Below the pieces are notes generated by a model that was not told the DNA's origin, did not search any database, and saw only the letters and a list, made by a program, of their open reading frames with translations. Below, piece by piece: positions 1-54,730 of a DNA stretch of 54,730 nucleotides (within the stretch, counting starts at the first letter, position 1; each line of letters opens with the position of its first letter). A program made the position numbers and the translations under genes. This stretch comes from an uncultured Synergistales bacterium (GTDB lineage Bacteria; Synergistota; Synergistia; Synergistales; Aminobacteriaceae): NCBI GenBank assembly GCA_905235735.1, contig CAJOMU010000011.1, positions 1 to 54,730 of the forward strand. The letters are read 5' to 3'.

Positions 1-193
1 CGAACAGCCATAACTCTCCGTTCTCAAGTGATGCATACGAGTCTTTGAGGTTCAGATTGCCGTTTCGGACACTTTTTATCTCCGTACCTGTCAGGACTAT
101 TCCGCATTCAAACGCATCAAGAATGAAATAATCATGACGAGCTTTGCGGTTCTGTGCTACGGTTTTTATTCTGCTGTTATCGTTCTTAGACAT
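1..193 (-). CDS. smpB: SmpB, SsrA-binding protein (5' part, runs off the left edge)
   Basis: The reading frame from the ATG at 193-191 to the window edge gives about 64 residues starting [20 protein letters not shown], followed by a [11 protein letters not shown] segment and a KDSYA segment. These are hallmarks of the SmpB beta-barrel. SmpB binds tmRNA and delivers it to stalled ribosomes for trans-translation. Only the N-terminal portion is present because the gene leaves the window; no frameshift is seen. The tmRNA gene itself is not visible here. The 72 bases between this start and the next gene hold nothing I can name. Confidence 0.93.
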
Positions 194-265
194 GAACAAA
201 ATTTTACACGAAATTTATTTTTCTGCAATAAACTTCTAAATTTAATCATTCACATTTTATATCGT

Positions 266-544
266 TCAGAATAAATCACTGTGCGTTCCTGTTCGGTAAA
301 GCAAGAGTACCAGTGTGTCCTCATACTTTCTGTACACAAGCAGCCAGTCAGGATTGATATGACACTCACGGTATTCTTTGCGATTTCCGTGCAGAGCGTG
401 ATCTTTTTGCTTCGGTTCAAGCTGTTCTCCTTTACTCAGCTTAACGATTAGAGCTTCTACTTCATCAATATTCAGTCCGCGTTTTTGTGCTCTCTTAAGA
501 TCACGTTCAAAACGCGGAGACCTTTTGACCTTATACTTCTTCAT
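266..544 (-). CDS. YafQ-type mRNA interferase toxin
   Basis: A 92-residue basic protein with the RelE/ParE fold signature of the YafQ branch: an N-terminal KVKRSPRFERDLKRA helix, a central HALHGNRKEYRECHI segment and a C-terminal LVLLLYRTGTHSDLF end. The conserved late His (in THSDLF) is the catalytic residue in YafQ. Family members cleave mRNA on the ribosome and are held inactive by the antitoxin encoded just upstream. The start lies 1 bp after the upstream antitoxin stop, so the two are cotranscribed in the usual antitoxin-toxin order. Confidence 0.88.
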   Translation of the reverse strand: MKKYKVKRSPRFERDLKRAQKRGLNIDEVEALIVKLSKGEQLEPKQKDHALHGNRKEYRECHINPDWLLVYRKYEDTLVLLLYRTGTHSDLF

Positions 545-545
545 T

Positions 546-815
546 CTAGTCGTCTGGCATATTACTTACGTCAAAGCCCATATCCCTGAACATCTCTTTG
601 ACCGAATCATACACTTTATATTTCTCAGGATGCGCTATCATGTCTTCTTCTTCCCGCATCACTTCCTCCATCGCCGCCGCAAACTTCTCACTGTGATATA
701 ACTCGTAATCCTCCCAGTAATACGCATCTACTTCTTCATCTTCAGGGTTGAACGGTACATCCACTTTCATATCAAATTTCTCTGTCGCCTTTATTGTGTT
801 CATATAAGCATACAT
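546..815 (-). CDS. antitoxin partner of the YafQ-like toxin
   Basis: A small acidic protein (about 89 residues from the ATG at 815; in-frame ATG and GTG codons at 821 and 824 lie within its SD). It contains NTIKATEKFDMKVDVPFNPE and many Glu/Asp residues, and ends YDSVKEMFRDMGFDVSNMPDD-like. Its position directly before the toxin, one base apart, and its opposite charge identify it as the antitoxin. The N-terminus is short for a clear ribbon-helix-helix domain, so I infer the role from context and do not assign a RelB or DinJ subfamily. The C-terminal acidic part would be the toxin-wrapping segment. Confidence 0.7.
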   Translation of the reverse strand: MYAYMNTIKATEKFDMKVDVPFNPEDEEVDAYYWEDYELYHSEKFAAAMEEVMREEEDMIAHPEKYKVYDSVKEMFRDMGFDVSNMPDD

Positions 816-893
816 AATCATCACCCCGTTTCGTATTCTATCATTGCAGATATTTCTTCAGGACTGCTTACTTTCTCTCACAGTTAATAGCTA

Positions 894-3800
894 CTATATG
901 ACTACATCAAGCTGACGAAATAATTCAGATATTTTCTTGTGATAGTCTTCTATGCTCATTCTAGTGCTGTTGTATTCCTGCTCGATTCGTTCACATTCAC
1001 TAACAATCTGCTGTTGTATATCCATAGGCGGAACTGGAATCTTTATGTTTCTTATTGTCTCTATTGATAGTTCTATCTGACCACTTGCACCGTTCGCCAT
1101 TTGTTCAAGAGTTTTAAATCCTATTCCAATGCCAAGAACAAAGAGAACATAACCTGACAGAACTTCATCTTTCGGCCTGAAAATCGTTATATGATTATCT
1201 GCCGCGTAATCACCCTCAAAATCAAACATTGTTACACGTCCAGCAGTCCCTACACCTGTAGAGTTAATGAGTATGTCTCCTCTTTGCAACTTACGTTCAT
1301 CCAGTACAAAATCAGAAGCAAGATAATATTTCTTCGCGAAATCAAATTTATGAAATCCGCGTGCCTGACCAGACTTTATTATCTGTACGTTTGAATTGCC
1401 GTATATAGGAGATCTGCCTCTCTTCAAAAGAACACTTAAATCTGAAAGCCTGTATAACGGATATTTGCTTTCAAGTTCAAATCTCTTCTGTATACTCAAT
1501 CGTATAGCCTTGTTGAATTTTAAGAGGGAAAAATCAATCATTGAACTCAGATTCACAATGCTGGCATACCTCGCATTGTCCTCCGTCATCACTATGTCTT
1601 CATCTCCAAATGACTGCCTCACTACATGTGCAAGTGTCCCTTCAGCATCACGGTTATCATTCTCGTACAGCTTCCCTCCTCTCACCGAATACTGAATCCC
1701 TTCTGCTCCCTTCCTGTTGCTCCAGTCATATCCGAGAAATTCCTTCTGTCCCGCATTATCAGACGGTGAAAGTATCACTACCGTTCGCTGTTTGTACGTC
1801 ATTCCATAATAGAATAACTTCTCAGATTCATTCTTCATCGCATACTCATAGAAACGTATGATGTATTCGTCTGGTCTCTCTTCCTTCAGCTTTTGGGATT
1901 CCTTCTTCGCATTGAACGCTTCAATATACATCCGAAAGTATTCATTCAGTTCTTCAGGGTCTGCTTGGCCATCAGTGAACATCTTCCAGTCTTCTTGTGT
2001 CAGACCTTGCACTTCAAGATAACCTTCAAGTATGTATCTGTCTTCCCAGTCTGAAAGATTACTGCCTGAAAGTATCGCATTCACACTATCCTTCATCAAT
2101 TTGAATCTCTCAGGAGAAAACGCATATCTCTCAAGAAACATCACAACCGTATTTGTTCCTGTTGCTCCGAACGTCTTGCTCCCAAACTGCACAATCGCTC
2201 GTATGATGAACTTCTTCAGTATCTCCTCACGCGCTCCTATGTAACACGCTGAATCATTGCTCAGTATGCTTGAAGGTAATATCACTGCCGCTATTCCTCC
2301 GGGCTTCAAGAGTTGGGCTATTCGTTCAACGAACAAAACTTCTATCTCTGAACTGTTCGCTGTGAGTGCATTGAACAGATTGAAATCATTGTTTCTGAGT
2401 TTCAAATGCTGCATGAATGATGCTATCGAGTACGGCGGATTTGCTGTCAGAATATCAAACGTTCCCGGCTTTATCTGTTCACTGTTCTCAAGTCCATCTC
2501 CAAAGATTATATTGCTCTCTCCTGCTCCGTTCATGAACATTGATACCTTCGATACCCTCGCTAACCTGTAATCCTTCTCAATCCCAAATATACAGTCTCT
2601 CGCCCATGCATTGCTGTTATCGTCAGGGTTCTCTATGAACTTGTTTATTGCTTCAACCGCCTCCGTCAGGAAGTGTCCTGCTCCACATGCATAATCTATC
2701 ACTCTTGGCCATGTCTTATATCTCTTCAATGGAAGACTGTCCCATATGAAACGCGTTATAGGAAGGGGCGTAAAGAACTGTCCTTCGTTCTGTTTGAATC
2801 CCTTATCGAGCAATTGTTCAAATAAATCTCCGAGTACCTGATGATTCGATGTGTGCACTATCTGATACTTCGCGAATAACTGTACAACTTCAGCTAATAT
2901 CTTTCCGTTCTGATAGAACAGAGGCTCATTATGTACATCGAGAAATGCAAAATCATTGTTTGTAAAGAATTTCAGTTTTCTTATCGTCTCTTCTAAGTTC
3001 CTGATTGCCTCTTCACGTCTCTGTCCGGTGTAGTTCATGAATAACTCTCTTGGATATTCTGAAGATATGTACGTTATCTCTTCATGCATGAAATCACGCA
3101 TTCCCTCAGTGTATAATCTCTGAAGCCTGTCCTGTAATGATTCATATGTGTCTATCCTGTGCTTATACTGGAAATCTACTTCATCATCTTCATCTTTCGT
3201 TATCTCGTCTACAAGTTTGCATATGAACAATGCAATCAGTCTGTTGAATGCGTTCTCCTTATCGCTCACGTTATTATGTCTCAGTATCTCCTCGAAGCTG
3301 TTCACGATTCTGTTCTTTCCGTCCTCAAGAAATGTTTGGAGGTCTCGTTTACGTAACGGCTTTAATCCGATGTCATATGCAGATGAATCCTCCGAAAATA
3401 TTATGTCGTCATGAATCTCACGGTTATATGTCTCATTCCAGACTTCATATTTCTTCTTCGCACTGTCCGCATTAACGTAGAGCTTTATGCTGTCGTCCTG
3501 TTCATACCGCATTTTCAGATTCGCATCATCTGAACAGTTTATCGCAGGCGATCTGTATTCTATCGTTCCGTCGTCTTTGATGTCTGACGCGTACAGCACA
3601 AGCCACCTGCATGAACTCTCCTGCTGCCAGTATGAGAATAACTGTGCTCCGTCATTCAATGTGTCCTTCATGGCCTTCTCGAATTCTTTTCCCCACGTCT
3701 TGCACTCAACAATGAAGAGTACGCTCCCTGATTCATCATAGACGCATATATCTGCACGTCCGCCTTTCGGAACATGGCCAAGCTGCCACTGCTTTTCGAG

Positions 3801-4073
3801 TTCAATATGTTCATGATGATAATTTTTCATCAGAAGACGGTACACGCATTCAAAGACAACAAAATTTTCATTCGCATCAAATGAAACGTTACGGTCATGG
3901 CCTCGAATCGAAACAGGATATATCAGCCTGCGTTTTATTATGTCTGCCTGAAGTCCTGAAGACTCATGCGAATATATTCCGTTATTCAATGTGAAACCCG
4001 AAGACCTGAGAAATTTTTCAAAGTTTCCTGAATTTATCACGTTATCGCCTCCGTCTGGTAATATAATATTCAT
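894..4073 (-). CDS. single-chain restriction-modification-specificity protein (type IIG / type I-like fusion)
   Basis: A 1059-residue protein with three parts. Residues about 70-130 carry a PD-(D/E)XK nuclease of HsdR-N type: D108 in GGRADICVYD, then E123 and K125 in IVECKTWGKE. Residues about 410-620 are an N6-adenine methyltransferase with GQFFTP (431-436), motif I YACGAGHF (461-468) and motif IV NPPY (545-548). Residues about 880-1059 form an HsdS-like target recognition domain with a final coiled-coil (PPMDIQQQIVSECERIEQEY). Restriction, modification and specificity in one chain is the type IIG arrangement. No separate hsd genes are near. The start is only 25 bp from the divergent nnrE ORF, so its promoter probably lies inside nnrE. 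Known for the family: the DNA is methylated on one adenine per strand. The recognition site cannot be read from the sequence. Confidence 0.88.
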   Translation of the reverse strand: MNIILPDGGDNVINSGNFEKFLRSSGFTLNNGIYSHESSGLQADIIKRRLIYPVSIRGHDRNVSFDANENFVVFECVYRLLMKNYHHEHIELEKQWQLGHVPKGGRADICVYDESGSVLFIVECKTWGKEFEKAMKDTLNDGAQLFSYWQQESSCRWLVLYASDIKDDGTIEYRSPAINCSDDANLKMRYEQDDSIKLYVNADSAKKKYEVWNETYNREIHDDIIFSEDSSAYDIGLKPLRKRDLQTFLEDGKNRIVNSFEEILRHNNVSDKENAFNRLIALFICKLVDEITKDEDDEVDFQYKHRIDTYESLQDRLQRLYTEGMRDFMHEEITYISSEYPRELFMNYTGQRREEAIRNLEETIRKLKFFTNNDFAFLDVHNEPLFYQNGKILAEVVQLFAKYQIVHTSNHQVLGDLFEQLLDKGFKQNEGQFFTPLPITRFIWDSLPLKRYKTWPRVIDYACGAGHFLTEAVEAINKFIENPDDNSNAWARDCIFGIEKDYRLARVSKVSMFMNGAGESNIIFGDGLENSEQIKPGTFDILTANPPYSIASFMQHLKLRNNDFNLFNALTANSSEIEVLFVERIAQLLKPGGIAAVILPSSILSNDSACYIGAREEILKKFIIRAIVQFGSKTFGATGTNTVVMFLERYAFSPERFKLMKDSVNAILSGSNLSDWEDRYILEGYLEVQGLTQEDWKMFTDGQADPEELNEYFRMYIEAFNAKKESQKLKEERPDEYIIRFYEYAMKNESEKLFYYGMTYKQRTVVILSPSDNAGQKEFLGYDWSNRKGAEGIQYSVRGGKLYENDNRDAEGTLAHVVRQSFGDEDIVMTEDNARYASIVNLSSMIDFSLLKFNKAIRLSIQKRFELESKYPLYRLSDLSVLLKRGRSPIYGNSNVQIIKSGQARGFHKFDFAKKYYLASDFVLDERKLQRGDILINSTGVGTAGRVTMFDFEGDYAADNHITIFRPKDEVLSGYVLFVLGIGIGFKTLEQMANGASGQIELSIETIRNIKIPVPPMDIQQQIVSECERIEQEYNSTRMSIEDYHKKISELFRQLDVVI

Positions 4074-4109
4074 TCATTTAAATTTTACAGTACAGGAGTG
4101 ATTCGTTTT

Positions 4110-4835
4110 ATGCCGCCTGACATTGAAGAAATTGAACACGAACTCGAAGCCTTCTATGATCCTGAAGACTTTCATCGTGAGGTCGTCTATTATGATGTCC
4201 ATTCACCCGAATCAGTATCACGTGATGAAGCCCGTAATGCCGATAAACGTGCAATAGAGACCTTCGGAATCCCAAGCATATTATTGATGGAGAACGCTGC
4301 GCTCGCTGTTGTACGTGAGGTTAAAGAGTATGCGGTATTCGCTGTCATTTGTTCACCTGGAAGCAACGGAGGAGACGGTTTAGCAATTGCACGTCATCTA
4401 TGCATTCTGGGTAAAGATGTTCGCGTGTACATCGTCGGAGACCCGAAGAAAGGAAGTGAGGATTTCAAGACGAATCTAAAAATTATGAGCAAACTTGCAC
4501 CTGAAGTTCTGAACACGATCAATGATGAAAATTTTGAAGAGTTCGAGAGCGCACTTAAAGGATGTGAGACATGCATTGATGCAATTTTTGGAACTGGTCT
4601 TAACCGTCCTGTTGAAGGGATATATGCACGCGTCATTGAGGCCATGAATACTTTCGCAACTCACATAACAAGCGTTGATATTCCTTCGGGACTTGACTGC
4701 GATTCAGGTGAACCTCTCGGTACATGCATTCATGCAACGAAGACCATAACGTTCCACAGAATGAAGAAGGCATTGGACATTTCCCCGCAATATGGAGGAG
4801 ATGTTACAGTATCATACATAGGAATTCCAGACTAA
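4110..4835 (+). CDS. nnrE: NAD(P)H-hydrate epimerase
   Basis: A 241-residue protein of the YjeF N-terminal family. Visible motifs are DEARNADKRAIETFGIP, LLMENAA, the glycine loop GSNGGDGLAIARHL and DAIFGTGLNRP, then SVDIPSGLDCDSG. It epimerises damaged NAD(P)H hydrates so that a dehydratase can repair them. Only the epimerase half is present; the ADP-dependent dehydratase (NnrD) domain often fused behind it is missing. I chose the ATG at 4110; a GTG at 4098 overlaps the AGGAG itself. The downstream secreted-protein gene begins 17 bp after its stop and may be cotranscribed. Confidence 0.92.
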   Translation: MPPDIEEIEHELEAFYDPEDFHREVVYYDVHSPESVSRDEARNADKRAIETFGIPSILLMENAALAVVREVKEYAVFAVICSPGSNGGDGLAIARHLCILGKDVRVYIVGDPKKGSEDFKTNLKIMSKLAPEVLNTINDENFEEFESALKGCETCIDAIFGTGLNRPVEGIYARVIEAMNTFATHITSVDIPSGLDCDSGEPLGTCIHATKTITFHRMKKALDISPQYGGDVTVSYIGIPD

Positions 4836-4852
4836 AATATTCAGGAGATGAA

Positions 4853-7588
4853 ATGATGAAAAAGTTTCTCGCATTAATTTTCCTGCTGTCCATGTGCAAT
4901 ATCTCATGGGGAGCACAGCAATATGATCCGTATAATTTATATTTCTGGTCAAATGATTTATCAACAGAATCAAATGTGTACAGGAATTACGGCAACAGCA
5001 GCTACAATTTCTTCTATCAGCTCAGAGACGTAACAGGTGCATCACGTAATGACAGGGTTGCAGGGCCTCAATGGTTCGCAACGGTCTATGAGAATTACTA
5101 CTACAATGTTTTAGGCGAAGAAAACACAAATGAGAATCGTGGTTTGTATCGCAGGACAATGGGCGGTGAAATCCCTGATGTTAGGTTCTATGCTGTCGGT
5201 GATCTTCTCGACGGATTCAATTTCATCTTTGCAGAAGAACCTCAGCCTTATAGTTCCATATGGCGCAATTACGTTGACCCCAACATTTATGATGAATACC
5301 CTGACCCGTTAGAATCATTCTGTCTGGTCATCACTAACGGACAAGGTGAGTTCAATTTGTCATTAGGGAATCCATACGCGAGACATTTCCCGTTCTGGTG
5401 GTGGAATACAGGAACAGGATCATCGACTGGAGCAAAGTGGTGGCAGGAAGGATATAATGACTGGAGAACTAGTTCACATAAAACACTTGAGCCTATTGAA
5501 TATATTTACTCGGACGGTGTGATATATTCACGCAATGCAAACGGAAGATATATTCAGACGTATAGAATTTCAACAGATGTTTCAGGCGATACAGAGATAA
5601 CTGGTTATCATATTCTGGATACGTCCGGCAATGTTGCTTACACTCTCTCAGGTGATATTGATGACAGCGTACATTACTGGTGCAATCCTGAAGGCAATAT
5701 TGCGTGGATAACCAAAGGCGATGACAAAGTGTATGATTCTGATAACAACATAGCATACACGCTCGAAACGGATATTAACGGAGACATTTATATATGTGCA
5801 GTGAGAGAAATATATGAAGAGGTAGCCTTCTCCGATTTTGATGAAAATTACACATTCTCTGTCAATCCGTCAGGAGAACGTGCAGTATTATCCGGGAATT
5901 ATCTTGATGCAAACGTAAGGGTAAGAGGAATCGATTCAGCGAATTACGGAAGTACGCTCGGATATATGACATTCAGACAGAGAGCAAGTTTTGCAACGGG
6001 CTACAGCAACTACAGAGAGTCAACCTTAATTCCTATGGTGATTGCAAACGTATCAAACGGAAATGCTTCGGATAACCCGTTAATGTTCGACATGATAGTA
6101 TCTGACCAGAATGATAATGTAGTGAACAGAATCAAATTCACATGGGACGCTCAAAGAGATATGCCTGACCAGGATTTGGGGACGTTCTTCATGATGAAAC
6201 AGTTCAATCAGACGACCAGCCCGACATACAAACTTGAAACCCGAATCACTAACAGGACAGGCACACGTTATGAGCTGTACAGATATGATGAAATCAATTC
6301 GAGGCCAAGCGACAGCAATTACAGAGATAATTACAGACAAATAATGCCGGACTACTGGAAGTATGACCTTACAGCGGATATGTATGGCACATTGCCGGAT
6401 TATTTCCTTCTTGATGCTCATAGTCAGATTGCTCCGGGACTCGTTACGGTGTACAAGAACAACGTAGGCGAAGGATACAGGACGATAGACACTCAGTATG
6501 ATACGAGTGAATCATTCAGGCTATACGAATATTCAACGACATCACCGAAAAATCTCAGGCTGAATTATAAGCGCGTTGCAGGAATGACGACAGCAGAAGA
6601 CGGAGTGCCTTACACATACAATGAGATGCCAGCAAGTTCAAACAGCAAGGTAGTCGTGCAGGGGTTCAATATGCAGTTTGCAGATGTTACTCAGAATGAA
6701 AACGAAACTGAATATCAGCTGACTAATCTTATGGGTAAAGCTCCGGCAATGGTTCCGGCAGAACTGAGTACGGTTATGCCTCTTGAAGTGTATATAAGGT
6801 CTTCAGCATTGAACGCTTTCTTAATAAGCATAGATGTACCTGTTGAAGATGATGCAGATTTCGCTAATATCGTGTCCTATGATGAAATAGTTTCAGAAGA
6901 ACCATCTGTGCCTACACCAAATACTTCCGGCGATACATCTACGACATCAACAGTGAAAGCATCAGCAGAATATACATCGGCAAGAGCAGCATTACAGCCC
7001 ATATCGGTGAGATTGAGAATACCAAGACAGTACAGGCTCGTTAATGAAATTTGGAACGAATTGGATTCTGCTTCAAATTCACGGCAGTTATTCGAGAGAT
7101 TCGCAAATCATGGAGCGATATGGGTACGTTCAGCCGCAACAAGAGAACAGGATACGAATTTGTTCACAGCAATCAACAACAGAGGAAGCAATTTAGGTGT
7201 TAGTGCATCTGACTGCATAAGAGCATTCCTGTACAATGATGAACTCTATCTTGATTTCATAGTCTTCATTGCTGACGCTAAGAGCATTAGAGCTGACAGA
7301 ACTGCATTCATTGAAGTGTTCAAAGATGATGATGTTCCTTATATCCTGATTGGTGACGGAGCTATCGATAAGAAATGGAACTTAACATTTTTCGTCGATG
7401 CCACAGGTGATAATCCTGACACAAGAACTCCTGATGTACCAGATACACCAAGTACACCAGATACACCCTCAACACCCGAAACACCAACTGACGGGAATAA
7501 ATCATCAGGCAGTGGCGGAGGTGGAGGCTGTAACTCCGCAATACTCGGAGCGATTGCACTTGTGATTCTGTTTGCACGTAAGCGTTAA
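4853..7588 (+). CDS. secreted protein with Synergist-CTERM sorting signal
   Basis: About 911 residues. The start at 4853 has AGGAG 5 bases upstream and opens with a signal peptide (MMKKFLALIFLLSMCNISWG, cleavage near GA-QQ). The large middle part is Asn/Tyr/Asp-rich and likely beta-structured, with repeated TDVSGDTEITGYHILDTSGN-type motifs; I recognise no enzymatic domain. The end has a Pro/Thr linker (TPDVPDTPSTPDTPSTPETP), a Ser/Gly-rich stretch, GGGGGCNS, a hydrophobic helix (AILGAIALVILFA) and RKR. This tripartite end is the Synergist-CTERM signal, thought to be processed at the Cys and to anchor or sort the protein at the envelope. The role is therefore a surface or secreted protein of unknown function. 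Confidence 0.85.
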   Translation: MMKKFLALIFLLSMCNISWGAQQYDPYNLYFWSNDLSTESNVYRNYGNSSYNFFYQLRDVTGASRNDRVAGPQWFATVYENYYYNVLGEENTNENRGLYRRTMGGEIPDVRFYAVGDLLDGFNFIFAEEPQPYSSIWRNYVDPNIYDEYPDPLESFCLVITNGQGEFNLSLGNPYARHFPFWWWNTGTGSSTGAKWWQEGYNDWRTSSHKTLEPIEYIYSDGVIYSRNANGRYIQTYRISTDVSGDTEITGYHILDTSGNVAYTLSGDIDDSVHYWCNPEGNIAWITKGDDKVYDSDNNIAYTLETDINGDIYICAVREIYEEVAFSDFDENYTFSVNPSGERAVLSGNYLDANVRVRGIDSANYGSTLGYMTFRQRASFATGYSNYRESTLIPMVIANVSNGNASDNPLMFDMIVSDQNDNVVNRIKFTWDAQRDMPDQDLGTFFMMKQFNQTTSPTYKLETRITNRTGTRYELYRYDEINSRPSDSNYRDNYRQIMPDYWKYDLTADMYGTLPDYFLLDAHSQIAPGLVTVYKNNVGEGYRTIDTQYDTSESFRLYEYSTTSPKNLRLNYKRVAGMTTAEDGVPYTYNEMPASSNSKVVVQGFNMQFADVTQNENETEYQLTNLMGKAPAMVPAELSTVMPLEVYIRSSALNAFLISIDVPVEDDADFANIVSYDEIVSEEPSVPTPNTSGDTSTTSTVKASAEYTSARAALQPISVRLRIPRQYRLVNEIWNELDSASNSRQLFERFANHGAIWVRSAATREQDTNLFTAINNRGSNLGVSASDCIRAFLYNDELYLDFIVFIADAKSIRADRTAFIEVFKDDDVPYILIGDGAIDKKWNLTFFVDATGDNPDTRTPDVPDTPSTPDTPSTPETPTDGNKSSGSGGGGGCNSAILGAIALVILFARKR

Positions 7589-7597
7589 AGAAAAGAT

Positions 7598-7636
7598 AAA
7601 TCCCCTTCAAGAGTTTATGAGGGGGATTTTATTTTT
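7598..7636. terminator. bidirectional rho-independent terminator
   Basis: AAATCCCC at 7598-7605 pairs with GGGGATTT at 7622-7629, and T-rich runs lie on both sides. It separates the convergent Synergist-CTERM gene (plus) and lysC (minus), so it can serve both. Confidence 0.85.
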
Positions 7637-7641
7637 GTGTC

Positions 7642-8964
7642 TTATTCCTGGCCTTTGTCTACGAAAATGTGATATATCGAACGTACTGCACGTTCAAAGT
7701 CTTCATTCAGAACTCCCACGATGATATTCAACTCTGAAGCTCCCTGATCTATCATTCGTACATTAATGCGTGCATCTGCCAATGCCTTGAATATTTTTGC
7801 GGCTGTACCCGTCTGTGATTTCATACTGCGTCCGACAACTGCAATCAATGATATTCCCGATTCAACTTCAAGTGATTCAGGTTCAACTATCTTTGATATG
7901 CGGCTCAATACTTCCTGTTCATGCTCAATGAATTTCGATTCGTGAACTATGACCGTCATCGTATCAATTCCAGAAGGCAGATGTTCAAGAGGAATATTAT
8001 TCTCCTCGAAGCATTGCACAACTTTACGATAGAAGTCAGCCTGTGAATGCATGAGGTCTTTCGCAATTACGATTGAACAGAAATTCTTGCGTCCTGCTAT
8101 TCCCGTTATCGTATACTTTGAACGTCTTGCTGTGTTCTCGACTATCCATGTACCTGCATCATCGGGCTTATTAGTGTTTCTGATGTTTATGGGAATTCCT
8201 GCCTTCTTCACTGGGAATATCGCATCCTCATGCATAACACTAGCTCCCATGTATGCAAGCTCTCTCAATTCGCGATATGTTATGCTGCTCATCACTTCAG
8301 GATTCGATACTATGCGAGGATCAGTCATGAGAAGACCAGATACGTCAGTCCAGTTCTCATAGACGGAAGCACGGCATGCACTCGCAACTATTGAGCCGGT
8401 TATGTCCGAACCTCCTCGTGAAAATGTCTTTATGTTCCCGTCATGGCCTGTACCATAGAAACCCGGCACAACAGCTTTGGGTGTATCTTCAAGTCTCTGT
8501 GATAAGACTGCGTTCGTTCTCTCTGAATCAAAATTGCCGGACTCATCGAAGAATATCACATCAGCGGCATCAATGAACTCATAACCCAGATATGCAGACA
8601 TTATTAACCCGTTAAGATATTCTCCGCGTGAAGCTGTGTAATCTCTTTCAGGTTCATGAATGAGTTTGTCTTCAATCACATCAAACGCTTCTGACAGTGA
8701 AATATTCAAATTCAATCCCTGAATTATCTCGTTGTATCTGTCTTTCACCGCGAGGAATGGCTCATAGAAATTTTTTCCTGCCTTTGCGAGTTCATAGCAT
8801 TCGTACAATAAGTCCGTAACTTTGATGTCTGAATCGAATCTCTTTCCAGGTGCTGAAGGTATCACATATACTCTCAAATCATCGGCTTCAATGATTCGTT
8901 TCACCTTCATGAATTGTTCTGCACTCGCTAATGAACTTCCTCCGAACTTAACGACTTTCTTCAA
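7642..8964 (-). CDS. lysC: aspartate kinase
   Basis: A 440-residue aspartokinase: KKVVKFGGSSLA at the start (phosphate-binding K-F-G-G-S-S), SRGEYLNG, GFYGTGHDGNIKTFSRGGSD and NWTDVSG. Two ACT regulatory domains follow (about 300-440; GRKNFCSIVIAK and ISLIAVVGRSM). It phosphorylates aspartate, the first step to lysine, threonine and methionine, and the ACT pair implies feedback control. I place the start at TTG 8964 because GGAGAG sits 7 bases upstream and the product then begins MKKVVKFGG. A GTG at 8985 in the same frame lies inside hom. It is third in the asd-hom-lysC operon, with 4 bp after the hom stop. Confidence 0.95.
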   Translation of the reverse strand: MKKVVKFGGSSLASAEQFMKVKRIIEADDLRVYVIPSAPGKRFDSDIKVTDLLYECYELAKAGKNFYEPFLAVKDRYNEIIQGLNLNISLSEAFDVIEDKLIHEPERDYTASRGEYLNGLIMSAYLGYEFIDAADVIFFDESGNFDSERTNAVLSQRLEDTPKAVVPGFYGTGHDGNIKTFSRGGSDITGSIVASACRASVYENWTDVSGLLMTDPRIVSNPEVMSSITYRELRELAYMGASVMHEDAIFPVKKAGIPINIRNTNKPDDAGTWIVENTARRSKYTITGIAGRKNFCSIVIAKDLMHSQADFYRKVVQCFEENNIPLEHLPSGIDTMTVIVHESKFIEHEQEVLSRISKIVEPESLEVESGISLIAVVGRSMKSQTGTAAKIFKALADARINVRMIDQGASELNIIVGVLNEDFERAVRSIYHIFVDKGQE

Positions 8965-8968
8965 CTTC

Positions 8969-9994
8969 TTACTCTCCAAGCACACGGAATTTCTGCCTTT
9001 CTGGTATTGCAGGAGCAGGGACTAAATTGTCTGCAAGATTCAAATCTGCAAAGTCATTCTTTATGTTATGTCCGATTGATTTAGCACATTCAATTACATC
9101 TGATACTACTGCGCTCGCTGTTGGAAGTTTACCCGCACCTCTCCCGTAGAACATGAGAGTATCTACCTGATTGCCGGTTATCATTATTCCGTTAAAGACA
9201 TCATTCACTCCGTAAAGAGGACTGTCATTAGGCACAAGATACGGTGCAACATTGACATATGGCCCAGATGAATCATATACGCCGAGCAATTTAATCGACA
9301 TTCCGCGACTCTCTGCATATGCGAAATCTTCAAGGGTTATGTTGGTGATTCCTTCACATGATACCTGCTCATATGATATTTTCTTTCCGCTCACGAGTGA
9401 GGCAAGTATCGCTATTTTACGTGCTGTATCATGGCCTTCAATGTCAGCGGCAGGGTTACGTTCAGCAAAACCTTTCTCCTGTGCTTCACGAAGTGCATCA
9501 TCGAAATTCTTTCCGCTCTTCATGTTCGTTAGAATGTAATTGCATGTACCGTTCAATATTCCTGCTATTCTCGTTATGTTCTCATGTCCGCATGACTCTC
9601 TTAATGGCCGTATGATTGGTATTCCTCCTCCAACACTTGCCTCAAAGAGATATGAGCAGTTATGTTCACGTGCAATCGCTGAGAGTTCAACTCCGAATGC
9701 ATCAACGAGTTCCTTATTCGATGTGCACACAGATATTCCGTGTTCAAGCGCAAGATGTGTATACGTGTATGCAGGTTCTTTTCCGCCCATTGTCTCGCAT
9801 ACTACTTTGATGTCTGGGTCATTCACGATTACGTTTATGTCTTTCACTGCTCCGGGTATGTCCCGAATGTCGAGAATGTATTTCACGTGAAGACTATCAC
9901 CGAGTGCCTTCTTTATCTGATTGTGATTTTTCTCTATGACCTCAGCAACTCCGCTTCCTACTGTGCCTAATCCAAGTATTGCAACGTTTATCAT
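8969..9994 (-). CDS. hom: homoserine dehydrogenase
   Basis: A 341-residue enzyme with an N-terminal Rossmann motif (VAILGLGTVGSGVAEVI), the TSNKELV loop, and the homoserine dehydrogenase signature region ILNGTCNYILTNM followed by GFAERNPAADIEGHDTARK. It reduces aspartate semialdehyde to homoserine. The usual C-terminal ACT domain is absent: the protein stops shortly after the catalytic domain, so it is at the short end of the family and feedback control probably rests on LysC. The start ATG at 9994 lies just after the asd stop, with purine-rich sequence before it. Confidence 0.94.
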   Translation of the reverse strand: MINVAILGLGTVGSGVAEVIEKNHNQIKKALGDSLHVKYILDIRDIPGAVKDINVIVNDPDIKVVCETMGGKEPAYTYTHLALEHGISVCTSNKELVDAFGVELSAIAREHNCSYLFEASVGGGIPIIRPLRESCGHENITRIAGILNGTCNYILTNMKSGKNFDDALREAQEKGFAERNPAADIEGHDTARKIAILASLVSGKKISYEQVSCEGITNITLEDFAYAESRGMSIKLLGVYDSSGPYVNVAPYLVPNDSPLYGVNDVFNGIMITGNQVDTLMFYGRGAGKLPTASAVVSDVIECAKSIGHNIKNDFADLNLADNLVPAPAIPERQKFRVLGE

Positions 9995-9998
9995 CTTC

Positions 9999-11087
9999 TT
10001 ACTTCGCCTCTATGTATCCCTGTTTCACTAATAGTTCTGCACATTCAACAGCTCCGCCTGCCGCACCTCTCAATGTGTTGTGTGAAAGCCCGATAAATTT
10101 CCAGTCATAAATTGTATCTTGTCTCAGTCTTCCGATTGTTACGCCCATTCCATTCTCATAATTCACATCAAGTGCAACTTGCGGACGGTTATCTTCCTCG
10201 AAGTATTTTATGAACTGTGAAGGTGCACAAGGCAGGCCAAGTTCAGCCGGAAGTGATTTGAATCCATTGAGCTTCGCAATAAGTTCCTCTTTGCTTTCTG
10301 GAGCTTTTCTGAATTTCACGAATGCTGCTGCTGTATGTCCATATAGAACGGGAATTCTAACGCACTGAGCAGATATTACGGGTTCATTTGCGGGAACGAT
10401 TTCATTTCCTTCAATGTGTCCGAATATCCTCAAAGGTTCTTTCTCGCTTTTCTCTTCTTCTCCTCCGATATAGGGAATGACATTGCCGACCATTTCAGGC
10501 CATGTAGAAAAATTTTTGCCTGCTCCCGAAATTGCCTGATATGTCGTAACGATTGCTTCATACGGTTCATACTCTTTCCATGCCGCGAATGCAGGTGCGT
10601 ATGACTGAATTGAACAGTTAGGTTTTACAGCGATGAATCCTCTTGAAGTTCCGAGTCGTTTACGCTGTGCATGAATTATCTCTGCATGTTCGGGATTAAT
10701 TTCGGGAATTATCATCGGGACATCAGGAGTCCACCTGTGTGCGCTGTTATTCGAGACAACGGGTGTTTCTGTCTTTGCGTACTCTTCTTCGATAGCTTTT
10801 ATTTCTTCCTTTGTGAGATTAACGGCACTGAATACGAAATCTACTTTGTCTGCAATGCCTTTAACATCATCAACGCTGTGAAGTTTCAAGTTCTTCACGT
10901 TTTCAGGAATTGATTCATCGAGAAGCCACCTTCCTGATACTGCTTCTTCATAAGTTTTGCCTGCGTTTGCCGGTGATGCCGCAATAACTTCAATGTCGAA
11001 CCATGAATGATTGTGAAGTATCTGAATGAATCTCTGTCCTACCATGCCAGTTGCGCCTAATACTCCGACGCGTAATTTTTTCTGCAA
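9999..11087 (-). CDS. asd: aspartate-semialdehyde dehydrogenase (archaeal/fungal-type family)
   Basis: A 362-residue protein with the NADP loop LRVGVLGATGMVGQRFIQIL, then SNNSAHRW, the catalytic Cys in VKPNCSIQSYAPA, and the end LRGAAGGAVECAELL. The sequence type is that of the archaeal-fungal branch rather than the E. coli branch. It converts aspartyl phosphate to semialdehyde and is first in the operon with hom and lysC. I prefer the TTG start at 11087, with AAGGAG about 11 bases upstream; the in-frame GTG at 11099 overlaps that SD. Its promoter lies at the prophage border, so integration was placed just outside the operon's control region. Confidence 0.94.
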   Translation of the reverse strand: MQKKLRVGVLGATGMVGQRFIQILHNHSWFDIEVIAASPANAGKTYEEAVSGRWLLDESIPENVKNLKLHSVDDVKGIADKVDFVFSAVNLTKEEIKAIEEEYAKTETPVVSNNSAHRWTPDVPMIIPEINPEHAEIIHAQRKRLGTSRGFIAVKPNCSIQSYAPAFAAWKEYEPYEAIVTTYQAISGAGKNFSTWPEMVGNVIPYIGGEEEKSEKEPLRIFGHIEGNEIVPANEPVISAQCVRIPVLYGHTAAAFVKFRKAPESKEELIAKLNGFKSLPAELGLPCAPSQFIKYFEEDNRPQVALDVNYENGMGVTIGRLRQDTIYDWKFIGLSHNTLRGAAGGAVECAELLVKQGYIEAK

Positions 11088-11191
11088 GGTTACATTCACT
11101 CCTTTGTGAAAATGCAAAAATTTTCTGCATAGTATATCATTAAAATTGCTAGCTGAATTTGCCTCCGAACATAACAAGAAGGAGGCTACAG
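11088..11191 (-). promoter_or_regulatory. asd operon upstream region and left prophage border
   Basis: AT-rich stretch between asd and the first phage gene. On the minus strand a TATACT-like -10 lies near 11134-11139, and the SD of asd lies at about 11099-11105. GCCTCC at 11161-11166 and GGAGGC at 11180-11185 form a short inverted repeat that overlaps the SD of the next gene. The host-to-phage switch must lie in or near this stretch, but I cannot point to an att core without the right end. Confidence 0.4.
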
Positions 11192-11599
11192 ATGATTAGA
11201 AATTATAACCCTCGACCATTTGAAGAATTTAGCACCTTGCCGACTTACGCAGCTGTCACCGAGCAGTATGAACTACTAGCTAAGACGAAGACAGGCTATA
11301 CAATCAGGCTCGCTAAACTCACTGTAGGCAGGTCAGTAAGTGCTGACAATCAGTTGGTTCACGCCTTGTTTGAGGGCTTTAGTGATCACGGTGAACGCAG
11401 AGCAATCGCAAAAACGCGCATGAGTAGCTGCAATCGAGAGTTCTATGCTGTCATGAGTGCCATGACAGAAGTCGGAGTAGAATTTGAACCTATTGCTCCG
11501 TGTCACTCTGAGATAATGCTGATAGCACTCGGAGCTTGGATACAACTAAGAAATCCTGATATTGAACATTATGAAGTTGTGTCACAAAGCTGCCATTGA
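11192..11599 (+). CDS. phage protein of unknown function
   Basis: A 135-residue protein not recognised. The start at 11192 has a perfect AAGGAGG 6 bases upstream. It opens MIRNYNPRPFEEFSTLPTYA and has a GYTIRLAKLTVGRS strand region, two helical stretches (NQLVHALFEGFSDHGERRAIAKTR and AMTEVGVEFEPIAPCHSEIM) and a C-terminal Cys-His end. No membrane segment is seen. It is the first gene of the phage late-direction arm, before the DUF488-like gene, so it may belong with the modification module or be a small packaging-side protein. Confidence 0.6.
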   Translation: MIRNYNPRPFEEFSTLPTYAAVTEQYELLAKTKTGYTIRLAKLTVGRSVSADNQLVHALFEGFSDHGERRAIAKTRMSSCNREFYAVMSAMTEVGVEFEPIAPCHSEIMLIALGAWIQLRNPDIEHYEVVSQSCH

Positions 11600-11622
11600 T
11601 GAGGCATATTTAAGGAGGTAAA

Positions 11623-11700
11623 ATGATAACGTTGAAAATTGTACGAAGCATCGTTTCTCATACTATCCGAAGCACTGAAACGTGCCGCGTGATAGAATAA
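11623..11700 (+). CDS. possible 25-residue phage peptide
   Basis: A short frame (MITLKIVRSIVSHTIRSTET, then CRVIE) behind a perfect AAGGAGG and 4 bases, in the gap between two phage genes. It is basic and has no known match by eye. The strong ribosome site is the only support. It could be a leader peptide for the downstream GTG-start gene at 11722. Confidence 0.4.
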   Translation: MITLKIVRSIVSHTIRSTETCRVIE

Positions 11701-11721
11701 TAAAATAGGGAGGCGATTTCC

Positions 11722-12525
11722 GTGATTTTTACGAGTCGGTTTTCTAATCCAGAACTTGCGACTAGAAAATATACGGTAGTCGGGATTGTGCGAGGATTGC
11801 CACGTTTCGGCTTGAAATATGAGCTTGCTGGTAATATTTATGATATAGCTCCGCCAAGAGAGTTGTTTCACATATACAATCGTGAGGAGTTTACACCTCC
11901 GTATATGGCACACTTAGACCGTGTAGGGATTGATAAGATAAAAGCTCAGTTGCAGAAGTATCTTGATATAGGCAAAGATGTTGTGTTGTGCTGTTATGAA
12001 GATGTCCGAAAGCCAGATGAATGGTGCCATAGATTAGTGTTTGCATCTTGGTGGGAGCAACGTACAGGACTGACAATTCCTGAATTAGAAGATACTTCGC
12101 TAATTAAGGGCAAAGTTGTTGCAAGTACCAGAACGCAGGTACATGAAGACAGAACATTTGACCTGCATCTTGAACACTCGGAGAAGTTGCGTATATGGTC
12201 AGTCTATTCTCTCTGGAATGAAAACGGAGAGTGGCATGGTGGCGATATGTTTTATAAAGTTGACCAAGCCACAGGAAAAAAGACAAGAATCGCTGACGCA
12301 GTAGCTCAAGATTTATTGACGCAGGGTAAAGCCGAGTTAGTTCAGGATGAAGACTCAAAAGCAAGAATACGGTTTGTACTTTTTGACGAGCCAGCTAGTA
12401 AAGCCTATTGGCTGGCAAAGGATGGCACGGAACGTGAGATGAATTTGGAGACAGCTCTCAAGTTCATTATGGAAAACAAAGCACGTATTCAAGACATCCG
12501 AATAGGACAGAAGCCTGAAAACTAA
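11722..12525 (+). CDS. DUF488-like protein with C-terminal extension
   Basis: 267 residues from the GTG at 11722 (GGGAGG 8 bases upstream). Residues 1-115 look like the DUF488 fold: MIFTSRFSNPELATRKYTVV, GIVRGLPRF, LAP-like IAPPREL, and the diagnostic late motif VVLCCYED (87-94) with WCHRLVFASW (101-110), giving paired Cys and His-Arg. The function of DUF488 proteins is not settled. The C-terminal 130 residues (SLWNENGEWHGGDMFYKV, DEPASKAYWLAKDGTEREM) are beta-rich and unrecognised. It precedes the tRNA-like element, a terminator and the methyltransferase fusion, which suggests a shared role with them. Confidence 0.65.
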   Translation: MIFTSRFSNPELATRKYTVVGIVRGLPRFGLKYELAGNIYDIAPPRELFHIYNREEFTPPYMAHLDRVGIDKIKAQLQKYLDIGKDVVLCCYEDVRKPDEWCHRLVFASWWEQRTGLTIPELEDTSLIKGKVVASTRTQVHEDRTFDLHLEHSEKLRIWSVYSLWNENGEWHGGDMFYKVDQATGKKTRIADAVAQDLLTQGKAELVQDEDSKARIRFVLFDEPASKAYWLAKDGTEREMNLETALKFIMENKARIQDIRIGQKPEN

Positions 12526-12528
12526 ATA

Positions 12529-12605
12529 TCCGCTGGTAACTTAGTGTTAGAGTACCCAGCTCTTTACTGGGAAGACGCAGTGTTAGATTCCTGCCCAGCG
12601 GACCA
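12529..12605 (+). tRNA. non-canonical tRNA-Lys(CTT)-like element with encoded CCA
   Basis: A full cloverleaf can be drawn. Acceptor 12529-12536 pairs with 12595-12602 (8 bp), then CCA. TA spacer. D stem ACTT/GAGT (12539-12542, 12550-12553) with a 7-nt loop. Anticodon stem CCCAG/CTGGG (12555-12559, 12567-12571) with loop CTCTTTA, anticodon CTT at 12562-12564. Variable AAGAC. T stem GCAG/CTGC (12577-12580, 12591-12594), 4 bp with a 10-nt loop. Odd points: 8+4 instead of 7+5, no GG in the D loop, A where C56 is expected, and T rather than a purine after the anticodon. It is followed by a terminator. It may be a phage tRNA, a decayed tRNA, or a tRNA mimic. Confidence 0.55.
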
Positions 12606-12640
12606 ATGCTTATATAAGGGGATAAAGGAAAATGTGATAA

Positions 12641-12674
12641 CCTCGACCAATTTTCTAGTCGGGGTTTTTGTTTT
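12641..12674 (+). terminator. rho-independent terminator after the tRNA-like element
   Basis: CCTCGAC at 12641-12647 pairs with GTCGGGG at 12658-12664 (one T-G pair), followed by TTTTTGTTTT. It ends the short leading transcript before the methyltransferase gene. Confidence 0.8.
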
Positions 12675-12697
12675 ATGTATGATATAAGGAGGGTTGT

Positions 12698-14125
12698 ATG
12701 GTCAAGTTTCAAAATCCCGGAGCATTTTTTCTTGGAACGCTCGTACCAGATGAACAGAAATTTTTGAAGACACTCATTGTGAACGCCGTCCGTAACGGAT
12801 ATACAAAATTTGTCGAGCCTTGCGCTGGAGCTTTTGCGATGTCCCATTTGGCCGTGCAGTCAGGTTTCAAACCGAGCCAGATTGAAGCGTCTGATGTTTC
12901 TATGTTTACATCGATTATGGGCTATGCAATAACCGGCCAATCATTGGAGGAGTTGCAGTTAAAAGCTACGGGTTTCACAGATGAAGAACTACTTGACCCT
13001 GCGATTGCCCTGTACGCTTGGAAGTATCTGAATATGGCGAGAAAAGCAGGCAAGGATTACTTCTATAACTACATTGTGGATATGGAACAACGGCGCGATG
13101 AGCATGTACGTTCTCTAAGAGAACAGATTGAACGGGCAAAGTCTCTTCTTGCTGGCATGAGTTACCGCCCTCTGGATATGTGGAAGCATGTAAATGAAGT
13201 TATAGACGACCCACATGCTTTAGTAATTGCGAACCCACCGACGTATCTTGCTGGTTTTGAAAAGTATTACGATACTGGTGGAAATATGACGTGGCATGAA
13301 CCAGAGTACAGTATGTTTGATCCGACTACGGGACTTAAGGAGTTTATGGATTTGCTGAAGAATGCGCGATGTCTCGTCATGTGCTATGAAGAGAATGCTC
13401 CAGGCCAAACAGCGGGCGAACCAGTTTTCGCTAGATATAATGTACGAAATGGCATCAATACGTATCTCACCACAAATAGACCCGATGAAGCTGTTACGTT
13501 GGCTAAGGGTAAGAAAATTAGCCGTCGTAGCGAAAAAGATTTGTTGCCATTAGATTGCCCAATGTTACCGATTGATTTCGAGATTAAGGAGAATATGGAC
13601 ATTCAGGTTTGCCAAATAAAAATAGAATCAGCACGGTATTATCGTAAGCTGTGGACACATAACTTTATCGGTTCTAAAGCTTCGCTTAACTTCGCTATAT
13701 TCATTGATAGAAAGATTGCAGGTGTGTTTGGTCTGGATAAAACTGCTTTTATAATGGGAGCTTTTGGCGGCTCAATCTCAGATTATGTTTTCCTGGTATA
13801 TGGCATGACTGTTAAGCATAGTGTTTATCGGCTGAATCGTCTGGTGACCATGCTTGCGCAAAATCGACATTTTATTATGGAGCTTTGTACTGACCTTGAA
13901 CAAGAAAAAGTGCGAATGCTAAAAACTGTGCAGATGACGAAGTATCCTGAAGCAAAAGAAATGCGAGGTATTATGAAGTTGATACGGCGTGAAAAAGATA
14001 CGAAGTTCGGTTATAGGCTTACCTATGCCTCAGAGCTAAAAGACAGAACTGAAAAAGATACACTTGCTGAATGGCTGAGGAGAGAAACAAAATGGAGAAC
14101 AGAACGAGCGAAAGTAAAAAGATAG
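12698..14125 (+). CDS. adenine-specific DNA methyltransferase fused to a GNAT/Mom-like domain
   Basis: 475 residues with GGAGGG before the ATG. Residues 35-185 are a class I methyltransferase: motif I FVEPCAGAF (38-46), acidic loop EASDVS, and NPPTY (179-183) in place of NPPY, the form seen in phage antirestriction-type adenine methylases. A helical insert (115-160) lies between. Residues about 305-450 look like an acyltransferase fold: ARYYRKLWTHNFIGSKASLN, FAIFIDRKIAGVFGL, SDYVFLVYGM and YRLNRLVTML, recalling the Mom branch of GNATs. Inference: it modifies adenine in phage DNA, perhaps beyond methylation. The methylase part is firm; the GNAT part is a by-eye judgement. A ParB-like gene overlaps its 3' end. 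Confidence 0.75.
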   Translation: MVKFQNPGAFFLGTLVPDEQKFLKTLIVNAVRNGYTKFVEPCAGAFAMSHLAVQSGFKPSQIEASDVSMFTSIMGYAITGQSLEELQLKATGFTDEELLDPAIALYAWKYLNMARKAGKDYFYNYIVDMEQRRDEHVRSLREQIERAKSLLAGMSYRPLDMWKHVNEVIDDPHALVIANPPTYLAGFEKYYDTGGNMTWHEPEYSMFDPTTGLKEFMDLLKNARCLVMCYEENAPGQTAGEPVFARYNVRNGINTYLTTNRPDEAVTLAKGKKISRRSEKDLLPLDCPMLPIDFEIKENMDIQVCQIKIESARYYRKLWTHNFIGSKASLNFAIFIDRKIAGVFGLDKTAFIMGAFGGSISDYVFLVYGMTVKHSVYRLNRLVTMLAQNRHFIMELCTDLEQEKVRMLKTVQMTKYPEAKEMRGIMKLIRREKDTKFGYRLTYASELKDRTEKDTLAEWLRRETKWRTERAKVKR

Positions 14126-15012
14126 AATATCAGACTATTGCAGATATGGGGTCAGGGTTGATAATTGCTAAAGTAGCCGCCAGCAATATCCGCGAACAAG
14201 ACATCAACGCCAGAATTATGAAAACCGAAATGCAGAAGCAGTTGACTGACAATATCAAGAAGCGCGGCCAGCTTGAGTCATTGCCGTTCTGTGCTTTAAC
14301 ACAGAATGATACGCGCATAGAAATAATATCAGGACATCATAGAATCTGCTCAGGTAAAGAAGCAGGTCTTAAAGAGTTTTATGTGATTTTAGATGTGAGC
14401 GGGTTAAATCGTTCTAAAATAACAGCAAAGCAAATAGCGCATAATGCCATAGCTGGATTTGATGACCAGTCCACACTGAAAGAATTAGTAAAGTTCCTAG
14501 ATGATGTAGATGACATGATTGAATCTTATGCTGGCAAAGATATGCTTGCAGAGCTGAATGAACATATTGACAAGTATATTAGTCCGGTTATGAATTTTGA
14601 CTGGAAGAATATCGCGCTAATGTTTTTACCGCATCAGATAGACGACCTGAACAAGTTAGTTGAAGCTGTGAAACGCCTATCTCCAGATTATATAGGTGTG
14701 TCAGGTATTGAAGAATATAAGCCGTTTCTTGAAGCGTTAGCAAAATTTCAGAATTTCGCTGATATTAAGAATATTGGTGCGGCAGTACATGCTATGACGA
14801 AGCTGACTTTGCAAGCGATGGATGAAGCAGGTTATACAGGCGAAGAAGAGTGGGTACAGCTTACGACGCTATTCGGCTCTGGCGCAGTTTCCAAAGAGAC
14901 AGCAGAAATCATCTCTAACGCAGTTAAGAAAATGATTGATGCTGGGGAAATCAGCTTAAAGAACAAGTTAGATTTTATAAGAATTTTAGCTGAAAAATAT
15001 TTAGGTGATTGA
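14092..15012 (+). CDS. ParB-like nuclease-domain protein
   Basis: About 306 residues from the ATG at 14092 (AGGAG 9 bases upstream; an in-frame ATG at 14071 lies further inside the methyltransferase). Residues 20-120 form a ParB/sulfiredoxin-like domain: NIREQDINARI, QLTDNIKKRGQLESLPFCAL and the core ISGHHRICSGKEAGL. The remaining two thirds is helical and unrecognised. In phages such domains sit next to DNA methylases and modification enzymes or near terminase; both hold here, with the methylase upstream and terminase downstream, so it may link modification and packaging. It is not a plasmid-partition ParB, because no ParA is near. Confidence 0.75.
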   Translation: MENRTSESKKIEYQTIADMGSGLIIAKVAASNIREQDINARIMKTEMQKQLTDNIKKRGQLESLPFCALTQNDTRIEIISGHHRICSGKEAGLKEFYVILDVSGLNRSKITAKQIAHNAIAGFDDQSTLKELVKFLDDVDDMIESYAGKDMLAELNEHIDKYISPVMNFDWKNIALMFLPHQIDDLNKLVEAVKRLSPDYIGVSGIEEYKPFLEALAKFQNFADIKNIGAAVHAMTKLTLQAMDEAGYTGEEEWVQLTTLFGSGAVSKETAEIISNAVKKMIDAGEISLKNKLDFIRILAEKYLGD

Positions 15013-15013
15013 G

Positions 15014-15490
15014 GTGGCAACAGGTGTTTATCAGGATTGGATAGAAGGTGAAGGCTTAGAGATGATTTGCAAATGGGCAGGATTAGGATGGACTGACCAG
15101 CAAATCATCAGAGCTATGGGAATTAAAGAACGTACCTTCTACATGTGGCAGAAAAAGTTTCCAGAATTTCACGAAGCACTGAAAGTTGCGAAGAGAAATC
15201 CCAATATCGAAATAGAGACTTCGATGATTGATCTTGCCTGTGGAAAGGCATACGTTGAAGAAACGAAATCCGTGATTGATCCGAAAACAAGTAGGATTAT
15301 TAAAGTCGAGAGGATCAAAAAGCAGATACCGCCTAATCCAACCATGCTGATTTTCTTAGCAAAGAATAGAATGCGAGATAGATATCGCGACTATTGCCCG
15401 GTTGATGACAGCGAGCAAATCAACGAGGATGTTCAGCAAGAAGTCCAGATTTACCTACCTGACAATGGGAGTGAAGATGATGATTCTTAA
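15014..15490 (+). CDS. terminase small subunit-like protein
   Basis: About 158 residues. I use GTG 15014 (AGGTGA 5 bases upstream); GTG 15005 overlaps the ParB-like stop and is possible. The N-terminal half has a resolvase-type helix-turn-helix (CKWAGLGWTDQQIIRAMGIK, RTFYMWQKKFPEF), then a KSVID basic stretch, PNPTMLIFLAKNRMRDRYRD and an acidic tail. Position directly before the large terminase and the HTH plus C-terminal oligomer region fit the small subunit, which recognises the packaging site on phage DNA. Confidence 0.8.
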   Translation: MATGVYQDWIEGEGLEMICKWAGLGWTDQQIIRAMGIKERTFYMWQKKFPEFHEALKVAKRNPNIEIETSMIDLACGKAYVEETKSVIDPKTSRIIKVERIKKQIPPNPTMLIFLAKNRMRDRYRDYCPVDDSEQINEDVQQEVQIYLPDNGSEDDDS

Positions 15491-16844
15491 ACCGCAGAAA
15501 GGCCCGCAAGAACAGTTCTTAGCAACGAGGGCTGACATCGCTATTTATGGTGGTGCAGCAGGCGGCGGGAAGACGTATGCTCTGCTACTTGAGCCGCTTC
15601 GCCATATGAATGTGGAAGGTTACAGCGCAACAATTTTTCGTAAGAATGCAACGCAAATCACTATTGACGGTGGTTTACTCGATGAGAGTATGCAGATATA
15701 CGGACTTCTGCGAAGCGCGGTTTACAAGGCAAGTCCTAAGCCGCATTGGACGTTCAACGGCAAAGCAAGAGTGTCATTTATGCATATTGATGGTGACAGT
15801 GATTTACCGAAGTGGCAAGGCTCGCAAATTTGCTTTTTGGGCTTTGATGAACTGTGTCATTTCTCGGAAGTACAATTCTTCTATATGCTTTCAAGAAATC
15901 GTTCGACCTGCGGTGTGAAGCCGTATGTAAGAGCCACTTGCAACCCTGATGTAGATAGCTGGGTTGCTAAGTTCATTACTTGGTGGATTGACCAAGAAAC
16001 AGGCTATCCGATACCTGAGAGGTCAGGTGTCTTACGATACTTCTGTCGAGATAATGCCAAAGTGAACTGGGGAGACAGTCCAGAGGAATTATCAAAGAAA
16101 TACGGTGTTAAACCGGAGTTATGTAAAAGTGTAACATTCATAGCGTCCAGCATCTATGACAATAAAATTCTTCTGGAGCGTGATCCCAGTTATTTGGCAA
16201 ACCTTCACGGTCTCAGCCTTGTGGAGAGAGAACGCTTACTCAAAGGTAATTGGAAAATCCGGCCTGCTGCTGGGTTCTACTTTAAGCGGTTGAAAGTCGG
16301 TGAAATTCTTCCAGCAATCCCCGCAGATATTGTTCGGTGGGTCAGAGCTTGGGACTTGGCCGCGACTGTATCAAGCGAAGACAAAGACAGTGCTTGTACA
16401 GCAGGAGTGTTGATGGGTAAGCGTGAGAACGGGCGGATATTCATAGCAGATGTCATTAATGTTCGCGAAAATGGTGCTGACGTTCGCCAGCTTATTCTGA
16501 ACACTGCACGCAGTGATAATGCACTCTGTGGCAATGTGATAGTTCGTATTCCGCAAGACCCTGGACAAGCAGGTAAGGATCAAGCACAGAGCTTTGTACG
16601 TATGCTTGGTGGTTTTAGGGTATCAGTCGCACTTGAAAGCGGCAACAAGGTAACACGTGCTGAACCTTTTTCTTCGCAATGGCTTGTCGGGAATGTCGAT
16701 GTGAAAGAAGCTGAGTGGAATGATGATTATTTCAGACAGCTTGAAAATTTTCCTACTGGCAAGCTAAAAGATATGGTGGACGCTTCAGCAAACGCTTATC
16801 TGGAACTTGAAAACGAAAAGCCAGCGTTTGGTTTTTCTTTCTGA
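15477..16844 (+). CDS. terminase large subunit
   Basis: About 455 residues from ATG 15477, which overlaps the small-subunit end by 14 bp and has GGGAG 5 bases upstream. The ATPase part has Walker A GGAAGGGKTYALLL (25-38) and Walker B ICFLGFDELCHF. The C-terminal RNase H-like nuclease part has VRAWDLAATV with the first catalytic Asp, IPQDPGQAGKDQAQ and the late MVDASANAY Asp. It pumps DNA into the prohead and cuts the concatemer. Confidence 0.95.
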   Translation: MMILKPQKGPQEQFLATRADIAIYGGAAGGGKTYALLLEPLRHMNVEGYSATIFRKNATQITIDGGLLDESMQIYGLLRSAVYKASPKPHWTFNGKARVSFMHIDGDSDLPKWQGSQICFLGFDELCHFSEVQFFYMLSRNRSTCGVKPYVRATCNPDVDSWVAKFITWWIDQETGYPIPERSGVLRYFCRDNAKVNWGDSPEELSKKYGVKPELCKSVTFIASSIYDNKILLERDPSYLANLHGLSLVERERLLKGNWKIRPAAGFYFKRLKVGEILPAIPADIVRWVRAWDLAATVSSEDKDSACTAGVLMGKRENGRIFIADVINVRENGADVRQLILNTARSDNALCGNVIVRIPQDPGQAGKDQAQSFVRMLGGFRVSVALESGNKVTRAEPFSSQWLVGNVDVKEAEWNDDYFRQLENFPTGKLKDMVDASANAYLELENEKPAFGFSF

Positions 16845-16852
16845 GGTGAAGC

Positions 16853-18967
16853 ATGGGTATTTTTGATTTTTTGATGAGAAAGCGAAACACACGGAATGAA
16901 TACATGAAACGGGAGCAGGAGAGCTTTGTTTCACGTTGGGCAAGACCGCCATCCCGTAATACATCCGAATGGCTGGAGATGTTTGCTAAAAGTCCGCGTC
17001 TCGCTGTGGTAGATAGAATTGCAAGTGACCTCGCTACTATATCTGGACATCTGTATCAGATAGAGAATGACGGTACGAAAAATGAAATTACCGCGCACCG
17101 CTTCATTGATTTCATGGCGCAGCCAAATCCGTTATACGAAATGACGAGTTCTGCAATTTGGCGGCTTCAGAGTGTATATCTGGAACTTGTCGGAGAGAGC
17201 TTCCTTTTGATTGAACGTGATGAATATGAGAAACCTGTTGAGTTATGGCCTGTACCACCGCATTGGGTGAAGTCTACTCCGTATCTTGGCAACCCGTATT
17301 ATCAGATTCTGTCTCCGGGCGGTATCAGTATGTGGGTGCCGGTAGAAGATATGTTCGTGATGAAACAGCTCAATCCTTATGACCCATTCGGTCGCGGGCT
17401 TGGGCCTGCTGAAAGTATTGCAGATGAAGTAGAAATTGACGAATATGCAGCACAGTTTCAAAAGCGATTTTTTTATAATGATGCTACTCCACCAGTCATA
17501 TTTACAATGCCAGATGCAACACCAGAACAGCGTGATGCTTTCATGGCTCGTTGGAATCAGAAGTTCAGAGGTGTTGAAAATAGCCACAGAGCAGCAGCAT
17601 TATCAGGCAATGTGACAGTTACAGAGTTAGGAACTAAAGAAGGTAAAAATCTTGGTTTCCTCGAAAGTCGTATAGCAATGCGTGATGCTGTGCTTGAGCA
17701 TTTTGGTGTGCCCCGTGAGATTATGGGGATTACCGAAAATAGCAATCGTTCAACTGCTGATTCTGCACAGTACATCTACGCAAAGAACGTTCTAACACCG
17801 AGATTGAAAAGTAGAGAAGCCGCGATTAACATGCAGCTCCTTCCACTCTTTGGGGACAACCTCGAATGGCAGTATGATGCTATTGTTCCTTTCGATAAAG
17901 AATTCAACAAGGCACGAGCTATTGACGGTTGGAATTCAGGATTATTGATGCGTAACGAGGCACGGCGACTTCTTGATTTATCAGATGTTGAAGGCGGTGA
18001 TGTGTTCCGTGTCTCGGTTAATGACCTGTTCATGAGTGAAAATGAAGACCCTGCAAAGGTAACACAATCCTTGCTGTTTGACACTTCTGAAGCAGAGAAC
18101 AGCTACGGAGAAAAAGCAGCTCGGCGTATTAATGTGAATGCCATGCTCCGAAAGGAAGCTACCGCAGAACGCCGTAACAGCTCTGCGTTTGAAATAGCAG
18201 TTACTCGCCACTTCAGCGAACAACGAGACAAGATTACCCGTGTGCTGGGACTGAACGTTAAAGCTGACTTGCCTGAAACTCTTTCAGACCTTGATGAATT
18301 TCTTACATCGGAAGGTACGTTTGATCCAGATTTGTGGGAGCTTTTGACTGAGACCCAGCAACAGAAAGTTACAGAAGCAATCGCAGTTGGGCTGCTTGAT
18401 TGGAAAGATGAAGCTCGGAAACTGTATGAACTTTTTACACCACTCTGGAAACAGGCTTATGATGACGGTGTGGCAATCAGTGAGGAAACCTACGGGTTGA
18501 TTGCTATTCAGCGACCTGAGTTTGTTACGGCGGCCAAGATTAACGGTGGAAGACGAATTACGAAGATTGAAGAGACGACACGTCAGGCTATCGCTAAGAT
18601 TATCACCAGAGGTGTATCTGATGGTGTAGGACAAGTAGAGCTGTGCCGTTTGATACAGTCTGAGATGTCTACTAACTTGTCAAGGGCAAAGCTGATTGCA
18701 CGTCAGGAGACCGCGATGGCACTTGCTACGGGCCAGTACGATATGATGCTATCTTCAGGAGCTACTCTGAAAACGTGGCATCATAGAGCGCAGAAGAATC
18801 CGAGAGACGGCAAACATGGCAAGCCGAATCATGTAGCATTGGAAGGCGAAACTGTTCCGATTGATGAAGTGTTCTCGAATGGTTTACGATACCCGCGAGA
18901 CCCTGATGATGGTCGTGCTGAAGAAGTCATAAATTGTAGATGCTATCTTACCTTTAGCGGTTTTTAA
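16853..18967 (+). CDS. portal protein fused to a MuF-type head morphogenesis domain
   Basis: 704 residues. Residues about 1-430 are an HK97-type portal (DRIASDLATISGHLYQIEND, PLYEMTSSAIWRLQSVYLEL, GPAESIADEVEIDEYAAQFQ, VPREIMGITENSNRSTADSA). Residues about 440-704 are a phage Mu F-like domain (RQAIAKIITRGVSDGVGQVE, SRAKLIARQETAMALATGQY, ending EEVINCRCYLTFSGF with the usual C-x-C). The two are usually separate genes; here one chain would put one MuF copy on each portal subunit. It follows terminase by 8 bp. Confidence 0.9.
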   Translation: MGIFDFLMRKRNTRNEYMKREQESFVSRWARPPSRNTSEWLEMFAKSPRLAVVDRIASDLATISGHLYQIENDGTKNEITAHRFIDFMAQPNPLYEMTSSAIWRLQSVYLELVGESFLLIERDEYEKPVELWPVPPHWVKSTPYLGNPYYQILSPGGISMWVPVEDMFVMKQLNPYDPFGRGLGPAESIADEVEIDEYAAQFQKRFFYNDATPPVIFTMPDATPEQRDAFMARWNQKFRGVENSHRAAALSGNVTVTELGTKEGKNLGFLESRIAMRDAVLEHFGVPREIMGITENSNRSTADSAQYIYAKNVLTPRLKSREAAINMQLLPLFGDNLEWQYDAIVPFDKEFNKARAIDGWNSGLLMRNEARRLLDLSDVEGGDVFRVSVNDLFMSENEDPAKVTQSLLFDTSEAENSYGEKAARRINVNAMLRKEATAERRNSSAFEIAVTRHFSEQRDKITRVLGLNVKADLPETLSDLDEFLTSEGTFDPDLWELLTETQQQKVTEAIAVGLLDWKDEARKLYELFTPLWKQAYDDGVAISEETYGLIAIQRPEFVTAAKINGGRRITKIEETTRQAIAKIITRGVSDGVGQVELCRLIQSEMSTNLSRAKLIARQETAMALATGQYDMMLSSGATLKTWHHRAQKNPRDGKHGKPNHVALEGETVPIDEVFSNGLRYPRDPDDGRAEEVINCRCYLTFSGF

Positions 18968-19002
18968 GATATGCAAAATTCTGAGGAAAGGAGGTAGTCC
19001 GC

Positions 19003-19731
19003 ATGAAGAATAAAAGCACTGATAAAAACATTACTGCCTTCCGAGAACACAAAGCCTTTAAATTTAATCTTGAAAGTGTCGGAGATGAGGGCGAATTTTC
19101 AGGCTATGCTGCGGTATTTGATAATGTGGATGACAGTGGCGATGTTATTGAAAAAGGTGCATTTGCAAAGACTATTTCAGAAGACTTTGAACGTATCAAA
19201 ATCCTTTCTCAACACCAAGATTGTGAATTGCCGATAGGTAAACCACTTGAGTTACGTGAAGATGAAAAAGGTCTTTTCGTTCGTGCAAAAATCAGTGACA
19301 CGCAGAAAGGCCGTGATATTCGAACCTTGCTAAAAGACGGTGTTCTGAATGAGCTGTCGATTGGTTATGACGCTGTAGATGCCTACTATGACAACGTTAC
19401 TCGCACTCGTCACCTGAAAGAACTCAGATTATGGGAAATTTCTATCGTAACATGGGCAATGAACGAACTTGCACAGATTGAAGAAGTGAAGTCTTTTGCA
19501 GAAAAGTTTCAGTTTGAAGTCAAGAGTGGTAGGTTTAACAGAACAAAGCTCGCATCTCTGAAACTGATTATTGCAGCGATAAAAGCATTGATAGATATTC
19601 TTAGTCCGTTCTTGGAAATGTCCAAGCAGACTGAAGAACCATTGCCTGCTGATCTTCACACTCAGGACGACAAAACCAAGTCTGCAAAACAGACGAAGAA
19701 AGCTAATATAATCTTTACTATTACAAAATAA
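19003..19731 (+). CDS. HK97-family prohead protease (S78)
   Basis: 242 residues, AAGGAGGT 7 bases before the ATG. It shows the U35 protease core: GYAAVFDNVDDSGDVIEKGAF, catalytic His in ILSQHQDCELPIG (H71) and Ser in LNELSIGYDA (S119). It matures the capsid by cutting the scaffold part of the major capsid protein encoded next. The C-terminal 60 residues are polar and Lys-rich. Confidence 0.93.
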   Translation: MKNKSTDKNITAFREHKAFKFNLESVGDEGEFSGYAAVFDNVDDSGDVIEKGAFAKTISEDFERIKILSQHQDCELPIGKPLELREDEKGLFVRAKISDTQKGRDIRTLLKDGVLNELSIGYDAVDAYYDNVTRTRHLKELRLWEISIVTWAMNELAQIEEVKSFAEKFQFEVKSGRFNRTKLASLKLIIAAIKALIDILSPFLEMSKQTEEPLPADLHTQDDKTKSAKQTKKANIIFTITK

Positions 19732-19752
19732 AGAATTTAGGAGGTATAAATT

Positions 19753-21294
19753 TTGCAGTTGACTAAGGAAGAACTTGCTGCGCTCATGACGCAGATTTAC
19801 ACGAACATTTGTGCTAAGCATAATGCTCTGAAAGAAGCCGGAGAAGAAGTCTCTGATGACATTACGATTGATGAGGTTCTTGCGGAACTCTCTGAAGTTG
19901 TAAACACTGATGAAGAAACGAAGACTGAAAAGTCTGAAGTCCCCTCTGAACTCATCAGCCAGATTCTTGAAGCGTTAAAGACTAAGAGCAATACAGAGTT
20001 TCCACCCGAAACTAAGAGTGCTGAACAGTCTAGTAACGAGCCTGCTGACCCTGTACCTTCTGAAGAATCTAAAACTGATTTAAGTAACTCTGAAACAAAG
20101 AGTGCAGAACCATCACCGCAGAAAGAGACAAAAGCTATGCCTACTTCACGTAAATACACAAATATTTTCATGAATGTGGGTGCTACAAAATCAACTGCTA
20201 GCAGCTTTAAAGCTCGTATGGAAAGAATGTCTGCACCTGAACGCCGCAAGACAGCTTACGGAATGTTTGGTCGTGCAGTTAAGTGTATCAACGCTTCAGG
20301 CGGTGATGTTGAAAAATCTGCATTTATTGCAGAACGCAAGTTCAATGACCCAGAGATGGCTCACGAGTTCAAGGCTCTTTCCGCGACTGTGCCTTCAGCG
20401 GGCGGATATTTAGTGCCAGAGGTTTACGCCAATGAGATTATTGAACTGCTTTATCCGAGTACAGTAATTTACAGCTTAGGTGCGCGGCGTTTAGGCATGT
20501 CAAATGGCAACCTGAACATTCCGAAAGTAAAGACTGGAACACGTGCTATGTTTGTAGGTGAAAACCGTGCGATCCCCAAGAGTGCACCTAAATTTGGAAA
20601 TTTACGCTTATCGGCCAAGAAATTAACTGCGCTGATTCCTATGAGCAATGACCTTCTGCGTTCGACGAATTTTGACAATGATGTAATTGTTGGTCAGGAC
20701 GTTACAAAGCAAATGGCACTCGGTGTTGACTATGGTGCGTTACTCGGCAGAGGTGGAGAGTTCCAGCCTCTCGGTATTCTTCACAATAAAGGTGTTCAGA
20801 ATATCGATGTTACAAGCCTTGACGCAAGTTATGCTAGCAGTGCAGGTGTGATTACTGCGGCATTCCCGAATTTCATGGTAGCTTCAGTCTTGAGGAACAA
20901 CGTTTATGCTGACGGCTTAGGCTTTGTATTCAATACCAGTGTTGAACAGTTCTTGAAGTCCATGCGCGACAACGTGGGGGGCTTCATTTTCGCTAAGGAA
21001 ATGAACGAGAACAATACGTTGGTCGGTTATCCATACAGAACAACAAACCTGCTAGAGACTGCTAGCGGTAAGACGTGCATTATCTTTGGTAACTGGAATG
21101 ACCTTGTGATTGGTGAGCAGGGTGCTTTGGAAATTGAAACCAGCCGTGAAGGTTCGTGGACAGATGAGGCAGGTAATTTAGTCTCTGCGTTCGAGAATGA
21201 TCAGACTCTAATCCGAGCCATTAACAATGTGGATGCAGGCTTGCGCCATGATGAAAGTTTCGCCATAGCAACGAAGGTAGATGTACCAGTTTAA
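19753..21294 (+). CDS. HK97-fold major capsid protein with N-terminal scaffold region
   Basis: 513 residues from a TTG start at 19753, with GGAGGT upstream. Residues about 1-130 are acidic, helical and low complexity (ETKSAE repeats), which is the scaffolding delta domain removed by the protease. The mature part (from about 135) has the HK97 features PSAGGYLVPEVYANEIIELL, GNLNIPKVKTGTRAMFVGEN, LRLSAKKLTALIPMSNDLLR and AALIGRGG-like ALLGRGGEFQPLGIL. Confidence 0.94.
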   Translation: MQLTKEELAALMTQIYTNICAKHNALKEAGEEVSDDITIDEVLAELSEVVNTDEETKTEKSEVPSELISQILEALKTKSNTEFPPETKSAEQSSNEPADPVPSEESKTDLSNSETKSAEPSPQKETKAMPTSRKYTNIFMNVGATKSTASSFKARMERMSAPERRKTAYGMFGRAVKCINASGGDVEKSAFIAERKFNDPEMAHEFKALSATVPSAGGYLVPEVYANEIIELLYPSTVIYSLGARRLGMSNGNLNIPKVKTGTRAMFVGENRAIPKSAPKFGNLRLSAKKLTALIPMSNDLLRSTNFDNDVIVGQDVTKQMALGVDYGALLGRGGEFQPLGILHNKGVQNIDVTSLDASYASSAGVITAAFPNFMVASVLRNNVYADGLGFVFNTSVEQFLKSMRDNVGGFIFAKEMNENNTLVGYPYRTTNLLETASGKTCIIFGNWNDLVIGEQGALEIETSREGSWTDEAGNLVSAFENDQTLIRAINNVDAGLRHDESFAIATKVDVPV

Positions 21295-21318
21295 TCCGAA
21301 GAAAGAAGGTGTGAAATT

Positions 21319-21687
21319 ATGAAGCGCAATCTTTTTGAGAATGTCAAAGTTCAGCCTTATACTTCGGGAACAGTCGTAAATAAACACGGCTTTTTGTCTG
21401 CAATTCTTGGCAGTAAAATAGGCACAGCTGGAGACTTGACCCTGACCGTTACACACAGCGATGACGGTACAACTTTTGAGACTGTTACCGATGAATGCGT
21501 GTTCCCAGAAGTTAAGACTAAAGACGGCGTATATACCGTTAAGAGCTTGGCAAAGGATGATGTCGTGAATATTGACATTGATATGCTCGGACTGAAGGAT
21601 TACGTCAAGATTACTGCTAGCGGTGATGCTGCTGGAAGTACTGTGCTAGCTCTCGCATTCGGCGATGCTAAAGAAATGCCGGTGTGA
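21319..21687 (+). CDS. small beta-rich head protein, possible capsid decoration
   Basis: 122 residues, not recognised at family level. Alternating strands (GDLTLTVTHSDDGTTFETVT, KDDVVNIDIDMLGLKDYVKI) and a short Ala/Gly end suggest an all-beta protein. It lies between the major capsid gene and the connector genes, where decoration or head-stabilising proteins are usually encoded. The function is inferred from position only. Confidence 0.6.
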   Translation: MKRNLFENVKVQPYTSGTVVNKHGFLSAILGSKIGTAGDLTLTVTHSDDGTTFETVTDECVFPEVKTKDGVYTVKSLAKDDVVNIDIDMLGLKDYVKITASGDAAGSTVLALAFGDAKEMPV

Positions 21688-21701
21688 TGGAGGTAATAAC
21701 A

Positions 21702-21830
21702 ATGCCCAGAATTTATAAATATGTTGGGCCATCTGCAAACAAAGCAGTAGCCCCCGTGAAAGAAACGAAGGCTTCAGAGAAAAAATCTGAAACTCCAAAA
21801 TCCAGCGAAGAGAAAGGTGGCGGGCAGTAG
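21702..21830 (+). CDS. short Lys/Glu-rich phage protein (42 residues)
   Basis: GGAGGT stands 7 bases before ATG 21702. The product starts MPRIYKYVGPSANKAVAPVK and ends with a charged low-complexity tail (EKKSETPKSSEEKGGGQ). It fills the gap between the putative decoration gene and the connector gene. Disordered small proteins of this kind occur in head clusters; no function can be assigned. Confidence 0.65.
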   Translation: MPRIYKYVGPSANKAVAPVKETKASEKKSETPKSSEEKGGGQ

Positions 21831-21858
21831 CTCGCCACTGTTCATTAGAAGATACATC

Positions 21859-22482
21859 ATGCTTGCGAATAATGCTTTGACAACGCTTGAACGAATGAAG
21901 CTAATGTTAGGGCTGACAGACATAGAAGATGAACGAACTGATGAAATTATCGAGATGCTGATAAACAAAGCGTCCGCATGGATTGAACGTCAGATTGGTC
22001 ATCATCTTGCTCTAAGCAAGTATCGCCAGTGGTACGATGCTGACGGGCAGCAGGAGCTTGTCCTGATTGAATACCCGATTGTTGATGTAGAATTTGTCAA
22101 GGAGAATGGCGCAGTCGTAGATTCGAGTTCATATGACTATGAACAGACTGGCAACATCGGTGTAATCTACCGAGATGAAGGTTGGCTAAAAGTTGGCTAC
22201 CGTATGGGACTTGCCTATGATATGATTCGTTCTAAACGAGTAATTGAGGTAAGTTATACGGCAGGTTATGTTCTGCCAAAAGACGCTACCGAAGAAAACC
22301 CTCAGACACTTCCAGCCGACTTAGAAGGGCTATTGTGGGAAATCGTATCTCAAACCTACACAGGGCTACAAAATGGTTCTATGGGGCTTACATCGTTTTC
22401 TATTTCTGATGTTCGCTGGGATTTTGACAAGTCTACACATCCTGAGTGGGTACAGCTTATCAATCTTTATCGGAGATATTGA
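21859..22482 (+). CDS. head-tail connector protein (gp6-like)
   Basis: About 207 residues starting MLANNALTTLERMKLMLGLT, with the typical connector helix pattern (DEIIEMLINKASAWIERQIG) and a middle beta part (LVLIEYPIVDVEFVKENGAV, VIEVSYTAGYVLPKDA). A GTG at 21817 in the same frame overlaps the preceding small gene and is less likely. Family members form the ring under the portal. Confidence 0.8.
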   Translation: MLANNALTTLERMKLMLGLTDIEDERTDEIIEMLINKASAWIERQIGHHLALSKYRQWYDADGQQELVLIEYPIVDVEFVKENGAVVDSSSYDYEQTGNIGVIYRDEGWLKVGYRMGLAYDMIRSKRVIEVSYTAGYVLPKDATEENPQTLPADLEGLLWEIVSQTYTGLQNGSMGLTSFSISDVRWDFDKSTHPEWVQLINLYRRY

Positions 22483-22483
22483 C

Positions 22484-22918
22484 ATGTCAGACATTGATGC
22501 AATTTTACAAGACTTTACACGACTTAAAAAAGCCAGTGAAGAACTCAATAGCATGAAAATTATAGTCGGTATGGTAAGTGGTACTTCATCAGATGTTTTG
22601 AAAATAGCCCATGCGCATGAATACGGTGACGGCAAAATGCCGGAGCGGTCGTTCATCCGTGCGAGTTTTGATCAAGACGGTCAGAAACTGAATGAAATTG
22701 TGTCCGTTCAGATTAACAGAGTGCTTGATGGAAAAGCCACAGTGACAGCTGCTGCGAATGCTATTGGTGCGCAGGCAGCTCAGCTAGTGCAGAACTTCAT
22801 TGATGATAACCGTGTAAAGCCTCAATCAAATTTCGCTCGGAAAACTCAGCATACGACACTGTATGAAACCGGTACACATATCCGAGACAGAATTGCATAT
22901 GAAGTGAGGAATAGTTGA
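22484..22918 (+). CDS. HK97 gp10-like / tail-completion protein
   Basis: 144 residues. The ATG at 22484 is one base after the upstream stop. It shows AHAHEYGDGKMPERSFIRAS, the motif typical of phage tail-completion and minor tail proteins of this position, and a late NFIDDNRVKPQSNFARKTQH stretch. Role: completes the head-to-tail junction. It overlaps the next gene by 4 bp (ATGA). Confidence 0.75.
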   Translation: MSDIDAILQDFTRLKKASEELNSMKIIVGMVSGTSSDVLKIAHAHEYGDGKMPERSFIRASFDQDGQKLNEIVSVQINRVLDGKATVTAAANAIGAQAAQLVQNFIDDNRVKPQSNFARKTQHTTLYETGTHIRDRIAYEVRNS

Positions 22919-23286
22919 TGTTTAATGCAACACCTAGATTGCCCCGCGCATTATTGCACATTCTGACTGTTTCGGATAGGAAGTTTGTACGTGATCCAGC
23001 ACAAGGCGGACAATCTAAACCTGTTGATGAGCTGATAGCGTCGTTCTGGGGTGTAGTGCTTCCGCTGTCTAATAAGGATTGGAAGCTGTTACCAGAAGGT
23101 TCATACACTCAGAATTCGCAGAAACTCTATACAGATGATCCAGTAGAGATTAAGCCAGGACAGATTATTCGAGATACGTATGACGGTCAGCAGTACACAG
23201 TCGTAACGGAACTTGCGCATAACACGATTCACCCGATGTTACGGTTTATCGTCGAAGGAGTTGTGAAAAACTGTGAAGTTCGTTGA
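22915..23286 (+). CDS. head-tail joining / adaptor protein
   Basis: 123 residues, start overlapping the previous stop as ATGA. Beta-rich sequence (LLHILTVSDRKFVRDPAQGG, FWGVVLPLSNKDWKLLPEGS, GQIIRDTYDGQQYTVVTELA) of the SPP1 gp16-like stopper shape. It is assigned by gene order and fold impression, not by a firm motif. Confidence 0.65.
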   Translation: MMFNATPRLPRALLHILTVSDRKFVRDPAQGGQSKPVDELIASFWGVVLPLSNKDWKLLPEGSYTQNSQKLYTDDPVEIKPGQIIRDTYDGQQYTVVTELAHNTIHPMLRFIVEGVVKNCEVR

Positions 23287-23800
23287 GGCCAGAAATGAAA
23301 TTGTGTACAAGCTGGAACAGCATGTCTGCTGTCCTGTCATTCTTTCTGAACAAATAGCGAAACAACCTGAATATCCCTACTGTTACTACAGCGTTTTAGC
23401 TCCCCGCATTTCTAATCATGCTTTTGGACTGCGAGAGCTTGTTGTTGATGGTGATACTCAGATTGTGCAGCGTTCAGAGCCAGTATCAGCTACGATGTCT
23501 TTCACATTTTGCAGTATGAATCGAGAGACAGAAAAAGGTTACATTTACGGTGAAGATGAGGCATTGGAGCTTGCGGAAAAAGCTCACGGATTTTTCTTGC
23601 TCAATGCACATAACATCAGTTCTGCTAACGGGGACATCGTGATTAACAATGTAGGGGCTGTAGCCAATCGCTCAAACTTCCTTATAGAAGAAACAGTACG
23701 ACGATATGGCTTTGATGTTCGTTTTGTTTTCGTGAGGACAGATGAAATGCAAACAACAATAATTCGCCGCGAAACCCCACGCGGAAACACTCGTAAATAA
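23273..23800 (+). CDS. phage neck terminator-like protein
   Basis: 175 residues from GTG 23273, overlapping the upstream gene by 14 bp (GGAG 12 bases before it). It resembles the neck-terminator family of contractile phages: VEARNEIVYKLEQHVCCPVI, a YPYCYYSVL strand and the late IEETVRRYGFDVRFVFVRTD. It sits just before the sheath gene, as expected for the terminator at the tail top. Confidence 0.7.
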   Translation: MKFVEARNEIVYKLEQHVCCPVILSEQIAKQPEYPYCYYSVLAPRISNHAFGLRELVVDGDTQIVQRSEPVSATMSFTFCSMNRETEKGYIYGEDEALELAEKAHGFFLLNAHNISSANGDIVINNVGAVANRSNFLIEETVRRYGFDVRFVFVRTDEMQTTIIRRETPRGNTRK

Positions 23801-23817
23801 GAAGGTGAACAAGTCGA

Positions 23818-25296
23818 ATGGCAAAAGATGTAATCGTTGTTGTGCAACGCAATGCGTTGCCAACTAAAAAAGATAGCCTTGACATTCTACTCGTGTCTAC
23901 CGCTGGAGCTTGTCCAGTTGCGGTATACCGGGACATAGAAAGCGTTAAGGCAGTGTACGGTCCAAGCGGGACAACTCCAAATGCAAAAATTGTTCGCAAA
24001 GCTACAACCTTGCTTAATCAAGGTAAGACAACTTTAGCGGACACACTTGTAACGAAGTTCAAGATTGTAGGCTTTGATAGGCCGAAAAGCACTCCAGGAA
24101 CAGTAGCAAGTATCGCTATAACTTTTCCTGCTATACTTCCTGAAAAAATCGAAGAGGGCAGTAATGTTACTCTGAAGGTTGGTGGTGCTGAAATTGAAAA
24201 TATAACACCAAATGAAATTACGACAGGCAAAGACCTTGCAGAATTATTTACGTCAACCAGTTTTACCGCAAGTGGTAAGATATTCAACTCTGCTGTAAGC
24301 AATACAACCTTAACGTACACAGCGACAACGATTGGAGTGGTATCAGGTGTTTCAGACTCTATCCAGATTGATACAGAAATCAACGACACGGATAACCTTG
24401 ACATCTATACTAACGCCTCAGTTGTATTTACGAATGGTACTGATGCAACAAGCGGAGAAGATACACCTGAAGCTCTTGTTGCCACAATTAAAAAGTTCCA
24501 GTCAGACATTGATAATGATTGGTACTTATTCATGACCGATCGTGATGAGCCTGCATTCGTTAAGGCGTTGGCGAAATTCGCTGAGGCAAGTGAACCCTCA
24601 GAGGCTGAATTAGGCGCAGGTATTGAGGATCACCGCAAGTTCTACATGGGACAGACCACAGATAAGAACTTCGCACAAGAAACAGCTCGTGCCGCAGTTA
24701 TTTACACTGACCCAGCCTATATCGATGAAGAGCCTGATGCTTCATATACGGGTAACGTTGCTCCGTTTTATCCGAATAACGTTACATGGAAATTCAAACG
24801 CCCGCAGAACGGTAACGCTGCTTCTACTGCGTTAATCTCTCTGCCGCAACTCAAAGACAGTGAACGCGATGCACTGCTTGAGAATCATGTGAATTTCCTG
24901 ACAGAAGAATACAAAAGGCAGTACGTTAAAGAGGGTACATGTCTTGATGGTGAGTTCATTGATGTAGTGCTTGGTGGCGACTGGATAGCTCAGCGTATGC
25001 GTGATTTGCTTTATGATATTTTACTCACCAACGCGAACATCGAATACACGGATGCAGGCTTTGGCTTAATCTCTACGGCAGTTTTGCAGGCGTTAGCCGA
25101 AGCTGTAGACTACAACATCATAGCCCGTGACCCTGAAAGTCTCGCAGGTATCTTTACCGTGATTATTCCGAAGTATTCAGAAAGCACGGATGAACAGCGT
25201 CGCAATCGCATAATGCCTGACATCATATGGGAAGCTTTGCTTGCTGGTGCAGTCCATCAGGTAAAGGTGAAAGGCGTGCTTCGTGCGTCATTATAA
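23818..25296 (+). CDS. contractile tail sheath protein (DUF3383-like)
   Basis: 492 residues. Typical sheath layout: an N-terminal strand domain (VIVVVQRNALPTKKDSLDIL), a variable middle rich in Thr/Ser (about 95-220), a conserved domain (DRDEPAFVKALAKFAEASEP, YTDPAYIDEEP) and a C-terminal part with LAEAVDYNIIARDPESLAGI and HQVKVKGVLRASL. It identifies the phage as contractile-tailed. Confidence 0.88.
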   Translation: MAKDVIVVVQRNALPTKKDSLDILLVSTAGACPVAVYRDIESVKAVYGPSGTTPNAKIVRKATTLLNQGKTTLADTLVTKFKIVGFDRPKSTPGTVASIAITFPAILPEKIEEGSNVTLKVGGAEIENITPNEITTGKDLAELFTSTSFTASGKIFNSAVSNTTLTYTATTIGVVSGVSDSIQIDTEINDTDNLDIYTNASVVFTNGTDATSGEDTPEALVATIKKFQSDIDNDWYLFMTDRDEPAFVKALAKFAEASEPSEAELGAGIEDHRKFYMGQTTDKNFAQETARAAVIYTDPAYIDEEPDASYTGNVAPFYPNNVTWKFKRPQNGNAASTALISLPQLKDSERDALLENHVNFLTEEYKRQYVKEGTCLDGEFIDVVLGGDWIAQRMRDLLYDILLTNANIEYTDAGFGLISTAVLQALAEAVDYNIIARDPESLAGIFTVIIPKYSESTDEQRRNRIMPDIIWEALLAGAVHQVKVKGVLRASL

Positions 25297-25315
25297 GAAA
25301 GGAGAGTGATAAATC

Positions 25316-25714
25316 ATGCTTTCAACTTATGATCCTTTAAAGGTAAATATTACCTATAACAATCGTCAACTTCGTATGTTCGGTGATAGTTTATTCACTC
25401 TCGCTCGTGATGAAGCTAACGTAATGCTGAAGAAAGGCGTGAAAGGTGATAGCACTTATATTCGTAATGCGAATAGAGCCGGAAAGCTCACAATCACGCT
25501 CCAGCAGGAATCTCCGGATATTCCATTTTTGGAGCAGTGTGCTGAAACAAACATGATGGCAAACCTTGCTGTAACAGATGCCAATGACCAGAGCGGTATT
25601 GTGTTCTTCGCGCAAAATTGCATGGTAGAAAAGACCGCAGACCGTGTGAGAGGCAAGGATGCTGGAGACGTTCAGTTTGTATTCCTAATTCCTGATATTT
25701 ACATCAACCACTAA
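25316..25714 (+). CDS. tail tube protein (DUF3277-like)
   Basis: 132 residues starting MLSTYDPLKVNITYNNRQLR, then FGDSLFTLARDEANVMLKKG, KLTITLQQESPDIPFLEQCA and a final GDVQFVFLIPDIYINH. This is the common tube protein paired with DUF3383 sheaths. AAGGAG precedes the start. The noncoding repeat A begins 6 bases after its stop. Confidence 0.88.
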   Translation: MLSTYDPLKVNITYNNRQLRMFGDSLFTLARDEANVMLKKGVKGDSTYIRNANRAGKLTITLQQESPDIPFLEQCAETNMMANLAVTDANDQSGIVFFAQNCMVEKTADRVRGKDAGDVQFVFLIPDIYINH

Positions 25715-25720
25715 GAAACA

Positions 25721-25982
25721 TGGTGGAACATTCAAGTGGAACATCAACTTAAAATCTAAAGTTAGGGAAGAACAGTTAAAGTTTAGGCACGAAAGTTGAG
25801 CAATGTTCCACCCTCTGAATGTTTCGATGTTCCGGCAATGTTCCGCTAATGTTCCACCTCTTAAACCATTGATTTCACTATGTTTTATTAGTTAGTGGAA
25901 CATTGGAACATTTAATCTTAATAGATTATTGAAATAGAGAGAATAGAGAAGTTAGAGAAGAAAATAGCTCTCTATTCTCTCT
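25721..25982 (+). repeat. noncoding repeat A (GGAACA-motif element), inverted partner of 50861-51132
   Basis: A ~262-bp noncoding block whose reverse complement reappears at 50861-51132. Bases 25861-25939 (79 bp) are identical to the reverse complement of 50912-50990; the rest is similar with scattered changes. It holds eight GGAACA or TGTTCC motifs, many within GTGGAACATT or AATGTTCC. It ends in a hairpin: AGAGAGAATAGAGA pairs perfectly with TCTCTATTCTCTCT (14 bp). In both copies the block starts a few bases after a stop codon (tail tube here) and has the same orientation relative to that gene. No ORF is seen. The hairpin lacks a clean U-tract directly after it. Confidence 0.9.
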
Positions 25983-25990
25983 GTTTTTGG

Positions 25991-26013
25991 GCGTATATAC
26001 GCGCACGTGCGCG
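25991..26013. promoter_or_regulatory. two overlapping perfect palindromes
   Basis: GCGTATATACGC (25991-26002) and CGCGCACGTGCGCG (26000-26013) overlap by three bases, between repeat A and the tail chaperone gene. They look like a dimeric protein site; which protein is unknown. Confidence 0.45.
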
Positions 26014-26048
26014 AGAGCTAATTTGATTTAGCAGGAGGAATTTTTTTC

Positions 26049-26357
26049 ATGGCGCGAACAAAAACAATTACGCTGAACGGTACGGAATACACGCTTCAGA
26101 GTGTAACATTTTCTTGGTATTCCAATTTGACTGATTTGTACATTAATCCTGCTAACGGTAGGAAGAACACAGCGAAGTATGCTGACGCTTTAATCAGGGG
26201 TTGCGTTACAACTCCTGCGGAAGTTGCGAAGGGTGGCATTGCATATTTTGATAATCAGGATGATCTTTCTACACCTAGCGAATTGGTGCGTGAGATTGAG
26301 AACTTTCTTGCGGAGCGAAAGCAGCCCGCAGGAGGCAAAGAAGCGAGCGCAACGTAA
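26049..26357 (+). CDS. tail assembly chaperone, first frame (gpG-like)
   Basis: 102 residues with AGGAGG-like SD before ATG 26049. Starts MARTKTITLNGTEYTLQSVT, a strand-rich N-terminus, then helices (NTAKYADALIRGCVTTPAEV and SELVREIENFLAERKQPAGG). It lies between tube and tape measure genes, the fixed position of the G/GT chaperone pair. A second frame overlaps its 3' end. Confidence 0.75.
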   Translation: MARTKTITLNGTEYTLQSVTFSWYSNLTDLYINPANGRKNTAKYADALIRGCVTTPAEVAKGGIAYFDNQDDLSTPSELVREIENFLAERKQPAGGKEASAT

Positions 26358-26490
26358 AGAGCGTTTTTGGCGGCTCGTATTCTGTATGGGCGGCATAAGC
26401 TATTCCGAACTTCGGGATATGGATTTATACGATTTCTTTGAAGCGGAACAAGCAAGGCTGCTATGGCAGACTGAATGGAATAAGAAATGA
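26224..26490 (+). CDS. tail assembly chaperone, second frame (T part, likely reached by ribosomal frameshift)
   Basis: An open frame offset by +1 (equivalently -2) from the first chaperone frame. Its convincing part is downstream of the first stop: RKERFWRLVFCMGGISYSEL, then RDMDLYDFFEAEQARLLWQT, a sequence typical of T domains. No ATG/GTG/TTG with a good SD opens it at the right place, so a programmed frameshift in the overlap (before 26357) is likely. The overlap holds an internal AGGAGG (26330-26335) and a CCC-G slip possibility just before it. The start given is the limit of the frame, not a true start. Confidence 0.6.
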   Translation: MRRVALHILIIRMIFLHLANWCVRLRTFLRSESSPQEAKKRAQRKERFWRLVFCMGGISYSELRDMDLYDFFEAEQARLLWQTEWNKK

Positions 26491-26512
26491 AACGAGGAAG
26501 GAGGGATGATTT

Positions 26513-29500
26513 ACGGACGAGGCTCGCAGTTTAACTTACAGCATAAATATTAAGTCTGATGCCGGACAAGCAAGCACAGATATACGAAGTCTTGTAAGCG
26601 ACATCGGCAAAATCAACGGCTCGCATAACATGAATGTTCGAGCTGACACATCGCAGGCTGAAGCAGGGTTGCGGAATGTTGTGAGTGGTCTCGGCAATGC
26701 AAGTTCGCACGCAACGAGTCTCAGTTCTGCATTCCGAAAATCTTTCCTTGATGCGATAAATAGTGAGAACAGCTTCGCCTCTTCCCTAAAATCGGGATTG
26801 GGTGGAGCGTTCAATTATGTGAAAGATCGAGCTAACGATTTTAAGAATAAAGTCGTTACAGGTGCGAAGAGTATTAAGGATGGTTTTACACATCCTATCG
26901 ACACGATTAAAACAGGTCTGGGCAACGCACTCCAATCTGTAAAAGATAAATTCGCCGATATGGTGCACGGCGCAGAAAATGCGGCTGATGCTGCTGAAAA
27001 GCTCGGTTCTTCTGCGGATAATGCTGAAGATGATGTAAAAGACTTAGGGAATGCTGCTGAAGAATCCGGCAGGAAGTTCGGGGGCTTGAGCAGTATTCTA
27101 AAGGGCATTGGTACGGCGATAACTGCTGCGAGTGCTGCTGCCGGTGGCTTTGCTGCTGTTTCTGTCAGGACAGGTATGGAGTTTGATAAGTCAATGGCTC
27201 AAGTCGCTGCGACTATGGGCATAACGATGAAACAGCTTAATACGCAAGTAGGTTCTGTTCAAACGTCCTTCGGGCATTTTGAAGGAACACTCCGAGACTA
27301 TGCACAGTTCATGGGGAGCAATACAGCATTCTCGTCAAATCAGGCAGCTAATGCTTTAAATTATATGGCGTTGGCAGGTTATGATGTTCAAACGTCAATG
27401 CAGATGTTGCCTAACGTATTGAGCCTTGCGGCTGCTGGCGGTATCGAACTTGCTGCTGCTTCGGACATGATAACGGATGCTCAGAGTGCGCTCGGCTTGA
27501 CACTGGAAGAAACTACACAGATGGTTGATAAGATGGCGGCTGCGTCATCGAAATCAAATACTAGTGTTGCACAGTTAGGAGAGGCTTTTCTTACAATCGG
27601 TGGTACAGCTAAGAACCTCTCAGGCGGTACGACAGAACTTGCGACCGCTCTTGGCATTCTCGCAGATAACGGAGTGAAAGGTGCTGAAGGTGGTACTGCA
27701 CTTCGTAACATCATACTATCTTTATCAGCTCCGATGGATAAATCTCAGAAACTGATGAAGAAGTTAGGTCTTGAAGTATTTGACGCTGCGGGCAACATGC
27801 GGCCTCTAAATGAAGTATTCGGAGACTTGAATAAAGCACTTTCTAAGATGACGCAGAAGAAGCAAACGCAAACTCTGAATCAGATTTTTAACAAAACCGA
27901 TTTGAAATCAGTTAATGCGCTTCTCGCGACCAGTGCACAGCGTTGGGATGAGCTAGGTTCTTCTATTGATGGTTCGTGGTATTCGATGGAAGTACTTTCT
28001 AAGAAGTTGAGCGGGTTGGGATTAAATCTTAACACAATGCAGAATAACATCGCTAAGCTGGGAGTACCAACCGAAACATTCCAGAAGAGCCTGAATCTCT
28101 GTGGCGGAGACGCTATGACATTTGTTAGTATGCTTCAGAAAGCAGCAGGCGCAGGAGTTAGCTTTGAAGATGTTATCGTCGCTCTTGGTGGTACACTTGA
28201 CCATTTTGAACTCGGAAAAGCATTCGCTGAAGTTTCAGGGGCAGCGCAAGCTATGGCTGATAGTCAGCTTGATAATCTTGCTGGAGACGTTACTCTTTTT
28301 CAGAGTGCGCTTGAAGGTGCACAAATCGTAATATCAGACGAACTCACGCCAAGTCTCCGAGAATTTACACAATTTGGAACAAATGCTATATCTACGTTTA
28401 CGACAGCGTTCAAAGAGGGCGGTTTATCTGGTGCTATGTCTTCATTCGGAACAGTTCTAAGTGAAGGTCTGGCTATGGTAATTAACATGTTGCCTAAGTT
28501 GGTAGACGCAGGAATGCAGCTTCTCGGAGCTTTAGGTAAAGGTATTATAGATAACCTTCCGCTTCTTACTGGGGCGGCCTCGCAGATTATCGTTACGATA
28601 AGCTCAGGTATTGGAAATGCGTTGCCTACGCTAATTCCGGCAATAGTAAGTACCATAACACTGATAGGGAAGACGCTGCTTGATAATTTACCGCAGATTC
28701 TTAACGCTGGAATGCAAATCATTTCTGGATTATCAGACGGTATCAAAAATGCACTCCCAGTATTGATGAGCCAGATTCCAGAACTGATTATCCAGGCTGT
28801 GTCATTCTTAGGGAAAAATCTTCCAGCTATTGTAGAGCAGGGCGTTGAAATTTTAGCTTCGCTTGGTTCAGGTATTGTGCAAGCTATTCCAGAACTGATT
28901 GCTCGATTGCCGGAGATTATTGACGCAATTACAGGGTCTATCGGTGATGGACTTCCAGCGATTTTAGAGCATGGTGTTCAAGTACTTGTGAATTTCGGCA
29001 TGGGAATTATTCAGGCCATTCCGGATTTAGTTGCACAGTTACCGCAAATCATTTCAAGTTTTGTTGGTTTTATCACTGAGAATTTGCCTTCGATAGTTGA
29101 GGCAGGTATTCAGCTAATAATGCAGCTTGGAGTTGGTATCGTTCAGACAATCCCTGAACTTGTCGCACAGCTTCCACAGCTTATAGGTGCAATCGTTGGC
29201 GGATTGGCAGACCTAACCGTTATGATGCTTGAAATAGGCGCGAACATCGTAAAAGGGCTGTGGGATGGTATAGCGTCATTAGGGTCATGGATAAGCGATC
29301 AGGTCTCAGGTTTCTTCGGAGGCATTTTAAGTAGCGTTAAAGGGTTGTTTGGTATTAACAGCCCCTCTCAGGTCTTTGCAGATTTTGGTATTAATATCGT
29401 GCAGGGCTTATGGGAAGGCATTGTTAATATGGGGTCGTGGATTAAGGAGAAAGTAACAGGTTTCTTTGGTGGTATCGTGGGTAGTGTCAAAGGATTACTT

Positions 29501-30412
29501 GGTATTAACAGTCCTTCGAAGGTTTTTGCTGATATTGGCGACAATATGGCACTTGGCCTTGGTGAAGGTTTCTCTGATACAATGGGTACAGTTTCTAAGG
29601 AAATACAGAAGAATATTCCTACGAAAATTAAGTTACCCCATGTTGTTTCGGATGATGTTGCAGTGCCGGACATGACCTATGGTCTAGAGCCTATCGTGAC
29701 CAAACCTGAAGTCGATGCAGTGCCCGACATGACCTACGGTGTAGCACCTATCGTGACTAAGCCTGAAGTCGATGCAGTGCCCGACATGACCTACGGTGTA
29801 GAGCCTATCGTGACCAAACCTGAAATCGATGCAGTGCCCGACATGACCTACGGTGTAGAGCCTATCGTGACTAAGCCTGAAGTCGATGCAGTGCCCGACA
29901 TGACCTATGGTCTAGAGCCAATATTGAAAGACTTCGATTTATTGGAAGGGATTATTCCTGATGTTTCGTATATGGTGAATCCTGTCATGGCTGATATAGC
30001 TCCTTTGACTGTTTCAGATATTTCATACAGTGTGAAACCTGTGATGGAAAATCTGGAACTTCCAGACTTGAGCGGTAATCAGGTAATTTCTCTTATCAAT
30101 TCTGTGCCAGACCTAACGCAGTTTTCGATAAATGCTCCAGACCTTGCGGATATTGAAGGGCCTGCGATAGTTGAATATGTTGCACCTGTTGCCACGAATG
30201 AACAAAGAGTAGAGCCTACGGATAATGAGGCAACCCTCGTACCTCCTGCTTTTGCTCCGGTCATTACGATTCAGATGCAGGGCAGTATGAATGATGAGGA
30301 TGTTGAACACATGACTGAGAATCTCCGAAGTACGGTTCGCGAACTCTTTGTTGAATTTCGTGAAGAAGAACTTGAACGTATGGCTCTGAAAAATCAATAT
30401 CCTTTCAGATAA
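26513..30412 (+). CDS. tape measure protein
   Basis: About 1300 residues. The frame is coding from 26510 (SLTYSINIKSDAGQASTDIR), but its first ATG is at 26630 with no SD. AGGAGGG at 26499-26505 stands 7 bases before an ACG at 26513, so I take ACG as the start. Domains: helical N-terminus, a tail length region with TP901-type tape measure motifs (about 210-470, KSMAQVAATMG and LGILADNGVKGAEGGTALRN), long hydrophobic repeats of QAIPELIARLPEIIDAI type (about 690-920), two GINSPS-VFADFG repeats, a 19-residue tandem repeat (29660-29919) and a short helical end. It sets tail length. Confidence 0.88.
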   Translation, partial: TDEARSLTYSINIKSDAGQASTDIRSLVSDIGKINGSHNMNVRADTSQAEAGLRNVVSGLGNASSHATSLSSAFRKSFLDAINSENSFASSLKSGLGGAFNYVKDRANDFKNKVVTGAKSIKDGFTHPIDTIKTGLGNALQSVKDKFADMVHGAENAADAAEKLGSSADNAEDDVKDLGNAAEESGRKFGGLSSILKGIGTAITAASAAAGGFAAVSVRTGMEFDKSMAQVAATMGITMKQLNTQVGSVQTSFGHFEGTLRDYAQFMGSNTAFSSNQAANALNYMALAGYDVQTSMQMLPNVLSLAAAGGIELAAASDMITDAQSALGLTLEETTQMVDKMAAASSKSNTSVAQLGEAFLTIGGTAKNLSGGTTELATALGILADNGVKGAEGGTALRNIILSLSAPMDKSQKLMKKLGLEVFDAAGNMRPLNEVFGDLNKALSKMTQKKQTQTLNQIFNKTDLKSVNALLATSAQRWDELGSSIDGSWYSMEVLSKKLSGLGLNLNTMQNNIAKLGVPTETFQKSLNLCGGDAMTFVSMLQKAAGAGVSFEDVIVALGGTLDHFELGKAFAEVSGAAQAMADSQLDNLAGDVTLFQSALEGAQIVISDELTPSLREFTQFGTNAISTFTTAFKEGGLSGAMSSFGTVLSEGLAMVINMLPKLVDAGMQLLGALGKGIIDNLPLLTGAASQIIVTISSGIGNALPTLIPAIVSTITLIGKTLLDNLPQILNAGMQIISGLSDGIKNALPVLMSQIPELIIQAVSFLGKNLPAIVEQGVEILASLGSGIVQAIPELIARLPEIIDAITGSIGDGLPAILEHGVQVLVNFGMGIIQAIPDLVAQLPQIISSFVGFITENLPSIVEAGIQLIMQLGVGIVQTIPELVAQLPQLIGAIVGGLADLTVMMLEIGANIVKGLWDGIASLGSWISDQVSGFFGGILSSVKGLFGINSPSQVFADFGINIVQGLWEGIVNMGSWIKEKVTGFFGGIVGSVKGLLGINSPSKVFADIGDNMALGLGEGFSDTMGTVSKEIQKNIPTKIKLPHVVSDDVAVPDMTYGLEPIVTKPEVDAVPDMTYGVAPIVTKPEVDAVPDMTYGVEPIVTKPEIDAVPDMTYGVEPIVTKPEVDAVPDMTYGLEPILKDFDLLEGIIPDVSYMVNPVMADIAPLTVSDISYSVKPVMENLELPDLSGNQVISLINSVPDLTQFSINAPDLADIEGPAIVEYVAPVATNEQRVEPTDNEATLVPPAFAPVITIQMQGSMNDEDVEHMTENLRSTVRELFVEFREEELERMALKNQYPFR
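29660..29919 (+). repeat. 57-bp tandem repeats inside the tape measure gene
   Basis: Four full and one partial copy of a 57-bp unit coding for a 19-residue repeat of type AVPDMTYGVEPIVTKPEVD. The copies differ by only a few bases, such as GGTGTAGAG versus GGTGTAGCA. Weaker echoes follow (IIPDVSYMVNPVM, VSDISYSVKPVM), so an old repeat has been recently amplified. Confidence 0.92.
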
Positions 30413-30424
30413 GGAGGTTGTGAT

Positions 30425-31024
30425 ATGGCATATCTCTTGATTGGCCGGAAGAGTGGAACAGTAAGATTTGAGCCACTTGATAATGGCCTTGTCGAAAAAG
30501 AGAGTGAAAGTTATTCAAGCTCGGTTACGTCAAATCCAATAGAGAATGGTGCTGAGATTAACGATCATGTCAATAATGCTTCCGGCGTTCTCTCTATTTC
30601 GGGAATAATCATCGGCGGCGATGGTGCGATTAACGCATTGAAAGAGATGCGGGATTCACGAGATATTCTGACATACATAGGTGTCACTCGGATGTCAAAT
30701 CTTGTTTTCACCAGTCTGAAATTTGACCGCTCTTATAAGAACAGGGATGGGGCTTCGTTTTCGGCTTCGCTGAAACAAATTCAGATAACTTCTGCCGAGT
30801 ATATACCTATGAATGGGCAGATGTCTATGACAAGTCAAGATGCAGGCAAAAGTAACAGCTCACAGTTGGCGAGAACTACCAATGCCGGAATGACGACTGT
30901 ATCACTGCAATCTGTGAGTGCTGTTGCGGCGGATCGCTATCAAGCAGCATATACCCGTACAAGCAGTCCTGCACCACTCACACGTAAGACAGGTGCGTAT
31001 GATGGCCTGACGATTATGAATTAG
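30425..31024 (+). CDS. Dit-like baseplate protein
   Basis: 199 residues, AAGGAGG before the start. N-terminal MAYLLIGRKSGTVRFEPLDN and a strand-rich domain (GVLSISGIIIGGDGAINALK, RDILTYIGVTRMSNLVFTSL, SFSASLKQIQITSAEYIPM) match the Dit-like family of contractile phages; the C-terminal 50 residues are Ser/Thr-rich. It follows the tape measure gene, where distal tail proteins are encoded, and would bind the tube end. Confidence 0.75.
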   Translation: MAYLLIGRKSGTVRFEPLDNGLVEKESESYSSSVTSNPIENGAEINDHVNNASGVLSISGIIIGGDGAINALKEMRDSRDILTYIGVTRMSNLVFTSLKFDRSYKNRDGASFSASLKQIQITSAEYIPMNGQMSMTSQDAGKSNSSQLARTTNAGMTTVSLQSVSAVAADRYQAAYTRTSSPAPLTRKTGAYDGLTIMN

Positions 31025-31036
31025 TGAGGTTCGGAC

Positions 31037-31393
31037 ATGGCATTACAGCTTATTGAATTGTCGAATGATGTTGAATATCTTGATATAGATGTATCACGTG
31101 TTCCATACACATTTTCAGTGAAGCTCTCTGATAAGACCTACATTTTGACAGTGAAGTATAACGAGATAGGCGATTTCTTTACGTTAGACCTTCTTGATAC
31201 CAATAACGATGTTTTGGCCTTCGGTGAGATTATTCGCTACGGCAGGCCGTTATTTAACGTTGTGGAGGATGAACGCTTTCCAATCCCCGTGATTATTCCA
31301 CTGTGTCTTAGCAGCGATGATATTGCTGAAGTTACGAAGGAGAATTTAGGTAAAGAAGTCAGACTGTATCTTTACGAGAGGAAGGTGAGCTGA
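31037..31393 (+). CDS. baseplate plug-like protein (Pam3 gp18 type)
   Basis: 118 residues, all-beta appearance: SNDVEYLDIDVSRVPYTFSV, KLSDKTYILTVKYNEIGDFF, TLDLLDTNNDVLAFGEIIRY, IPVIIPLCLSSDDIAEVT. This pattern belongs to the small baseplate plug family next to the hub. Its last base is the first base of the next start codon. Confidence 0.7.
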   Translation: MALQLIELSNDVEYLDIDVSRVPYTFSVKLSDKTYILTVKYNEIGDFFTLDLLDTNNDVLAFGEIIRYGRPLFNVVEDERFPIPVIIPLCLSSDDIAEVTKENLGKEVRLYLYERKVS

Positions 31394-32235
31394 TGGGCTT
31401 TTGGCTTAGATATGCGACGCTAACAATCGGGAATAACAAATATAGTCTTGATGAATTAAATTTTACGTTTGATGTTCCGTTTAAGGATAGTGATGAGCCG
31501 CCAGTAGCAACAGTTACGGTAACGAACTTATCACCAAATACCCGTGCCAATATTAAGAGAGATGACTCGATAATTCTGAATGCAGGTTATCAGGGCGATG
31601 TGGGCTGTATCTTGATAGGTAAGGTTGTTGGCCTGAAGCATAAGCAGTCAAACGTGGATTGGGTGTCAACTTTGACCGTTCAGCCATGCGCAGATGAGAT
31701 TCTTGACCGGCTTGTGAATAAGACGTATACAGAAGACATAGCAGCTTCAGCGATTGTTCGGGATTTGCTAAATATCTTTGGTGCAGAAGTTTCACGATGT
31801 GAGCTTTCCATAGATAAACGTTATCCACGTGGGAGAGTTTGTCGAGGAGTGTTAAGGCAGGTGCTTTCTGAAATCATAGTAAGAGAGTGCAAGAGCCGCT
31901 TCATAGTGAGGGCGACAGAGCAGGTCTATATAACGAAGGCTGAGGACGGTATAAATAACGGTTTGATGCTTACCAGTGCAAATGGTTTGTTACGTACTGA
32001 TGAAGAGAAAGTTGTTATCCCTATCGAGACGGCGGCAAATTCTAAGAAAACTGGCAGCTCACGTAGGGATGATAACATTTCACGCTCGTGTCTTCTGAAT
32101 TACAACATCGCCGCTGCGGAAGTCGTGAAGATTCAATCCAGCGATTTGAACGGTCGGTTTATTGTTGTAAAAGGTTCGCACAAGGGCGGAAGAACGGGCG
32201 ATTGGAAAACATCGATGGAGCTGCGTCCATTCTGA
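31393..32235 (+). CDS. baseplate hub protein (gp27/gpD-like)
   Basis: 280 residues: two beta domains (LNFTFDVPFKDSDEPPVATV, DSIILNAGYQGDVGCILIGK), a helical insert (DIAASAIVRDLLNIFGAEVS) and a GRFIVVKGSHKGGRTGDWKT end typical of hub proteins that hold the central spike. GAGGAAGGTGAGC before ATG 31393 supplies the SD. The next two genes encode spike and tip, supporting the call. Confidence 0.75.
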   Translation: MGFWLRYATLTIGNNKYSLDELNFTFDVPFKDSDEPPVATVTVTNLSPNTRANIKRDDSIILNAGYQGDVGCILIGKVVGLKHKQSNVDWVSTLTVQPCADEILDRLVNKTYTEDIAASAIVRDLLNIFGAEVSRCELSIDKRYPRGRVCRGVLRQVLSEIIVRECKSRFIVRATEQVYITKAEDGINNGLMLTSANGLLRTDEEKVVIPIETAANSKKTGSSRRDDNISRSCLLNYNIAAAEVVKIQSSDLNGRFIVVKGSHKGGRTGDWKTSMELRPF

Positions 32236-32248
32236 GGATAATGTAAAT

Positions 32249-32842
32249 ATGTCGGAGTTAAATCAGTTTTCATACCAGCAAACTCATGATCGAAAGATTG
32301 CTGAGAGTATATGTGTTGCGGCTACAGTAAAAGTTATAGCGTTTGACAAGAAGAAGATGACGGTCAACGTTCAGCCGCTATCGAAACATCTTGAACATGG
32401 AAAATATGAAAGTCAACCGCCTATATTGCGTGTCCCCGTGATGTGCATGAAGACAGGCGGTTTTATTGTGCGCCCGTGGATAAAAGAGGGTGATGTCGGC
32501 TTGGTAGTTTACCTTGACCATGACCTTGATAGTACAGTGTCAGGAGGCAAGGAAGCAGAGCCATTGACAGAACGAAATCATGCTACGAGTGACGCAATAT
32601 TTATAGGCGGCATAGTATCGGGAAGTTATGAAGTTCCAGAAATTCCTGATGAAGCTCACGTTATATCCAGCGAAGACGGAAAGCGTTTTGCTGCGGTTAT
32701 CAAGGATAAGATAAGGATAGAAGACAGTGGGAATTTTCTTGAAGTTGCAAAAGATTACATACAGATTGAAATCGGCGGTAGCTCTATCAGACTTACGAAG
32801 AACGACATACGGCTGAAAGCGTCGATGATTTATCTGAACTGA
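32249..32842 (+). CDS. baseplate spike protein (Gp138 N-terminal-like)
   Basis: 197 residues. The N-terminus has the Gp138-type OB domain: ICVAATVKVIAFDKKKMTVN, QPPILRVPVMCMKTGGFIV, WIKEGDVGLVVYLDHDLD. The C-terminal part is a beta-helix-like run (DKIRIEDSGNFLEVAKDYIQ, IEIGGSSIRLTKNDIRLKAS). This layout is the membrane-piercing spike. The PAAR gene follows 14 bp later. Confidence 0.82.
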   Translation: MSELNQFSYQQTHDRKIAESICVAATVKVIAFDKKKMTVNVQPLSKHLEHGKYESQPPILRVPVMCMKTGGFIVRPWIKEGDVGLVVYLDHDLDSTVSGGKEAEPLTERNHATSDAIFIGGIVSGSYEVPEIPDEAHVISSEDGKRFAAVIKDKIRIEDSGNFLEVAKDYIQIEIGGSSIRLTKNDIRLKASMIYLN

Positions 32843-32856
32843 GGAGTTGATAGGTT

Positions 32857-33177
32857 ATGCCAGCAGCAACAAGGCTAGGAGACGGCACATCAGGAACTTG
32901 TGATATAGGAGAGGTTTGTTGTCCGCACGGAAGAGGTGGAACGAACAGTGCCGTATCTTCAGATGTGCTTATAAATGGACTTGGTGCACATCGAGAAGGT
33001 GATACTGGCCCTACAAACTGCCCTCACGGTGGAACATTTCAGAGCGTAGGAGCGTCCAGCTCAGTATTGATTAACGGCAAGGGTGCAACTCGGATCGGTG
33101 ACTCGACTGCGTGTATGGGTTGCGGTTTGAGTGGCAGTCATACCAGCGGAAGCTCCGATGTCATTATAGGTGGATGA
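32857..33177 (+). CDS. PAAR-domain spike tip protein
   Basis: 106 residues with the PAAR fold: PAATRLGDGTSGTCDIGEVC, two SSDVLINGLGAHREGD/SSVLINGKGATRIGD repeats and conserved Cys/His (CCPHGRGG, NCPHGG, ACMGCG, SHTSG) that can bind a metal ion at the tip. It caps the central spike of the contractile tail. Confidence 0.92.
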   Translation: MPAATRLGDGTSGTCDIGEVCCPHGRGGTNSAVSSDVLINGLGAHREGDTGPTNCPHGGTFQSVGASSSVLINGKGATRIGDSTACMGCGLSGSHTSGSSDVIIGG

Positions 33178-33181
33178 ATAC

Positions 33182-33550
33182 ATGGATAATATGACACTTC
33201 TGATTGACCCTGAAACTCGTGATTTAGTGTTCGACGAGCAAGGGAACTTCAAGAAAATCTATGATGAAGATACGATTGTGCAGAATGTCCGCCATGCGCT
33301 TATCACGTGGAAAGCAGAGTTTTTCGCAGACAATACGCACGGCACAGATTATGAGCGCATTCTGGGAAAGAACGTGAATGAGGTTGATATTAGCGAAATA
33401 AAAGAAGTTGTTCGTGAGGGAATTTTTCAAGAACCTAATGTGCAGTGGATAGACAGCCTTGATGTTACGTTTGACGGTAGAACTGTTACTGCTGAGTTTA
33501 TCGCAACATTGATAAGCGGTGAAAATATCAGCATGGAGGTGACAGCATAA
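33182..33550 (+). CDS. gp25-like baseplate wedge / sheath initiator
   Basis: 122 residues from ATG 33182 (AGGTGG 8 bases upstream). Sequence MTLLIDPETRDLVFDEQGNF, IVQNVRHALITWKAEFFADN and GTDYERILGKN is the gp25/DUF2634 family, which nucleates sheath assembly at the baseplate. Overlaps the next start by one base. Confidence 0.85.
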   Translation: MDNMTLLIDPETRDLVFDEQGNFKKIYDEDTIVQNVRHALITWKAEFFADNTHGTDYERILGKNVNEVDISEIKEVVREGIFQEPNVQWIDSLDVTFDGRTVTAEFIATLISGENISMEVTA

Positions 33551-34728
33551 TGGCAAAAAATACAGATTGGGGTTTGACTGATGCCGGTTTTCGGCGACCT
33601 ACTTATACGGAGCTGTTAGATGCTCTCGAATACAAGGCAAGAGAATTATTCGGTTCTGGTGCAAACCTGACCGTGCGTTCCCCGCTGGGAATATTTCTGC
33701 GAATTTACGCTTGGATGCTGAATCTTCTGTTTTCTACATTAGAGGATGTTTATAACAGCCGTTTCATTGACACAGCAGCGGGGTCAAGTCTTTACAATCT
33801 CGGAAAAGCGATAGGGCTTCGGCTTCTTGGAGCGCAGAAAGCAGTGGGCTATCTCACGTTTTACGGTGAAGATGGAACGCTTGTGCCTGAAGGCTATCTT
33901 GCTGAAACTGCTGCGGGTACGCAGTATATAACTCTCACGCAAGGTGTGATTAAGGAAGGGAGCATAACACTTCCGTGTACGGCGGTTATTCCAGGCCCTG
34001 ATGGAAATACGGACGTGAATACGATTACAACGATTACTAATCCGAAGTATGGTATCACTGAAGTTACGAATGCCGCTGCTTTTGAGGGTGGCAGAAACAC
34101 TGAGACTGATGCAGAGTTCCGCGAGCGTTATTACATTTCTGTAGATTTCGCTGGTGGCGTAAACATTGACGCGATTGTAGCTGCTATCTATGAAGATGTG
34201 GAAGCTGTTATCGCGGTCATTGGTGAGGAAAATGATACAGACGTTGAGAACGCGCACGGCCTTCCGCCTCATTCTATCGAGATTGTTGCTTATGGTGGCC
34301 TAGATGAAGATATTGCCAGAGTTATTTTTCAGAGAAAAGCGGCAGGCATTCAGACCTACGGAGCAACAGTTGTTCCTGTCCTGACTTCATCGGGAGATTT
34401 ATACAATGTGCATTTCAGCCGTCCTGTGCCTGTGAAGGTATGGGTCAGAGTGTATAACCTCAAGACTAATGATATGTTTCCGTTAGACGGCATTGAACAA
34501 ATCAAGAAAAGTATCATGCAATATATCGGAGTTAATGTTCGAGGCGGTTTGAATATAGGACAGGATGTTATTTGCGTAGCTATACCTACAGAAGTGTTCA
34601 AAGTTTCCGGTGTTGTGGATTTCAAGCTGAAGATTAGTTCCGACGGAGTTAATTACGGCTGGAAGAATATTGAGATTCTTCCTCGTGAAAAGGCTGTTAC
34701 TGAGGAAAGTTTGGTTGAGGTTACATGA
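33550..34728 (+). CDS. baseplate J-like protein
   Basis: 392 residues: an N-terminal wedge helix region (LLDALEYKARELFGSGANLT, LRIYAWMLNLLFSTLEDVYN), then the gpJ/gp47 core (GYLAETAAGTQYITL, GPDGNTDVNTITTITNP, GGRNTETDAEFRERYYISVD). It is the main wedge protein of simple contractile baseplates. Overlaps the next gene by 4 bp. Confidence 0.92.
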   Translation: MAKNTDWGLTDAGFRRPTYTELLDALEYKARELFGSGANLTVRSPLGIFLRIYAWMLNLLFSTLEDVYNSRFIDTAAGSSLYNLGKAIGLRLLGAQKAVGYLTFYGEDGTLVPEGYLAETAAGTQYITLTQGVIKEGSITLPCTAVIPGPDGNTDVNTITTITNPKYGITEVTNAAAFEGGRNTETDAEFRERYYISVDFAGGVNIDAIVAAIYEDVEAVIAVIGEENDTDVENAHGLPPHSIEIVAYGGLDEDIARVIFQRKAAGIQTYGATVVPVLTSSGDLYNVHFSRPVPVKVWVRVYNLKTNDMFPLDGIEQIKKSIMQYIGVNVRGGLNIGQDVICVAIPTEVFKVSGVVDFKLKISSDGVNYGWKNIEILPREKAVTEESLVEVT

Positions 34729-35732
34729 ACAGTTATTTGAAAAAAATGTTGTATGCCTTAACCAGCGCATACAGTCACAGAAAAGACTATGACAACCTGC
34801 AAAGCGATAAGCCTGTTGAGACAAATATCGGGAAGTTGTTTTCAATTTTTGCTTGGGGTCTGGACAAAGTACAGGAACAGGCAAACCTAATCAAGTTGTG
34901 GGACAACCTCGATTATGCAGAAGGAAAAGTGCTTGACCGTTACGGTGCGAACTTCGGTGTAAAACGCGGTGGTGCTTCAGACCTGCTTTACCGTTTATTT
35001 ATCAAGGTTAAGATGATTGCTCAGTTATCGAGCGGTGATGAAGATACAGTTATCAAAGCTGCTGCTGAGTTTCTTGGTGTTGATTATTCAGATATTTATT
35101 CTGAAGATGTATATCCGGCAAAGAAAAGGATTTATGTGGATTTTTCGCTCTTGTCTGATGAGCGAAAAGAGCTTATCGAACAGATCGCTTATGCCATTAA
35201 GAGGACGATTGCCGCAGGTGTTGGGTTCAGGCTTTATCTGCGAACATATCGAACTTATGTGATGCCTTTGCAAATAAGTCGAGGCAGTTTTACATATATA
35301 GTGGACATCGGAACAGATGCCGGAGCGAGGCGTACAAAAACCCTGCCTATGGATATGTTACATGCAGGTCGTGCATGGTCTCTGTTGCGCGGTGATATAC
35401 CTCCGAATGTTCCTAGAAATTATGAGCAGCCGTTCGAGGTTGCACATGGCGGTTTTTTCGAGCGGGGAATTAAGGGGTATTACTCAGACACGCAAGATGT
35501 TATTCAAAGCAATCTGGATATTTCACGTGGTGCAAATATTCAGCGTCAGTTTGAAACGTACATGCCTGATAGTCAGCAAGCTCACAATCTGGATGCAAAT
35601 GTTACTCATGGAGGTTTTTTAAGAAATGAAAGACAAGCCGCGCCATATGGCGACAAAAGGGTAATGAAAGGTAACACAGGTAATTCAGGAGCAATGTGCA
35701 TAACACGAATTAAGCCGCGAAGGATTGAATAA
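34725..35732 (+). CDS. tail protein I-like / YmfQ-like baseplate wedge protein
   Basis: 335 residues. Residues 1-190 show the wedge partner of gpJ: YLKKMLYALTSAYSHRKDYD, LWDNLDYAEGKVLDRYGANF, DEDTVIKAAAEFLGVDYSDI. The C-terminal half (THGGFLRNERQAAPYGDKRV and a similar earlier AHGGFFERGIKGYYSDTQDV) repeats an HGGF motif and is specific to this phage. The GTTACATGAAC overlap with the upstream gene suggests translational coupling. Confidence 0.75.
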   Translation: MNSYLKKMLYALTSAYSHRKDYDNLQSDKPVETNIGKLFSIFAWGLDKVQEQANLIKLWDNLDYAEGKVLDRYGANFGVKRGGASDLLYRLFIKVKMIAQLSSGDEDTVIKAAAEFLGVDYSDIYSEDVYPAKKRIYVDFSLLSDERKELIEQIAYAIKRTIAAGVGFRLYLRTYRTYVMPLQISRGSFTYIVDIGTDAGARRTKTLPMDMLHAGRAWSLLRGDIPPNVPRNYEQPFEVAHGGFFERGIKGYYSDTQDVIQSNLDISRGANIQRQFETYMPDSQQAHNLDANVTHGGFLRNERQAAPYGDKRVMKGNTGNSGAMCITRIKPRRIE

Positions 35733-35746
35733 AAGGAGTAGCGACA

Positions 35747-36742
35747 ATGGGAAATTTTGAAGACGGCTGCTATGGCAGTTTGCCCGGTATAGCTTTGATT
35801 GGAAAGGTCTTAGCAGGGAAGTGCAAGATGCACTATACCCGCGTGGCCGTAGGTAAAGGTACTATACCAGAGGGCAATAATCCTAAGACCATGACTGAAC
35901 CAGCTGGTTACGTCATGGACGCAAAAATCAGTGATATTGGTACACCGATTGACGGTGAGTGCCAAGTAACAGTGCAGATAAACAGCGCAGATGTGCAGAC
36001 GGGTTTTTACTGCACCAGCTTATTGCTTTATGCAGAAGACCCAGATTTGGGAGAAGTTCCGTATACCTATTTAGTTTTGGAGAGTGAACCTGAGTGGATT
36101 CGTCCGGCAAGCTCAATCGTAGGTAAATTAGCGACGTTCGACATCATTGCTGCGGTTGGAGATGTGGATGTTGTTTCAGCAGCTATTGACCCAGAGGCTT
36201 TCGCCACAATCCGAGCTGTTCAAAAATACATAAAAGAAGAGTTGGCCAAGTACCCTATCGGTGGGTACTACGGTACTTACATCGTTACTTTACCCGTTAG
36301 CGGTTGGATTCCGGCAAACGAAAATTCTCTAGATTATAAATTTGTGTGTGATGTTGAAGAGACGGATGCAACAGGTGCACTTGTACCTGTGGGTGGTTGT
36401 ATGCCGGGATACTTCAATATTGCAGATAGAGCAGGCATGATGAGCGGTTGTGAATCCCGTGAAGGGTATATCCGCTTTTATGCCAAGAGAGTGCCGGAAA
36501 AAGACATTATGGCCGCGATTACATTATTCAGTAAGGGCGGTGCGCCTACCACAGGTATTGGGCAAGGTCTTGAATACGGTACAGATGGAAGGCTGGCAGT
36601 AAAAGTAGGTAGCGGTCTTACCTTCGATAAACAAGATGCTGTTGTTGCTGATACGCAAAAGGTTATCACTGATAGCGATATGCTTGATGAAGATGCAACG
36701 GAGCAAGATTTGAAAAACATCTTGCTATCAGAAAACAGCTAG
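35747..36742 (+). CDS. tail fibre protein with N-terminal collar-type domain
   Basis: 331 residues with AAGGAG before the start. The N-terminal 160 residues resemble the tail-collar fibre domain (GIALIGKVLAGKCKMHYTRV, VTVQINSADVQTGFYCTSLL, YTYLVLESEPEWIRP). A short helix (FATIRAVQKYIKEELAKY) links to a variable beta domain (YYGTYIVTLPVSGWIPANEN), repeated in many fibres. It attaches to the wedge and is the first of the fibre genes. Confidence 0.75.
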   Translation: MGNFEDGCYGSLPGIALIGKVLAGKCKMHYTRVAVGKGTIPEGNNPKTMTEPAGYVMDAKISDIGTPIDGECQVTVQINSADVQTGFYCTSLLLYAEDPDLGEVPYTYLVLESEPEWIRPASSIVGKLATFDIIAAVGDVDVVSAAIDPEAFATIRAVQKYIKEELAKYPIGGYYGTYIVTLPVSGWIPANENSLDYKFVCDVEETDATGALVPVGGCMPGYFNIADRAGMMSGCESREGYIRFYAKRVPEKDIMAAITLFSKGGAPTTGIGQGLEYGTDGRLAVKVGSGLTFDKQDAVVADTQKVITDSDMLDEDATEQDLKNILLSENS

Positions 36743-36826
36743 TTATCAATAAGCTGGTTCTTTTTATGAAATGTAACGGCTCGCCATAGCCGAGACAGAA
36801 AAAACTTTTATAAGGAGGAAAAAATT

Positions 36827-37717
36827 ATGGCAAATCGTAACATTAGCACTAAAACTACTGCTGAACGTTTGGCTGCCTTGCTTAACAGCTTTTATGCCAA
36901 GAAGTCTGAAGTGGTAAACAGCCTCGGAGCTACTGCGAACAGAGGTATCGAAATAGGTGGTACGAACACAGCACCCACTGTTGGTATTAAGCTCTCTGTC
37001 AAGGCAAACAACGACCTCAGCTTTGCAACAGGTGATGGTGAAGACGGCGGTCTGTATTTCCATCAAGCAGCTGCTCCTACGATAAATGTCGCAGAAAAAG
37101 CTACTCCGAACACTGGTTACTTAAAGAGCTATCAGGTAACAGTCGATAACGTCGCGGTTGGCGTTGACATTGACATTCCGAAAGACTTTCTTGTTAAGAG
37201 TGCTACATCAAGCACTGTTACTGCGGCAGATAAGGAAGCAGGCGGCAAATTTGCTGATGACAGCAATTACAATGTCGGAGATGCATATCTTGATTTCGTG
37301 ATTAACGTGAAATCAGGCTCTGCAAGTGATGAGCATATTTATGTAAATGTTACAAACCTTGTCGATGTTTATCACAACGGCAACGGTTTGAACCTTGATA
37401 CCGCGACTAACACATTCAGTATCAAGATTGACGTAAATAATGCTAATGGTCTCACTACGACATCTGCGGGGTTGCAGTTGAATCTCGCTTCTGCATCCGC
37501 TAATGGCGCAATGAGTTCTTCGGATTTCACAAAGCTGGCTGGTATCAGCGAACAGGCAAATAAGGTCGAGTCTTCCGCAACTAATGGCAACATTAAAATT
37601 GATGGTGCTGAAACTACAGTCTATGTATTGCCAAATACTGTCGTGCATGAGAATGACATCAGCGATTACACAGAAGCTGAGTTGCGCGAGCTGCTTGGGT
37701 TGCCTGCTGCTGAGTAG
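36827..37717 (+). CDS. tail fibre / receptor-region structural protein
   Basis: 296 residues, start with AAGGAGG. The N-terminus is helical (TTAERLAALLNSFYAKKSEV), followed by strand repeats rich in Asn, Thr and Ala (VGIKLSVKANNDLSFATGDG, NGLNLDTATNTFSIKIDVNN) and an NGAMSSSDFTKLAGIS motif often seen in phage fibre shafts. The last 20 residues (YTEAELRELLGLPAAE) are helical. The upstream 84-bp gap has a small hairpin (CGGCT/AGCCG). Confidence 0.65.
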   Translation: MANRNISTKTTAERLAALLNSFYAKKSEVVNSLGATANRGIEIGGTNTAPTVGIKLSVKANNDLSFATGDGEDGGLYFHQAAAPTINVAEKATPNTGYLKSYQVTVDNVAVGVDIDIPKDFLVKSATSSTVTAADKEAGGKFADDSNYNVGDAYLDFVINVKSGSASDEHIYVNVTNLVDVYHNGNGLNLDTATNTFSIKIDVNNANGLTTTSAGLQLNLASASANGAMSSSDFTKLAGISEQANKVESSATNGNIKIDGAETTVYVLPNTVVHENDISDYTEAELRELLGLPAAE

Positions 37718-37737
37718 TTCAAATGAGGATGCAAAAC

Positions 37738-37917
37738 ATGACGATTAAACTTCCACTTGCGCGTAGTTTTGCGTCCCTCTGTGATTTCATTGCTACCCTC
37801 CATGACGGTTTGGAAATCGTTGCGGAGGGGGCAACGAATAATGAAACAGCGATTGACAATCTCCGTACTGCGATAATAGAGGACACGGTTTCCATTAAAC
37901 AAAATAGTGAGGCGTAA
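37738..37917 (+). CDS. small tail-associated protein, paralog of the next gene
   Basis: About 59 residues (MTIKLPLARSFASLCDFIAT, then LHDGLEIVAEGATNNETAID). It is similar to the N-terminal half of the next gene (KLPLASFGFKFLCNFIGLLN). I use ATG 37738; ATG 37723 is in frame but poorly spaced. It may be a short trimer-forming or fibre-attaching protein. Function unknown. Confidence 0.6.
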   Translation: MTIKLPLARSFASLCDFIATLHDGLEIVAEGATNNETAIDNLRTAIIEDTVSIKQNSEA

Positions 37918-37919
37918 TT

Positions 37920-38171
37920 ATGGCTACATCAAAAAATATTAAGCTCCCTCTTGCTTCATTTGGTTTCAAGTTCCTGTGCAACTTCATCGGTTTGCTTAAT
38001 TCCGGATTAGGTGTTGTAGCGCAGGATGTTGATGACAATGCAGCGGAAATAACCGCTCTCACGAATGAAATTATTGCGGGAGAAGTTAAGGCTCAACTCT
38101 CTACGCAAAATGGCACCGAGCTTACTACACAGGGCGGTGTAGAAATTTTCGCAATAAGAATTTTTAGTTAA
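37920..38171 (+). CDS. small tail-associated protein, second paralog
   Basis: 83 residues. The N-terminal half copies the preceding gene; the C-terminal half (IIAGEVKAQLSTQNGTELTT, then GGVEIFAI) resembles a repeat unit found three times in the following gene. It starts 2 bases after the upstream stop. So it bridges two module types in this fibre cluster. Function unknown. Confidence 0.6.
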   Translation: MATSKNIKLPLASFGFKFLCNFIGLLNSGLGVVAQDVDDNAAEITALTNEIIAGEVKAQLSTQNGTELTTQGGVEIFAIRIFS

Positions 38172-38183
38172 AGAGGTGTGAAT

Positions 38184-38777
38184 ATGGCATATGGTGCTTT
38201 TAATACTGGCAGCGGTGCAAGTACCTATGATCTTGATCTGCTGGCTGCCGGAGTTATCAACGGCTGTGTAAACGCCCCACTGACTACGACAGATGAAGAT
38301 GTTATTGCTACACGAAACGGCAAGCAGATTGTTGCGTATACTGCTCGGCTACAGAAAAAGTCTGATGATGATTCAGCAGTTACCTCCGCAGTTGCAGGCT
38401 TAGTTCGTATGATAGAGGCATTTCGCAGTGAAGCACTTGTCGAGAGGCGAACTCTTGCGGCTGACATAATACGTGGAATTGTCTCTGCACCCCTCATGAC
38501 AGCAGATGAAAATTTAATCTGTCTTACTAACGGAGAGCCGTTATTCGCTTATCAGGTCAGAGAGGATGAAAAATCCTACGCGGATATGGCAATCATGAAA
38601 ACCTTTGCAGAACTTTCCGCAACTGTAGAGCAATATCAGGTTCAGAATTTGGCTGCGATGCAGTCCCTCATTACCGGCCTTATGTCAGGGCAGCTTGCCA
38701 TTCCGATGGCGAACGGTGAAGGGACAGCTGTTATTACCCGTAAGGGTGTAGATATTGCGGCAGTAAAAAATTTATAG
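38184..38777 (+). CDS. tail-associated protein with three internal repeats
   Basis: 197 residues from ATG 38184 (AGAGG 7 bases upstream). Three similar segments are visible: ING-VNAPLTTTDEDVIATRNGKQIVAY, IRG-VSAPLMTADENLICLTNGEPLFAY (given in part) and ITGLMSGQLAIP...GTAVITRKGVDIAAV. Helical linkers separate them. It directly precedes the DGR target gene and may anchor that protein to the tail. No family recognised. Confidence 0.6.
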   Translation: MAYGAFNTGSGASTYDLDLLAAGVINGCVNAPLTTTDEDVIATRNGKQIVAYTARLQKKSDDDSAVTSAVAGLVRMIEAFRSEALVERRTLAADIIRGIVSAPLMTADENLICLTNGEPLFAYQVREDEKSYADMAIMKTFAELSATVEQYQVQNLAAMQSLITGLMSGQLAIPMANGEGTAVITRKGVDIAAVKNL

Positions 38778-38790
38778 GAGGAATAGCTAT

Positions 38791-39675
38791 ATGATTAAAA
38801 CTAACGAACTCCCGAACATTACGGGTTTCAAGAAGACTGACGGCTTCATCGTTGACGCCTCGACAGGTACAGGGCGGCTCACTGGCGACAACGCCGCTGA
38901 GTTCATGAAGGAGTATTTTTTGCAGGGTGGCGTGCCTTATGGCAAGGAATTAATCGAGAGCTGGGCAAGCCTTAACGGACGCATTCGTGCCGGAGATTTC
39001 AGCGGCCTTCATATCGGAGACTTCAAGACAATCACACTCACCACAGGTGAAGTTGTCGTAATGGAGCTTGCGGGCATTGACCAGTATTACAAGTGCGGAG
39101 ATGCACAGATTGGCCATCATGCTGACTTTATCAGCCGTGACTGCTTACAGGGCGGTCGTCGTATGAACGAGGCGGACAACAATAACGGCACAGAAGCTGA
39201 AAAATCCCCGTGGCTTGCGTCCGAGCTGTATCAGGTACTGAACGATGAGACAACAGGCATTTACGCAAAACTTCCCAGCGACCTCAAACCATACATCATT
39301 ACGAAGAGGGCACTACTTGAGGAGCGTTATTCATCTGCCGGAGCGGTTGCCGGTGATACTGGTTGGGCATGGAAAAATGCAGGTAAGCTCTGGCTTCCGA
39401 CTGAGGTTGAGGTTTTCGGACACAGCACTTGGAGTGAACCGGGATATAGCACAGGCGGCGGTGGATGCAATCTTCAGTACCCGATTTTCGCAGGCGGTGC
39501 AAAACACATAATCAAGGGTGACGGTAACGGTGGTTCCCGCTGCCACTGGTGGGAGGCGTCTGCTCATCGGGCGAGTTCCGCGTACTTCTGCCTCGTCAAC
39601 CACAGCGGCGACGCCAACTCCATCTATGCCAGCTACATCGGCGTTCGCGCGCCCCTCTGCTTCCGAATCGGTTAA
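38791..39675 (+). CDS. DGR-diversified C-type-lectin-like tail protein (target protein)
   Basis: 294 residues, AGGAGG before the ATG. The N-terminal 150 residues hold LTTGEVVVMELAGIDQYYKC and HADFISRDCLQGGRRMNEAD; then comes a CLec/formylglycine-enzyme-like fold of the DUF6273 kind (WLASELYQVLNDETTGIYAK, LWLPTEVEVFG, GDGNGGSRCHWWEASAHRAS, VRAPLCFRIG). Residues about 248-291 are encoded by the variable repeat. They have many residues at positions where the template gives Asn (AAC/AAT). The protein should sit at the tail tip or fibre and bind host receptors, with diversity created at those sites. It is the only target gene I see in the window. Confidence 0.9.
   Translation: MIKTNELPNITGFKKTDGFIVDASTGTGRLTGDNAAEFMKEYFLQGGVPYGKELIESWASLNGRIRAGDFSGLHIGDFKTITLTTGEVVVMELAGIDQYYKCGDAQIGHHADFISRDCLQGGRRMNEADNNNGTEAEKSPWLASELYQVLNDETTGIYAKLPSDLKPYIITKRALLEERYSSAGAVAGDTGWAWKNAGKLWLPTEVEVFGHSTWSEPGYSTGGGGCNLQYPIFAGGAKHIIKGDGNGGSRCHWWEASAHRASSAYFCLVNHSGDANSIYASYIGVRAPLCFRIG
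39533..39664 (+). repeat. DGR variable repeat (VR)
   Basis: 132 bp at the 3' end of the target gene, aligned without gaps to 40202-40333. I count 20 mismatches. In 19 the template has A and the VR has C, G or T; one (39641, VR T against template C) is not at an adenine. One of the 19 is the final A at 40329 (VR C), which lies past the conversion boundary I propose. The 14-bp run CGCGCGCCCCTCTG near the end is identical and is the likely initiation-of-mutagenic-homing core. Confidence 0.95.
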
Positions 39676-39686
39676 TCGACTATCTC

Positions 39687-39705
39687 CCGCCCCCATGTGG
39701 GGCGG
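39687..39705 (+). other. hairpin downstream of the VR
   Basis: CCGCCCC pairs with GGGGCGG (7 bp) around a CATGT loop, 22 bp after the VR and 11 bp after the target stop. A GC hairpin at this place is known to help retrohoming in the Bordetella phage DGR. No T-tract follows, so it is not a standard terminator. Confidence 0.75.
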
Positions 39706-39747
39706 TATAGTAGCCTAACGTGAGCGGAATTAAGGAGCTGAATAACT

Positions 39748-40164
39748 TTGAGTGTACTGAAACGAAATCGCAGTGAGAGTCATCTGGAGTTCTACCATAC
39801 CGCGACAATAATACGTTCCGATTTGACCCGCTTTGTGATGAATGAAAAGATTGTACCGAAGCGGTGGAGACCTGTGTTTACGTTTCCGATGATAGAACGT
39901 ATAAACCGCTTAATGGATAACATAACAGCAGCGAACACGATTTATCCGCAGAATCTTCGTGAAGCTGAAACGCGCAGGGATTACCAGACTGCTGCTATCA
40001 TAACTGTTGAGCAGATTTTTCAGCTCCTTCAATTCTTGCTCGATACGTTACCGATTGATCCTGATAAATTTCAGGCCGTGACAGAGATGCTTGTTAAGGA
40101 AAGTGCTTTGCTTCGCGGTTGGAGAAAAGCAGATTATAAGTTCATAACACAATTTCAGAATTAA
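39748..40164 (+). CDS. avd: DGR accessory variability determinant (Avd)
   Basis: 138 residues from TTG 39748 (AAGGAG upstream). The sequence is mainly helical and basic: HLEFYHTATIIRSDLTRFVM, NEKIVPKRWRPVFTFPMIER, TAAIITVEQIFQLLQFLLDT, KESALLRGWRKADYKFI. Four helices of this pattern form the Avd barrel, a pentamer that binds the RT and template RNA. Its place between target and template repeat is the standard order. Confidence 0.88.
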   Translation: MSVLKRNRSESHLEFYHTATIIRSDLTRFVMNEKIVPKRWRPVFTFPMIERINRLMDNITAANTIYPQNLREAETRRDYQTAAIITVEQIFQLLQFLLDTLPIDPDKFQAVTEMLVKESALLRGWRKADYKFITQFQN

Positions 40165-40201
40165 ATTTTTATCGGTTATGCGCTGTATTTTTGCTGGTTT
40201 A

Positions 40202-40333
40202 GTTCCCGCTGCAACTGGTGGGAGGCATCTGCTAATCGGACGAATTCCACGAACTTCTGCAACGTCAACAACAACGGCAACGCCAACAACAACAATGCCA
40301 GCAACACCGGCATTCGCGCGCCCCTCTGATTCC
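40202..40333 (+). ncRNA. DGR template repeat (TR) RNA
   Basis: 132-bp copy of the VR lying between avd and the RT gene. It is rich in AAC/AAT triplets placed at target codons, which is the usual design for adenine-directed diversity. Just after it, CAGCC-TGAA-GGCTG (40338-40351) forms a small hairpin, and the run to the RT gene (to 40574) has no ORF and probably belongs to the functional RNA. Transcript ends cannot be read from sequence. Confidence 0.93.
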
Positions 40334-40574
40334 ATGTCAGCCTGAAGGCTGGGCCAGACCAAGTAAGTCCTTGAGACTGAAAGCCGTGCCAATTCTTGAA
40401 TTATGGAAGGAGCGCATGACCGTCCCGAAAGGGTAAATATGCCTCGTGATGTAATTGGGCGGACGCTTTCGTGCTTGGTCAAGGGTTCTGTGCAGATTAC
40501 CTTGATTTCAGGCCCAGTATTGCTATGCGGCTATGCAAAGATGCACTCGCCTTTGTTGAGAGGGGAATCTCAGC

Positions 40575-41918
40575 ATGAGGCGATTTGCCGTACACGTGGC
40601 TTTTTCATACAAGGAGGCAATTTTAATCGTGACATCCCTTGAACGGCGGCGCGAAGGTAGATACCAACGCAAAAAAGCCGTAAGAGAAGCTAAGAAAAGC
40701 AAGCGGTATGCAGAGTACAACAACTTTCACAATATCACGTGTTACCGCTCGCTTTATCAGGCAAACAAGAAGTCCATGCGAAATGTCTCATGGAAAGCAA
40801 GTGTTCAGAGATACCAAATGAATCTCCTCCGTAACATGGAACGGGCGCGTTATTCATTGGAGCATGGAAAAGATATTACTAAGGGCTTTGTGGAGTTTGA
40901 CATCATGGAGCGCGGGCGACTTCGCCACATTCGCAGTATTCATTATTCCGAGCGGATTGTTCAGCGGTCAACTTGCGATAATTCTCTCGTGCCTATGCTG
41001 CGCCGAAGTTTAATTTATGACAACGGTGCGTGTTTGGAGAACAAGGGTGTAGACCAAGCACTAGACAGATTGACAGCACACCTTCAGCAGTTTTATCGTG
41101 CTAACGGATTTTCTAACGAAGGGTATGCGTTGGTGTTTGATTTTTCGGGGTTCTTCGACAATATTTTGCATAGTTACTGTTTTGAGATTTACAGGAATGT
41201 TTATACAGACAAGCAAATTTTGTGGCTGCTGACCTGCTTTATTTTACCATTCGGACACCCTAACAGCACAGTGGCGTATAAGCGCATACGGCGTGATAAT
41301 GTAATGGACGGCTACACAGGTATTAGCCTCGGCTTAGGTAGCCAAATTTCCCAAATCACCGCTGTAACCTATCCGTCAGCCATAGATCACTTTATCAAAG
41401 AATGGATGCGCATTCAATTTTATGGGCGTTATATGGATGACGGGTACATGTTATTCAAAACGAAGTCAGAAGCTAAGAATGCTCTCCGTATTTTAGAGAA
41501 GCTGTGTTTTACCCTGAGTATCAAGCTGAACATGAGGAAGACGCAGATTATAAAACTGCGGAACGGCATACGCTTTCTTAAAGTACGGTTGAGATTAACC
41601 GAGACGGGCAAAGTTAAGCGTCGAATGACCCGTAAAAGCATTACGCGACAGCGGCGCAAGCTGAAGAAATTTGCAACGATGGTCGCCGCCAAAAAGATGA
41701 CCGTTCAGGAGGCTGCTAATTCTTATGCCTCGTGGAAGGGTTACGCAATCCATCGCGGTGGGTACATGGCCACAAAGAAGATGGACAATCAATTTAGGAC
41801 ACTGTTCGGAGTGAAAGCTCCAGAGTGTAATACAAGAAAACGGAGGAAAAAATTATGTCAAAGAACACAACAACAAAGGAAACAACAACCGAGAGTGTTG
41901 CAACTGAAAACGGTATAA
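40575..41918 (+). CDS. DGR reverse transcriptase
   Basis: 447 residues. RT motifs in order: YALVFDFSGFFDNIL (catalytic Asp 189), the DGR-type SLGLGSQISQ (251-260) that replaces QGxxSP, and YMDD (286-289). The N-terminus is basic (RRREGRYQRKKAVREAKKSK) and the C-terminus very basic (RKRRKKLCQRTQQQRKQQPR). A second start, GTG 40629, has AAGGAGG 11 bases upstream. It copies the TR RNA with random bases opposite adenine and gives the product that replaces the VR. The 3' end overlaps the next gene by 64 bp in another frame. Confidence 0.93.
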   Translation: MRRFAVHVAFSYKEAILIVTSLERRREGRYQRKKAVREAKKSKRYAEYNNFHNITCYRSLYQANKKSMRNVSWKASVQRYQMNLLRNMERARYSLEHGKDITKGFVEFDIMERGRLRHIRSIHYSERIVQRSTCDNSLVPMLRRSLIYDNGACLENKGVDQALDRLTAHLQQFYRANGFSNEGYALVFDFSGFFDNILHSYCFEIYRNVYTDKQILWLLTCFILPFGHPNSTVAYKRIRRDNVMDGYTGISLGLGSQISQITAVTYPSAIDHFIKEWMRIQFYGRYMDDGYMLFKTKSEAKNALRILEKLCFTLSIKLNMRKTQIIKLRNGIRFLKVRLRLTETGKVKRRMTRKSITRQRRKLKKFATMVAAKKMTVQEAANSYASWKGYAIHRGGYMATKKMDNQFRTLFGVKAPECNTRKRRKKLCQRTQQQRKQQPRVLQLKTV

Positions 41919-42079
41919 CCCGCAGTCAGGAAATTGCCGCCGTCATCAACGCGAAGTACAGTATTGATGATCAGATTGCGCTGTTACGTCAGAGGGATAC
42001 GAAGCCTGAAGAATGGTCAGCGTTCAATGCTTTCTGCGAGGAAGTCAAATCGAAGATTCCAGCGAGGGACGCTGAGTAG
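41855..42079 (+). CDS. small phage protein overlapping the RT end
   Basis: 74 residues from ATG 41855, preceded by GGAGG and 8 bases. Thr/Glu-rich N-terminus (SKNTTTKETTTESVATENGI), then a helical part (RSQEIAAVINAKYSIDDQIA, LLRQRDTKPEEWSAFNAFCE). Not recognised. The strong SD and clean frame support it even though 64 bp lie inside the RT gene. It is followed by a terminator. Confidence 0.65.
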   Translation: MSKNTTTKETTTESVATENGITRSQEIAAVINAKYSIDDQIALLRQRDTKPEEWSAFNAFCEEVKSKIPARDAE

Positions 42080-42095
42080 GTTAGCCGACAGACAA

Positions 42096-42134
42096 GGCAG
42101 CTATCATCTGTGAAAACGGTAGCTGCCGTTTTTT
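42096..42134 (+). terminator. rho-independent terminator after the DGR block
   Basis: GGCAGCTA (42096-42103) pairs perfectly with TAGCTGCC (42120-42127), then G and T6. It ends the tail/DGR transcript before the lysis genes. Confidence 0.9.
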
Positions 42135-42161
42135 ATGTTTGTTTTGCAAGGAGGAATTGCG

Positions 42162-42473
42162 ATGTTAGAGAAGATTAAGTTATGGGCTGTTGAACAAGCA
42201 CTCTGGGCAGAAAAGAATATGAAAGGCAAGACAGGCAAGGAGAAAAGGGATGCAGTAATTCAGAAGCTGGATGACATGATAAAGCTGCCGCCACTCCTTG
42301 AACCTTTTGACGGGCCAATCATAGGTTTCTTCGTGGACTTGGCCGTATCAAAGCTGAATGCAGTTATTGGTCATAAATTCGGTGAAGCAAAAGTTACCGA
42401 AGAACAGGAACATGAAATCGCGAAAGAGTTAGACGTTTCGGATGAAATGGCTGAAAGTTTAAACAATAAATAG
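42162..42473 (+). CDS. small amphipathic phage protein before the lysis genes
   Basis: 103 residues from ATG 42162 (AAGGAGG, 7 bases). Starts MLEKIKLWAVEQALWAEKNM; then KGKTGKEKRDAVIQKLDDMI, PLLEPFDGPIIGFFVDLAVS and an acidic helical end. Faint likeness to the soluble part of LLH-type holins, but without a clear membrane segment. A role in lysis is a guess from position. Confidence 0.55.
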   Translation: MLEKIKLWAVEQALWAEKNMKGKTGKEKRDAVIQKLDDMIKLPPLLEPFDGPIIGFFVDLAVSKLNAVIGHKFGEAKVTEEQEHEIAKELDVSDEMAESLNNK

Positions 42474-42484
42474 GAGGTGTAAAT

Positions 42485-42898
42485 ATGGCTAATGATACTC
42501 AGAACTTCAAAGTCTCGGAGTTCGCTTGCAAATGCGGCTGCGGCTTTGATGACATTGACCAGCGCGTTATCAATATGGCTCAGACCATTCGCGAGGCTTT
42601 AGGTGTTCCCGTCAAAGTCAACTCTGGGTGCAGGTGCGAAAAGCATAATGCAAAGGTCGGAGGCGTAAGGAAGAAATACGATAAGGCAGGCAATCTCCTT
42701 TCAAAAGGTTCTAACCACATGTATGGCCTTGCCGCTGATCTGTCCTGTTCTCTTGGCGCGGTTAAGATGTTCGAGACTGTCAAAAAACTTCACGCAGAGG
42801 GTAAACTTCCTGACTTGGATTACTGCATTCGATACAAATCTTTTATTCATATCGACTGCGGCGGTAAACGTAAGTCTTTATGGGAGGTGAGAGCATGA
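42485..42898 (+). CDS. M15-family peptidase endolysin
   Basis: 137 residues. Peptidase M15_3 features: KVSEFACKCGCGFDDIDQRV at the start, VNSGCRCEKHNAKVGG, SNHMYGLAADLSC (H78, D85) and SFIHIDCGG (H122), which hold the zinc. It cuts the peptide stem or crossbridge of peptidoglycan. No signal sequence; the holin encoded next would release it. Confidence 0.9.
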   Translation: MANDTQNFKVSEFACKCGCGFDDIDQRVINMAQTIREALGVPVKVNSGCRCEKHNAKVGGVRKKYDKAGNLLSKGSNHMYGLAADLSCSLGAVKMFETVKKLHAEGKLPDLDYCIRYKSFIHIDCGGKRKSLWEVRA

Positions 42899-43350
42899 GT
42901 GATAACATAATAGAATCTGCTATTGATTTCGTATTCGGGGGGTTTATAGGACTTTTGAGTTGGTTCTTCGGTGGTAATGATGGTTTCTTGATGGTTCTGC
43001 TTACGTTTATGGTCATTGATCAATTTTCTGGATTGGCTGCGGGTTGGGTTGAACACAAGTTATCCAGTGAAGCAGGGTTCAAAGGTATTCTCGGTAAATG
43101 CGTCATTCTAGGCTTTGTTGGCATGGCTCATCTCATGGACAAATATATTCTTGCTCATACAGTATTAGGAGAGACTGAAGCTATCAGGGCAGGCGTGTGT
43201 ATGTTTTATATCGCCAATGAGGGTATTTCTATCATCGAGAACGCTAACAGACTTAATATCCCTATACCTGATTATCTCAGAAAACATTTCCTCCATTTGC
43301 AGGATAACTCAAAGAAAGAGAAGAAAAATAAAATGATACATAAAGAATAG
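42895..43350 (+). CDS. phage holin (toxin-secretion/lysis holin family)
   Basis: 151 residues from ATG 42895, overlapping the endolysin stop (ATGA). Membrane segments: IGLLSWFFGGNDGFLMVLLT and nearby, then the ILGKCVILGFVGMAHLMDK region and AIRAGVCMFYIANEGISIIE. Last 40 residues are charged (KKEKKNKMIHKE). The DxFSGLAAG and NEGISIIENA patterns fit holin family 4. Confidence 0.88.
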   Translation: MSDNIIESAIDFVFGGFIGLLSWFFGGNDGFLMVLLTFMVIDQFSGLAAGWVEHKLSSEAGFKGILGKCVILGFVGMAHLMDKYILAHTVLGETEAIRAGVCMFYIANEGISIIENANRLNIPIPDYLRKHFLHLQDNSKKEKKNKMIHKE

Positions 43351-43380
43351 CTATTCTGTTACGAAAAGTGCTAGCAAAGA

Positions 43381-43423
43381 AAAAGCCTCTCTTATGGATT
43401 TTTTCTGTGTGAGAGGCTTTTTG
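43381..43423. terminator. bidirectional terminator between the two phage arms
   Basis: AAAAAGCCTCTC (43381-43392) pairs perfectly with GAGAGGCTTTTT (43412-43423), with A/T tracts on both sides. It ends both the late arm (holin) and the recombinase operon. Confidence 0.9.
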
Positions 43424-43428
43424 CATTT

Positions 43429-44832
43429 TTAGAAAGCCCATTCGATTTTAATATCATTACCAGTCAATACAATTCTGCGAACAAGGCTTTGCAAAATGCG
43501 TCGTTTCTGTTCTTCATCAGCAAAGTCCCAGATTTGTGCAGCATTAGCGATAAGTTCCTGCACCAAATCGAAAGTCATTGTGTTATCAACCGGAACAGGT
43601 TCAAGAGAGGCTTGTAGTGCTGTCTTTTCGTTATAGAGCTTGTTGATGTTTTCACCCAGAATTTCGGTAGGTATGTCATCACGCTGGTATAGCTCCATGA
43701 GCTTGTTGATTTGCCGGTCGATTTCCCGTACCCGTTTCTCAATCTCGATGTTTTTTACAGGAATAGAAACTTCAGATTTACGTACCGCCATAAGTTCCTC
43801 TGTCATCAAAGGTGAACGTAAAAATTCTCTTACTTTCTTTTCTACTAATGGTTCTAGCTCTTCAGCTTTCCAATTACGATTTTTGCAATTCGGGTCTTTC
43901 ACCATTTTACGAATCTGCTTTGAACGAGAATAACAAGTATAGTAAGAATATTTACCCGTGATGCGTTTATAATATCTCGCTCCGCAGTAACCACAAAACA
44001 GCATACCCGTCAAAAGATATTTTGACTTAAAAGCTGTTGTTCCATATTTCTCTTTTCTCTTAGCATGTATAATTTGTGCCATATTAAATTGCTCCCTACT
44101 GATAATTGCTTCATGAGCGTTTTCCACTATCACCTCTCCGAAGTGAAGCTGTCCTGTATACGTTTTATTGCCTAAGACATTCCTTACACTCGACCACGAT
44201 TTCCAACTACCATATCTGTTTGCATATCCAGCCTTGTTCAATCGCTTTGTAATTCCAGATAAAGATTCCCCAGCGATATACCACTCATAAATTTTTCGCA
44301 CCTGTTCAGCTTCATATGGATTAACAACTAACTTTCCGTTTTCATAGTTATATCCAATAGGGATATAACCGCCTCCGTGATGCAGTCCTAACTTTGCCCG
44401 TGCAACACGTCCCATTTTGGTGCGCTCTTTGATTTGTTCTCGCTCAAGCTGTGCAAAAACAGCCAGCAGACCAATCATAGCTTTTCCGAACGGTGTAGAA
44501 GTGTCGAAGCTCTCCTGTACTGAAACAAAATCAGCATTGTTCGGAAGGAAAACATCTTCAATAAGATACAGTGTGTCTCGCTGAGAGCGTGAGAGACGGT
44601 CGAGCTTGTAGACAAGCACAATGTCGCAACCCTTGATGTCCACAATCAGCTTTTGAATGCCCGGACGATTAAGATTACTTCCAGAATAGCCAGGATCAAC
44701 GTAAATCTCTACGATTAGCCAGTCGTGTGCTTTACAGTACGCAACAAGACGTTCTTTTTGTTCGCCGACAGAATAGCCCTCCTGAGCTTGTTCTTGAGTT
44801 GATACACGGATATAAAGAAATACGCGCTTCAT
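43429..44832 (-). CDS. large serine recombinase (probable phage integrase)
   Basis: 467 residues. Resolvase domain with catalytic Ser in YIRVSTQEQ (S11) and LDRLSRSQRD; recombinase domain from about 155 (GYIPIGYNYENGKLVVNPYE, AEQVRKIYEWYIAGESLSGI); zinc ribbon CGYCGARYYKR...YYTC; then coiled coil (EKRVREIDRQINKLMELYQR). This is the full large-serine-integrase plan. The start overlaps the upstream repressor stop by 4 bp, so the repressors and integrase are one translationally coupled unit. Confidence 0.93.
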   Translation of the reverse strand: MKRVFLYIRVSTQEQAQEGYSVGEQKERLVAYCKAHDWLIVEIYVDPGYSGSNLNRPGIQKLIVDIKGCDIVLVYKLDRLSRSQRDTLYLIEDVFLPNNADFVSVQESFDTSTPFGKAMIGLLAVFAQLEREQIKERTKMGRVARAKLGLHHGGGYIPIGYNYENGKLVVNPYEAEQVRKIYEWYIAGESLSGITKRLNKAGYANRYGSWKSWSSVRNVLGNKTYTGQLHFGEVIVENAHEAIISREQFNMAQIIHAKRKEKYGTTAFKSKYLLTGMLFCGYCGARYYKRITGKYSYYTCYSRSKQIRKMVKDPNCKNRNWKAEELEPLVEKKVREFLRSPLMTEELMAVRKSEVSIPVKNIEIEKRVREIDRQINKLMELYQRDDIPTEILGENINKLYNEKTALQASLEPVPVDNTMTFDLVQELIANAAQIWDFADEEQKRRILQSLVRRIVLTGNDIKIEWAF

Positions 44833-45248
44833 TGTGAGACTTTGCTTTTTTCTTCCAGATCGACAGCGAGGGTTAAGAGCTTTAGCCGTTCCCTAACACC
44901 CAGATTATTGTAAATGTGCAGCAGTTCTTTTGCCTCTGCTGAGATGTTTTGCTCGCCGTTGAACACTGTACTTCCATGATTTGTTTGTATCACTGTGCTG
45001 TTTGCCAAGTTGCCACTTACATTATTTTCTGCAGATAAATTTTGTTCTGTACCTTGCAGAAGATAATCAATGCTAACATGAAAAACATTAGCAAGTCTAA
45101 TAAGAACCTTGACGCTAGGGTAGCTGTCAGGTGTAGTTTCATATCTATCTATTGCTGCGTAAGTTACACCGATAATTTTGCCAAGTTGCCGTTGGGTCAT
45201 GTCTGTATCTCGACGTAACTTTCTAAGTCTGTTGCCGAAGTTGGTCAT
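44829..45248 (-). CDS. XRE-family repressor, paralog 2
   Basis: 139 residues: N-terminal helix-turn-helix (FGNRLRKLRRDTDMTQRQLG, KIIGVTYAAIDRYETTPDSY), then HVSIDYLLQGT, a short linker and a C-terminal helical part (SAEAKELLHIYNNLGVRERL). No peptidase domain, so not LexA/CI-type self-cleaving. It overlaps the upstream paralog by 4 bp and has the same length and layout. Confidence 0.88.
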   Translation of the reverse strand: MTNFGNRLRKLRRDTDMTQRQLGKIIGVTYAAIDRYETTPDSYPSVKVLIRLANVFHVSIDYLLQGTEQNLSAENNVSGNLANSTVIQTNHGSTVFNGEQNISAEAKELLHIYNNLGVRERLKLLTLAVDLEEKSKVSQ

Positions 45249-45664
45249 ATTTTTTCGCTACCTTCCTCTAAGGTAAAAGCAAAGTTCAAGAGCTTCAAAC
45301 GCTCTCTCACACCTAAACTGTTGTAAACGCGCAACAGTTCATCAGCTTCTGGTGATGTGGTTTGAACATTGCTCCAGACAGTACTGTTATGATTAGCCTG
45401 AATCACAGATGTACAAGTCAGGTCGCCATTCACACTATTTTCAGTTGGAAGTGAAGAAGAAACTATACCCCGTAGCAAATAGTCAATACTGACATGGAAA
45501 TGGTCAGCAATTTTAATGAGAATTGGGATGCTTGGATACGCATTAGGGACTGCCTCATATTTTCCAACCGCTGACGGCGTTATTTCGAGGATTTTACTAA
45601 GCTGTTCTTGCGTCATATCTGCATTTCGACGTAACTTTTTAAGTCTATTGCCGAATTCAGTCAT
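45245..45664 (-). CDS. XRE-family repressor, paralog 1
   Basis: 139 residues, first of the immunity operon: FGNRLKKLRRNADMTQEQLS, KILEITPSAVGKYEAVPNAY, HVSIDYLLRGIV and SPEADELLRVYNSLGVRERL. AAGGTGAT precedes its ATG. Strong likeness to the next gene along the whole length shows tandem duplication; the recognition helices differ (TPSAVGKYE against TYAAIDRYE), so the two may bind different operators. Confidence 0.88.
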   Translation of the reverse strand: MTEFGNRLKKLRRNADMTQEQLSKILEITPSAVGKYEAVPNAYPSIPILIKIADHFHVSIDYLLRGIVSSSLPTENSVNGDLTCTSVIQANHNSTVWSNVQTTSPEADELLRVYNSLGVRERLKLLNFAFTLEEGSEKI

Positions 45665-45840
45665 GCTAACATCACCTTTCTTTTAAGTATTTTTTTAATC
45701 TTTAAAGTTTATTATAAGTCTTAAAAGTCAAATTGTCAAATCAAAACTATAAAGATATAAAAAGGAAATAGGATTGACAAAAACGAAATTTAGTATAGAA
45801 TATGAGCTAAAGTAAAAATAAAGGAGTTAAAGTTCAATAC
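45665..45840. promoter_or_regulatory. immunity switch operator region
   Basis: Divergent intergenic region between the repressor operon and the cro-like gene. Rightward promoter: TTGACA 45774-45779, 16-bp spacer, TAGAAT 45796-45801. Several palindromic CTTTTAAG / CTTTAAAG / CTTAAAAG half-sites lie at about 45680-45730 and are candidate operators. Confidence 0.65.
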
Positions 45841-46041
45841 ATGAATGTAATGAAGGAGCGTAGGTTAAGAGGAGCAATCCCGACTCAGCGCGAAGTAGCA
45901 ACAATTTTAGGTGTAAAGGAATCCTCTGTAAGTAAATGGGAACGTGGACTTTCAAAGCCACGTGCTGACAGGTTGCCTATAATCGCAAAATTATATGGCT
46001 GCACTATCGAGGAACTGTTAGCTGATACCCCAGAGGAGTAA
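45841..46041 (+). CDS. Cro-like XRE regulator
   Basis: 66 residues, one helix-turn-helix (TQREVATILGVKESSVSKWE, RGLSKPRADRLPIIAKLYGC) and a short acidic end. AAAGGAG lies 14-20 bases upstream and GTTCA just before ATG. Divergent from the repressors, driven by the promoter above, as Cro is. It likely opposes the two repressors. Confidence 0.85.
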   Translation: MNVMKERRLRGAIPTQREVATILGVKESSVSKWERGLSKPRADRLPIIAKLYGCTIEELLADTPEE

Positions 46042-46043
46042 AC

Positions 46044-46268
46044 ATGGCAAGTCAGGCTTCATTAGTTCTGTTAGCAATAGCAACAGAACTGTCAAAATTA
46101 GCAAGAACAAGTTTGCCAAAACTTCGCAAAGGGGAACAGGTACGGCGTGAGTGGTTCGAGAATGCAACCTTGTATCGGGAAACAACTTTAGACGGGCAAA
46201 AAATTATAGCTAAGTTCAGTTTTCCACAAAGAAAAGTATTAGTTGAAGGAGGCAATGCAAATGCTTGA
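46044..46268 (+). CDS. small phage protein after cro
   Basis: 74 residues, 2 bases after the cro-like stop with AGAGGAG before the ATG. Starts MASQASLVLLAIATELSKLA, mildly hydrophobic helix, then basic region (SLPKLRKGEQVRREWFENAT) and a beta hairpin (LDGQKIIAKFSFPQRKVLVE). Not recognised. Cotranscribed with cro. Confidence 0.65.
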   Translation: MASQASLVLLAIATELSKLARTSLPKLRKGEQVRREWFENATLYRETTLDGQKIIAKFSFPQRKVLVEGGNANA

Positions 46269-46299
46269 AATTATTTGCTGTATTTGCCTGTTTCCCCAT
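46216..46299 (-). CDS. possible 27-residue peptide behind a minus-strand promoter
   Basis: Frame MGKQANTANNFKHLHCLLQL plus ILFFVEN. AGAAGG stands shortly before ATG 46299, and a good promoter (46347-46374) lies upstream. It overlaps the 3' end of the small gene after cro in antisense. May be a true small peptide or a remnant of a duplicated leader. Confidence 0.3.
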   Translation of the reverse strand: MGKQANTANNFKHLHCLLQLILFFVEN

Positions 46300-46346
46300 T
46301 TACTACCTTCTTTCTTTTTGGTTTTTTATTTTTTCTTTATAGTCTT

Positions 46347-46374
46347 ATTGTATCACTTTAAATCCTTTTGTCAA
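46347..46374 (-). promoter_or_regulatory. minus-strand sigma-70-type promoter
   Basis: TTGACA (46374-46369), 16-bp spacer, TACAAT (46352-46347). It points towards the 27-residue frame and the cro-side genes in antisense. Confidence 0.55.
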
Positions 46375-46477
46375 TATTTTTTTATTAATTTTTTGGAAAT
46401 AATTTTCTGTATTTATTTCATTTATCAACCTTCTTTCTTTTCTTTGATTTATGTGTTGTTTTATTTTTTACGATGTA

Positions 46478-46506
46478 ATTATACATTCGTACAAATGTAT
46501 TGTCAA
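46478..46506 (-). promoter_or_regulatory. minus-strand promoter with consensus boxes
   Basis: TTGACA (46506-46501), 17-bp spacer, TATAAT (46483-46478), then ATTACATCGTAAAAAA, the same downstream sequence as the promoter of the BRO-N gene at 47812-47839. A leader with AGAAGG and ATGAAATAA follows, so no gene is directly opened. Confidence 0.65.
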
Positions 46507-46509
46507 TAG

Positions 46510-46768
46510 TTTTATGAAAAATTTTTTGAAGTTATATTTTGAGTTAGTATATAAAATGTTAAAAACTTTATTAGAGGTCTTAATAGCTTTATAAAAAGGC
46601 TTTTGCATATAATGTATAAATATAAGGAGTGTTAGCTAAAAAACTATTAGAGAGGGTTATAAGTAGCTTGCAGTATTATTTTCTACGAGCTACTTATAGA
46701 GAAAAATGGTTTTACCTATCACCTCATCATTATGCTATAATAACAATGAAGTGAAGGTAAGTATGCTT
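46510..46768. other. AT-rich gap with an 11-bp inverted repeat
   Basis: Noncoding stretch between the cro side and the small minus-strand gene. TATAAGTAGCT (46658-46668) and AGCTACTTATA (46688-46698) form a perfect 11-bp inverted repeat with a 19-nt loop. No T-tract follows. Possible operator or attachment-type site; nothing else is seen. Confidence 0.5.
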
Positions 46769-46969
46769 TTATCTGCTCGCTTCAGCGAACAGGGACATTG
46801 CCGTAGCAAATCCCGCTTTGAAGCCTACAAATTTCGTATCGCGAATTGCGGTATAAAATTCGTCTTCGGCATTTTCTGTGGTTATGAACCTTTCGTAAAA
46901 GGTATTGACGGATGGAGCATCCTTAACCTTTTCTTCCATGGGCAGATACAGAAGTTCAAGTTTGCTCAT
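46769..46969 (-). CDS. small phage protein, 66 residues
   Basis: Starts MSKLELLYLPMEEKVKDAPS with AAGGAGG before the ATG and overlaps the end of the BRO-N gene region. Helical: VNTFYERFITTENAEDEFYT, KFVGFKAGFATAMSLFAEAS. It resembles in layout small phage proteins encoded near the switch region; no function known. Confidence 0.65.
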   Translation of the reverse strand: MSKLELLYLPMEEKVKDAPSVNTFYERFITTENAEDEFYTAIRDTKFVGFKAGFATAMSLFAEASR

Positions 46970-47773
46970 TTAATTCACCTCCTTCGCACAATAACCAGAG
47001 AAGGCACTCAGCAAGTAGATGAACTCACGGGCTTCACCATGTGCGGTTTTTACCCGAACCCACTCGCCGTTATACCTCGACTTCAAATCATGCTCATCAG
47101 CAAAGTCATTAAGTTCTGACGGTGTAACGCCAAACGTATCAGCAATCTCAAGAATGCTGTAAAACTTCACCGACCCCTTGCCGCGTCCGAAACTCCTGAC
47201 TTTGCCTTTCTTGATGACTCCGAAAACCTCCGGCAAATCCATCAAGCTGAGAACCTGACACTTCGGCGGGAGTTGGTGCTCCAGATTCAACTCTGCACCT
47301 GTCAAATCCTTCACGGCAATACTCAAGAGGCGAAGCTGCTCACTCTGCGGGACTGCCTTATGCTCTGCGGCGCGAATGATAAGCCCGATACGCTGTAACC
47401 GCGTTTCCGCTGACGGCTCTGTTCCTTCAGTCATCGACTCTGAAACATTGAAACGTCCCGTTCTCCGTATCGCCGGAAGAACTTCATGCGTAACCCAGCG
47501 AACAAACTTTTTGGCTTCCTTCTTCCTGCTCTTGAAAGCCAGCTTATACAATCCAGGCTCGCTGATTATTGTCATGTCCTGCATCCCGCCAAGGGTGTAA
47601 ACATTACTTACTCCCTTTTCATCTTCGTCCAAATCCTGAATTGCCATGCGGTGATTCGAATGTTCCAGAATATCGCAAACGTCTTTCGCAACAAACCAGA
47701 CTTCACCGTTAATCTCAACTGTACGAACTGGGCGTTTTTCTTCGCCGTAACTGAATAACTGTATTTCGTTCAT
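46970..47773 (-). CDS. BRO-N antirepressor-type protein
   Basis: 267 residues from ATG 47773. BRO-N domain: RTVEINGEVWFVAKDVCDIL, QDLDEDEKGVSNVYTLGG, MTIISEPGLYKLAFKSRKKE, AKKFVRWVTHEVLPAIRRTG. The C-terminal part (LEIADTFGVTPSELNDFADE and YLLSAFSGYCAKEVN) contains a second likely DNA-binding helix pair. Such proteins act as antirepressors or DNA-binding regulators of phage induction. It has its own consensus promoter. Confidence 0.85.
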   Translation of the reverse strand: MNEIQLFSYGEEKRPVRTVEINGEVWFVAKDVCDILEHSNHRMAIQDLDEDEKGVSNVYTLGGMQDMTIISEPGLYKLAFKSRKKEAKKFVRWVTHEVLPAIRRTGRFNVSESMTEGTEPSAETRLQRIGLIIRAAEHKAVPQSEQLRLLSIAVKDLTGAELNLEHQLPPKCQVLSLMDLPEVFGVIKKGKVRSFGRGKGSVKFYSILEIADTFGVTPSELNDFADEHDLKSRYNGEWVRVKTAHGEAREFIYLLSAFSGYCAKEVN

Positions 47774-47811
47774 TAACAATTTTTCCTTTCTTTGATTTTT
47801 TTTACGATGTA

Positions 47812-47839
47812 ATTATACACCTGTGTATGTGTATGTCAA
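47812..47839 (-). promoter_or_regulatory. promoter of the BRO-N gene
   Basis: TTGACA (47839-47834), 16-bp spacer, TATAAT (47817-47812). The spacer holds CACATACACAGGTGT. The following ATTACATCGTAAAAAA repeats at 46478. Confidence 0.75.
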
Positions 47840-47921
47840 GATTTATTTTAAGAAATTTTTTCAGGAGATATTAAAAAATAAAAGGTCTGCCATTTCTGAC
47901 AAACCTTTTATAGCTAAGATT

Positions 47922-48124
47922 CTATTTTGCTTTGTCTCGTTCGACGGCTTCCCTTATCGCTCGTATAATAAAGCTGTTCGTACTTTCACCCATACTTTCA
48001 GCGTGTTCTTTTATCATCGCAAGCGTTAAGTCAGAGTCCCTTCGTACGCTTACAAGTACTGTATCATACGTCTTTTTTTGTATCGTGCGGTTGCTTTAAT
48101 CTGTGCTTCACTCACGGGCATCAT
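47922..48124 (-). pseudogene. third ribbon-helix-helix paralog, frameshifted in an A7 run
   Basis: The start MMPVSEAQIKATARYKK and, in another frame, TYDTVLVSVRRDSDLTLAMI to MGESTNSFIIRAIREAVERD match the two neighbouring paralogs. The frames part at TACAAAAAAAG (about 48076-48086); one more A would join them. As read it stops after 24 residues. It could be a decayed gene, a slippage-rescued gene, or a sequencing error in the homopolymer. Confidence 0.75.
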
Positions 48125-48338
48125 AGCACCCCCTATCTATTTTAGCTTTATCTCGCTCAACTGTTTCTGCAACTGCACGCTTTATAAAACTGTTCACGCT
48201 TTCGCCCATAACTTCAGCATGAGAACGTATATAATCACCGTTTATTTCAGCGTCACGTCGTACATCAAAAGCTATTCTTTCATATGCTTTCTTGATATAT
48301 CGCGCATTTGCTTTATATTTTGCTTCACTCATTCGCAT
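48108..48338 (-). CDS. Arc-type ribbon-helix-helix protein, paralog 2
   Basis: 76 residues from ATG 48338 (AAGG 7-9 bases before). MRMSEAKYKANARYIKKAYE, IAFDVRRDAEINGDYIRSHA, EVMGESVNSFIKRAVAETVE. A short beta strand followed by two helices is the Arc/MetJ layout. The start is inside the SD region of the upstream paralog stop. Likely a DNA-binding dimer. Confidence 0.75.
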   Translation of the reverse strand: MRMSEAKYKANARYIKKAYERIAFDVRRDAEINGDYIRSHAEVMGESVNSFIKRAVAETVERDKAKIDRGCYDARE

Positions 48339-48343
48339 TCTCG

Positions 48344-48547
48344 TCACCTTACTTCTTTATCCCGCTCAATAGTTTCCCTTATAGCTCGTATAATAAAGCT
48401 GTTCGTACTTTCACCCATAGCGGCAGCATGAGAACGTATATAATCACCATTAATTTCAGCATCATAACGTATTAATATTCCAATCCTATCATACGTCTTT
48501 TTGTCATATCGAGCATTTGCTCTGCGTTTTGCTTCACTTACAGGCAT
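48344..48547 (-). CDS. Arc-type ribbon-helix-helix protein, paralog 1
   Basis: 67 residues from ATG 48547 (GAGG 8 bases before). MPVSEAKRRANARYDKKTYD, RIGILIRYDAEINGDYIRSH, AAAMGESTNSFIIRAIRETI. Closely related to the two following copies, with almost the same MGEStNSFI helix turn. Confidence 0.78.
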   Translation of the reverse strand: MPVSEAKRRANARYDKKTYDRIGILIRYDAEINGDYIRSHAAAMGESTNSFIIRAIRETIERDKEVR

Positions 48548-48581
48548 TTCCATCACCTCGTTTTCATTATAGCAAGGCTCT

Positions 48582-49073
48582 TTAAGCTCTCGGCTTTACT
48601 ACCTTCTGAGGTTTCCATGTCCCGATTGCCTCAATGCCGAACAGCAACACGGCCAAGTCTTCCATCGCACGATTGACGTAACGAAAATAAGTACGCCTAT
48701 CGATATTCAGCCTGCTTGCGATGTTATCAATCGTGATACGCTCGTCAGAAATATACCGCAAATACAGCGTGTCCCAACGATTTTTTTCATCCGGCCTTCC
48801 AGAGTCATAGCAGATAGCATGATATGCAGTCAACATCTTATCGACGTGTGACATCATCAAACCAGTCTTGTGGCGCATGGAACAAATAGCAGTAACTTCA
48901 AGTGTCTCAGGTGAAACGTGAGCGTAATGAACCTTCAGCATACGGTAATTCTTCATCAGTAGCTTCACGTCAAGATACCGAGAATCAAATTCCTCCTGAA
49001 TGATAGCCTCACGCTGGCTGAGAACTTCTGCTGCCGCAATACGGGCAATCTCTGCAATTTTTTCTTTCTGCAT
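48582..49073 (-). CDS. ArpU-like phage late-transcription regulator
   Basis: 163 residues from ATG 49073 (GAGAGG 6 bases before). The N-terminal half is helical (ISEIARIAAAEVL-like start, EEFDSRYLDVKLLMKNYRML). The C-terminal part has a sigma-like helix-turn-helix (ERITIDNIASRLNIDRRTYF, RYVNRAMEDLAVLLFGIEAI). ArpU/RinA-type proteins switch on packaging and lysis genes. It lies at the end of the replication operon, typical for this family. ATG 49112 is in frame but overlaps the helicase gene. Confidence 0.78.
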   Translation of the reverse strand: MQKEKIAEIARIAAAEVLSQREAIIQEEFDSRYLDVKLLMKNYRMLKVHYAHVSPETLEVTAICSMRHKTGLMMSHVDKMLTAYHAICYDSGRPDEKNRWDTLYLRYISDERITIDNIASRLNIDRRTYFRYVNRAMEDLAVLLFGIEAIGTWKPQKVVKPRA

Positions 49074-49093
49074 GATTATCCTCTCTTCTCTTT

Positions 49094-50476
49094 CTACCTG
49101 CATTTTCTGCATATTTTTTCAATTCTGGCTTTCAGTGCCAACATCAAAGCATTCTGCATATTACCTTTATCATGCAACGCTTTAATTACAGTCTCATCCA
49201 TACTGTCCTGAACTATCAGATGATGAATAATGACAGGGTGACTCTGTCCCTGACGGTGCAATCGTTTATTCGCTTGTTCGTACTGCTCCAAGCTCCAAGT
49301 CAGCCCAAACCAAATTATATGATGCCCGCCAAGCTGTAAATTCAGACCGTAGCCACAGCTCGCGGGATGAGCCAAGAGTACGTCTATCTCTCCGTTGTTC
49401 CAGTCCGTTGCGTCTTGAGCTTTGCTGTAAACCCTGACCCGCAGATTCTTCATAGAGGCCAGCGAGTTCATCAGTCTATCGCGGTCATGCTGGAAGTTGA
49501 AGAATACCAGTGCGTGCTGTCCGTTAAGCTGTTCAATCAGTTCTACAAAAGCATCCAGCTTGCAATCGTGGACATACACAGCATTTCGGTCTGAGTCATA
49601 AACTGCACCATTGCAGAGCTGTAAGAGCTTACCAGTCAATACACCAGCACTTCCAGCGGTAATCGTATTTTCGTCAACCTGAAGCAAAAGCTCCATTTCA
49701 AGCTGTTCATAGGCTTTCCGTGCCGCAGTATCCAGCATTACCGGAATATCATCTATAATGACATCAGGAAGTGTTATGTAATCGCTGGCCTTCATACTTA
49801 TGCAAATATCGCCGATAGCCTGCCTTATCACCTCTAAGCTGCCGTCCTTCGGCGTATAGCTGAAAATTGTTGTTCGATTGCGCTTACTAGGAACAAAATA
49901 CCTGTCGCGGTATGCCCCAAGAGTTTGGCCAAGTCGCGCACCACCATCAAGCAGATAAATCTGTGCCCAAAGGTCTTCAAGCCCGTTGCTGGCAGGAGTA
50001 CCCGTCAATTCTACAAACCTGCGAATGCGAGAGCGGACGAGCCTCAAGAATTTGAACCGCTTACTCTGCGGATTCTTAAACGAAGAACTTTCATCAAGTA
50101 CTACTGCGTCAAAAGGCCAGTTATTCCTGAAATGCTCTACAAGCCACTGCGTATTCTCACGATTGATTACATAAGCGTCCGCGGGTGTTGCTAAAGCTCT
50201 GAGCCGCTGTTGCATCGAACCAAGCACCGGCATGATTCGCATTTTCTTCAGGTGTTCCCACTTCTTAGCCTCTGTTGTCCAAGTCGCTTCAGCAACTTTT
50301 TTCGGGGCAATGATTAAAGGCTTTACTACCTCCCAGCGGTTATAGCGTAAATCGCAGAGTGCCGTTAGCGTAATAACTGTCTTACCAAGTCCAGGCTCTA
50401 AAAAGAGGCCGACCGCACGATTGCTGATAAGATAATCAATGCAATACGTCTGATATGGATACGGAGTAAAAATCAT
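49094..50476 (-). CDS. phage SNF2-type DNA helicase
   Basis: 460 residues. Motif I LFLEPGLGKTVITLTALCDL (24-43), motif II VVLDESSSFKNP, motif III FVELTGTPASNGLEDLWAQI, late motifs ALVFFNFQHDRD and motif VI QANKRLHRQGQSHPV. The compact length fits phage replication-cluster SNF2 helicases. Overlaps the upstream VRR-NUC gene by 4 bp. Confidence 0.92.
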   Translation of the reverse strand: MIFTPYPYQTYCIDYLISNRAVGLFLEPGLGKTVITLTALCDLRYNRWEVVKPLIIAPKKVAEATWTTEAKKWEHLKKMRIMPVLGSMQQRLRALATPADAYVINRENTQWLVEHFRNNWPFDAVVLDESSSFKNPQSKRFKFLRLVRSRIRRFVELTGTPASNGLEDLWAQIYLLDGGARLGQTLGAYRDRYFVPSKRNRTTIFSYTPKDGSLEVIRQAIGDICISMKASDYITLPDVIIDDIPVMLDTAARKAYEQLEMELLLQVDENTITAGSAGVLTGKLLQLCNGAVYDSDRNAVYVHDCKLDAFVELIEQLNGQHALVFFNFQHDRDRLMNSLASMKNLRVRVYSKAQDATDWNNGEIDVLLAHPASCGYGLNLQLGGHHIIWFGLTWSLEQYEQANKRLHRQGQSHPVIIHHLIVQDSMDETVIKALHDKGNMQNALMLALKARIEKICRKCR

Positions 50477-50760
50477 TTGTACTCGCCTCCAATTTCAGCA
50501 AGCAGCTCTTTGACCTGAGCCAGACCATATAGAACTCGAACATCAGCATGGCGCAACCTCATCTGACCGATAACATATTGCTGGATTTTAGAAAGAAACC
50601 CCTTTTCAGTTTTCAACTCAGCAAAGATGATTCGGCCTTGCGCTGTAATGATGATGCGGTCAGGCACACCTTGACTTCCCGGACTCACGAACTTATAGCA
50701 AAGCCCTCCGAGTTTCCTCACACCTTCTACAAGATGCCGCTCTACATTTTTCTCTAACAT
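50473..50760 (-). CDS. VRR-NUC nuclease
   Basis: 95 residues from ATG 50760 (AGGAG 7 bases before). VRR-NUC core: LCYKFVSPGSQGVPDRIIIT, IIFAELKTEKGFLSKIQQYV. The conserved PD, ExK and Q residues are present. Standalone VRR-NUC proteins with SNF2 helicases are common in phage replication clusters and act on branched DNA. Confidence 0.9.
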   Translation of the reverse strand: MLEKNVERHLVEGVRKLGGLCYKFVSPGSQGVPDRIIITAQGRIIFAELKTEKGFLSKIQQYVIGQMRLRHADVRVLYGLAQVKELLAEIGGEYK

Positions 50761-50860
50761 TTCATCGCTCCTAATGCCCAAATCTCAATAGACTTCAGGG
50801 CGTTTTTCACGACTGTAACCATGCAACAAAAACCTCGTTTCTATATATTTATATAAACTG

Positions 50861-51132
50861 AGAGAATAGAGAGTATTAGAGAATATTTTTCTTCTCTAAT
50901 TTCTCTAATTCCTCTATTTCAATAATCTATTAAGATTAAATGTTCCAATGTTCCACTAACTAATAAAACATAGTGAAATCAATGGTTTAAGGGGTGGAAC
51001 ATTGCCGGAACATTGCCGGAACATCGGAACTTTCAGGGGGTGGAACATTGCTTAACTTTCGTGCCTAAACTTTAACTGTTCTTCCCTAAATTTCGACTTA
51101 AAGTCGATGTTCCGCTTGAATGTTCCACAACC
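50861..51132 (-). repeat. noncoding repeat B (GGAACA-motif element), inverted partner of repeat A
   Basis: Reverse-complement copy of 25721-25982, starting just after the stop of the primase-helicase gene (minus strand). 50912-50990 is identical to the core of A. It has about nine GGAACA/TGTTCC motifs, several as tandem GGAACATTGCC. The distal hairpin is kept with different bases: TTAGAGAA pairs with TTCTCTAA, and AATAGAG with CTCTATT. The remaining gap (50782-50860) holds only a TATATATTTATATA stretch. Confidence 0.9.
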
Positions 51133-51133
51133 A

Positions 51134-53545
51134 TTAACGCCTCTGAAAGCCTCTTTGTTTTCCACAATATCCGAAGCGTACACTTCCAGATATTTTTGAC
51201 CATCCGGGCACTGAGCGTATAATTTCATTTATTTCAGCCGCATCTGCATATTTAAAATCTTTTGGTGAGCCGCCAAATAGTTCACACCAGATTTCCAAAG
51301 CGCAAATGCGGTCACGCTGTACCAGCTTAACCTCGCTCTGCGAATGCCCGTTCACGAACATTCGGCGTTTATCAAGTTCCCACTTTAGCCAATCTTCAGG
51401 AACAGGCTTGTCCAGATAATCAAGAATCATGCCTTCTTTTGTGCTAACTTCACGGTGAGCTTCTTGTTCCGCTTGTGCTTCAGTTTCGATTTCACCAATG
51501 AGATGTAACTTCTCGCCAAGTCTCCAGCGCATCACAGCTTCACTCCAAATCAGGTCAATTTCTCCATCAAGGTCATTCCATATATTCTTGGAGCGTGGCT
51601 TAATACCCACATCGACAGGCCAGAAACGGCGGTTGCCTGTTTTATCCCGCAGAAATTCACAGGTGTTCGTTGTTCCGAAGAACACACAGCAACGTGGGAT
51701 GTCCTTAACATGCCTTCCGTATGCAGCACGAAAACGGTCAGAACGTAAGCTGAGAAACTGCTTTATGCGGGCTGTATCGGTTTTCCTGAATGCGTCCAGT
51801 TCACCAATCTCAACGAGCCACACACCTTGTAGTAATTCGCTTGCTTCCTTGCCTTCGAATGTACGTATGCCGTCGTTGAACCAGCCCTTACTCATCTTGT
51901 CAAGAAGTGTAGACTTCCCGATGCCTTGCGGCCCTGTTAGTATCAGCATAGTGTCATATTTGCATCCGGGTTCCATTGCGCGAGCTACTGCTGCTGTGAA
52001 TGCCTTGCGCGTTACAGTCCTGACATAAGGCGTGTCTTCTGCACCGAGATAATCAATAAGCATCGTGTCAAGTCTGGGTTGTCCGTCCCAGCTTAACGAA
52101 TTAAGAAACTTCTTTACATCATTAAATTTATGCTGTTCACTGTGAAGTGATAATGCACCATCAATCTTGCCGTTGCCTGTTATCCGGTAAGTTTTCTCGA
52201 AGTACCAGTACAAGCCCTGATTGTCATTATCAGACCAAGCACGGCGTTTCTTTGACGGATTCCACGGCAAGTCACCTAGAACTTCACCACGTCCTGCAAA
52301 TTCGTTCAGAGCAAATTTCCCCCGCAGGTTCGGGTCGTTTTCCAGAATAAGCCAGATGTTATCAATAGTCGCTTTAATCTGGAGCGTCTGTTTGTTAATC
52401 TCCAGCTCTGTAGTCCAATCGAAATTTTCACTTTCATGGCCGTCATCAGCTAACCCGCTGAAATCGCCAATTACAGATTCAGCCCGTTCTTTCGCGAGTT
52501 GCTTTGATACTCGTATATCACTCACAGCAAGTTCGCACATCGCGATATAAGACGGTAGCCTGTTCGGAGGTGTTTTAATATCTATTGTATAATCCTGTTC
52601 ACCGAACTTATGCAAACGCACAAGGTCGAAAGAATTAACAAGCCTTCCGCTACAGGGATCTGTAGCATGATGCGAGTAAAGAAATAGGCCATTATCATAA
52701 ACTACTGCGCCACCTGTTGTACTGCCTCCGAGATATGTGAAGCGGTTAGGCATAGTTTCTACTGGCGCGTAAACTCCTGATAAAAATGTCTCTATTGCTC
52801 CGTAGATGTCATAGGTGCGGCAGAAAGCTCCTATGATGCCGTTCTTGGCCAGTGGGTCGCTTTGCTTTGTAGCCAGTTTCCGATACTGATTTTCCAAGCC
52901 CGGAACTTTCGGCCATTTCGTAACATCGCGCCAATCACCGTATTGTGTATTTATTGCTTCAAGCAGACCATCAACTGAAAGCATTGGCTTATCAGCAAAG
53001 GTGAAAATATATTCTGCGTCAGAGCAAACACTTGGCCAGTACATGAGACGGGAGGCTTCAAACGTGGTAGGGTCTGCGAATTCCATACCGATTAATGCTG
53101 CCATATACCGAGCTGTCGGTTCATATTCATCAGCAGTTGCCGTTCTATCATAAGGCAACAGGATTCTTAGGCGTGGTTTTGCTGGAGCGTGTTTCCGTGT
53201 GGAATATATGCAATATCCGCAACCAAGTCCTTCAACACGACGCAGGATTTCCTCAGTGCCTCCGGGTTGTATATTGTCAAAGTCTAGCGTTATAAGGTCT
53301 CGACCTGTTACAGTTCCGGCCTTGCGGCGAGGCTCTGATAAGGAGCCTGCCACGAAGCCGCCGATGTCTTTGCGGTCATCCTGCTCACTTTTCTTCAGAG
53401 CGAGATACTCAGCCATTGTTTCAGTCGAACGTGCAGGAACACGGAGCTTCTCGTAGAACTCTGAAAGCATGAGTGTCTGAGGCTGCCAGTTAGCACTGCG
53501 GCGATTATTGCCTACGGTTGTGATTATTCTTCGGTCATGCTGCAT
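51134..53545 (-). CDS. phage primase-helicase (archaeo-eukaryotic primase plus VirE/D5-type ATPase)
   Basis: 803 residues, AAAGGAGGG before the ATG. Residues about 80-180 show an AEP-type primase core: D88 and D90 in LITLDFDN, His in STRKH (119) and the basic strand PRLRILLP. Residues about 470-740 are the VirE-family helicase: KFLNSLSWDGQPRLDTMLID, Walker A GPQGIGKST (538-546), Walker B VWLVEIGELD (575-584), GTTNTCEFLRDKTGNRRFWP. It should prime and unwind phage DNA. Confidence 0.9.
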   Translation of the reverse strand: MQHDRRIITTVGNNRRSANWQPQTLMLSEFYEKLRVPARSTETMAEYLALKKSEQDDRKDIGGFVAGSLSEPRRKAGTVTGRDLITLDFDNIQPGGTEEILRRVEGLGCGYCIYSTRKHAPAKPRLRILLPYDRTATADEYEPTARYMAALIGMEFADPTTFEASRLMYWPSVCSDAEYIFTFADKPMLSVDGLLEAINTQYGDWRDVTKWPKVPGLENQYRKLATKQSDPLAKNGIIGAFCRTYDIYGAIETFLSGVYAPVETMPNRFTYLGGSTTGGAVVYDNGLFLYSHHATDPCSGRLVNSFDLVRLHKFGEQDYTIDIKTPPNRLPSYIAMCELAVSDIRVSKQLAKERAESVIGDFSGLADDGHESENFDWTTELEINKQTLQIKATIDNIWLILENDPNLRGKFALNEFAGRGEVLGDLPWNPSKKRRAWSDNDNQGLYWYFEKTYRITGNGKIDGALSLHSEQHKFNDVKKFLNSLSWDGQPRLDTMLIDYLGAEDTPYVRTVTRKAFTAAVARAMEPGCKYDTMLILTGPQGIGKSTLLDKMSKGWFNDGIRTFEGKEASELLQGVWLVEIGELDAFRKTDTARIKQFLSLRSDRFRAAYGRHVKDIPRCCVFFGTTNTCEFLRDKTGNRRFWPVDVGIKPRSKNIWNDLDGEIDLIWSEAVMRWRLGEKLHLIGEIETEAQAEQEAHREVSTKEGMILDYLDKPVPEDWLKWELDKRRMFVNGHSQSEVKLVQRDRICALEIWCELFGGSPKDFKYADAAEINEIIRSVPGWSKISGSVRFGYCGKQRGFQRR

Positions 53546-53584
53546 ATAAATTAACCCTCCTTTCTTGCGTTAATGTACTGGTCA

Positions 53585-53809
53585 TTAACATCTACTCCAG
53601 CCACATTTTTTACAACGATAACAACCTTCCCAGTGTGTCAGCTCTCCGCCGCAGAATGGGCAATGATACTCATCAAAAATAGGTTTTGGGTGTTCCTCTG
53701 CTCCGGGAGTTGCTGGCACTTTATGAGCATGTTTTATGTTTTCACGAAACGCCATTTTGCGCTGTGTCATTTCAAGTCGTTCTTCATGGCTAAAAAATCT
53801 TGCTGTCAT
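53585..53809 (-). CDS. small zinc-ribbon protein
   Basis: 74 residues, start overlapping the upstream stop by 4 bp (ATGA). N-terminal helix (HEERLEMTQRKMAFRENIKH), then YHCPFCGGELTHWEGCYRCK and KCGWSRC, giving two CxxC pairs as a zinc ribbon. Unknown role; adjacent to the primase, so possibly DNA-binding. Confidence 0.72.
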   Translation of the reverse strand: MTARFFSHEERLEMTQRKMAFRENIKHAHKVPATPGAEEHPKPIFDEYHCPFCGGELTHWEGCYRCKKCGWSRC

Positions 53810-53952
53810 CGTTGTATCGCAATCTCATTCGTCCGATCCATGAGCAAAACCTGCTCAATCCTTTTGCGCAATTCAAACTTCCGCGCTGTTTGCTGGTTTC
53901 TGTAGCTATGTCTCAGAAAGTGTCTGAGTTCCTGCCATACTTCTTTCATCAT
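53806..53952 (-). CDS. short basic phage protein (48 residues)
   Basis: AGGAGG stands 7 bases before ATG 53952. Product MMKEVWQELRHFLRHSYRNQ followed by QTARKFELRKRIEQVLLMDR, helical and rich in Arg. Linked by 4-bp overlaps on both sides to its neighbours. Function unknown. Confidence 0.6.
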   Translation of the reverse strand: MMKEVWQELRHFLRHSYRNQQTARKFELRKRIEQVLLMDRTNEIAIQR

Positions 53953-54431
53953 GGTTGTACCTCCTGTATATTCTTGCCGATTAATTGAGCGTTTGTGTAA
54001 GTTCTTGTCCATCCGCCTCTAACTTCACGGAATATGTGATGAATACCATCTTTGCGCAGGAACATGAAGATGCAATCGCGTTCCCATGTTGTACCCTGTA
54101 AAGAGGTATTCCTGTTATAAGAGCCAAGACAGCCACCGCCGTAAATTTTGTAGCATTTGCCTTCGATGAAGTGCCGCTGAATGCCCTTCTGCCGATCTTC
54201 CAGTCCAATAGCTAGTTTGCTTTCAGCGATGATTGCTGGACTAATATCCTGAACTTCAAGGAAAGCCTTAATCTTTGACCAAGCTGAAGTTTTGACTTTG
54301 TGGAGTGGTACAAGACCATTTTCATAACGTCTTACGGAAGTCTCTGATACACCTATTTTTTCCGCCATCTGAGACTGACTAAGTCCGAGTGTATAGCGAA
54401 GTGCTTTGAGTTTATCTGCATTGCTACTCAT
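53949..54431 (-). CDS. XRE-type helix-turn-helix phage regulator
   Basis: 160 residues from ATG 54431 (AGAGG 9 bases before). HTH in the N-terminus: NADKLKALRYTLGLSQSQMA, EKIGVSETSVRRYENGLVPL. The C-terminal 90 residues (ISPAIIAESKLAIGLEDRQK, CYKIYGGGCLGSYNRNTSLQ) are unrecognised and may sense a ligand or bind a partner. It is part of the early operon. Confidence 0.78.
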   Translation of the reverse strand: MSSNADKLKALRYTLGLSQSQMAEKIGVSETSVRRYENGLVPLHKVKTSAWSKIKAFLEVQDISPAIIAESKLAIGLEDRQKGIQRHFIEGKCYKIYGGGCLGSYNRNTSLQGTTWERDCIFMFLRKDGIHHIFREVRGGWTRTYTNAQLIGKNIQEVQP

Positions 54432-54642
54432 GCTGTGTAACCTCTGATATTGTTTTATCCGGCCAGCTATATAAAGCTGCTTTGTCTCCGTCTGAGAGTT
54501 CCATTCCAACAGGCAGACATGACATAAAGTGCATTATTCCCTTGCCTATGAGACGAAAAAACCTTCTGCGTAAAGACTTAATCATTGCTGTTTTCCTTGA
54601 ATGTTCTTGATTGGTAAGTTCGGTGATTTCAATGTGATTCAT
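54424..54642 (-). CDS. small early phage protein (72 residues)
   Basis: From ATG 54642 (GGAGG and 10 bases). MNHIEITELTNQEHSRKTAM, IKSLRRRFFRLIGKGIMHFM, then SCLPVGMELSDGDKAALYSW. A basic and slightly hydrophobic helix in the middle. Overlaps the next gene by 8 bp and the previous stop by ATGA. Not recognised. Confidence 0.6.
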   Translation of the reverse strand: MNHIEITELTNQEHSRKTAMIKSLRRRFFRLIGKGIMHFMSCLPVGMELSDGDKAALYSWPDKTISEVTQHE

Positions 54643-54730
54643 GCGCTTTTTTCCTCCATGTAATTCTTGAACCAATCCAGTCCTGCCTCCGAATAAATGA
54701 AGCTAGTAACTTCACGGCTTGAATTCTGCG
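54639..54730 (-). CDS. 3' end of an early phage gene (runs off the right edge)
   Basis: The last 28 or so residues are visible: SSREVTSFIYSEAGLDWFKN then YMEEKSA and stop, overlapping the next start as ATGA. The end pattern is like that of phage antirepressor or KilA-C-type proteins, but too little is present for a name. Confidence 0.6.
   Translation of the reverse strand, partial: QNSSREVTSFIYSEAGLDWFKNYMEEKSA

Follow-up and report, generated by a model that had tools for sequence, protein, structure and literature searches.

The four elements that the first-pass annotation had placed ahead of the terminase genes are all present on the plus strand of the window (the whole 54,730-nucleotide stretch analysed), in the order DUF488-like protein, tRNA-like gene, DAM-like/GNAT fusion and ParB-like protein. 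The first encodes a protein of 267 aa (11722–12525) and is followed by a tRNA-Lys(CUU)-like gene that has A73 and encodes its CCA (12530–12605), directly 3′ of which lies a hairpin and then T-rich sequence resembling a terminator (12640–12665). Such a hairpin was seen 3′ of the tRNA in all 15 loci folded; a terminator scan, by its own rule, found none in this region of the window. The fusion gene (12698–14125) encodes a predicted modification enzyme of 475 aa in which the annotated motifs NPPTY, FAIFIDRKIAGVFGL and YRLNRLVTML were all found, and the ParB-like gene (14071–15012), the usual downstream neighbour of the fusion, leads into the terminase small subunit (15005–15490; phrog_309, E 4.2e-38) and large subunit (15402–16844, the start being the mechanical first start; PF03237 and PF17289). 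The four-element neighbourhood recurs in distant phages, so its conservation exceeds what chance would produce.

The DUF488-like protein, which we take to belong to the rhodanese-like superfamily, matches phrog_2450 (E 9.4e-21) and falls within the DUF488 profile, with the motif CYE...EWCHR, while its Pfam match to DUF488-N3a is sub-threshold (E 0.0044) and its C-terminal extension is weakly LPD5-like. Its gene was found in 50 of the 52 related loci searched, and also in phage ValentiniPuff; judged from gene content, DUF488 is linked to the module as a conserved partner. In clade II, the sister clade to that of the window (clade I), tRNA and DUF488 showed no clear-cut tendency to exclude each other (24 loci with both, 25 with tRNA only, 20 with DUF488 only and 11 with neither). 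The ParB-like protein matches phrog_7405 (E 1.3e-84) in addition to several ParB-like phrogs; its Pfam match, to ParB_N, is weak (E 0.013).

The fusion protein is a clear member of two Pfam families, DAM-like-phage1 (PF22555; residues 11–277, at 12728–13528; E 8.1e-78, 261.9 bits against a gathering cut-off of 27) and GNAT-phage-like (PF22559; residues 301–463, at 13598–14086; E 3e-46, 157.7 bits, same cut-off). Both domains are thus already named in Pfam, under names silent on any tRNA; what is new is the tRNA. Fold matches of the DAM-like domain are headed by E. coli Dam (4rtn; Z 13.3 over 202 residues), DpnM and T4 Dam. Unlike E. coli Dam, however, the fusion has a GNAT domain and its clade II members lack the catalytic D/N. 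The asparagine of the catalytic motif (motif IV) is kept throughout clade I (NPPT or NLPT in 16/16, NPPTY in the window), as one would expect of an ordinary N6-adenine methylase whose GNAT domain is vestigial and whose neighbourhood is incidental, but no N or D stands at this place in 86 of 86 clade II sequences, and yet most of these keep the GNAT motif TTAFT..P.S.KY; we thus give that explanation very little credence. It is also unlikely, although somewhat less so, that the enzyme and the tRNA cooperate on an RNA or protein acceptor, for example by aminoacylating or methylating a host RNA or the tRNA itself: the DAM-like domain does have RNA adenine methylases (Erm38, RlmJ and KsgA) among its structural matches, but the DNA methylases top that list, and the ParB and terminase neighbours together with the match to Mom indicate DNA.

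That match was obtained with the full predicted model, for which Mu Mom (PDB 8bv8) was the first-ranked Foldseek hit (E 1.1e-4). For the GNAT domain alone, the alignment with Mom extends over 141 residues at Z 9.6, a score that ordinary acetyl-CoA GNATs equal. At the sequence level, the hhalign profile comparison of the domain with Mom was not significant (probability 0.35%), and a PDB sequence search gave no match. Both Pfam and the predicted structure thus bear out the GNAT assignment made for the C-terminal domain at first reading, and Mom is among its best structural matches; no Fem-type fold was seen among the matches listed, which excludes nothing, as the lists are not exhaustive. FemX has a tandem GNAT-like fold. 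Mom shares the GNAT fold with the C-terminal domain of the fusion but stands alone, with no fused DAM-like domain. The canonical CoA motif [QR]xxGx[GA] is absent from 16/16 clade I and 85/86 clade II sequences.

The tRNA of the window (12530–12602, with the CCA next) scores 46.7 bits (cut-off 29) and was not detected by ARAGORN at default settings; its genome yields 45 tRNA matches, of which it is the weakest. Its anticodon loop, CUCUUUA, gives CUU (Lys) and keeps U33, but it departs from elongator tRNA-Lys in an extra T-stem pyrimidine, in U19 and in A56 (TTAGATT), so that pair 19–56 is U-A. Of the lysine determinants, A73, U35 and U36 are present; C34 replaces U34, which is one of the listed bacterial lysine determinants, and the tRNA body shares G72 with tRNA-Pro, so charging with lysine is not certain.

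In clade I, this tRNA is a nearly constant companion of the enzyme. It lies upstream of the fusion gene in 39 of the 40 loci with usable upstream sequence, the sole miss being a locus truncated to 456 upstream bases (L052), and it is the only tRNA in the entire record in 15 IMG/VR records and in the phages FP_Brigit and ValentiniPuff. The isotype is mostly Lys(CUU), with one Pro(UGG), and two members (L050 and ValentiniPuff), whose anticodon loops are 6 nt long, could not be assigned an isotype. Among the 25 distinct Lys/Pro-type tRNAs, 24 have an extra T-stem nucleotide, 21 keep U33, 16 have a T-loop starting TTC and only 6 have the D-loop GG; in the 44 control tRNAs of the window's own genome, U33, GTTC[AG]A and GG are found in every one. 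Pairing points to selection on the RNA itself: 542 of 546 stem cells are paired in the module tRNAs.

In clade II, a same-strand tRNA lies within 1.5 kb upstream in 35 of 75 loci, and all 32 tRNAs with an assigned isotype in this 1.5-kb upstream scan are Gly (ARAGORN assigns Gly to L115 and L168); only 5 other tRNAs occur across 799 kb of clade II sequence. Six mycobacteriophages have the tRNA-Gly annotated, and Gly-like tRNAs are also found in Gordonia phages and in Peribacillus. Among 51 distinct clade II tRNAs (44 NCC by a feature-count parser that mis-parses some anticodons), 32 have U33, 30 have TTC and 16 have GG. Their stems are 96.5% paired, with a covariation score matched by 0 of 500 shuffles, and in set A5 the invariant positions include every bacterial glycine identity element in PMC9976931, although the invariance of C35C36 is partly built in by the ARAGORN selection. 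Detection depended on the tool: Rfam missed the Gordonia tRNAs and found none in the whole genomes of Taptic, Clawz and Soos, while the Taptic tRNA was found by ARAGORN and the Gordonia tRNAs by our custom model. In 31 of the 80 clade II loci, among them most of subclade L116–L131, and near L071–73, L079, L082 and L083, neither ARAGORN nor the custom model found a tRNA; under the mechanism proposed below, such loci would require a host tRNA. Two actinophage protein queries against IMG/VR returned no relatives. We considered use of the tRNA as an integration site and rejected it by inference, the tRNAs being complete, diverse, covarying and located at the module.

Phage tRNAs are common, and one could envision that this one aids translation or merely hitch-hikes while the GNAT domain uses acyl-CoA, as is usually assumed for Mom; PMC7824862 describes Mom with an acyl-CoA donor such as glycyl-CoA. 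We consider this quite improbable, because clade II carries a single isotype, U33, elbow and T-arm features are lost, the GNAT domain lacks the canonical CoA motif, and the host already possesses tRNA-Lys with CTT and TTT anticodons. Alternatively, the phage could keep the tRNA, independently of the enzyme, as a decoy for host anticodon nucleases (PARIS or PrrC, for example) or as a spare. tRNA-Lys is a known target of anticodon nucleases, and a viral tRNA is reported to neutralise PARIS. However, the sister clade carries Gly and one relative Pro, all tied to the same gene family, and the anticodon loops are frequently malformed, so we regard a decoy as very unlikely.

The reading we favor, at a probability of roughly two in three, is that this is a DNA-modification module of the phage, equipped with a tRNA of its own that carries an amino acid and would feed a GNAT-type transfer to DNA adenine. 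The bolder guess of the first-pass annotation, an aminoacyl group taken from the odd tRNA, draws strong comparative support, because the tRNA is tied to the fusion gene, its isotype tracks the enzyme clade, its elongator features are degraded and its identity elements are kept; from these we infer the following scheme. In the window, the host synthetase would load the phage tRNA with lysine; its counterparts in the sister clade would receive glycine, and that of one relative proline. With T stem, elbow and anticodon loop altered, the tRNA would be a poor elongator, largely kept from translation and diverted to the GNAT domain, which would move the aminoacyl group onto the amino group of an adenine bound and presented by the DAM-like domain. 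Mu's adenine adduct corresponds to a glycyl group in mass, and the product of the glycine clade would weigh the same as Mu's N6-carbamoylmethyl-adenine, a base that an N6-glycyl adduct could yield by rearranging. The bulky base would shield phage DNA against restriction. Diversion of charged tRNA from translation is known for FemXAB, MprF and other aminoacyl-tRNA-dependent transferases, although these enzymes act on cell wall, lipid or protein, and the dedicated cell-wall tRNA-Gly of S. aureus likewise lack GG18-19, according to PMC4052509.

A DNA modification fed by aminoacyl-tRNA was not found in the literature searched, which covered open-access papers and a minority of preprints. That many unrelated phages pair a misshapen, seemingly chargeable tRNA with a DNA-modifier-like gene suggests, on comparative grounds, the existence of amino-acid-decorated DNA. 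For the stronger proposition, that these are dedicated, translation-incompetent phage tRNAs whose only task is to deliver Gly, Lys or Pro to adenine via the DAM-GNAT enzyme and that Mu Mom too uses Gly-tRNA, we consider the odds evenly balanced. If true, the adaptor of the genetic code would be joined to DNA chemistry, the origin of Mu's decades-old adenine adduct would be hinted at, and lysine- and proline-bearing DNA would be predicted, which is testable in phages already isolated.

The putative DNA base-modification module proposed in the first-pass annotation consists of four elements, all on the plus strand and directly preceding the terminase: a DUF488-like gene (11722-12525), a tRNA-like gene including CCA (12530-12605; Rfam, 46.7 bits), a gene for a 475-aa fusion of DAM-like-phage1 (PF22555) and GNAT-phage-like (PF22559) domains (12698-14125), and a ParB-like gene (14071-15012). 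Because both fusion domains score well over their Pfam cut-offs, these protein families are already known, and NCBIfam has no name for either. The tRNA is the weakest of the 45 tRNA matches in its genome and was not detected by ARAGORN at default settings. Elsewhere in the window, a 954-aa ORF (4724-7588, plus strand) has no Pfam match, and the reading of 894-4073 (minus strand) as a type IIG-like enzyme is borne out by a large methyltransferase fusion with Pfam matches to N6_Mtase, Methylase_S and HSDR_N_2.

Relatives of the fusion gene were collected from IMG/VR, GTDB genomes, phage records and plasmids. In clade I, the window's own type, a tRNA lies upstream of the fusion gene, at 22 bases to 1.9 kb, in 39 of the 40 loci with usable upstream sequence; many of these loci are near-duplicates (27 distinct tRNA sequences), some of the tRNAs are detected only by Rfam or relaxed-setting ARAGORN, and six loci beginning inside or at the gene (L018, L024, L067-L070) were not counted. 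Exactly one tRNA match over cut-off was found per whole record in 15 clade I IMG/VR contigs and in the phages FP_Brigit and ValentiniPuff. For the sister clade II, the type of Taptic, Clawz and Peribacillus, 80 loci were retained out of 306 relatives, and upstream sequence of at least about 400 bases is available for 75. In 35 of the 75 a tRNA lies on the same strand no more than 1.5 kb upstream, and just 5 further tRNAs occur across 799 kb. A custom tRNA model raised detection to 49/80, plus three Gordonia phages, a gain that arises partly by construction; a few of the tRNAs so detected are downstream, on the opposite strand or at a distance above 1.5 kb. In a control, host tRNA-Gly scored 55-61 bits versus 15-45 for other host tRNAs. 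By the methods used here, several clade II loci and the enterobacterial relatives have no detected linked tRNA, and the subclade near Taptic (L116-L131) keeps DUF488 with mostly no tRNA by either detection method. A genome in the window's genus carries a degraded remnant (L083, 5537-6578) comprising a 111-aa GNAT fragment and a DUF488 ORF, in which no tRNA was found. We conclude from this comparison of loci that the tRNA belongs to the fusion gene.

The tree sets clade II apart (support 0.92), and we find, judging by anticodons, that tRNA isotype follows enzyme clade. A regular 7-nt anticodon loop is present in 25 distinct clade I tRNAs, with CUU (Lys) in 24 and UGG (Pro) in one; the latter, in L051, also matches the bacterial Pro set at A73, G72, G35, G36 and G37, and the protein of that locus is the one with NLPTY at motif IV. 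Two other clade I tRNAs (L050, 1054-1128; ValentiniPuff/L037, 4355-4426) have a 6-nt anticodon loop, U73 and no assignable isotype. In clade II all 32 assigned isotypes are Gly (26 UCC, 5 ACC, 1 CCC), and 3 of 35 are odd. The ACC anticodon, unusual for bacterial tRNA-Gly, occurs beside the clade II genes of L130, L164, L167, L177 and L179.

The stems of these tRNAs are well kept: 542 of 546 cells are paired in 26 clade I-type tRNAs, and in 26 clade II tRNAs 96.5% are paired, with 126 cells changed on both sides versus 30 in shuffles and no variation at acceptor pairs 1-3, a pattern indicating that the stems are under selection. Elongator features are retained less regularly, with U33 in 21, TTC in 16 and the D-loop GG in 6 of 25 distinct clade I tRNAs (24 of which have an extra T-stem nucleotide), and in 32, 30 and 16, respectively, of 51 distinct clade II tRNAs, as compared to 44/44 for all three among the other tRNAs of the window's genome. 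The bacterial glycine identity set, as listed in PMC9976931 (G1-C72, C2-G71, G3-C70, U73, C35 and C36), falls entirely within the invariant columns of the clade II alignment, which also include C56 and C61; the anticodon invariance is favoured by the choice of rows, but the acceptor invariance is not. Three cell-wall-linked tRNA-Gly isoacceptors of S. aureus, as described in PMC4052509, have GG18-19 replaced and carry weak-EF-Tu-binding elements. The module tRNA thus looks unfit for translation yet fit for charging, although lysine charging of the CUU type is not certain given its C34 and G72 body.

Of 52 loci searched for DUF488, 50 contain it and both exceptions lie at sequence ends; it is also present in ValentiniPuff. 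Among further clade II loci it occurs in 44/80, or 29/50 of those with about 5 kb upstream. Its C-terminal extension in the window (residues 171-252; 12232-12477) shows a weak, below-cut-off Pfam likeness to LPD5. ParB lies immediately 3' of the fusion gene in 56/80 clade II loci and, among the isolate and plasmid records inspected, is annotated at this position in all but those whose neighbour is labelled hypothetical. A hairpin follows the tRNA on its 3' side in all 15 loci folded. Upstream of its module, FP_Brigit encodes an S-adenosylmethionine synthetase (L026, 1993-3171). As a guess, DUF488 could perhaps serve as a thiol relay or a tRNA quality step, and ParB could perhaps load on DNA ahead of packaging.

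In an AlphaFold2 model of the fusion (28 input sequences; mean pLDDT 83.3), the top Foldseek match to the whole protein is Mu Mom (E 1.1e-4); by structure comparison, the best match to residues 4-264 is E. coli Dam (Z 13.3 over 202 aligned residues), and Mom is listed at Z 9.6 for residues 296-449. Taken alone (pLDDT 88.1), the GNAT domain has GNATs as its matches; Mom ranks fourth in Foldseek and third by Z, equal with other matches. Such predicted likeness is by itself no proof of function. The canonical GNAT CoA motif, [QR]xxGx[GA], is missing from the motif region in 16/16 clade I proteins and occurs in 1/86 clade II proteins, whose alignment row looks frame-shifted. All 86 clade II proteins have another residue in place of the catalytic Asn/Asp of amino-methyltransferases, and the DAM-like domain there is therefore likelier to serve as a platform that presents the base than as a methylase.

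Mom donors are given as acyl-CoA in a Jumbo-phage paper (PMC7824862), and the excerpts of PMC12839542 and PMC5512222 do not mention a link of a tRNA to the module. In the mechanism that we consider probable for the module described here, the phage tRNA would be charged by a host synthetase and its weak elongator features would keep the charged tRNA out of translation; the DAM-like domain would present adenine, onto which the GNAT domain would transfer the aminoacyl group. An N6-glycyl adduct is equal in mass to Mu's N6-carbamoylmethyl adenine, and we propose that an intramolecular shift could turn one into the other. We suggest that the module probably works through tRNA charging followed by GNAT transfer to an adenine held on the DAM-like domain.

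Follow-up and report, generated by a model that had tools for sequence, protein, structure and literature searches.

The window (the whole stretch of DNA that was analysed, 54,730 nucleotides) contains at 38791-41918 a cassette that is an ordinary diversity-generating retroelement (DGR), of a kind already known. Judged from sequence, this DGR is almost certainly complete, with all of its parts present, and it resides in a contractile-tailed prophage. The added value of the analysis lies in the family-level anatomy of the RNA and in a natural experiment provided by two near-identical phages, L141 and L142. Specifically, we consider it likely that the Rfam family RT-2 is the spacer that binds the reverse transcriptase (RT) in a large clade of gut-phage DGRs; that a covarying helix outside the Rfam model closes the template RNA, brackets the template repeat (TR) and sets the stop for cDNA synthesis; and that the target-site loop is of the CTTGT/CATGT type, unlike that of BPP-1.

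Cassette components and prophage setting

The first-pass annotation had described a complete DGR comprising, in order, a target gene, Avd, TR and an RT. Indeed, all four were found at 38791-41918, on the forward strand and in this order:

38791..39675, + strand: target gene, 294 aa, DUF6273, predicted C-type-lectin-like fold, variable repeat at the C-terminus
39533..39664, + strand: variable repeat (VR), identified by its mismatches to TR
39644..39664, + strand: 3' homing signal of VR, IMH-like, TTCGCGCGCCCCTCTGCTTCC
39687..39705, + strand: target-site hairpin, CCGCCCC-CATGT-GGGGCGG
39748..40164, + strand: Avd, 138 aa, TTG start
40173..40184, + strand: 5' arm of the TR-bracketing helix, pairing with 40411-40422
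40202..40333, + strand: TR, from the alignment with VR and relatives; its last adenine difference, 40329, is probably a fixed homing-signal base
40349..40620, + strand: spacer RNA, Rfam RT-2 (RF03077)
40411..40422, + strand: 3' arm of the TR-bracketing helix, within the RT-2 match
40629..41918, + strand: RT, 429 aa, probable GTG start, LGLGSQISQ and YMDD intact, aligned over its full length with relatives

The target protein scored above the Pfam cut-off for DUF6273, a domain that has been reported in the DGR targets of Faecalibacterium prophages (PMC11792537). VR encodes residues 248-291 of its 294 residues. The predicted structure (pLDDT 86) had its strongest match in an IgA-peptidase N-terminal region (Z 16.4), and it also aligned with the DGR protein TvpA (Z 6.6), the mannose receptor (5.6), Mtd (5.3) and several C-type lectin domains. 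These lectin Z-scores are middling yet mutually consistent, and the model supports the C-type-lectin-like end proposed in the annotation. Based on the fold and on the position of the gene after the tail-fibre genes, the target may bind a receptor.

The 138-aa ORF matched phrog_3206 in PHROGs (E 3e-5) and shares the N-terminus MSVLK with its relatives. In the predicted structure it forms a four-helix bundle similar to that of BPP-1 Avd (4dwl; Foldseek probability 0.99, E 0.3). Foldseek E-values were all above 0.001 and there was no significant direct profile match to BPP-1 Avd; the family match and the predicted fold nevertheless support its earlier assignment as Avd.

The RT was 24% identical to BPP-1 bRT (BLASTP E 5e-18), which was also its best PDB match (8ub7, E 6e-12), and it matched phrog_1423 (E 4e-69). 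Scores as a retron, group II or defence RT were far under the NCBIfam cut-offs, and these assignments were rejected. The full-length protein contains the SQ motif (LGLGSQISQ) and GRYMDD, as previously noted. An inactivating change in the catalytic site, which the first-pass annotation had said would count against its reading, was absent: YMDD is intact. The most likely start is GTG 40629, after AAGGAGG, where the N-termini of relatives match; ATG 40575 was the rejected alternative. A SAM/SAH riboswitch match within the RT gene was under its cut-off and was taken as chance.

The cassette is preceded by sheath, tape-measure, baseplate and tail-fibre genes and followed by endolysin, holin and serine recombinase genes. 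Sheath (phrog_205), baseplate (phrog_6) and tape-measure families identify the phage as contractile. To its left lie genes for aspartokinase, homoserine dehydrogenase and semialdehyde dehydrogenase; these are host amino-acid biosynthesis genes, and the phage is therefore an integrated prophage, as had been claimed. Its right end is off the contig. For the host phylum, given as Synergistota in the annotation, a 16S gene was sought, and the assembly contained none. The serine recombinase (43429-44832) is large, is likely the integrase and has the lysis and the repressor genes on either side, away from the left host flank. Elsewhere in the window, a restriction-modification protein (894-4073), in which methylase and specificity domains were recognised, lies beside a 954-aa ORF (4724-7588) that had no Pfam match at E 0.001.

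Variable repeat, homing signal and activity

The alignment of VR with TR is free of gaps along all 132 bp, and 20 positions differ. TR has an adenine at nineteen of these (A>G 7, A>C 6, A>T 6); the remaining one is a C-to-T change at codon 283. Given 36 adenines in the 132 positions of TR, the binomial probability of at least 19 of 20 mismatches falling at adenines is 2.8e-10. These counts agree with those first reported, but one site is to be read differently. TR adenine 40329 (C in VR, A in TR) falls within the 3' homing signal, and mutagenesis is probably not the source of this mismatch, because the same difference occurs in most relatives: with the 3' ends aligned, VR GCTT faced TR GATT in 99 of 144 loci, and the related forms GCT/GAT and GCTTC/GCTCC were found in 10 and 17 of them, respectively. 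The evidence for mutagenesis in the pair would then comprise 18 adenine sites, the nineteenth being a fixed homing-signal difference; when this site is left out, 18 of 19 differences are at TR adenines (P 7e-10). The annotation's inference that the system has worked since VR and TR last had the same sequence is reasonable for the 18 sites; the nineteenth is a fixed difference.

The GCTT/GATT difference corresponds to the one between IMH and IMH* in BPP-1; here it is a single base, conserved over much of the clade. In the target frame, TR consists mostly of Asn codons, consistent with the template Asn noted earlier at most varied codons, and each of these can turn into 15 amino acids and never into a stop. 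Codon 290 is the exception, with TGA in TR and TGC in VR. Due to the base difference in the homing signal, TR can therefore carry TGA without truncating the target. The fixed C/A difference would distinguish the recipient, VR, from the donor, TR, and would keep the TGA out of the target gene. We also considered whether the same TR serves further VRs. An A-masked scan of the window and a BLAST search of the 2.1-Mb assembly both yielded no second match, and this possibility was rejected.

A homing signal and, after VR, a hairpin are expected of a DGR, and both are present. The hairpin, at 39687-39705, lies 22 nt after VR and has a 7-bp GC stem. A hairpin of this sort is required for efficient homing in BPP-1, where it consists of a 7-10 bp GC-rich stem and a GRNA tetraloop, the published phage consensus (PMC3240598). 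The window has the stem, but its loop is CATGT, of 5 nt, and not a GRNA tetraloop. Hairpins at 130 clade loci were scored against shuffled sequences: the score found in 90% of the loci was reached by only 5% of the shuffles. The loops of the clade were mostly 5 or 6 nt long, including CTTGT (26), CTTTGT (10), CTCGT (6) and CATGT (5).

The related loci were 160 in number, fetched by RT alignment from viral and genome collections. A repeat pair was present in 147 of the 166 loci examined, window included, and nearly all pairs were adenine-biased; among the 2,047 mismatches counted over 130 non-redundant pairs, 2,005 faced a TR adenine. The nearest relatives of the cassette are L141 and L142 (target 80% and 77% identical, respectively; RT about 71%), deer-rumen contigs of near-identical phages from two deer samples. 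Over 7,224 aligned bp they differ by 23 mismatches, every one of which lies in VR opposite a TR adenine. As evidence from nature for mutagenic retrohoming, this pair is very clean. In each of two further pairs, L072/L073 and L096/L172, 17 of 17 mismatches were at TR adenines. The VR-only changes between L141 and L142 argue for recent activity in nature of this lineage, as read from the relatives' copies.

The same genome contains a second DGR, in a prophage remnant (L039, G000:C30, about 723-2658, minus strand). Relative to G022, L039 retains the target gene, but a deletion that begins where Avd starts and reaches roughly one third of the way into RT has removed TR. With TR, most of Avd and the first third of RT gone, it is a deletion fossil whose VR is frozen. 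Prophage DGRs of the RT type of this fossil, with YTDD rather than YMDD, are frequent in the host genus (L031 and L040-L057, from related genomes that mostly belong to it); in several of them the VR/TR pairs are biased to adenine and the hairpins have CTTGT loops, and no RT-2 was found. In a second member of the genus (L060, G019:C11), a VR/TR pair whose 14 mismatches are all at A lies at a contig end together with an RT-2 RNA, the RT being beyond the cut.

Based on the fossil, the DGR of this individual prophage might likewise be dead, its VR having been diversified in the past and the system or the prophage now being defective. Consistent with this, no near-identical copy of the prophage with another VR was found in IMG/VR, 100 related genomes or the genome-contig collection, such that variation of its own VR was not seen, and the right end of the prophage lies beyond the contig. 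However, the RT is full-length with YMDD and SQ motifs; Avd, TR, the spacer RNA with its helix, the homing signal and the hairpin are all intact; and close relatives are active. We therefore regard a dead element as unlikely, and a functional DGR as the better reading.

The template RNA

The spacer between TR and RT matched Rfam RT-2 (RF03077) over the full model length with 98 bits, against a gathering score of 40. Of the 43 relatives scanned, 34 had RT-2 in this position, adjacent to a DGR RT, and the further RT-2 copies inspected also adjoined a DGR RT. The spacer of BPP-1 belongs to a different Rfam family, Phage_DGR (RF03022), which was found in BPP-1 only; the spacer of the window matched RT-2 alone. 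Because RT-2 lies beside DGR RTs, where BPP-1 has Phage_DGR, it is best read, by analogy, as this clade's equivalent of that spacer. RT-2 would thereby gain a functional home. The family is reportedly described in Weinberg 2017; in the papers searched, nothing connected RT-2 with DGRs. A priming duplex between the 3' end of TR and the spacer was also sought; candidate positions did not converge, and a conserved duplex was rejected.

A 12-bp helix pairs 40173-40184, between the Avd stop codon and TR, with 40411-40422 in the spacer. The Rfam structure of RT-2 draws the latter stretch unpaired and does not contain the helix, and an unconstrained fold of the window RNA recovers it. In 130 loci, duplexes scoring at least 12 numbered 79, versus 3 in duplexes from mismatched loci; at a score of at least 13, the numbers were 56 and 0. 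In the 33 distinct arm pairs, both sides changed at 10 of 12 base pairs, and the covariation score was 0.819, as compared with 0.250 after shuffling and at most 0.195 after sliding. The arms had been selected for complementarity, and the mismatched-locus control is a fairer test than the covariation score. In BPP-1, a motif in the avd mRNA terminates cDNA synthesis (PMC12875486), and a comparable avd-spacer pairing, of CGCCGAAG with CTTCGGCG, is suggested by prediction. By extension, the helix would hold the ends of TR together and block the RT upstream of TR.

We also considered that RT-2 and the helix serve expression of the RT, as an upstream regulatory leader, rather than forming part of the template transcript. 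RT-2 ends right before the RT ribosome-binding site and could also affect translation, and Rfam lists it as an sRNA in a table that does not mention DGRs. Against a leader, one arm of the helix lies upstream of TR, such that the pair encloses TR. Moreover, the spacer at the same place in BPP-1 recruits RT-Avd and primes cDNA (PMC12875486), and it falls in the Phage_DGR family. A leader function is accordingly quite improbable, and RT-2 with its helix is preferably placed in the template RNA.

A Spirochaetaceae MAG (L226, 160-930) contains two tandem RT-2 RNAs before one RT, each after a sequence resembling a TR. Of the 29 mismatches between these two sequences, 18 are at A; the second has the look of a copy of the first with adenines substituted, as if the duplicated TR had itself been rewritten.

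Proposed mechanism and comparison with known systems

Following the BPP-1 model, RT and Avd would bind the avd-TR-spacer transcript via the RT-2 spacer, and cDNA synthesis, error-prone at adenines, would begin near the 3' end of TR. The 12-bp helix, bracketing TR and joining its ends, would stop reverse transcription at a point about 15 nt upstream of TR. VR would then be replaced, upstream of the homing signal and with the help of the hairpin, by the mutagenised cDNA, yielding phages whose lectin-like protein varies at the VR-coded residues. Such adenine-directed mutagenic retrohoming had been proposed in the first-pass annotation, and it is supported by the homology of RT and Avd, the adenine bias, the lectin-like target fold and the VR-only changes in the nearest relatives. 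That VR and TR are instead an ordinary diverged duplication, biased by chance or composition, has only its generality in its favour and is of negligible probability given a P of about 3e-10, the recurrence of the bias in 130 independent relatives and the existence of relatives that differ at TR adenines only, which already refutes it.

The cassette shares with BPP-1 (mtd, avd, TR, brt) the order target-avd-TR-spacer-RT, a homologous RT, the adenine bias, a C-type-lectin target, a GC-rich hairpin after VR, a structured spacer with an Rfam family and possibly the avd-spacer pairing. It differs in the family of the spacer, in its 5-nt CATGT loop and in the low identity of the RT. In addition, the upstream arm of the helix lies between Avd and TR in the window and would lie inside avd in BPP-1. 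The covarying template helix can be set against the BPP-1 RNP structures (8ub7, 8ube).

Other RT-2 gut-phage DGRs, such as those of Roseburia phage Shimadzu (LR596903) and L141/L142, resemble the cassette in layout, RT (43-71% identical), RT-2, bracketing helix, GCTT/GATT difference and C..GT hairpin loops. They differ by sequence divergence only, and the N-terminal parts of the targets are different. The DGRs of the Faecalibacterium prophages Roos, Pioen and Lelie likewise have a DUF6273 target with VR at the C-terminus, but their RTs are about 28-31% identical to that of the window. In two of the Faecalibacterium phages, the DGRs were active as judged by read variation (PMC11792537).
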